From NCBI GenBank assembly GCA_037043015.1, contig CM073331.1, positions 4,671,501 to 4,735,500 of the forward strand: a stretch of 64,000 nucleotides of DNA. Direction: 5' to 3'. Source of the DNA: Bryum argenteum. Its lineage: Eukaryota > Streptophyta > Bryopsida > Bryales > Bryaceae. The position numbers and the translations under genes were made by a program. Below the pieces are notes generated by a model. It ran no database searches, was not told where the DNA came from, and saw only the letters and a list, made by a program, of their open reading frames with translations. Positions within the stretch are counted from its first letter, which is position 1. The number at the start of each line of letters is the position of its first letter. Shown here piece by piece: positions 1 to 64,000 of the stretch.

Positions 1-850
<850 letters not shown>

Positions 851-1260
851 TGCTACCACCTACACTTTCGGATCCTTTCGGACGGACAAGCCTGATGTCA
901 CGACAGCGTCGTCATCGCTTCAATGTGATCCCCATCGCACTCGAATTCCTCTTTCGCTGGACACTGGATCCGCCACAGTCTCACCCCTAGACTCATTCAC
1001 ACTAGATCACACAACGCAGATCAATGCAATCATCTCCCGTTTCCCGAAAACACGGTCCCCCCCTCCCTAGATCGATCTCAAACCCTAGGAGCTTCTGAAG
1101 TTTCCCACTCAAACTACAAAAAATCTCGCTCTCATGAGGCTATACTCCTCTCATTCAATGACTTCACAACAAGCTTGAAGCGAGAGGTAAGAGAAGCCAA
1201 TCCCAAGTGCTACTGAAGCTCAAATTCGCAAACTAAGCTCTCGTTCGGCGCGCCGTGAGC
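851..1260 (-). promoter_or_regulatory. 5' leader and promoter region of SnRK1
   Basis: The sequence is GC-richer than the gap beyond it and has no coding support on either strand. A telo-box-like AAACCCTAG sits at 1080-1088, about 230 bp upstream of the ATG; this motif is common near plant housekeeping promoters. The transcription start cannot be placed. Confidence 0.45.
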
Positions 1261-1554
1261 TACCCAACGCGAATACCCACGACAGGACGCTCGTAATGTG
1301 AGCTACTGCACAAATGCGCACCGGCAAATGGGCCAGCCGCGATGAGAAATGGTTGGGGAGCAAGCGAGCAAAGCGAGGGTTGAGGACGGAGGTGAGAGAA
1401 AGAGTTTTCAGTATGATGCGGGCTGCCTCTATAGGGCTACAGGTTGATACCCGTCTGGATTTCCCTGGTATCAACCCTCCCCAGGTGTCGATGCCAGCTC
1501 TGCTTGCGAGCCCATTGGTCAATCAGACTCGGCAGATTCCTCCAGCCATTGAAT

Positions 1555-1613
1555 CATTTCTTTCTCTTTCTCTTTCTCTTTCTCTTTTTCTTTTTCTTTA
1601 TCTTTATTTTTAT
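1555..1613 (+). repeat. CTTT-rich pyrimidine microsatellite
   Basis: About 59 bases of nearly pure T/C with a TTTCTC period, ending in a TTTTTATT tail. Reading frames through it encode only low-complexity Phe/Leu or Lys/Glu and are not genes. Confidence 0.9.
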
Positions 1614-1699
1614 TGGGGGGAGGGGTTGGGTGGAGTTTGGTACCCCCCTCTTTTATTATTACTTGGTTGGTTCTTTGAGTGTCCTTGGAGTTGATGAGT

Positions 1700-4600
1700 A
1701 GCATGATGAGTGTGTCCCCAACTTATGCGCACATTTTGGTTGGTAAATGTGTGTCCTTTTATAGCATTTTGCTATAATGGAGAATAAACTCTCTTATTCT
1801 ATTTTCTCCTCATTGTGAGGAGATATTTGAACATGGATAAATTGTTTTATATACTCATTTACAAAATATGTATAGAAATTGTACTCTACAATGTTTAACA
1901 CAATGTAAAACACATGGTTATACACATAGTCTATACACATGGTTTGTGTTGAAGTATTGATCTAGTTTCTACTTTTCAAACCAAAACTTTCCCAACTTTA
2001 ACCCTTAAACGCCCAAGCAAACCCAGGGGGCTTGATTCCAACAGAGTCTTCCCTGTAGCTCTCACTGTACGCAACTTTTCACTTATATTTAGATGTCAAA
2101 CTGGTCACCTTCTTCTAATGCATTCACAAAGTGAAATTTCACAATTCAAATCACAATTTGTATGAATGATTTTGTGCTTTCAAAGGATTGTGGTAGGTAG
2201 GTTGGGGTTGTACATAACCTTGGAGAAGGTTGCAAGCTCATCATTGATTGGTCCATTTATGATGCCCAAGTTTTAAAAGTGCACTATTCATGGTGCCCAA
2301 GTCCAAAAGATGTTGTGATCCAATTTTGGGCTCCCCATTTCAGTCCCCATGGGCGTTTAACCCTTAAAGGTCCCTTGGGGATAGTATGTACGCTGTCGTA
2401 TAATTAGGATTTGCTACCAACAAGAAACTCTAAACTGGAATCGTAATAGCTCACTAGAACCGCATTAATTCAAATGTCAACTTCTTCTTTGAACTCAAAC
2501 CCATTAAAGGTGTACATTCACTCCAAATACAACCAAAATACACCGTATTCTACTGGTCGCCACGGCACGCTCAGACCTTTAGGGGTTAAGGGTTAAGAAC
2601 TATGATTTCAAAAACAGTGAGGATTCCGAATTTGAGATTTTGCATGCATTTACACATTTAACCCCTAAGTCCCAAGGCATCAAAATCGCCAAGCGCTTCG
2701 AACCACCCTCTTTCTACGCAAGATGATAGTTTTTGACTTATGACGTAATTTCAAGTGTGTAATCCTAAGATCTTGTACCTAACTTGTCCATGTACATGTA
2801 TACTAAATCTTAGCTTCAAATTCCTCACCAACTATGTGATCAAAACATTCAGAGTTGAAAAAAAAAAAAAAATCATTTTGAATGCGAAATGGGTTTACAA
2901 TACTTCTTGAGCCCCAACAAACAATTTCAAGTGCAAATTTGAATTAAGGATCTTCAAATCCTTGTTTCTGAATGAGTAAGGAATATAACTATGTAATTTC
3001 CACCCTTGTAAGACCTATAACATTCAAGGAAACGCTTAATTGTTCACATGGATGTCTATTGGATTTCAAATACATTAGGCTACTCTTTTGACATGAGAAA
3101 AGGCATGTCAAGAATTATTGGATTGAAATTCAGAAGAGCTTGATCATGTCTTAGAACTTAGTTTACATGTACAAAAAAGAAAAAAGAAAAAGTAAACTTT
3201 CAAGTTTTGTGAATTTACTGCAATTTAATTAATTTTGGAGCAGGTTTAAAAAAATATGAGCATATACCACAATTTAGGCAAATTTCAATGATGTTTTCAA
3301 GATTTTACCATGTATATCTCTTATTGTATGTGGAATTTTGAAGCATGAATGGTCTTTTTGGAAGGGTATGGAAAAATCTACAACCTCTTAAGGTTTCAAC
3401 TTCATGGAAGCTAAATGTAGTACACGAAGAGGTTGACCAAAGGCAAAAGGTCCCGATTTGGGCTCTTTTTGACTGTAGAGCTTAAGCTATAGTGACAAAC
3501 GAAACTCAATACTTTTTTCAAAAAAGTAGCTTTAGCAAGCCATTACAGACATCGTAGTGACTTTTCTTTTAACCTAAAAAGTACATTAAAAAGCAAATAG
3601 AGTCTTATACATGTGTATAGAAATATATTAAAGATTGAAAACTAGATTATCATTTACAGTTTATAATCAACAACTATATGTAAGTACTTGATTTTGTTCA
3701 ATGTACTTATTTGAATTTTAATAATCTGTCTACTAGCCTCTAGCTTCCAAAGTTGCAGCAATTCTATTGTGGCATGCTCTCATTCAATGCCATGCAATCC
3801 TCCTCACTAAACTTAGAAGAAACAACCCATATACACTCCTACGATTCTATGATTCCTTTCGAGGTGTAAAAAATTTGTTCAAATGTTGCCTTAAAAGAGC
3901 TCTAAAATGCTCCATTGGATTCAAATCTCGTAAATGAGCAGGCCATTAGAGTTGAAAGACTACCCACATTGGATACAAATTGTAATGCCAAGTTGTAGAC
4001 CAGAAGAAATGTTACAATATAAATTTGTAGACATGCCTATCCATCACACCTTCAAGTTTGTATCAATCTCAAGGTCCAACAAATGTCATACAATCCCAAA
4101 GCATGAAATGTCAACTATTGTGTTTGATTGTTTGTTGGACATGCTGCTGTTAGACACGTTCTTCATCGTCAATCCAATACTGCAAGCTACCATGGGTTTA
4201 TCTTTGTCCCATTCCTAAAGATAATGCATTTTCAATCATGAACCATCCGATTTTCATACCATCAAGCAAACCTCAACCGTGCCAAAAAGAGCTTATTGTG
4301 TTTCACTATAGCAACTAGACCTTCCCATCTCAAAGCACGCCTCACAGTTGCGTAAGACACATTTTACCTAACTCTTTTAGAAATTCTACTCTAAGATGGC
4401 TTTTTGTACAGAAGGTTACACAACGCCGCCTCTCCCTCAAGGTAAAAAGTCTTGGGCGCTCGCCTCGTTGCTTCTCAAGCTCACAAACAATCTGCCTTCT
4501 GTAATGAACAACCCAAGATTGACTCATGCCTATTGCATCTCCATCTTTTCGTGTTGAAACACGAGTTCGAAGTCGTCCAACGCTTGGAGCTTTTGCATTT

Positions 4601-5240
4601 CAGATAATTGAGACATAGAAGCACAACTACATGAATCCTCACCACTATACTATACACTAACGTAAAGCTCTACAGTGCACTAACAATCTCACATAATTGT
4701 GAAGAGATTGGTACACCATTTAGAACTCTATTTCTCTAGCGGCTACTGACAAAATTGAGTACTCTAACCCAGGCCCCTTTTTATCTACGACACCCCATTA
4801 GCCTTTTGAATTGTCTTTTCACACATATTATAAAGACTTCTTGTATTTATGTTTTGCTTACTGATTACTTCTTTAATATGTAATCTCAATCTCCACAAGT
4901 TGCTAGCCAAAATTGGGTTCCTCTCCTAAGAACTGAGTTTTGTTTCCTATTTTAGGTAGTAGATCATACAATTAAAATACCTCAAAAACTAAAAAAAGAC
5001 TACGCCTTGCCTCAAAAAAGGGCAATTCTGAAAGATAATGGATGTTTTGAGGCCACTCACCTTTAGGAATTTAACTAGAGTACCAATATAAATCCATGAC
5101 TCTTTGTATTTCTTCCAAAGAAAATAAGAAGAAGCACACCAAACCCTTATGAGTTAGCGTGAATATAGTAGCCAATCGACCTACCGGCTTGCTTGCTCGT
5201 ATGCTCACATGACATAACAAACAACAGTGGTACAAGATCG
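1700..5240. other. AT-rich intergenic DNA without a supported gene
   Basis: Both strands are stop-dense and frames do not exceed about 95 codons or resemble a known family. The stretch contains one dispersed repeat (2036-2380) and scattered short motifs of the type TTAACCCTTAA, also seen in other gaps of this window. Nothing else is recognisable. Confidence 0.7.
2036..2380 (+). repeat. dispersed repeat family A, copy 1 (inverted relative to copy at 28.4 kb)
   Basis: About 345 bp matches 28244-28578 in reverse complement at roughly 85% by eye, with long identical blocks such as ATTGATTGGTCCATT and CCAAGTCCAAAAGATGTTGT. Two direct sub-repeats around GATGCCCAAGT lie in the middle. There is no coding capacity and no clear terminal repeat. 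Probably a nonautonomous element or fragment; the family is unknown. Confidence 0.8.
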
Positions 5241-5261
5241 ACAAGACTGGCATACTCCAAG

Positions 5262-5479
5262 GATAGATCGAACAAACACTCTAGTCACGCCAGCCTCTAA
5301 ATATGTTGAAGTTTTTTTCTTTTTCTTCTCTCTCTCTTTCCAAAAAATATAAGTTGAACGAACAACCCATCCCACACCTGCCTCCACATAAGTTCCTTCT
5401 TCTATCTCTATCATGAGGTACCCCTTAGAAAGGGACTGGAGTTTCTATCTATCTATCTATCTTCTATCTATCTATCATG
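5262..5479 (+). repeat. tRNA-derived SINE, 3' fragment (copy 1)
   Basis: The body segment around CACTCTAGTCACGCC matches the 3' half of the SINE copies near 8.2, 10 and 11 kb. The end carries CCCCTTAGAAAGGGACTGGAG followed by a TCTA microsatellite tail, as copy 3 does on the other strand. The tRNA-like head is missing, and a pyrimidine-rich insertion interrupts the body. Confidence 0.6.
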
Positions 5480-5929
5480 AGGAGCATTTCCAAACAAAGC
5501 CAGAAAGAAAGAAGAAAAGAAGAAAGATGCCCTTTCTTTCCACAATAGTGCACACCACCAGATAGAACCTTTTCATTATTTTACAATAAATGTTTGGTTG
5601 CTCATCATTTCATTCCTGGGACCCTCTTTACACTTTTTTATTTTTTATTTTTTATTTTTTATTTTTCTTTTTTTATTTTGTTGGGTTAGCTAACCACTTG
5701 GGTTAGTTGAGCATTCACGGGTCCAAAGAGAATGAGAGAGTTTGTTGATGGTCGTGGTACTTTGGGGGTGTGTACCTACCGGTAGGTGTGTGTTGTAAGT
5801 AAAAATGGGTGGTTGCTAGTGAATGAGTTACTGCACCTGCCTTTATGTAACTTAACCCTTAAATGTTGGAGCCAGTCCCACGGAGGGAGGGAGGAGTGTG
5901 TTAGAATCCAAATGAATTTATTTAAATGC

Positions 5930-7010
5930 TTGGTATGGTACTCCCAAGCATTTATTATGTCATGGAGTAACTTATGGTGAGATCCGTGTTTCACTTTCCA
6001 ACTTATGTGGGTGGACCATAAAAGTGTCATTTAGCTTCGCCTTATGTTTCGGGGACATTCTATGGTAAGGTGTCCTATAATGGCGCAATTTTCAGCACAG
6101 AAAATCTACATGAATGTTGCCAGTGCAAGCAATTTTTGTGCATGTGGAAAATTAGTAGAAAACTAGAGCAAGTGGAATCATCATTTTTCGACTCTTCTAC
6201 AGTAAGTAATGAATTTTCAAAGATGGAAATATAGGTGTTCCTAAAATGGTGCCCTAAAGTGACGCCCTATAATCTTTGCAGTGTGTACATGGCACTGTTG
6301 TATGGAGAAGCTATTATGTACGTGACAGTGAAGATTACTAGGGCTCCATTTTCGGCACTGCGCCATTTTTGGCTGCTCTACCATAGGTATAACTTCAAGG
6401 TTTGACCTCGAATCGTCAAAACTACCCTGTATTCTTGCAAGTTGAGAACATTCAATCTTTAATATATATTTTATGTTTGGGTGGTATGGTATGGTACTCC
6501 AAGCATTTTATGTCATGGAGTAACTTATAGTGAGATATGTGTTTCACTTTGCAGCTTATGCGAGTGGACGACAAAGTGTCATTTGCGCCTTATGTTTCGG
6601 GGACATTCTAGGTGTAACTCCAAGGTTTACTTGTACTTTAGAGTGGATATTATGGAGTTGTGTGGAATTTGGGTATGTCTACATCTCTTCGGTCATAGAA
6701 ATGGTCAAAAATGACCTCGAATCGTCAAAACTACCTGTATTCTTGCAAGTTGAAAACATTCAATTTGCAACTCATGCTGAGTGGACCACAAAGTGTCATT
6801 TAGCTTCACTGAATGTGCCTTATGTTTCGGGGACATTCTCGGTGTAACTTCAAGAATGTTTTGTACTAAGAGTGGATATTACATAGTTGTGTGGAATTTG
6901 GGTATGTCTACATCTCTACGTCATATAGGCCTTGAAATGGTCCAAAATGACCTCGAATCGTCAAAACTCTCCTTTGTCCTTCGAAGTTGAGAACATTCAA
7001 TCTTTGATGT
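5930..7010 (+). repeat. degenerate tandem repeat, about 250-300 bp unit, three copies
   Basis: Three units (starting near 5930, 6480 and 6740) share GTGTCATTTAGCTTC-type and CTTATGTTTCGGGGACATTCT blocks. Two also share CATGGAGTAACTTAT. The sequence between units 1 and 2 is unrelated. Short frames through the units repeat the same peptide but have no start, domain or splice support, so this is treated as noncoding. Confidence 0.75.
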
Positions 7011-7019
7011 ATTTTGAAG

Positions 7020-8168
7020 TCTGTAATTGTGTAATCTAGTACGTGACCTCTACCCAAACAAACAAACAAACAAAATAAAATAAAAATAAATAAATTATTA
7101 ATGTAAGTTTGACTTGAAGCATGTCTCTTTCGTGATGAGTTAGCGTTATGTTTAGATAAATTATACATCATATGTCAACTCATGAAACTTGGGGAGGGCG
7201 TTTATCTTACACATGGGGCTACAATTTAAAAACAAGGCTTCTTGGTATCGATAAAATTCTTAGGAAGTTTTCAGAGAGTTTGTTTTTAGAGGGCTTGATT
7301 TCACTTTTTATTTTATTTTTTTAACAATCTCAAATACTAGAGGCCATCAATCGTAAAAGATCTTTCCACCTAAAGACATAATGCTCATAGTAAAACTTGG
7401 TACCCTTTGCCTCCAACTCCCAATTAGTTTTCAAAATCATTGATTGGATGATACCGAAGTACCTAGATGTTTCCTTTTTCCAAAATGTGCACTTCCTTTT
7501 TTGGGGTTGCTAAACAATCATTCATCAACAACAACCATCACAACCACCACACAACCAACCAAAGATTTGGCTTTCCGAACTTCAAGCACACCTAACATAC
7601 TTTGACAACCCAAGAAACAAAGCTTAAAAAATCTCCCTAAAGTGTGTGAGCCCAACCTCAATCAATGGGATTGCAATCAAAAAGTGTGCACATGACTATA
7701 GTGGTGTTAAAAAAAAAGGACCTTTAAGGAACATTCTTTGACGGCATACCCATGCATTGCATAGTACATTTATTAATTTTAAAATATTGATTTATTTCTA
7801 CTATTTGGACGGACCATATGTGGTGTTCTATAAATAAAAGACCCACAAAATATTTGGCCATCCAGATATTCAGAAAAGCCTTTGATCTTTGTTGCATTGC
7901 ATGACTAAAAAAGTCAAAAGTGTCCACACAATCACCGGAATATTGCCACTAATGAATTCCTTGCTGATTCTTGAACATGAAAAGTATGGGGTCGTTTCTT
8001 AATAGGTGCTACAGTTAAAGGAATTATTCCTCAATAGTGTTTATTTATTTTTTTTTTATTTTTTTTTAAATTTTTTTTTTTTTTTTAATTTTAATTTTTT
8101 TTTTTTTTTTAAGTGGAGGTTGGTCTTGTGTATTTGAACCTTCTTTGTTGAGTTACACACGAGTGCAC
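7020..8168. other. AT-rich gap with long A/T tract
   Basis: No gene is visible. A nearly pure T/A tract covers about 8037-8112. The rest is stop-dense single-copy-looking sequence. Confidence 0.7.
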
Positions 8169-8173
8169 TTTAG

Positions 8174-8685
8174 GGTTGGTTTACACTAGAGTGGAGAAGT
8201 CCAGATGTCAAGAAATTAAGAGGAGATTTCAAGACGAAGAAGAGGAACTTCAACCTATTCAGAGGTCGGCGTGAATAGAGTGTTCGTTCGGCCTATCCTT
8301 GCATGTGTGTCCGGAGGTCATCACACCAATGGCGATACTACTAAACTCTTCTGGAGGTGAACATTGTGTTAATTCCTACCTAGCCACTAGCGCCTTAGAG
8401 ATACCCGACATGGTATCCCCCCAAAGGGCTTTGAGGTACCCGTACAACAAGGTCCAAGAACCCCCCTCCATAGTTGGGTGGATTATGGTGGTGAGCACTA
8501 CGCTGGCACGGGGGAATAGAAACCACGACCTTCTCATTAGGGGCGATGAGCCCTTACCACCAAGCCAAGGCTTTTGGTGCCTTGAGGAGATATCTAATTT
8601 AATTGGTTGAAAGCGAGACTCTTGAAATGAAAATGGTGATTGGTTGACCAACCGGTGGCCTTCTTCACCCTAGTGTAAACCGGCC
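8174..8685. mobile_element. 512-bp element with terminal inverted repeats, enclosing a SINE copy
   Basis: The left end GGTTGGTTTACACTAG (8174) pairs with the right end, which in reverse complement reads GGCCGGTTTACACTAG (8685). The match continues as GTGGAGAAG versus GTGAAGAAG. TTTAG lies directly outside both ends (8169-8173 and 8686-8690) and may be a 5-bp target-site duplication. The interior is occupied by a minus-strand SINE copy, so this is either a MITE invaded by a SINE or a composite. The superfamily is not assigned. Confidence 0.65.
8215..8605 (-). mobile_element. tRNA-derived SINE (copy 2), inside the TIR element
   Basis: Reading the minus strand, the head GCCTTGGCTTGGTGGTAAGG resembles a tRNA A box, and a B-box-like segment follows about 35 bases later. 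The body contains CCTCAAAGCCCTTTGGGG and ends with the conserved ATTCACGCCGACCTCTGAAT block. The same order occurs in copies 3 and 4. No TCTA tail is visible in this copy. Confidence 0.7.
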
Positions 8686-8694
8686 TTTAGAAAT

Positions 8695-9415
8695 AGAAGA
8701 AGCATCATTTTGAAATGTTCATTCAACCAGCTTGGAAATACATATAACTAATTTTCCTTCCCATGATAACCTTGGACCAACAAGGATTGTGTTCTATTTG
8801 GTAAAATTAGAAATTGAAATTAATATATTATGTTCACATCAATCGCTATTTGACTCAACTTCTTATTCTTCTCCATTTTTAAAATATTCTTTTTTTCTTT
8901 TTCTTGTGAGAAAATACATTCAAAAATATTTTGTATTTTTATTCAAAGCATAAGTTGTCAGTTTAATATGATATTATTCTATGCTAGTGGCTGCTAAGTG
9001 CTGAACGGAACTCCTTGGCTTTCTTGAGGTGATTGGACTCATGGGATATATATATACTAGAATGTGTAAACAAAGTGTATTTGGTTGGCTAGCTTATTGG
9101 CGATTTCTTGGCTAAATTTTTTAAGTGGGAGGGAGTTTTGAGATTGACAATCAAAACTTTAAGAATAAAAAAAATGGTTAGGTTTGAGAAACTTGTGGTT
9201 GGACCACCACTTTATGAAACATGGAGGCCAAATTGGAATAATCATGTTCTTGAATCTTTCAAGTTTGTATTGGGATGGGCTCAAAGGAATTGCATTGAAT
9301 GGAGAGTAACTCGTTTTTGGAATGTTCGTATGTCGAGTGCACCCAAAAAAGGTTCATTTTTTACTAATAGCATCCTATGTTTCAAGAGTTAACCTATAAA
9401 GGTGAAAGAAAGCTG
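8695..9415. other. AT-rich gap
   Basis: No supported gene. An open frame at 9108-9392 (plus) gives a basic peptide with no recognisable domain and no splice context, and was not accepted. Confidence 0.6.
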
Positions 9416-9419
9416 AAAT

Positions 9420-9800
9420 GGTTTTTTGAGATTTTGGGCAGCCTAGATGAAGGGGTTTAAAGTAATGCTTTTGCTTTTTACAAGGTGCACTTTATACTGC
9501 AAAGTATGTGTGGTAAAATTTACAAAGCCTTTTTTCAATTCTAAAAACTTCATCTAGAAATTTTAGGTCTCAAGTCTGAAAAAGGTAGTTGAAATTTAGA
9601 CTTTTTTGGAATGTTCTTTGGAAAATATGTTTATAACCAAATTATATTTAAGGTTTAAAGTAACCCAATTCAAAAAGTTTGTCATTTTTACAAGGGCAAC
9701 CTCCAAAAATTACAAGAACAATCTTTACAATTTCTAATAATTTCCAAATTAATTCTTACAAAATTTGATAAAATTTAGGATTTTTGAATTTTTACCAATC
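9420..9800 (+). repeat. dispersed AT-rich repeat family B, copy 1
   Basis: Shares an ordered set of blocks with 22080-22420 (same strand) and with 14790-15140 and 41690-41890 (opposite strand). The blocks are: a TTTAGATGAAG segment, GGTAAAATTTRCAAAGCC, then ATTTTTACAAGGGCAACCTCC. Divergence is considerable. There are no terminal repeats or coding frame. Family unknown. Confidence 0.6.
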
Positions 9801-9871
9801 TTTTTTTATCAAAAACTCACAAACTCATGAAGGCACCTATTCCCCATTCATTTTTTTCTTAACCCTAAAAT

Positions 9872-10262
9872 ATCTAGATAGATAGATAGATAGAAACTCC
9901 GGTCCCTTTCTAAGGGGCCGGCGTGAATGAAGTGTCCGTTCGTAATGCTAATATCCCGATGGCCACCGGACAAGGGGAAATTGGAACAATACTACTTCCC
10001 CCTCTCGAGGGTGGACACTATAACTACGCTAGTTTCTAGCCTAGTTACTAATGCCTTGAAGATACTTGACATAGTATCCCCCCAAAGGGCTTTGAGGTAC
10101 CCATACAACAAGGTCCAAAGACCCCCCACAATAGTTGGGTGGACTATAATGGTGAGCACCACGCCGGCATGGGGATTAGAACCCATGACCTCCTCATTGG
10201 GGGCCTAAGCCCTAACCACCAAGCCAAGGCTTGTGGTGCCTCAAAAATATCTAATGTAATGC
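9872..10262 (-). mobile_element. tRNA-derived SINE (copy 3), best preserved
   Basis: On the minus strand the order is: head GCCTTGGCTTGGTGGTTAGG (A-box-like), then GGGTTCTAATCCCC (close to the B-box consensus GGTTCRANYCC), a body with CTCAAAGCCCTTTGGGGGG, the ATTCACGCCGGCCCCTTAG block, and a (TCTA)n tail at 9873-9893. A tRNA head, unrelated body and simple-repeat tail are the hallmarks of a SINE. Target-site duplications were not found by eye. Confidence 0.8.
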
Positions 10263-10737
10263 ATGTTCTAGCATATTGTTGTTTTTAGACCATCTTCTCA
10301 AAAATGGTACGCTTGAAGGTCAAAAATGCGGAATGAGCACTGAAATTTTGGATGAGTGCACCTAGCTTGATTACCTACATGGAATAAAATATGAGCAATA
10401 TGTTTGGAGGAACAATCATCAAGTCTCCATTGGCACCATTTAGACTATGTCTTTCGTGTAAGACCCCAAAAGAAATAAATTCAATCAACTTTGAACGTTA
10501 TGATCTTACAACTAATAAAGATCCAGCAATTGAAATTTTACTTGGTATTAGAGCAAGTAATAAGGTTCAAGATCTTAGGGTTGAAGATACAAAAATGTAA
10601 ATAAAAGTAAATCTTGCCACATCTTCTACGAGGTAGTTAAGAATTGCAGGTTTTGGTTTTGGAGGTCCAAAAAACACATGGGCCTTTAGGGTTAACAAAT
10701 GTGTTCTTGAAATTTTCACATACTGAAAGGTAGCACA

Positions 10738-11035
10738 ACAAGCTTTGGATTGGCGGTTAAGACTCATGGTACCAATGAGGAGATTGAGGTTCTATTCTCC
10801 ATGCTGGTCTGGTGCTTACCACCATAGTCCTCGTTGTATAAGTACCTCAAGGCCCTTTGGAGGTAACCAAGTCATGTATCTCTAAGGCATTAGATTAGAT
10901 AGGAACTAGCATAGTGTTCATTCCAAGAGGAGGTAGCAGTCCCATCATTGGTATTGTGATAGGTCAAATGGATACTCTATTCACGCTAGCCTTAAAATAG
11001 GGTTAGAGCTCTTCTTCTTCTATTCAGATTTGGGC
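10738..11035 (+). mobile_element. tRNA-derived SINE (copy 4), divergent
   Basis: Plus-strand copy beginning GCTTTGGATTGGCGGTTAAG. It has the B-box-like GAGGTTCTATTCTCC, the body block CTCAAGGCCCTTTGGAGG, and the 3' block CTATTCACGCTAGCC. It is more diverged than copies 2 and 3 and lacks a clear tail. It lies only about 500 bp from copy 3 in opposite orientation. Confidence 0.7.
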
Positions 11036-11039
11036 ACAT

Positions 11040-11505
11040 CTACGTCTCTAACTTCTTACATTCACACTAAAATCTACCGTCTATTTCACATGCAATCTTT
11101 TAGGAACTTTGGTAAGGCTCTAAATATATTTCGAGATCGAAATGTACCTATCCCCACAAACATTTGATGTTTTACCAAAATGCACATTCAAACAAACTCC
11201 GATCTACTACGCCCATCTACTTTATAACTACGATTCGCAAATTAAAACCCTAAACCGTTAGCTTCCACATGTTTTAGACTAACCTACACCTAAACCACTG
11301 CAGGAAAATTACAACAAGCTTTGATAGATTCTCTAAATTTAGTTCTTTGATATCACTTCGCAAAAGGCTCCAAAACAAACAAACAAACGCTATCTTCACA
11401 AGGAAAAAGAGTTATGCTCAACTTGATGATATTTCTTTGCAATTTTATCACCTAAGGGTTTGAAAATCCCCAAAATACACAGGAAAAATAGGCAAAGTTG
11501 ACGGA
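11040..11505. other. AT-rich gap
   Basis: No gene or repeat recognised. Confidence 0.5.
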
Positions 11506-11510
11506 TCACT

Positions 11511-11754
11511 ATAAATCATTGCTACAAGCGTTTCTCGGGCGGGAGGGGTAAAGAGCCACTTAAATTTTTCAATGTTTAGGCTTAAAATGCCACAGACTAG
11601 AACCTCAATGCAGATTGGGGCCAACGACCCCATTTTTGAATCTAAAATCATCAAAAACGGTCGTCAGGAGGTCCAAATCCAAAATTCCACGGATTCTGAA
11701 GAAAAAATCCCAATGGCTGATGGGGCTCCGAGAAACGCTGGTAGCACTCATTTA
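11511..11754. repeat. imperfect inverted repeat, about 28-bp arms, 190-bp apart
   Basis: The left arm around GCTACAAGCGTTTCTCGG (11521) pairs with the right arm, whose reverse complement reads GCTACCAGCGTTTCTCGG (ending near 11728). Upstream bases TAAAT also match. It could be a decayed MITE or foldback element. No target-site duplication was seen. Confidence 0.5.
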
Positions 11755-12009
11755 CGGGTGCCCGCCCAAAGTTGACCTTACGACATTTTCACCCGAAAAC
11801 TAGAGGGTCAAAAAAAAAAAAAAAAAGGATCTACTCATTACGCGACAGAGCATGGTACAACACGAAAATTCACTGACCCAAAAGGAAAATCTCACGGTGA
11901 TCCCTCCCATCAACAACAAGATCCCTCCCTTCAGTCGGAAGTCAGTCAGTGATGATTTTCACTCCGGAAGGGGCACATTTCCATAAAGAACATGCACTTC
12001 CCTGCACTT

Positions 12010-12440
12010 TTCGCGTACAATTGCATGGGGCGCAAAAAATAAATAAACCTGCAACGAAAAACATCGCAACTATGGAATGCATCCTGACATGTGGAAATCG
12101 GGGATTCTCCGGTACCTCGAGAGGGGATTGTTTTAGTGTGTACGAGGGAATCTAGTTGCAGTGCTCACATGGTAATCCGTGATGTAAGACACCCATTAAA
12201 GATGTCCTTGCGTAGGTACAATTGCATGAGGTCAAAAATAAATAATAATCGGCAACAAGGACATCCGCGCAATAAAAATGCGACCCTGACATGTGGAAAT
12301 TGGTTCGTCCAATTGTAGTTGCTATGAGAGATTCTCCGGTGGTGGTTGGGGGGGGGGATATGTATGTATGTATGTATGTACGTACCGAGGAGGGAAAGGA
12401 ATCTAGTTGCATGGTAAGACCATTAAGGATGTCATGTTTT
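12010..12440 (+). repeat. segmental tandem duplication, about 220-bp unit, two copies
   Basis: Blocks CCTGACATGTGGAAAT, GATTCTCCGGT, GGAATCTAGTTGCA and CATTAA(A/G)GATGTC occur in the same order in both halves. The second copy also contains a poly-G run and a (GTAT)n microsatellite near 12346-12384. No coding support. Confidence 0.7.
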
Positions 12441-12444
12441 GTGC

Positions 12445-13390
12445 GTAGGACTTGTCGTGTTATAAGGCATGATTGTGATGAAATGCGGTACGTTGCATCA
12501 TTTTGATTTTGGGTGTTTTTTCTTTTTTCACGAACAAAGTATGTGTTTGGAAATAGTCATTGCAATCAAAAACATTCTTTGATATCATCCAATTATATTA
12601 ATCCTCTCTTCCGTATTATTGTTTCAATAGTTTTAAATTGTCGCCCATCCTATATATGGGTGATACGTCATGCGCATATGATACTTGGTGATTTGGGAAA
12701 AGTTCAATAATATAAATGAAATGAATAAAAGCCAAAAGAAGAAAGGAATAAAGAAAGGAGAAAAGCTAAACTCAACCTTTAGAGTTAAAGCAATTCTTGG
12801 ACCTACAAAACTGGAAACAATGGGTTGTAGCACCTTGCTTGAATTGAGATATGGTTAAAACATTTGATATAGTTTTGTACTTTTTTAAGGATAGGATCTT
12901 CAACCTAACTACTATCAGAAAGATTACGTGGAGTTTAACCCTTGAAGTATCATGAGGCCCATTTTGGAATGATTCGTGTCTGATCACACAGTCATATACT
13001 ATTTTTGGTTTTCATGAACTTAAAAGCTTTTGCAAGTTGTTGATTAATTTCCACACCTTACCAAAAAGTTAGTATGAGCCTCAAATTAATCATACTACAG
13101 GAGGAGATATTTATGGTCAAAGTTCAAAAACACTATTTGAAATATGCTTAAAACTTATTAGAAAGCCATTGAGCTATTCATATAAAATCAAATTTAGGTC
13201 AACTCTATCAATAGATGGCCCATTTGCAAGCTGGTTGCCTAATATAGTTATTCCTATTTAATCGAATTGTCAACTTCAACAATATTTGGAAATGATCGTC
13301 GTGGTCTTATTCATAATCTACTCACCTTGAACGATTGTATTGCAAAATTGATACTCTTGCCAACACTTTAGCTTTAATGCCTTGTCTAGA
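12445..13390. other. AT-rich gap
   Basis: Stop-dense on both strands. No gene or clear repeat seen. Confidence 0.6.
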
Positions 13391-13391
13391 T

Positions 13392-13531
13392 CAATAGCTC
13401 TAATGGCTTGTCCACATCCAAAAGTTCCACGCCAATAGCTCTAATGGCTTGTCCACATCCAAAAGTTCCACGCCAATAGCTCTAATGGCTTGTCCACATC
13501 CAAAAGTTCCACTCCAATAGCTCTAATGGCT
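13392..13531 (+). repeat. 41-bp minisatellite, about 3.4 copies
   Basis: A unit beginning CAATAGCTCTAATGGCTTG and ending CCAAAAGTTCCACGC repeats at 41-bp spacing with almost no differences between full copies, so the expansion is recent. Confidence 0.95.
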
Positions 13532-13747
13532 CTCCAAGATCCTTAACAAAATTGAAACTCTTGCCAGCACTTCAGCTCAGCTTTATTGAAGTTACCTCTT
13601 CCTTAAGATTTAAGGTAGATTTTGTAAATCCTTCTCACAAAAGTAATATCTCATAATTAGTTAATTCATCTCAAGATTCTTTGTAACATAAATTTATGTA
13701 ATTACTTAATAACTAATCAATCGTTTCATATATATATGACGTTGCAC

Positions 13748-13789
13748 GACATCCTTACAAACCAAACGACATCCTTACAAACCAAACGA
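13748..13789 (+). repeat. 20-bp direct repeat, two copies
   Basis: GACATCCTTACAAACCAAAC occurs twice back to back, followed by a partial third start (GACCTTA). Confidence 0.9.
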
Positions 13790-13799
13790 CCTTAATATG

Positions 13800-14785
13800 T
13801 TTATATATGAACTTTTATTAGTACGATCATATTTTCAATTACACCATATTCTTCAATCATACTAAAGCCCCCTTTACATGTCACACTTCATAAATTCACA
13901 AATGGAGAATACCCCAAGAATCAAGGACAAGGTGGGCATCATCGTAGGTGCGATAGTAAGGGTCTATGATATACTTCTTCAACACATGTATATAGTTGCA
14001 AACTTAAACCAACGAAAGATAATCATCACCAATCACACTAATTACAATTGCTTGCTAAATCAAACTGGGTTTCAGATGCACAATGCTAAGTTAGTGAGAG
14101 TTGTAACATTTGCATTGCATAACCGAATAAGCCATTTCAAAGTGCGATGAATCCCTATTTAAAACTATGTCAACTCTACTATACATTTGGAGTTTTGTAC
14201 ATAATTGATGTAAGGTTGGATTGATGAGTGGTATATAGCATGACTTTTAGAGCCTAGAAAACCACGTTTCAACTTAAACCTAAAGCAAACTTGGCGAAGA
14301 GAAGGGAAGATGTGACTCAAAACATCAGGTCGAGCATCACGTGCGAGATGGGGACGGGAGGGAGGGCACGCCACATCAACCAACTAGCCTGTCAACGTGC
14401 GAGTTGAGGGCCTGTAATGGAAAGAGGGCCTTGCACAGACATGAGATATTAGTGTTCGAGATTGATGTAAAACTTTTTTTGGGCATTCTTCAAGAGATAC
14501 ACTCTACTTTGTGCAAAAGAAAAAAAGAAAAAAGAAAAAAAGCGTGATGATTGCTACCACAAACATTTTTCTCATATATAAACATGTATTAATATTTACT
14601 TATTCTTTCTCGTAAACAATCATGTTGAGAACGCCCATGCAAAGTTTAAACACTTTTTACATGTTTAAATGTTCATGTGAATTACTTTTAGATGAAGATA
14701 CAAAAATCATGCCAATCTAATTTGGTGGGGAAATAAAATAAAATAAAATAAAATGAGTAAGTATATTCACGAATTTGAGATTATT
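13800..14785. other. AT-rich gap
   Basis: Only short frames without domain or start support. Contains an (AAAAT)n run near 14731-14752. Confidence 0.55.
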
Positions 14786-14789
14786 GAGC

Positions 14790-15140
14790 AATTTATTTTT
14801 TGAAAAATAAAAAATCTCAAAATTTGACAACTTTCGAGACAAAACATGGAAAATTACTCAAAACTTGAAAATTCTTGTTGTAATCTGTGGAAACTTCCCT
14901 TGTAAAATTGGTATAAGTTCCAAATTGGGTCATTGGGAGTTTGAGTAGTGATTACAACAAACAAAAATAAAAAGAAAATGGTTTGAATTCACTTTCTTGG
15001 ACTTGAAAACTAAACTATTCATTACAAGATTTTTAAATTGGACTTTGCAAATTTTATCACATATACCATGTATGTATCACCACACTCACACCAAATTATA
15101 GTCCAAAATATTAAAGTTGACTACTTCATCTAAATTGCCT
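14790..15140 (-). repeat. dispersed AT-rich repeat family B, copy 2
   Basis: The reverse complement shows the same blocks as copies at 9.4 and 22.1 kb, including ACCAATTTTACAAGGGAAG. It also shares the far end with the 41.7-kb copy: both carry CAAATTATAGYCCAAAATA and a CATCTAAA border. Confidence 0.55.
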
Positions 15141-15144
15141 TGGC

Positions 15145-16470
15145 CTTTAGAGGTTATATGAATCTAAAAGCTTGCAACTAGAGAGTTGTTAGGGGTGCAT
15201 TTAAAGATCATACATATGTATGAAAGTTTCATGAGAATCTATTTTTGATTTCACATAATTAGCTTGCAATGGTGAATATACCACATTTGGAATCCCAAAA
15301 ACAAAAACCGCCTCCACTAAAATGCTAGCCATCAATTTATACTTCATTGTATGGGTCTGAAATTTATACCACACAAATGAAACTTGATTTGGGACCCAAC
15401 CAAAGTGACTTTGTCAAAACAGAGTCTATGAAGAAACTATGGCTCTTCAAACTTTCTGTCCTTCATCCAAAAATGTACAAAAACAACAAATGGAACAAAT
15501 GGAGCATCTGGGGGGTTCAATTTGCTACTAGAAATTTCATGCGATGCATTTGTTCCAAACTGCTGGCTCTCTATGAGTCTTGCTTGCACCTTCCTCATAT
15601 ATGAAGTACAACTAAGCTCATTGGCAACAAAGGAATCAAAAACATACTGTATGATAGATTTAAACTGATAGTACATTCAAAAGCCATACAATTCCATCAA
15701 GTTTCGAATCTTGCTTACGCACTACACTGCATCCCACCAACCTAAAATCAGCCCAACTGAGCACACAGCAGCAAAGTTTGAAAGGCTTCATATCTTCCGA
15801 TTCGAAAGCAGAAGATTCGCGATGTTGCAAGTGCGAAATGAGCTTCTTCCGCGCACATTGACCTGGCCTTAAAGATGTGAACTGCAGAGGCCCCAACTCA
15901 AAAGCAATTCCCTGGCCACTGTTCTTCTCTCGAGGCTATTTCCTAGAACGAGAGGCAAGGCCACGAGGTAATACGAGACAAGCGCAGAACATGTCGACAT
16001 GGAGGTTGCTCAGTACCTCATCAAATATTCGTGTTCAATCTATGAGAGGATCCATTAAGCATGAATTAAGACGGGTGATCGTTACGTCTCTGAACGAGCG
16101 CGGACTCTCATCCCATGTATTCCATGAATAAGCAGACATCAGCAAACTTGTGTATGTAAACTTAAGAATTGCAACGATAGTGACAAAGACTGGTGTATCT
16201 TCAAAAGACTGTACTTACTAGCAACTCTTGCTGGCAGTGTGAAAGAGAAGCACGGCAATTCGCTGCTAAAATTCATCAGGAGCTGAGCAGCAGAGTGACT
16301 GCGAGTCATAAGTCTATCTGCTTACCTTGATTCAACCCCAGAAACCATCATGTCATATAGGTAAACGGAAACATAGTACACCCACCACATACTCCAGAAA
16401 CGAGGTTAAGCGCCAAAATTTGCAGCAAACTTTTATAGATAACATTGACTTCCAAATACAGACGTCAAGC
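15145..16470. other. gap and 3' flank of RPL7
   Basis: No gene recognised. GC rises towards RPL7, consistent with its 3' untranslated and downstream region. Short frames here (for example 15877-16131) lack domain or splice support. Confidence 0.5.
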
Positions 16471-16479
16471 ATCACTAGT

Positions 16480-17947
16480 CTAGTTCATCTGGCGGATGAG
16501 GTTGTTCAACTTGGCCTCCCTGTTGCCAGCGTCACCGTGCTCAACGTAGTGGTTCCTCTTCTTGGTGAGACCACCGAGAGGAGCGCTCAGCTTGAAAGGC
16601 CACAAGAAGTTGTTGGCCTGCTTGAAGTGTGGGCCGACGGTGTAGATCTCGTGGATAAGATCCTCGATGCAGATAATACCGTACTTGCCAAGAGCCTGTT
16701 CGATAATGCTGTTCTCGGTCAAGGGAGTTCGGCACTTGTCTAGCTTGCCGTAACCACGCTTGTAGATCAACTCCCTGACACTCTTCAGGTTGGGGTACCT
16801 GCAAATGTCACATACACAGTCTCAGAGATGTTGTACCTAAGTGGTTTAAACAGAGTAAATCAAAGAGAGTCCAGTGCGTACCCGTAAGTGACATAGGGTT
16901 CAACCCTGCGAAGCATGTTGACGGTGGCCTTGTTCACCTTCATGAACACACCGTTAAAGATCTGCCTAAGCCTCAACAACTGCATGATAGTCCTCACCTT
17001 CGGGTGCATGTCATTGACACTGCATCAGCCAAAAACGCAATTTAGCTCCAGCATGACACTCGCTGGTTGATGAAAAGATCTAGCACGTGAAAGACACAGC
17101 CTTAAAATCAATTAGGTCGCAAAGATGTATACCCCCGAATACGGATGACGAACATCAGCTTGGGTTCAGGCTCCACATAGAAACCACCCTTCAGCTTTGC
17201 CTCCCTCTTCAAACTGATAAGTTGAGCATCCTGGCAAAGCAGACAATCAGATCAAAACGCAGCGATGTCTTTTACAACGGAGTCGGATTCATTGCAAATC
17301 CCTCAGGTCAAGACCTAAAATTCGATGTCATTAAAATTAGGGTTTACTGAATCAGCGCCGGCATACCCTATTCGAATGTTGTATTCACAACATCAGATGA
17401 CACTTCGTAGCCTATATCAAACACCGCGAGATAGAACTACGTAACGACTTTCCGATCACAATGCTACGAATGCAAGTGCACAGATCGAAATTTTATCCGA
17501 ACCCTAAAGTACTCAAAAAAGAGCGCAGGTTTGACTACATTGCCAATTTTGCCAGCCTTATCAACGCAAGTCTTTCACTGCATGTGAGAATAGAAAGACG
17601 TGACACAACACATGCGGTTAGACCTAAACGCGCAATGCAGCTCTCTAGACTAAATCTCGTACTTTCAGAAAGATTTAACACGATAAACAGCTCAAACAAG
17701 ACACAATGCACGTAGACGAGTATTAAAATCGGTTGTGGACTCAGATCGTTGTGTAGCGGTTTACCTGCTTCTCATACTCCTCCTGGTACTGCTGAGCACG
17801 CTTGAAGATAAGAGTCCGGTTCTTCGCGTTGCGGGACTTGGCAGCAGCGAGCTCCTCGGACTTAGCGGCGGCCCACTGTTCGTCTCGCTTGCGCTTCTTC
17901 TGAAGCGTCTCAGGCACGACGGCCGGGGCAGCCTCCGCAGCAGTCAT
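16480..17947 (-). CDS. RPL7: 60S ribosomal protein L7 (uL30), four exons
   Basis: Cytosolic large-subunit protein that binds 5S/28S rRNA regions. Exons on the minus strand are 17947-17765, 17230-17133, 17019-16882 and 16798-16480, all GT-AG, totalling 738 nt or 245 residues, the usual plant length. The N-terminus is a basic Lys/Arg-rich extension ([10 protein letters not shown]); residues about 85 onward form the L30 fold with FVIRIRG, the conserved [20 protein letters not shown] stretch, the [15 protein letters not shown] segment, and the terminal LNNLIRQMN. The start ATG at 17947 gives [15 protein letters not shown], typical of plant L7. Intron 1 is 534 bp. The gene is head-to-head with GMP synthase and shares its promoter region. 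No defects seen. Confidence 0.97.
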
Positions 17948-18241
17948 GGTGGTATAGTGACGAAAGAGACCGTGAAGCTCGACCTCCGCTAGCTATGGCG
18001 AGCAAGGGCTGCAAAAGGACGAGAGCGGAATCAAACCCCTGCCTTACCCCTGACTGGAGCCCGAAGCCCTAATAACGCATCGCACGGTCATCTTTTTTCA
18101 ACGGTTGAGATTCTCTCCTATTGGGAACAAGTTAATGGGAACACGTTCCCCTCAATCACTGAACCCCATCAATCCTTAAACCCTAAACCTTCACTTTCAA
18201 GCTTCTACGACGCCATAGCCAGTTTCTGAGAATTCGGCACG
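17948..18241. promoter_or_regulatory. bidirectional promoter between RPL7 and GMP synthase, with telo-box
   Basis: Only 294 bp separate the two start codons. AAACCCTAA at 18178-18186, followed by ACC, is the plant telo-box, which is enriched in ribosomal-protein and translation gene promoters. A related GCCCTAATAA lies near 18065. Sharing suggests coordinated growth-linked expression, but this is inference. Confidence 0.7.
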
Positions 18242-20733
18242 ATGTCCATCTTACAGCAGAGTAAAAATTTGGTACTCGTTTTAGATTTTGGTTCGCAGTA
18301 TACTCACTTGATCACGCGTCGCATTCGGGGTTTGCATATTACCTCGGTGTGCAAGCCCGCGGGGACGTCTCTTTCTGACATCCAAGCGCTCGAGCCGGCT
18401 GTGATCATCCTCTCAGGAGGTCCGCACTCGGTACACTTGGAGGACTCGCCCACTCTTCCCGAGGGATTCTTTGCGTACGTGAAGGAGCATGGAATTCCTG
18501 TGTTAGGAATTTGCTACGGCTTGCATTTGATTGTGAAGCTGCTGGGAGGGGAAGTGAAGCCTGCCGATCACCAGGAGTATGGCCGCATGCAGATTTCCGC
18601 TGTGGAGGGCAGTCGCCTCTACGGAAACATGGACGTTTCCAACCAGACCGTGTGGATGAGCCACGGTGATGAGGCTGTGCGTCTCCCGCCTGGCTTCAAT
18701 GTCGTCGCTAGCAGTGTCCAGGGCAACATTGCCGCCATCGAGCACGCCGAGGACAAGATTTTTGCCCTCCAGTACCATCCCGAGGTCGAATTTCCGCTCC
18801 TTTTCTTCCCTCCTCGTCTTTCTTCGGTGTTCTGGTCTTGCAAAGTTCCAAATTTCATGAAGCTACTCAGGTCAAGTATTCCAAGACAGAGACGCTAAGA
18901 TACTACTTTGCTGAATTCGTTGCATTCTTTTCCTTCCTCTGTTCCTCTAGTATCGTAGTCTCGGTTCAGGGTCTAGGGGTTACTTTGTAGAGTAAGTAAA
19001 AGAGAGAGACTGTAAGACAGATCTTGCCAAATTCGCTGCAATTTCCCTACCATCGTGTCTTCGGCAGTGTGGTTCAGCTGAAATTTAAGGTTTATGGTGC
19101 AGGTTACGCACTCCGAGAAAGGGACTGAGACTTTGAGGCACTTCTTGTTGGAGGTATGCGGTATCACCGCTGACTGGCAGCTGCAGAATGTGATGAAAGA
19201 AGAAATCGAGAAAGTGTCGAAGATGGTTGGCCCTGATGACCATGTTATCTGTGCTCTTTCTGGTGGTGTCGATTCTGCTGTTGCTGCCACTCTTGTGCAC
19301 CGTGCTATTGGTGACCGCCTCCACTGTGTCTTCGTGGATAATGGTCTCTGCAGGTGCCTCTCTTAAACCCTATATAATCGGTATGCGTACTGGTCCAATT
19401 TACTTGTTGAAGTCTTCATCCATGTACGCTCGATTATCAAATTTGTATCGTGAGCTGTAAACGCGCAGTAACGATTGTTTCAATGTTGTCAGTTCAAGAT
19501 TCATGCTTGAGACACGTAGTAGTAGATTTTGGAACCTGGTATCTTTGGAACGAAGGTCACTGAATTTAAGTGGATTCATGTGTCTTTGCCAGGTACAAAG
19601 AGAGAGAGAGAATCATGGCTACATTCGAGAAGGACCTTCACTTGCCTGTGACTTGCGTGGATGCTACGGATCAGTTCCTCAGCAAGTTGAAAGGTGTGGT
19701 GGATCCCGAGAGGAAGCGGAAGATCATTGGAGCCGAGTTTATTGCCGTCTTCGATGAGTTTTCTCACAGGTTAGAAAGAGAGATTGGCAAGAAGCCGACA
19801 TTTCTTGTGCAGGGGACGTTATACCCAGATGTGATCGAGTCCTGCCCTCCTCCAGGAAGCGGGAAGTCGCACTCTCATACCATCAAAAGCCATCACAATG
19901 TCGGTGGCTTGCCGAAGGATATGAAACTGAAGTTGATTGAGCCTCTGAAGTGGCTCTTCAAAGACGAGGCAAGTGACTTAACAATATCCAATCTCTTGTC
20001 TTTTTTGACCTGCGCTAGGGGATTAACTGTAGGTTCGTTTTATGCAGGTTCGTGAAATGGGTAAGCTGCTGGGTGTTCCGGCCTCTTTTGTGAGTCGGCA
20101 TCCCTTTCCTGGACCTGGACTTGCTGTGCGAATCATGGGCGATGTTTGTCAGGAGAATGCACTCGAGACTATTCGCTTGGTAAGAAGTTCACAAAAAACC
20201 ATGATTCAAGTCCCTTTCATTCTGGTTTTTGGTATGAAATCTGCTTGGTAAATGCGGTTACTGATCTGGAATCCTTCGTGGCAGGCTGATGAGATTTTCA
20301 TCAACAGCATCCGAGAAGCTGGTCTGTATGATAAGATCTGGCAAGCGTTTGCAGTGTACCTCCCAGTGAAGACTGTTGGTGTTCAAGGCGATAAACGAAC
20401 TCATTCACATGCTGTTGCTCTTCGTGCAATCACCAGTGAAGACGGCATGACCGCTGACTGGTATGGTTGCCCTTCTACTTTTGCATGTTTCGTCATTTGA
20501 GATGAAATTCTTGGCTTCGTCTCAGAGTTCTTAAAGTGCGTTAAGGAGTATCGAATTGGCGTTAAGCTCGGATTGTGCTAAAAGCTTTTTTCTGTGTCGT
20601 ATCTCACAGGTATCATTTCGATGGCAAATTCCTTGCGGAGGTATCATCCAAAATCTGCAACAGCGTGAGAGGAATCAACCGGGTAGTTTATGACATCACA
20701 TCGAAACCCCCTTCGACTGTAGAGTGGGAGTAG
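18242..20733 (+). CDS. GMPS: GMP synthase (glutamine-hydrolysing), six exons
   Basis: Converts XMP to GMP with ATP and glutamine-derived ammonia, the last step of de novo GMP synthesis in the cytosol. Exons are 18242-18784, 19103-19353, 19593-19968, 20048-20179, 20285-20460 and 20610-20733, giving 533 residues, the family length. The N-terminal class-I amidotransferase domain has nucleophile Cys91 in GICYG and His179/Glu181 in YHPE. The ATP-pyrophosphatase domain has the P-loop SGGVDS (234-239), then [18 protein letters not shown], and the C-terminal dimerisation domain ending [12 protein letters not shown]. Intron 3 starts with GC (GAG then GCAAGT) and ends in AG, a GC-AG intron. The usual Gln after GICYGL is His here (position 95). 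Confidence 0.97.
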
Positions 20734-22075
20734 TCATTTTTGAGCAAATCATTATTTGGAAATTTTGCTTTTCTATTATATGAAAATTCGGCAACGTCAA
20801 TCTTAAAAGTTCAAGGCTGGATCAGCTCAGCAGTCGAGTCACGTAACGCTCAATCTGCTTCACACAGGTCATTATGCCTCTAAGTCATATTATTGGTACG
20901 ACCGGTTGGTATTCTGTTTGCATCAGTGCACGTTCATCGAAATCATAATCTTTCACACGTGTTCTAGAGTTTGCAGCCTGATCTCAGTTGAATGGCCTTG
21001 TTTGCCCTTCGGGTACCCAAGTTTTACCTCAAAGACTTGTCCTTGCCAGAATATCGACCTGACATGTTTGTAAGGGAACCTGCTCAATTATGGCGCAAAT
21101 GCAGAATATCAAGCTGTCAACTAGGTAACCTGCCCAATATTGATGCAGATTTCAGCATATCTGTTTTGAAGCAGCCCATGTGCATGGTAGAAATAAGTAG
21201 AAGATTGGATAAGTTGGAATCATCATTTTTGGACCCTTCGAAAACCTGTCATGGTTTTTTGAAGTGTCATGGTTTTTTGAAGTGTCATGGTTTTTTGAAG
21301 TGTCATGGTTTTTTGAAGTGTTATGGTTTTTTGAAGTGGGACCTCAAAAATGTCTTCACTAGAGTGTTCATACTGAGTACACTGAAGATCATGCTTTTGA
21401 GTTCTTGGTTAACTCGTGTAGGTCTACTAGGATCCACTATCTAACTCGTATCTTAATCTTGAATCCCTTGAAATATGTACATATATTTGAAGTTAAGTTG
21501 AAATTGAGTTGAGGTTGAGATGGAAAATTTTAAGAAAAGTTTTACAGCTATGGGTTTAATTAAACTCATCAAGTGATAGCGGAAGTCATAGAACAGAACT
21601 GACTACAAGCATGAAACACTGAAACTAATTACTAAAACAGAGAAAAACACCGTCTATCAAAATGTTGTTTTTGACTGTGCACTACCAACTTTGACACCCT
21701 CCCCATGGTTGAGAAATTGTCTATTTACCATGAACTTTTTTTTACTGAAACTCTTGGCCTTGGAATTTGGCATTCATGTAATGAACTTGAGGATAAACCC
21801 TTGGTAAGAAGTTCGTGGTAAAATACCAACATTTGAGCTTTCAAGAGGTTTTCAATGTTGGCAATGCTGAAATTTTTCTCACCATAGGGTCAAAAACGAC
21901 ATTTTGATTGGTACCCCATAGTACATCAAAAACTTGTCTTGAAAGCAGTTATTTTGTACTTGCGTTGAAGTTCACGACATTGTGCCATATTTTTGGTACT
22001 GCGCATATACATAAAAAAAGGTCATGTCCTTCAAAGGTGGAAGTGAATACAAGGAGGTTAACCCCTAACTATCCT
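20734..22075. other. gap downstream of GMP synthase
   Basis: No supported gene. A frame from 20992 to 21444 runs through an 18-bp minisatellite and has no domain or splice support. The segment around 21130-21240 resembles 6095-6210: both carry GTGGAATCATCATTTTT or TTGGAATCATCATTTTT after a GTGCATG block, so it is another old dispersed repeat. Confidence 0.55.
21248..21338 (+). repeat. 18-bp minisatellite, five copies
   Basis: TGTCATGGTTTTTTGAAG is repeated five times in tandem, with one C-to-T change in the last full copy. The 18-bp period keeps a frame open (repeating CHGFLK), which is why a spurious ORF appears here. Confidence 0.95.
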
Positions 22076-22079
22076 TGAA

Positions 22080-22420
22080 GCCCGAAATAAGTTATTGCAA
22101 TTTCGGACATTTTAGATGAAGGTGTTTAAATTTAATATTTTTTTCCCAATATTTTGGTTGGACGCTCCTTTTACCGCAAAGTGTATTTGGTAAAATTTGC
22201 AAAGCCGAATTCCAAATTTTGGATCTTCTCGGGCAATTCTTGGATGCAAGCCAAGATGGGGTAGCTTAGTTTAGCTTTTTAATTTATTTCATTTTGTAAT
22301 TATGTTCATAACCAAATCACTACTTCCTTTCAAAGGGCCCTTAGTCAAAAAAATTACCAATTTTACAAGAGCAACTTCCAAAAGTTTCAAAAACAATCTT
22401 GACAATGCTCAAAAAATCTT
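22080..22420 (+). repeat. dispersed AT-rich repeat family B, copy 3
   Basis: Shares with 9420-9800 the ordered blocks TTTAGATGAAGG(T/G)GTTTAAA, GGTAAAATTTGCAAAGCC, a TCATAACCAAAT segment and ATTTTACAAGAGCAACTTCC. Noncoding. Confidence 0.6.
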
Positions 22421-22424
22421 GAGG

Positions 22425-22890
22425 GTAACAAACTCTGGTTGTTACAATCTCTCAAATGGTAAACATCCAAGTGTCAATTTTTGGACCAACAACCAAACAT
22501 AGTCTTAGGTACAAGATTCTATGGTTGGAAGTTTGGAGAAAGAAAATAATTCCCTAGAAATGCATAGAGGTAGAAAATTGCAGTTTTGAAGTTTCAAGGT
22601 CCAAAAAGCACACACGGACGGTTAGGGGTTAAAGATGCTGTTTTGGTAGTACCCACAAGGCCACAAGGCACGGACAACAATGCATAACAAACCTCAATTC
22701 TCAACTTTTGTGAAGCTACAGCGCCATGTCGGAGCGTCTTCATGGCTAATGCCCTCCGTCGGAAGTGATCTACTCGAATCTGCATTGGAGGTAAGTAGCG
22801 AACATGCGGTGCAGCTTCACCAATTGTCGTCGGCCTACCGTGGGGTGGGCCCTGGACCCTGCGCATGTCCTTTTCCTTGTCAATCACGGC
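22425..22890. other. promoter side of the MATE gene
   Basis: The sequence switches from AT-rich to GC-rich near 22700. No coding exon recognised. The transcription start of the MATE gene is probably between here and 23076. Confidence 0.4.
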
Positions 22891-23076
22891 CTTGAATCGG
22901 TGCTGCTGCTGCCTGTTGGCTTCGCAGCTCAATGGGCCATGCTCCTCCTCACATTCCCTTGAGAGCTTCTTAATTGCTTCTCACTCTTCCTCCTCCAAAT
23001 GTAGCTCAATCTCTCTGGAGCCTGCGCGCTCTTTGGTTGAGACCGCCGCGGACAGCGCGCGGAGCAGACGGGACCT

Positions 23077-23735
23077 GTAAGTGCCCACACTCTGAGTTCA
23101 AACTCATTCGCTGTTGTGTCGACTGGGTCTGGTTTCTGATGGCATTAAGTTTTGTTTCTGCCAATTCGTGAAGGAAATCGAATTTACGCTCTGTTGAGTT
23201 AGGAGGTTCCTACCTCATCCGGTGAATGTGTGTCCATCTCTGTTGTACAGTAATCTAGTAGCGAATGTTGTCAGTTTAGTTTTGTCCGTCGAATGTTGTC
23301 GATTGTGGAATTCGGCTGGGTGCGGATGCTCCGAATTCTGAGGTTTCTGATGGGCGCCTAGTTTGTCCCTGCCAATTCGGGTTACGCTCTGTTCTGTTAG
23401 GATTTGGCTACCTCTTTTGCATGAACGATATTTCCGCCACTGTTCTGTAAGAATCTAGTTGTTTCTATCTCGAGCTCACTGTGTAGTAGCAAATGCGCTT
23501 CAGTTTTGTTCGTAGAGTGTGGTTGCAGTTTGGCCGGGTATGGATGCTTCGAATTCTGAGGTTTCAGATGGCCCGGATCAAGTTTGTCTTGGGCAATTCG
23601 GAACGGGAGTTGAGGTTTAGCGAATTTGCGATGTCTCCATCTCTGTTTTGTAACTAGCTAGGTGCTCGCTGTGTAGTAGTGGTAGAAGACTAGGGATTTG
23701 GGCAGTAGTGTTAACATGCTGGTGGGTAATTGCAG
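23077..23735 (+). other. probable 5'UTR intron of the MATE gene
   Basis: A strong donor (ACCT then GTAAGT) at 23077 and an acceptor (TAATTGCAG) at 23735 end just 14 bases before the MATE start codon. The enclosed 659 bp has no coding potential and shows internal repeats (for example TTCGAATTCTGAGGTTTC-like blocks near 23326 and 23549). Leader introns are common in plant genes; transcript data would be needed to confirm. Confidence 0.5.
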
Positions 23736-23749
23736 TATAAGGGTTCGCA

Positions 23750-47283: not shown

Positions 47284-50200
47284 ATGAAGGAGGGTGAAAC
47301 GTCCACTCCCTTGACTACTCTGAAACCTAGAACGAAGAGGAGGCGGGGGCGAACAGACTTTTCGAATAGGAAAGCGAGACAAAGGAAGGAAGCACGTAGG
47401 ATGGTAGAATTGGACAAGAACATTCCAAGTACACCTGTGAAAGGTCGGGTAGGTGGGCCGTTTTTAGGTTTGAGATATAGAAGCACTCGTAAACTCAATC
47501 TAGAAGCCATATAGGAAAGAGAAGTTGATTTCGTAAAGGGCAGTATCGACGAGTATATCTGTGAAGGTGAAGCGTTTGAAATGTCCGAAGGGTGTCGGCT
47601 AGAGTTTGAAGACAATCCGGAGTCACCGCAGCCTCCAATCAAAACTATAGAATCTCCGTTAGTGGAGATTGATGACTCTGATTCAGAAGAAGTAAGTCTT
47701 CATTATCATTTATTGGAAATTGTTTCGGAATTGTTTTTGATTAGAACCCTTTAGAAATTTCTCTTATGTATTCCATGTTCATATTTATTTAAGGTTGCTC
47801 CGAAGACATGTGTGGAGGAAGTAAGTGGACTATCTTTGTTAAGAAAATTCGACAAAAAAATTAGGTTTCTTCAGTGTGTAATTGTGTATGTGTAATTGTG
47901 TATGTAGTAATTTTTTAATCAGGAAGTCGAAAAAGCAGTCTCCCTTCAAATCATTCATTATACCTAATGTTTCGAGGTCAATGTGGAGGGGGAGATCCAA
48001 TGTGCTCAAAGTAGAGTTCATACACATGTCTGACCGACCTTTAGGGTTCGCTCGAACTTGATTGTGCTCATACTCCCGTCTACTTCTCCATACGAACCAG
48101 ATGACAGAAGGAGAAGGGTTTCGGGTTACAAGGCACTTCGAAAGAGGAGGAGGGCGCAGGAAGGGCGACGGGTTTCAAAACGAGGTGCACAGCAGCTACG
48201 TGAGGCAAGGCTTCATGGTTGAGGGTAATGCGGAGGCGATGGGAGGTGATGGGAGGCCGACTAAGCGAGGCGGCACTGTCGAGGAGCAGGTGGGAGAGGA
48301 CGACCGTGCGAGAGAGCAAGAGCAAGAAGGCGAGGACGAACAAGCGGATTGGGAGGAGCATGCGGACGCCAAGCTCGTGAAGAATGGAGCCGATGAAGAT
48401 GAGGGCAGCGGCGAGGTAAGTCAATACTCTTAGAAGAGAATCCGACCGTAAAGGGTGGGGAGGGGTTAGACAGAGAGAGTTTGGTGCAGGTGAGCAAGAG
48501 GGAGGGGTAGGCAAGCTGGGTGGTGCGGTTGAAACCCTGGAAACCCACTGTCGGAGCAGACAGTGGGCCGCGAGGTCGGCAGTAGGGATCGTAAGTACGA
48601 GAACGGGAAGAGGGCGAGAAGGTGGCCGCGTCCAAGGTAATCAGTGTCAATGACCCGCTCCGATTCGGCGGCGTCACCATGTACCAGAAGGATTGGGAAA
48701 TCTCAGTTGTGCAGCTCCGGGTGGACGGCAGCGAGCCTTACAATTTGGCTACGGCGCCACTGCAATCCGGTGATAACAAGCTGTTTGGGAATTTTCTACC
48801 ATGCTCAGCTGATGGCAAGGGTATTTCTGTCCTTGCTCGTGACCTTCAAACCGTGGTGTTCTTTGATCAGCAAGGCAATTTTGTTGGTGTTCGTCGTCCT
48901 GGTTCTTGAAAAGCTATCGAGGTTGATAAGGTGGGTTACCTCCTACCTGTCGTTCCATATTCCTGAACATTTAAAAAGGCGCTCCTTTGCATTACACCCA
49001 TTAATAGCACGGAATGGGTAATCTCAAAGCATGACCGGAGCTTATATGTTTCTTATGAACGCCTCTAATAGCCTGGCTCAATACTCCATTTAAGCTCGTG
49101 TGCTTGTCCTTTTGGGTTCTTTTGTCCTTTTGCTGGTGGGGACATTTGTTTTGATCTCAGCTTGGCTGGCTACAACAATCTTCTCGGAGGCAGCTGTTGA
49201 ATTCAAGGACTTCAGCACGTCACTTCTCAATCTCTTTGTGTTGTTGACAACTGCAAACAACCCTGTTGTTTGGGCTTCAACATACAATGCAAACCGCTTT
49301 GCATTCTTCTTTTTCTTCTTCTACATGGTTCTGGGGCTGTACTTCAACTTGAGAGCGGCTTTCAGTTTATTAGATTCACGTCATCAAGAATGGATCGATG
49401 GTGCAACAATGGTTTCTCTTTTCCTTGCCATTGGTCGCTATAGGTAAGCTCTTGGTACAATGTCATTGAGAAGCGGATCCGGTCAATTGTGCATGAGAGA
49501 ACGAGATGTTTCCCGCATATTTTTGGGTAGGAATAAGTTGTAACATGATCGATCAAACCATCAAAGCTTGCTTCACAATTGATTATTTTCAAAGTGTACC
49601 CACAAGTCGATGCCGCAGTAAATTACTGTGTCAAATTTATAGTCCAGAGTCTCAACAATAATATTGGTGCTTGGATGTGGTATAGGCATATAACTGATAT
49701 TCGAGCTCGAGCAAGCCGACTTTTCCTTGCTCTCAACTAGCGTGGAGATTTCAAGACCTGGTCTGATGAGTTTGAGGAACTCTGTGATGTTATCGCCAAA
49801 GAGGTGGAAAGGCAACCAGACATTGCACAGCTGAAGAGGCTCCGATGCAATACCGACCTCCACTTTGTGAAACACCCTTGCGGAATTCTTGCGCCATCCG
49901 CATCAGTTCACCCTCCCAATTTTGAATTGTCATCGGGCCTACAAACCCACTATCGGAGCAGACAGTGGGCCGCGAGGGCGAATCCGGGGCTGTGTGCGAT
50001 CTCGTCAGCCTCTAAGCATCAGGTTGATTAGGTAGGCTTTATCAGGACATGATTTCAATTGAGCGTCTTTAGTAGGTGAGCATCGATGTGGTGCTTATTG
50101 ATGATCATTTCGAAACTTTAGAAAATATTGCACGCACTCAGGGAGCAAGAGTTGGCTCAATCGGGATGCGTCCGGAGGTTTGGGTAATATTCTGAAACAG

Positions 50201-53200
50201 GAATCAACTGGTTCAATTCAAACAGGTATAAGTCGAACCGCCTTGTGATATTCAGTGTTGATTCTTGAGTTGTATAGAGCATTTTGTAATCTTATTTAGT
50301 AGTGCATCGAAGTCTCCTTCAAATACTACTCGTTGACATGTGTTTCATTGTCATGCAAGATATGAAAGATTGGACGGGTACATTACTAGTTGAAGACCGT
50401 TCACCTGATGTTGTTGCGTCTTCTCTATGGCAAATCTTTGGCTGCAAAAATGGTGCGTCCAGTCTCTCTATCCAGACGACCTCTTTCACTTAAAATGATT
50501 CATGGTAACTGTTCTTGGTTCTCACTTTTGAATGTGATACAGTCAGTTACTGAACATCCTTGTATTAGTTGGTTTCAAGAAAATTCATAGCGTGACTTAT
50601 CTACACCTTTTGAAACTTCTCTTTTACACTGTTTAAGCTGTTTACACTCTTTAAGCAGATTTTGTGGAAGCTGCTACTTTTAGTTTTACTAATTAGTTTG
50701 AATCAATCAATCAGGCTCTATACGCATATTCTTAAGCGTAGTGTCGGGTGAAGTTATGTATCACTGACATCGAATTGGTGTATGCAGGTGGGATTTTTGC
50801 TTCCACCAAGGTCGAGTCGTAGAGCATATAAATGGGCATTTTGATGTTGTGCACAAACAGTTTCACTCCAAATGGCACTCATGGTAGGTCACAAGTTTGC
50901 AAGATTTGCGTTTGTTGAAACTGAACAGTAGTTACTGATGGTCTTCATGGGCATCATGTGCAGGAGGGACGCTTAGTGCAGCATACAATCTTCGGGGCTC
51001 AGTCATGGTACCCCGGGGTTTGAATTTTCGGATCGGATGCGCCAGACTCCGGAATTCTTGCACCATCCGCATCAGTTTACCCTCCCAAATTTGAATCCTC
51101 ACCGAGCCTGCAAACCCACTGTCGGAGCAGACAGTGGGCGGCGAGGGCGAATCACCGAGCCTCCAAACCCACTGTCGGAGCAGACAGTGGGCCGCTAATT
51201 GAACTCGGTCCAATGCTAATTAGGGCAGAGAAACTTCAACTCTGGTAGGGCAGGTCTATTCTCCTCTTTGTCGATTACAGGATACGGGCAGTTTTGATTG
51301 ACCGTCTCGGAAGAGACAAAACGTTGGCTAGTGCTGATCTTCAAAATTGTGGTTGTATGTAGGCTTCTAGGTACTCCCAACGAGACCACGAGTCGCCAAC
51401 ACCGTGATTGGCACGAGTTTCCTCAATGGAGGCCTCATGATCTGTCTCTTGGGCTTAGCACCGTTGGCCTCGACCTTAGCGCCGTCTGAGGCTCAGAAGT
51501 TACAATAGTATTCGAAAGAGCAACGATTGGAGGCTTTTTCTTGGAGAATAATGTTCTTGGGTCGATTTGATCATTGAAGAGTTTCATGTATGAGTTGTGC
51601 ACAAAAGGTTTGACTCATTGTCATGGCTATGGAGTGATGCACAGGTTCAAGATAATGTAAGTTTTTCAACCACATTTTGTGTTGATTCTTGAAATCGGAT
51701 GTTAAGGGTAGCTTTGACATGTTTTGCTCGCTCTTCGTTGTATTGATTTGCGTACTTGGCGTTTCAGACTTTCAGGGATTTGAAGCCACAGAACTTGTTG
51801 GTGGATAAACAAACTCCCCTTCTCAAGATTGTAGACTTGGGGTTAGGTCGAGCATTCACCGTGCCGATGAAGAGCTACCGTCACTGAGCCTGCATACCCA
51901 CTGTCGGAGCAGACAGTGGGCCGCGAGTGGGCCGCGAGGGCGAATCACCGAGCTCAGAAACCCACCGGTCGGGAGCGCATGTGGGCGCGAGGGCGAATTA
52001 CCGAGCTTGTATACCCACTGTCGGAGCAGACAGTGGGCGGCGAGGGCGAATCACCGAGCTTGTATACCCACTGTCGGAGCAGACAGTGGGCGGCGAGGGC
52101 AAATCACCGAGCTTGTATACGGTCCACTTTCGGAGCAGACAGTGGGCGGCGAGGGCGAATCACCGAGCTTGTATACCCACTGTCGGAGCAGACAGTGGGC
52201 CGCGAGGGCAAATCCGGGGCTTTGTGCGGTCTCGTCGTCGTTTAGGCGTTCACCCTCTTGGGACGGTTTTTGAATCGTCACCGAGTCTGCAAACCCACTG
52301 TCGGAGCAGACAGAGGGGCACAAGGGCGAATAAGGGGTTGTGTATGGTCTCGTCGTCGTCACTGCGTTCGCCTCAAGTAGCCGCCTTTGGAATTGTCACC
52401 GTGCCTGCAAACCCACTGTCGGAGCAGACAGAGGGGCGCAAGGGCGAATAAGGGGTTGTGTATGGTCTCGTCGTCGTCACCGCGTTCGCCTCAAGTATCC
52501 GCCTTTGGAATTGTGACCGTGCCTGCAAACCCACTGTCGGAGCAGACAGAGGGTCGCGAGGGCGAAGCAGGGGTTGTGGGACCTTGTAGTCGTGTTCGCG
52601 TTCCCCCCTCGATGCTCAGCCGGACCGTGCCATATTTTTATATATTGATTTACTTCTGTAGAATGGTTCTCACATTATAGACAATACAATGTGGCTTTCT
52701 TTACTATCCTTTCAATTGTTTTTAATATTCTGTTGATGTTCTCTTTTAGGAGTCGTCTCATCACATCACGGAGTCCGAAGACCATGCCCAGATTCCGAAG
52801 GAAACGGAGGTATTTAAAGTGATTCGAACTTTAGAATTTTGTGGAATGGTTCATTTATAGCTTCAATTTTCTTTCCGTTCACTTCTTTAATCGCTTGGTC
52901 GTTAAAAGGCGTACATGATTTGGTCATATGTGGCTCAACGAATTTGAAATTAGACTTTTATTAACACTTTTATTAACGAGATGATTTCGTGATTTTTTCA
53001 GTATGATCTTCTCTAATGTTTTCACTTTTCGATGAGTTGAGATTCAATATTTAATTGTATAATATTTGTCAGGAATTTCAAAATCAAGACGTGTTGCCAG
53101 CAACTTCCTGTCCCATTGACTTGAACAACGCTCTTGAAAGCGAAGTGCGGCATCGAACACAACACAAGGTGGATTCAATCAACGTCATCAACAGCCTTTG

Positions 53201-53201
53201 A
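47284..53201 (+). CDS. small basic-acidic protein gene with four exons and a 4.9-kb intron full of gene fragments
   Basis: Tentative model: exons 47284-47691, 47794-47820, 52750-52809 and 53073-53201, all with GT-AG borders and all phase 0, so reading continues cleanly to a TGA at 53199. The product of about 207 residues starts basic (RTKRRRGRTDFSNRKARQRK), then becomes acidic and contains IESPLVEIDDSDSEE, like a SUMO-interacting motif. The neighbouring transposase has a comparable LLSDSDDD. One in-frame TAG (47512-47514) interrupts exon 1, so the gene is broken or read through. Family unknown. It may be the second gene of the adjacent MULE. The exon chain is inferred from splice sites and phase only. 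Confidence 0.45.
48062..48416 (+). other. exon-like fragment of unknown origin inside the large intron
   Basis: An open stretch ends in an acidic Glu/Gln/Asp-rich segment (REQEQEGEDEQADWEEHADA) directly before a GTAAGT donor at 48416, so it looks like the 3' edge of a captured exon. No family recognised; the opposite strand is also open because of base composition. Confidence 0.3.
48544..48567. repeat. hairpin module copy 1
   Basis: Stem CCCACTGTC, loop GGAGCA, stem GACAGTGGG, with CCGCGAGG immediately after. Lies about 80 bp upstream of the CCS1 fragment. Confidence 0.95.
48622..49020 (+). pseudogene. CCS1: CCS1/ResB (plastid cytochrome c biogenesis) gene fragment
   Basis: The intact protein is a thylakoid system-II haem ligation factor. 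Here only a part from its lumenal region remains: ISVNDPLRFGGVTMYQKDW, then a variable stretch, KLFGNFLPCSADGKGISVLARDL and FVGVRRPGS, as in plant CCS1. A TGA follows at about 48907, after which homology is weak. No start region, N-terminal membrane helices or C-terminus is present. The fragment lies just 3' of hairpin copy 1 (48544) and 5' of the TPC1 fragment. Confidence 0.85.
49094..49848 (+). pseudogene. TPC1: TPC1 two-pore channel gene fragment
   Basis: The intact protein is the vacuolar two-pore cation channel. Recognisable: the end of the first six-helix domain with pore (LLNLFVLLTTANNPVVWAS, then FFFYMVLGLYFNL), joined directly to RAAFSLLDSRHQEWIDG, the first EF-hand region. The normal helix-to-EF-hand linker (VTNLILAV region) is missing. 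After about 300 bp of decayed sequence comes DFKTWSDEFEELCDVIAKEV (49750-49810), which matches the second EF-hand region. The order is normal but incomplete. Homology stops shortly before the conserved module that carries hairpin copy 2. Confidence 0.85.
49880..50005 (+). repeat. hairpin module copy 2 with long conserved left flank
   Basis: The hairpin is at 49946-49969 with one stem mismatch. The left flank (GGAATTCTTGCGCCATCCGC, then a CAGTTCACCCTCCCAA block) is nearly identical to 51047-51090. The right flank CCGCGAGGGCGAATCCGGGG matches 52200-52219 with one change. This shows the repeated unit is at least about 120 bp. Confidence 0.9.
50788..50883 (+). other. exon-like fragment of unidentified gene
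   Basis: An open stretch with an AG acceptor before and GTAGGT after encodes a Trp/His-rich peptide (WDFCFHQGRVVEHINGHFDV). It looks like a captured exon, but I cannot name the source gene. Confidence 0.35.
51040..51200 (+). repeat. hairpin module copies 3 and 4
   Basis: Perfect hairpins at 51115-51138 and 51168-51191, 53 bp apart, separated by GCGAGGGCGAATCACCGAGC. The long left flank of copy 2 is repeated before copy 3. Confidence 0.92.
51362..51489 (+). pseudogene. CDKB: B-type cyclin-dependent kinase fragment, C-lobe exon
   Basis: RLLGTPNETTSRQHRDWHEF followed by PQWRPHDLSLGLSTVGLDL matches the plant CDKB C-lobe (normally RLLGTPNE, then DWHEFPQWKPQDL). It ends at a TGA. It lies upstream of the fragment coding for the earlier catalytic-loop part, so exon order is reversed relative to a functional gene. 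Confidence 0.85.
51577..51884 (+). pseudogene. CDKB: B-type cyclin-dependent kinase fragment, catalytic-loop exons
   Basis: Two exons, 51577-51644 and 51776-51884, with a clean GT-AG intron, encode KSFMYELCTKGLTHCHGYGV, MHRDLKPQNLLVDKQ, then LKIVDLGLGRAFTVPMKSYRH. The DLG triplet and RAF context are typical of plant CDKB. A stop follows YRH directly, and hairpin copy 5 begins 10 bases later. N-lobe and activation-segment continuation are missing. Confidence 0.88.
51885..52600 (+). repeat. hairpin module array, copies 5 to 13
   Basis: Hairpins start at 51897, 51961 (degenerate), 52014, 52067, 52123 (one arm altered), 52176, 52294, 52412 and 52530. Copies 52014 to 52176 are spaced about 53 bp; the last three are about 118 bp apart and share a decayed right stem (GACAGAGGG). 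Spacer sequence is nearly the same in each unit (GCGAGGGCGAATCACCGAGC). Open frames run through the array on both strands because the 53- and 118-bp units contain few stops; these are not genes. Confidence 0.92.
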
Positions 53202-53204
53202 ATT

Positions 53205-53875
53205 CAACCCTTGAAGAAGTCGCGGTTGCTTGGGGTGAGAGTACGCTAGACTACACACGTTCTGGCAGAATTTCAGCAAAGGGAGGGTGTACCGCGAGTA
53301 TCATTTGCACTCCGAGTACAATGCAGCGAGCGCGGGCGCGCCATGCGGGGGTGGCCGCGACAGTGTAGCCTCGAAGTTTTTTGTCACTTACAGCGCCAAT
53401 CAAGTCCGCATCGATTTAATGGGATGCCTTAATGGTATTAAGGGGGCTCATTAGTGTAGGTAAGTCCATGGCGGGGGTTAGTTAATGGGTGGGTCCATAA
53501 TTTAATACACATTCGTCATTTCGTCAAGTAAGGATTTAGGATCACTTTGTTTGGGAAGTTTTCGACACAATCCGATTATTATCCCCTTTCTCATAAAAGC
53601 ATTCGGTAATTTTGTATGATACCTACATGATACTTGGGTGATACCCATGTGATACTTAGGTAATATTTAAATCACGAGTCGGAAAAAATCCTAACTCTTT
53701 CAAATTGAATCGGTAATTTGACAACTTCATTCAATTTGAATTAGAATTGACTCGTTGGATCTCCCGATCATTATTTAGGATGAAGATTGAAGGAAGAGTT
53801 CTTCAAAGTTTCACCTTCTCATCTAAGATATAGAAGGTAAGGTTAGGGCTCAACTAGATTTAGTAGAATTTTAAA
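53205..53875. other. gap with short imperfect repeats
   Basis: GC-rich up to about 53370, then AT-rich. A TGATAC-based imperfect repeat of about 16 bp occupies 53616-53670. No gene. Confidence 0.5.
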
Positions 53876-53885
53876 ACTTCCTAGC

Positions 53886-53946
53886 CTCGATAGTTGCAAA
53901 CTTGGTAGCCTCGATAGTTGAGAACTTGGTAGCCTCGATAGTTGAA
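53886..53946 (+). repeat. 24-bp tandem repeat, about 2.7 copies
   Basis: CCTCGATAGTTG is repeated three times at 24-bp spacing with AACTTGGTAG between copies. Confidence 0.9.
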
Positions 53947-54012
53947 CAGTATAGAATATATATATGAACACAATATTGGAGGAAGAGATAGGCCTCCCTT
54001 TACTCTTCTGCT

Positions 54013-54402
54013 CTCAAGTTCATTTATTTCTGTTATGAAGTTTGCAAGCTTTTGGATATTTCTTTTTGTTAAGTTCATTGATTTTTGTTATGAAGTTTGC
54101 AAGCTTTTGGATTTTTCTTTTTGTTAAGTTCATTGATTTTTGTTATGAAGTTTGCAAGCTTTTGGATATTTCTTTTTGTTAAGTTCATTGATTTTTGTTA
54201 TGAAGTTTGCAAGCTTTTGGATTTTTCTTTTTGTTAAGTTCATTGATTTTTGTTATGAAGTTTGCAAGCTTTTGGATATTTCTTTTTGTTAAGTTCATTG
54301 ATTTTTGTTATGAAGTTTGCAAGCTTTTGGATTTATCTTTTTGTTAAGTTCATTGATTTTTGTTATGAAGTTTGCAAGCTTTTGGATTTTTCTTTTTGTT
54401 AT
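54013..54402 (+). repeat. 55-bp minisatellite, seven copies
   Basis: A unit containing TTAAGTTCATTGATTTTTG and TTTGCAAGCTTTTGGAT repeats every 55 bp. Alternate copies end GGATATTTC or GGATTTTTC, so the array probably grew by duplication of a 110-bp dimer. Confidence 0.95.
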
Positions 54403-54479
54403 TGGTTAGTTCTTTTTCTTTTTCCATGCTTGCCTCATAGGTGGAATGAAGGTACTATGAATCCACTTCAATTCCCTTA

Positions 54480-55920
54480 AAGACTTAATCGTATTACAAT
54501 ATATTTACATGAGTCTAAAAAAACGATTATATAATTTCTTAGCTTGTTATATATCTTTGCATCATACTCCTTGAATACATAGTAATTAAATCATGAATTA
54601 ATAATATCATGAATTAATACACATTATGATCATCTATGAACATCATAAAATCCCCTAGGGTTTAGGGTTTAATAGGGTAACAAAAATCTTAAAGAATGAG
54701 AGGTCTCAGTCAATATTATTAGTAAGTACTTAGAATGAATTGTACAAATTTACATAGGAATTTGTAGTCAATATTATTTGTAAGTAAGAATGAATTGTAT
54801 AGATTTACATAGGGATTTGTATTGACTGTGTACCATATCATTATCATTCAAGTTGTTTTTTATGGAGTTCGTAATCATAGAAGTTGGTTTAGGTTATGGT
54901 TAACATACTTTACTTTTACACGGTGTGTGAGCTTTGATATGTTCGTGATCAAAGGGACTTATTTTTGTTTATAGTTTGCTAAAAAATAGTAAGGGCTTAG
55001 TCCATTCACTTGTGTAGGATTAAATTTCTTTTAGCACTGCCTTATTGGCAAATGCGTAAGTACTACATGTATCATAGAGTTAATTGGAATCCTTCGTTAT
55101 AAAAGTTTAAGTACCTAATTATTGAAGGTGGTTTAGAGATTAATATTTATGAACTTTGATTATTTTGTGTGAATTAAGAATATGATTGAGATTTTTAAGT
55201 ACTATGTACATGGAAAACAAAGTAAAATAGCCAAGTTATTGATGAATTCAGTTATATTACACTTCAATTTTATCCTAGTAAGATTACATAAATAATTCTT
55301 AAATCTTTGTTTTCAATCTTCATAGTATACTTAATTTATATCAACATTTTGTTATAGATCTTAATGATCAATGCAATTCACTTAGTTCTTTTGTTTGTTA
55401 TAATAGTTTCACTTTGATGGAGAGTCACACATTAAATCTTGAACCCAGTGTTTGTGGTTTTAATTACTATTGACATGTACAAAATTTTCGAGCAATTTGT
55501 TTCATAGCCAGGTGATACTAATTTTGGTTACCATACTTCACTACATCAATCGGGCCATACATTACCTAAACGCAATCATTATTTATTTTAGTAAGTCTTC
55601 GTGTTACTCATTATACATTTGATATCATTCCTATACATCACCTAAACGCAATCATTATTTATTTCAGTCTTAGTGTTAGATACTCATTATAGATTTGATA
55701 TCATTTTCGTATATTACTTACCTAAACGCAATCAATATTTATTTTAGTCTTGGTGTTACTCATTATAGATTTGATATGTTACATATACTCAAGCCGATTT
55801 GTACATGAAACATTTAGATAGTGTGGTACATCTAAACTTAGGGATGATTATTACCTATGTATAGCAAAATCATCTCATGCTATATAGGGTAAGAACTACA
55901 AATCAAAGAAAAATGGAAAT
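54480..55920. other. AT-rich gap
   Basis: No gene. It contains a short telomere-like run near 54656-54672 (AGGGTTTAGGGTTTA), a duplicated block around 54705-54815 (AGTCAATATTATTAGTAAGT / AGTCAATATTATTTGTAAGT followed by GAATTGTA) and a three-copy repeat at 55556-55780. Confidence 0.6.
55556..55780 (+). repeat. three-copy imperfect tandem repeat, about 70-90 bp unit
   Basis: ACCTAAACGCAATCATTATT and the following TGTTACTCATTATAGATTTGA segment occur three times with small gaps. Confidence 0.85.
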
Positions 55921-56044
55921 TGCTTACCGGCTTAGCAGGTTGACGGGCAGGCCTCCATTCGGATGACAGGTGACCACCGGTGGAAGGAACGTGGTAACCG
56001 GTGGCAGGCAGTCGTCGTCTCGCACCTTTCACGCGACTGGGGGG

Positions 56045-56530
56045 AACGACTACTATCTGTTTTTTTGAACTTTGCTGCAGCTGCCGGCGTGAGAGAGAGT
56101 GAGTCCTGCGGTTTTCATCGTCATTGAGCGCATGAGGGTCTGGAGGCGAGGGGATGTTTTAGAAGCTGCGGTGCAGGGTACCACTTTCATTCCGAACTTT
56201 AGTACTGAAGTAGCTGTTTTTTTGAACTTCGCTGCAGCTGCCATGCCGGTGTGAGAGAGAGTGAGTCCTGCAGTTAGCATTGAGCGCATGAGGGTCTGGA
56301 GGGGAGGTTTTAGAAGTTGCGGTGCAGTGGTTTTCATTTGGTACGTTAGTAGTGAACATTTGCTGAGTGGAGGGAACGAGTGACTGCCCGGTTTTCTGAA
56401 CTTTGCTGTAGGTAGCGGCCTGAGTGAGAGTGAGCCATTTCGTGTTTCAGCGCAACGAGGGTCTCCAGGGGAGGTTTTAGAAGCTGGGGTGCAGGGTGTT
56501 TTGCATTTCGTGGTTTAGTATTGAACATTT
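56045..56530 (+). repeat. triplicated leader segment, about 160-bp unit
   Basis: Three units share TTTTTTGAACTTTGCTGCAG, GAGAGTGAG, GAGGGTCT(G/C)(G/C)AGG and GGTTTTAGAAGCTG(C/G)GGTGCAG. They lie directly upstream of the gene starting at 56777 and may be part of its promoter or leader. Minus-strand frames through them are repeat artefacts. Confidence 0.85.
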
Positions 56531-56776
56531 GCTGATTGGGAGGTGAAGTTCGAGAAGTTTTCTAGTCGGCTCAGATTGATTTCGAAGGTAACCTCTAACT
56601 AGTACAACTGCTCATGTGCGTGATTTGCAGGGTTTCTAGTTCTGCTAGATGATTTCAGTGTTTTCTAGTTGTTGTGGGAGATGATGAAGGCGTTCTGTGT
56701 TAGTCTGCTGTATGTTAGTGTTTCCTTTCTGAACCCGTTTGGACTGTGGAGGCTGTGCGTAGTGTGAGAGGCAGTC

Positions 56777-59700
56777 ATGACGAGGAGCTCCGGAGTGACC
56801 CCGAAGACTGCGTCGGCGGGGACGAGGCGTGCGCAAGAGAAGGGCAAGTCGGAGGATAAGAGCAAGTCGACGGTTCTAGACGGAGTGGGGGGGGGGGATC
56901 AAGGTGGGGGGGAGGGGCAAGTCGCAGGAGAAGGGCAAGCTGCAGGACAAGGGCAAGAGCAAGTCCCAGGAGAAGGGCAGGTCGCAAGAGAAGGGGAGAA
57001 CAGCCAGCGACGACGAAGGCGACGAATACGAAGACGATGATGAAGATCCAGTTGATGAAGAAGAGGACGTTGGGGTGCCTGTGGGCAAAAAGCGGGGGCC
57101 GAAGCCAGGCTCCAAAAGAATGAAGCGGTCGGAGAAGGTCTTTCGCACAGTGGAGGACGTTGACGAAGAGATCGATCGGCTGAAGATACGCGATCGGGCG
57201 CTGACATGGGAGGATTTCAGGGACAAGCACGGCCTGCCCAGCACAGGAGACAATCCGAGCAGAAATGCTAAGGGTACCGTGAATGCAGCGTTGATGAAGC
57301 GGTTGTTTGGGAGGAGATACGGGCAAGACGGGCGCGCTGGCTACGGGTGGAGCGGGTGCAAGGAGAAGCGAGTGGTGGATCGGATTAAGTTCCTCCACCC
57401 CATCATTTACCAGACTGGCACGATCCCGCAGCAGATCAAGGTTCACTTCGCCGAAGGAATTGCACTCGAATTTCAGCATGGCGTCGGGAGTGTTGATTGG
57501 TGTGCCTTTGCCGCTGAGGTGAACGCGCGCCAGCGGGACCTTTACATCAACAACATGAAGAAGCTCGAGCACCTGAAGAAAGTAATTGCTTTAGGGCACG
57601 AGGTTGACGTTCGCGGGAACGAGTGGCGGAGCATTTTCGTGCCACCCGAACGAACCGACGTCAAGGAGCCGCTGCAAGTAGCGCGAACGCGAGGGCAGGG
57701 TGGAGGCGGTACCGATGTTTACACGCCTCGGTTAGCCGTGACTGGAGTGAAGGGAGAAGGAGGTCTCACTAAGTCGCACCACGGCGAGACTGGGGACTTG
57801 GACTTTCATTTCGAAAGTTCTGGGATGGGGTCTGGAGTGTGCACAGAGCAGTACGCGAAGGACCAGGGGGAGCACCTGCTCGGCTGGAAGAAGGACCACG
57901 GCCAGAAGCGGCATGGGGAGTTGCAAAGCCTGGTGACGGTTGTCGACATGGAGGTGCAAGGGTACAATTACCTGCTCGACCTCGAAGAGAAGAAGCTCGA
58001 GGTTGCAGAAGCCAAGGTGAAGGAGTCCGAAGCAGTGCTCAAACGATGTAGGGGAAGGCTAGAGCTAAGGCTCTTGCAAATACAGCAAATGGCGGACAAT
58101 GGCGAGGATACTTCGATCGCCAAGTACAAGCTCGAGGGAATTCGGGAGGAGGTCGCTGACGAGGAAGAGAAGTGGTTGGAGGATCTCGGAGAGCTCGGGG
58201 TGAGAAAGGAGGCCGTCAGAACTGCCACGAGGATTGGCCTTGGCCTGCAGCGGCTACTCGACGCGCTGAATGTGGAACTGGCATGCCTCAGGCGTGCGAA
58301 GACCACTACCTGCATGTGGCCAAGACCGATGGTGTACCCGACGAACTTGGAGGATAGGGCGCTCACACCAGCAGCAGTAGAGATGACTAAGTGTTGTTTC
58401 TGCTTGTTGCCTTTCCCCGAATTTGACATTGTGCTGTCCAGCTGCCTTCACATGTATCACCCATTCTGCGCTGCAGTTGTGTTTAGGGACGCAGGACAAT
58501 GTGTAGCAGTAGATTGTGGGGAATACCCGCATCCAAATTGGTACAACAGTTTTGGATGGGGATTTCCTCCTGCAGATTTACGAGATCGAGCTGTTCTCTA
58601 TGGAGTTGCAGAGACCCGGTTTGCAGCGCTCCGGCATCGATCACAGCGCGCCAGGGAGCTCCTCCCGGACAACTATGGTGAGTTCTATTTACTCCTTACG
58701 TCGATCTGTATTCGCACGGCAGTACCTTGGCTATTGAAGCTCCTTTATGTTAGATTATAGCCTTAGTTTGTCTGAATGTGTAGTAGCGGGATAGCCTTTG
58801 TTTGAATGTGTAGTAGCGGGATACACTTCTTCTGTATGTGTAGTACCGGGATAGCCTTTGTCACTGTAGTAAAGAGGCCTAAGTATTGTATTTACGCAAT
58901 TCTGTCCTTCTTACCGGTCAAAGTCTAGTAAGAGTATATATAAATCTTGCTTTGTCATTCAGCCAATGTTACCTTACGCAGACTGAATACTTGCGTACTA
59001 CATGGGTTACATTAGTATCATCAGTTTAGTGAATGGTTATAAACTGTGTCAAAATGTTTAGTAGTAAGTGTACACATGTAGCGTACTAACGGAATTCAGT
59101 CCTTGTTACCTAACACGGTTTTAATACTTTAGTAGTAGTCGTGTTACTTTATATCACCAGTTTTTGTGAACCATTATGCATAGTATCTAAATGTGTAGTA
59201 CTGAGAGTAGAGAAGTATCATACTTTGCAATTCAGACGATGTTACAGAACTTATTCTCAGTACATCATTAGTACATGGCTAACAGTAGTATCTAAATAGA
59301 TCATAAGTGTGAGGGCTCACAATGTAGTCTGTATAGTTTCTGAGTACCAAGAATACCGAGTTATATTACTCTTGTCGAACCTGATACTACACATACTAGC
59401 AATAGTAGTAGTCGTGTTACTTTAGTGTTATAAGTTTTCGTGAATCATTATGCATAGTGTCTAAATGTGTAGTAGTGACAATTCAGTCGTTGTTACGTAA
59501 CTTATTGTCAGTACATCATTAGTACATGGCTAATATTAGTATTTAAATGGATCACAAGTGCGAGGCGCACAATGCAGTGTGTACAGTTTGTGAGTACCAA
59601 AAATACTGAATTATATAGTTACTCTTCTCGATCATGATACTGCACATACTAACAATGGTACTTGAGGTACAAGTAAACTTACATTCCTTCGTGGCTAATT

Positions 59701-61731
59701 GTTTCAGTAGCACCTTCGCCCACGACCACACAGAAGGCCGCAGGTCGTGCACCCGCTCCTCCCGGCCCTGTCGTAACGCTCGACAACCTCCTTCACAGCA
59801 ACCACGGGATTATGGTGACGCGCCAACAAACCCCAGGCAGATTCGAAGCTTTAGTTCAGGAGTTCTCCAGAACGACCGAGCTGAGAGGTGCCAAGGCGAA
59901 GTTGTTTGAGGATGACGAGCCCGCGAGGAACAAGCGAAAAAGAACAGAGCCTGTGAAAATAGGTAGTGCTGTTGTTGATGGAGAAGTGGAGCCTGACCTC
60001 AAGACTGACGAGGACGAGGATACCGAAGATGCTGAGGGCGACGTCAACATGCCGACTCTCCGCGACAGCTCCGGAGACACTCTGCCTGCAGGTGGCGACA
60101 GCAAGAGCAAGAGCGGTGATCAGCAAGACGATGATGAGGATGACGCCGACTCCGGCCAAAACAATTTCTTTGTGCAGGTACACAGTGAATCGAGAAGTCC
60201 TGCAGAGAAGACAATGACTCCTGTGGACAAAACTCCATGCGCAGATAAGACGCCAAGCAGTGAGAAGACTCCGTCACCTGGGTTGCCCGCAATATCACCG
60301 AACACGAGGCCCACAACGAGGTCCACTGCCTCACCGAAGGAGTTGCCCAATGTGACACCGAACATGTCGCCTCCAACGAAGTCCTCTGCCTCACCAAAGT
60401 CTGTGGCTTGGGCAGATCTTATCGCAACACCGACTCCGGAGAAAGGTGAGGAACTATCTTGTTCCTTGAATTCGGAACACAATGAATACTTTTCTGACTT
60501 TCGTTTTTAAATTTTGATGAATTCTGAATTGCGGTTGTGAATTTTGAAGGCGGGACGTCAAGCAGAGGCGGCACAGGAAGTCCACAGCCTTTGAAAACGA
60601 CGCCGCAGACTATAATTGTGCATGCTCTCAGGGCGTCATCAAGTGGCAATCGGGTGGAATGCGTGGGGGTCCCTATCCGGCCTATCGACCTGTTCAAAGT
60701 CTCACCTGCTCGGATCGATGCCCAGGCGGTTGGAGTGACGAGTGCGCCCGAAGGGGAGAACAGCAAGGCTGATGAGGGCGAAATTGAAAACGCCGATGCC
60801 ATTTCCACGGAGACGGTGGTGCGATCTCGAGGAGGCCAAGGAACCGAAGCAAAGCGGCGAGGCGAGTCCGCGCCACGAGAGACTGCGCCCGCTCCCGCGC
60901 GAGCGCCAGAGGAGGCCGCGCGTACGCCAGCGCGAGAGAGGCGCGCGCACTGGCGCCGCGCAGAGGCCGCGCCGAGCTAACGCCACAGAGGCCGCGCCGC
61001 CACAAGAGGCCGCGCCGCGCTAACGCCACGGACAAAGCGGCGCCGCCACGGGAGGTCGCGTTTGCTTCAATGCAACAATCCCAGCGCGCCAGCCAGATCA
61101 AGCGCGCGCGCCACGGGAGGCCGCACCAGCGTCACCGCCACGCGAGGCCGCACCCCCGGCACGGGAGGCCGCGCCCGCGCCTCCGCCACGCGAGGCCGCG
61201 CCCCCGCCACAGGATTCCGCGCCCGCGCCTCCGCCACGGGAGGCTGCGCCAGCCATTCAGCAGGCCGCGCCAACCATTCAGCAGGCCGCGCCAGCCATTG
61301 GAGAGGCCGCGCCAGCCATTCGGGAGGCCGCGCCAGCCATTGGGGAGGCCGCGCCAGCCATTCGGGAGCCCGCGCCCGCGCCTCCGCCACGGGAGCCCGC
61401 GCCAGCCATTCGGGAGGCCGCGCCGACGCCATTACAAGTCGGCGGGGCTGAGGCCGCGCCATCGCCAACAACAGCCGCGCCAGCTCAACAAGAGGTCGCG
61501 CTAGGAGAGGCTGTGAAGAAGACGAGGTCGCTGCTCGAGGTTGAAGGCTCGTGCTCCGTGCCGGGGACTGCAGGACCACGTTTGAAGCGCGCAAGAGGAC
61601 CTGACGTGGAGTCCCCATCGCCTTCCAAGAACTCGCGGAGGAATAGCGGGGACAATAAGAAGCGCAGGGTGAGTGCCACCAGAACGAAGAAGGGGAAGAG
61701 CTCTGGGCCGGGTCGAGGGCGAAGGTCGTAG
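56777..61731 (+). CDS. large charged nuclear-type protein with RING-like zinc cluster and Ala-Pro repeat tail, four exons
   Basis: I do not recognise a named family. Exons: 56777-58677, 59708-60445, 60550-60921 and 61085-61731, all phase-1 GT-AG junctions, about 1,220 residues. Order: Lys/Glu/Gly repeats with QEKGKS units; an acidic stretch (about 70-95); an AT-hook-like KKRGPKPGSKR; a conserved-looking domain (HPIIYQTGTIPQQIKVHFAE); a coiled coil (about 370-470); a RING-like cluster CCFCLLPF...CLHMYHPFCAAV (about 535-560); then long Ser/Thr/Pro-rich and acidic segments with KTP/SPK repeats; a tail of about ten EAAPAI-type units; and a basic end (KKRRVSATRTKKGKSSGPGR). Near 56885-56896 an 11-base G run shifts the frame between the ATG and the rest, so either the copy is broken, the run is misassembled, or translation begins at 56904. 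Exon 4 splicing removes a stop at 61021. Probably chromatin-associated. Confidence 0.6.
58678..59707 (+). other. intron 1 of the RING-like gene, with internal duplications
   Basis: Holds three copies of a GAATGTGTAGTAGCGGGATA repeat at 58774-58862 and a two-copy duplication of about 280 bp (about 59120-59405 and 59409-59660, sharing CATCATTAGTACATGGCTAA). The donor follows the codon for Tyr-Gly; the acceptor is TTGTTTCAG at 59707. Confidence 0.65.
61105..61500 (+). repeat. GC-rich codon repeat encoding Ala-Pro-rich tail
   Basis: The 18-base theme GAGGCCGCGCCAGCCATT and shorter GAGGCCGCGCC variants repeat about 15 times inside exon 4 of the RING-like gene. Reading frames on the other strand and in other frames stay open only because of this composition. 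Confidence 0.9.
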
Positions 61732-61892
61732 TGTGGGTGGGAGTAGAGTCCAGGGCTGTTTGAAGGGAATGGGCTTGCTAGAGTTAAGCCCGGTGATGTA
61801 TACTTGTTTTGATTATACATGTTTTGCGTCAATATCGGTGTCAGTGTCGTGAATTTCATTCACATTCTAAATCTTAACTTTGCTTACTAAAA

Positions 61893-63008
61893 GGTGGGGC
61901 TGTTGGGGTGTGGAACCCTACAGGACTCCGACAATTACATGATTGAAGATCTGTCTAGGGGCGTAGAGCCCATCGCAATTCCGGTTGTGTCTGCAGATGT
62001 ACCTTTTCCGAGTTTCCGGTATATCAATTCCAGTAGCGGTTTATGATCGAGCAATCGTCGTCAATGCTTTGTCTACCCCGGACGTTGGGTCGCATCGCGA
62101 TTGATTGCCAGGGGAGATTGCTTGACGAACCTTGAGTGTTCGTGTTCTGGAGCAGGGGGCGATCGGTTTGCCTATACAGTCGGGGGAGTCCTGCGCAATG
62201 TGTTTTTGCAAAGGCTCATACGGGAGGCGTCTGACTCTACAAAAGTCAACAATTCATGCACTTGCATGCATGTAGCTAAAGGCATCGAGGTACATTCTAA
62301 GTCGCATTCGCAAAGATAGGCCTCCAACCTTTATTAGTGAGTGCAATGTTAAGTGTGGATGTCACAGTCGTGTGGCAATCGTGTGGTACAGCGGGGAATG
62401 ACGTACCGTGTGGAGATATTTCACACAGGCGGTGCCGGGTGGGGAGTGCGTACGAAGGACTACATTCCGCGTGGTGGGTTTGTGTTTGAGATGACAGGTG
62501 AAATTCTCACCAACGCAGAAAGCGCATTGTTCGAACAAAGAATGCAAAGATGGGCCAGCATATGCCGTTCAAATTGACGCCGATCGGGTCGCTGGAGCGA
62601 GAAATCTTGGATGACGACAGGGCACTTTGTATCGATGCAAGCCGATTTGGGAATGTAGCTTGCTTTGTAAACCGCAGGTATGCTGTGGCCAAGGTTTAAG
62701 ATTCTTAGTAAATGCAATGGGTTTTTTGCAATTGTAGCAACCAAAGCTTCAAGACATCAATCAATCACACTATGTTCCTTGAATGTGACTGCAGGTGCCA
62801 AGACGGTAACCTAATCAATGTTCCGGTGTTAGTAGGGAGGTTGGACCGAAGCTTCTACCGGGTTGCCTTCTTCACAACGCGAGAAGTGCATCCGTACGAG
62901 GAGCTTACATGGGATTACGGGATCGATTTCTTGCAGGAGGATTCGGAGTTGCCGGTGTTTGCTTGTAAGTGTGGAAGTGAATACTGTAGGGACAACAGGA
63001 GGAAGTGA
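61893..63008 (+). pseudogene. SUVR: SUVR-type histone H3K9 methyltransferase (pre-SET, SET, post-SET), disrupted
   Basis: SUVR proteins methylate histone H3 lysine 9 in plants. Pieces in correct order: PFPSFRYINSS, then pre-SET CSCSGAGGDRFAYTVGG and FISECNVKCGCHSR; SET core GNRVVQRGMTYRVEIFHTGG, GWGVRTKDYIPRGGFVFEMT, GEILTNAE, YAVQIDAD, then LDDDRALCIDASRFGNVACF. A clean intron (62678-62794) leads to RCQDGNLINVPV, EELTWDYGIDF and post-SET CKCGSEYCRD. The reading frame is broken at least four times (stop at 62044; shifts near 62317, 62369, 62535 and 62600), and the SUVR N-terminal half is missing. The last exon is intact. Either a decaying copy or heavily misassembled gene. Confidence 0.88.
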
Positions 63009-63014
63009 TCCCGA

Positions 63015-63235
63015 TTTCTCCACTTAGTATGTTATGCACAAATCGTACACACTAGGTTCATTTTGAAGTACTTATTTTATGCAGAAAGTGTACACACTCT
63101 GTTCATTCGGAAGTATGCTTAGTATAATTTTTCAGAGATATGTGCAATCCGGACGTAGTTCACATGGTACATTTTGTACACACATCAGACATTATTAGTA
63201 GACATGCTTATGTAGCATGACTACAACACTTATTT
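63015..63235. other. 3' flank of the SUVR-like gene
   Basis: AT-rich, with two further diverged units of the downstream 31-bp repeat (TTTTATGCAGAAAGTGTACA near 63078). Confidence 0.5.
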
Positions 63236-63420
63236 TATGCACAAATGGTACACACTATTTTTATTTTATGCACAAATTGTACACACTATTTTTATTTTAT
63301 GCAGAAATTGTACACACTATTTTTATTTTATGCAGAAATTGTACACACTATTTTTATTTTATGCAGAAATTGTACACACTATTTTTATTTTATGCAGAAA
63401 TTGTACACACTATGTAGCAT
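63232..63420 (+). repeat. 31-bp minisatellite, about six copies
   Basis: TTTTATGCAGAAATTGTACA with CACTATTTTTA follows a 31-bp period. All three plus-strand frames are open through it, giving three overlapping false ORFs. Confidence 0.95.
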
Positions 63421-63424
63421 GTTT

Positions 63425-64000
63425 ACAACACTTATGTAAGCCAGGGGTGTGAATTCCCTACTGTGCACATTATACAGTATTTGTTCCATAACTGCCTCAC
63501 CAATGCAGATTCAATCGAATTCTATTCCATCGGGCCTTTCTCCAGGACCTTACGTTACTGCAAATTTAGTGCTAATGTACTTTACCTCGTGTTTCATTTT
63601 TCACATCATTCTGTGGAATTCTGTGCAACCCTAGAGGGTGAACTTCGGTACTTGACCATCAGAGGCCTTATTTTGGAGAACAAGACATGCTGGTTTTTTA
63701 AGCAACGGGCCGGTTTCAATCAAGAGTACGAAGACCATTGAGAGTTTAGACATCACAATTGCGGTCTCAGTCAAGAGGTCTTAGTCAAGAAGTTAAGATA
63801 CAAGGTATAATGTGCGTAGCAGAAACAAGTACTAAAAGTTACAAACTCAGTAGTATTAATGTATCCGAAGTACCGGTCTGAATGATACAGACTCAATTGT
63901 ATTAATATAACAACCTCAGTAGTATACAATGCGTACTATCCATGTATCTAAAGTACTAGTGTTAATGAAACACAAGTACTTCTATGTAGGATTAAAAGCC
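63425..64000. other. AT-rich window end
   Basis: No supported gene. A frame ending at 63741 (...LTIRGLILENKTCWFFKQRA) follows a possible acceptor (CAATGCAG at 63509) but has no recognised domain. Confidence 0.45.

Follow-up and report, generated by a model that had tools for sequence, protein, structure and literature searches.

How plant transposons come to collect pieces of many genes is an unsettled question, and a stretch of 64,000 nucleotides of Bryum argenteum (contig CM073331.1, positions 4,671,501 to 4,735,500; hereafter the window) raises it in a particular form. Over some 4 kb of this window a short hairpin recurs beside fragments of several host genes. An initial annotation suggested that the hairpin module takes part in the acquisition of these fragments, as a recombination hotspot or as a transposon end, and that it may mark an undescribed gene-capturing element. 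The questions are therefore what the hairpin belongs to, and whether it has a part in capture.

The hairpin repeat in the window

The repeat is a 24-mer, CCCACTGTC-GGAGCA-GACAGTGGG, predicted to fold into a 9-bp stem with a 6-base loop (RNA -16.6 kcal/mol, DNA -8.8). With up to 3 mismatches allowed, 12 copies are found, all on the + strand: seven exact, four with one mismatch and one with two, against none in shuffled controls (0/100). They span 48544-52553, a degenerate thirteenth copy lies at about 51961, and the rest of the window has no match at the same threshold. The count of 13 hairpins in about 4 kb, with none elsewhere in the window, is thereby borne out. The hairpin is exact in only 7 of the 13. 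The repeat unit is indeed larger than the hairpin; it is not one unit of about 120 bp, however, but two types of 53 bp (51926-52214) and 118 bp (52160-52578).

Elsewhere in the window, a 387-aa open reading frame (ORF; 33681-34844, + strand) has a weak match, below cut-off, to the APT (aerolysin-type) domain, and one of 521 aa (23750-25315, + strand) has by eye the look of a MATE-type transporter.

One transposon family carries the hairpins

Genome-wide (258.8 Mb, 25 contigs) the 24-mer has 215 matches, 126 forward and 89 reverse, and none in the control; the module is dispersed and not confined to the window locus. The 100 of the 215 places that were listed, all exact, fall together with the window into 22 clusters. 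All 22 clusters examined lie 2.5-12.5 kb from a match to the left end of a single transposon family. Such left termini number 44 in the genome (at most 2 mismatches), and the zones within 12 kb of them make up about 0.4% of it. A further cluster, at C10:13.62 Mb (C numbers denote contigs), came from other searches and has a terminus 7.5 kb away, and at C1:34.36 Mb the terminus is 84 kb off, with a right module adjoining and left-module pieces between. Twenty genomic stretches (L0xx loci) were retrieved for comparison with the window element. The hairpins are best explained, with good probability, as a repeat within the members of one Mutator-like transposon family, situated in the middle section between their two genes. 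That the hairpin is itself a transposon terminus, one of the two roles first proposed, is rejected, the real ends of the window element lying kilobases away, at 41916 and C11:4768644.

Ends, size and genes of the element

The terminal inverted repeats (TIRs) of the window element, GGATGTTGCTTAGATGTGAGCCACGAGC and GGCAGCTACTAAGATGTGAGCCACGAGC, are enclosed by a perfect 10-bp target duplication, GGGCCTCTTG; the sequence of the right terminus comes from L053 (C11:4768570-4768690). Target duplications are also present in relatives, of 10 bp in L037 and 9 bp in L047, and imperfect in L033. The left module is 94% identical over 6659 bp to L051+L046 and 93% over 6759 bp to L052+L050. The window copy diverges at 53232, where all 17 relatives compared carry on with common sequence. 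A nested insertion of 39.6 kb (53233 to C11:4764336, with a 4-bp overlap at the break) separates it from its remainder, which from C11:4764337 is 99% identical to L043. L042 (ending at 7211) and L043 (starting at about 4714) apparently also belong to a single element interrupted by about 17 kb, and the 8-bp overlap at that break corresponds to window 52020-52027. Ten pairs of left and right ends span 14.0-17.7 kb and four others 9.7, 27.6, 32.6 and 55.2 kb, the last being the window element with its insertion, while the small copies L033, L037 and L047 measure 5.6-7.9 kb. The full element is likely to measure about 14-18 kb and to consist of two divergent genes, with hairpin arrays and pieces of host genes forming a cassette between them (Table 1).

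Table 1. Features of the window element. Positions are those of the window; C numbers in the last column give places in the genome.
Feature	Position	Strand	Remarks
Target-site duplication, left copy	41906..41915	.	10 bp, GGGCCTCTTG; repeated directly beyond the right terminus
Left terminal inverted repeat	41916..41943	+	GGATGTTGCTTAGATGTGAGCCACGAGC; sharp common left end in relatives; matches inverted right end
Left module	41916..48532	.	Conserved in many relatives; the first hairpin follows after 11 bp
Transposase gene, in several ORFs	42841..46456	-	ORFs 42841-44145, 44280-45887, 45881-46456
Cargo cassette	48544..52553	+	12 hairpins and a degenerate one; from the 24-mer search
Hairpin starts	48544, 49946, 51115, 51168, 51897, 52014, 52067, 52123, 52176, 52294, 52412, 52530	+	
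Fragment A, CCS1/ResB	48607..49087	+	C3:5683695-5684183(-) or paralogue C3:5361589-5362078(-), both 92%
Fragment B, TPC1-like	49090..49879	+	C3:20041414-20042378(+), 93-95%
Fragment C, no assigned gene	50013..50949	+	C2:16216931-16218380(+), 93-94%; 525 bp of donor missing
Fragment D, CCS1 locus	50948..51076	+	C3:5362167-5362297(-) 92% or C3:5684272-5684402(-) 89%
Fragment E, CDK-like	51199..51878	+	Related C7:13868931-13870325 (75-91%), a relative rather than an established donor
Right module start (second gene)	52606..53232	+	Continues at C11:4764337 past the nested insertion
Nested insertion, first part, outside the element	53233..64000	.	Relatives continue with shared sequence, the window does not

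The frame of the first gene is a single ORF in a 730-aa homologue (P0001) and is split in two near 45881-45887 in the window; a SWIM-type motif lies in the ORF at 42841-44145. A WRKY/GCM-type N-terminal zinc domain and a SWIM zinc finger are typical of the transposases of Mutator-like elements (MULEs). For the window protein neither Pfam nor a sequence search of the PDB has a match above cut-off. The best match of the structure model, over the catalytic domain, is ISCth4, which we take to be a member of the IS256 family and related to Mutator, and on this modelled fold the protein is a Mutator/IS256-type RNase-H transposase. The smaller copies L033 and L037 are without most of the transposase region.

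Given its TIRs, 10-bp target duplication and transposase fold, the window element is a MULE, and it does not represent an undescribed class. MULE target-site duplications measure about 9-11 bp; Helitrons are not known to have target-site duplications or TIRs. A Helitron is ruled out by the TIRs and the 9-10 bp target-site duplications, 9-10 bp being also the length given for MULEs in the relevant part of PMC3310237. A KDZ-type transposase was considered as well, and a literature search on that reading returned no paper.

The second gene (L043:5631-9725; continuation in the window element C11:4764337-4767931) has sulfiredoxin, ParB, Noc and KorB as the top Foldseek and VIA rows for its N-terminus. 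Foldseek E is at least 0.04 throughout and at least 0.056 for ParB, and Pfam gives no match. The modelled N-terminus may have a ParB-like fold. Near the C-terminus there is a sub-threshold DNA-methylase match, a pairing with a ParB/Srx-like fold that is unexpected in a DNA transposon.

Host-gene fragments in the cassette

Sequences matching the fragments of the window cassette sit on other chromosomes of the same genome (Table 1). The names first given to these fragments are backed by Pfam, above cut-off for ResB/CCS1 (E 5.7e-6) and below the curated cut-off for Ion_trans/TPC1 (E 7e-4) and protein kinase/CDK (E 1e-6). Fragment E has, in addition, a diverged exon match at C3:29456351 (72%). The CCS1 locus occurs twice in the genome (C3:5683695-5685011 and C3:5361589-5362933), and pieces of it are found in several elements of the family.

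Donors were searched for with the cassettes of six elements, including that of the window. L031 carries a fragment of an FMN-oxidoreductase (OPR-like by eye) matching C10:8.21 Mb and another matching C4:2.69 Mb; the cargo of L034 matches C3:15.92 Mb and C5:18.60 Mb, that of L037 C2:6.01 Mb and C6:18.86 Mb, and L047 has 2.8 kb matching a gene cluster at C10:12.74 Mb. The cargo of L039 (2970-4134) matches C5:4.47 Mb (C5:4474336-4475679). Another member of the family has its left end (C5:4471628-4471649) 2.7 kb away, with this candidate donor on the outer side, and such closeness may bear on how the fragment was acquired. Modules were searched with the left one of the window and the right one of L043 only. 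The left module has 45 matches, all at loci of the same family (31 of 495 candidates scored), and the right module also 45, none recognised as an outside gene (40 of 69 scored). The element captures pieces of host genes from several unlinked loci. The early idea of a gene-capturing mobile element has thus held, and hairpin copies accompany other, unrelated gene fragments in other elements of the family.

The window copy of fragment B has lost 182 bp that L038 retains, and the L038 copy has, by eye, an exon-intron-exon structure; with the TPC1 intron kept, capture was therefore from DNA. RNA-templated (spliced) capture is ruled out: two donor gaps are intron-like but have no GT-AG borders, and L038 retains the intron.

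Loop inversion and instability of the arrays

A recognisable flank, CCGCGAGGGC, accompanies 160 of 180 hairpin copies from 21 sequences, always on the same side, and the loop reads GGAGCA in 112 of the 180 and TGCTCC in 68. Relative to the flanks the loop orientation differs between groups, and both orientations are found between like flanks within each of the related elements L033 and L037. The flanks being constant and the loop flipped, only the loop has been inverted; inversion of whole arrays is ruled out as the source of the opposite hairpin orientation in several elements. In yeast, polymerase template switching gives spacer inversion with homogenised arms, according to the pertinent part of PMC8604942. 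Indels of at least 15 bp relative to the two closest relatives (n = 7) include several changes in unit number, and one is probably shared. L040 contains a repeated tandem block of about 957 bp with hairpins inside, and the length of the tandem unit varies from group to group (53, 117, 118 and about 126 bp). The hairpin arrays are rearrangement-prone, and they are probably sites of template switching. The suggested recombination hotspot is therefore apt for the arrays, with their unit gain and loss, loop inversion and L040 block, but is not supported for points of capture.

Hairpins and capture junctions

Capture might be driven by the hairpin itself: synthesis would stall there, the polymerase would jump to an ectopic template, and the fragment would be rejoined at another hairpin unit. 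All six block ends in the window lie within 66 bp of a hairpin (39/66, 43/38 and 7/18 bp on the two sides; the last gap, after the CDK-like fragment, had been put at 10 bp). Loop inversion points to hairpin-based template exchange, and five of the seven indels just described fall within 16 bp of a hairpin. The closeness in the window is partly a matter of geometry, because the cassette holds little but units and fragments, and the array indels are in part ordinary repeat-number changes and not all independent. Against hairpin-driven capture, the five other elements searched have 14 block ends (the adjoining L034 pair taken as one block), and 9 of these are without a hairpin in the 100 bp beyond the block. 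The gaps are 623/247 and 79/325 bp in L031, 55/726 and 407/41 bp for the two adjoining fragments of L034, none/83 and 174/116 bp in L037, 183/94 bp in L039 and none/474 bp in L047. The fragment-fragment junctions A/B and C/D are likewise without a hairpin. The boundary is not fixed, with gaps from 7 bp to more than 600 bp; this variation rules out site-specific capture at a fixed phase of the hairpin unit.

One pair of filled and empty sites was found, and it lies away from the hairpins. In L031 and L032 the OPR-like fragment was inserted within the older CDK-like fragment, a site that is seen without it in the window (51643/51647) and in L046. CACA stands at both junctions, and an adjacent local tandem duplication is missing from the empty sites. 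Because this capture is at least 247 bp from any hairpin in L031, a hairpin at the capture point is unnecessary. Hairpin-driven capture is accordingly rather improbable, and a causal role of the arrays in capture is unproven and unnecessary.

The explanation that we consider probable is a Mutator-like family with a cargo cassette that is filled by template switching, with no hairpin needed at the capture point. Fragments would be brought in through template switching in DNA repair, while a gap is being repaired or the element replicated, and the hairpin arrays would be where the same process leaves local marks, such as loop inversion and unit gain or loss. Fragments may be retained in the cassette because it is a spacer between the two genes.

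What the hairpin core may be for

The hairpin core is identical in seven group consensuses whose flanks differ, an identity that the search threshold favours. Arrays of a sister subfamily, L054 and L055, have a variant stem such as GCCGCTGTC/GACGGCGGT, with the loop GGAGCA in most copies. Covariation was counted over 40 of 43 distinct hairpins (three were dropped as a different hairpin). Since these rows had come through a pairing filter, the counts lean towards pairing: cells changed on both arms number 14 against a shuffled mean of 3.7 (0/500), and pairs with such a change 3 against 2.4 (213/500). Watson-Crick changes on both arms concern two stem pairs only.

The repeat could be a neutral minisatellite of the ordinary kind that has grown within the element, with slippage and homogenisation of the arms accounting for its persistence and its perfect arms. 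This agrees with the unit lengths that vary by group and with paired changes in the arms (A-T to G-C, C-G to T-A). Against it, groups with strongly diverged flanks share an unchanged core, and the sister arrays have kept a variant hairpin; the minisatellite is a tentative reading of less than even probability. Alternatively, a dimeric protein, perhaps the ParB-like one of the element, may bind the 24-mer as a putative dyad site repeated upstream of both divergent genes, in the region that they share; the DNA-binding part of ParB is an HTH domain. Against such a site, the identity of the core is partly ascertained by the 3-mismatch search and the ParB matches are weak, with the E values given above and no Pfam match; we give this reading, too, less than even probability. 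Very unlikely indeed are parS-like arrays that would be bound by the element's own ParB-like/DNA-methyltransferase-like protein to control, mark or partition the element, with bound arrays provoking the template switching that fills the cassette.

Comparison with known systems

Integron attC arrays also consist of hairpins alternating with captured sequence. The present family differs in being a eukaryotic transposon with no fixed recombination point, and no integrase was found among the ORFs looked at. Its transposase resembles that of ISCth4 in structure over the catalytic domain, the window sequence being too diverged for Pfam at cut-off. Pack-MULEs, like the present family, have TIRs, 9-10 bp target-site duplications and host fragments taken up as genomic DNA from several unlinked loci. 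The relevant part of PMC8903248 describes Pack-TYPE elements as non-autonomous, whereas a transposase region (its frame split in the window) and a second gene are present in the window element and in many of its relatives, and the fragments of this family, unlike those of Pack-MULEs, sit in a hairpin-array cassette. In what a limited literature search returned, no transposase-bearing MULE is described that has such a cassette together with a ParB-like second gene.

A further likeness is to FB4/FoSTeST in Drosophila, where a repetitive, rearrangement-prone part of a DNA transposon is proposed to stall forks and prompt template switching to host genes (as set out in the part of PMC8277862 concerned with it). 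Both systems have such a part, but the repeats of FB4 lie in the TIRs and those of the present family are internal. The applicability of the template-switching model to plant Pack-MULEs was left open in the corresponding passage of that paper (2021). The family in Bryum offers candidate donors, a filled and an empty state of one capture, and loop inversion as a built-in reporter of template switching, and the capture question can therefore be tested by sequence comparison.
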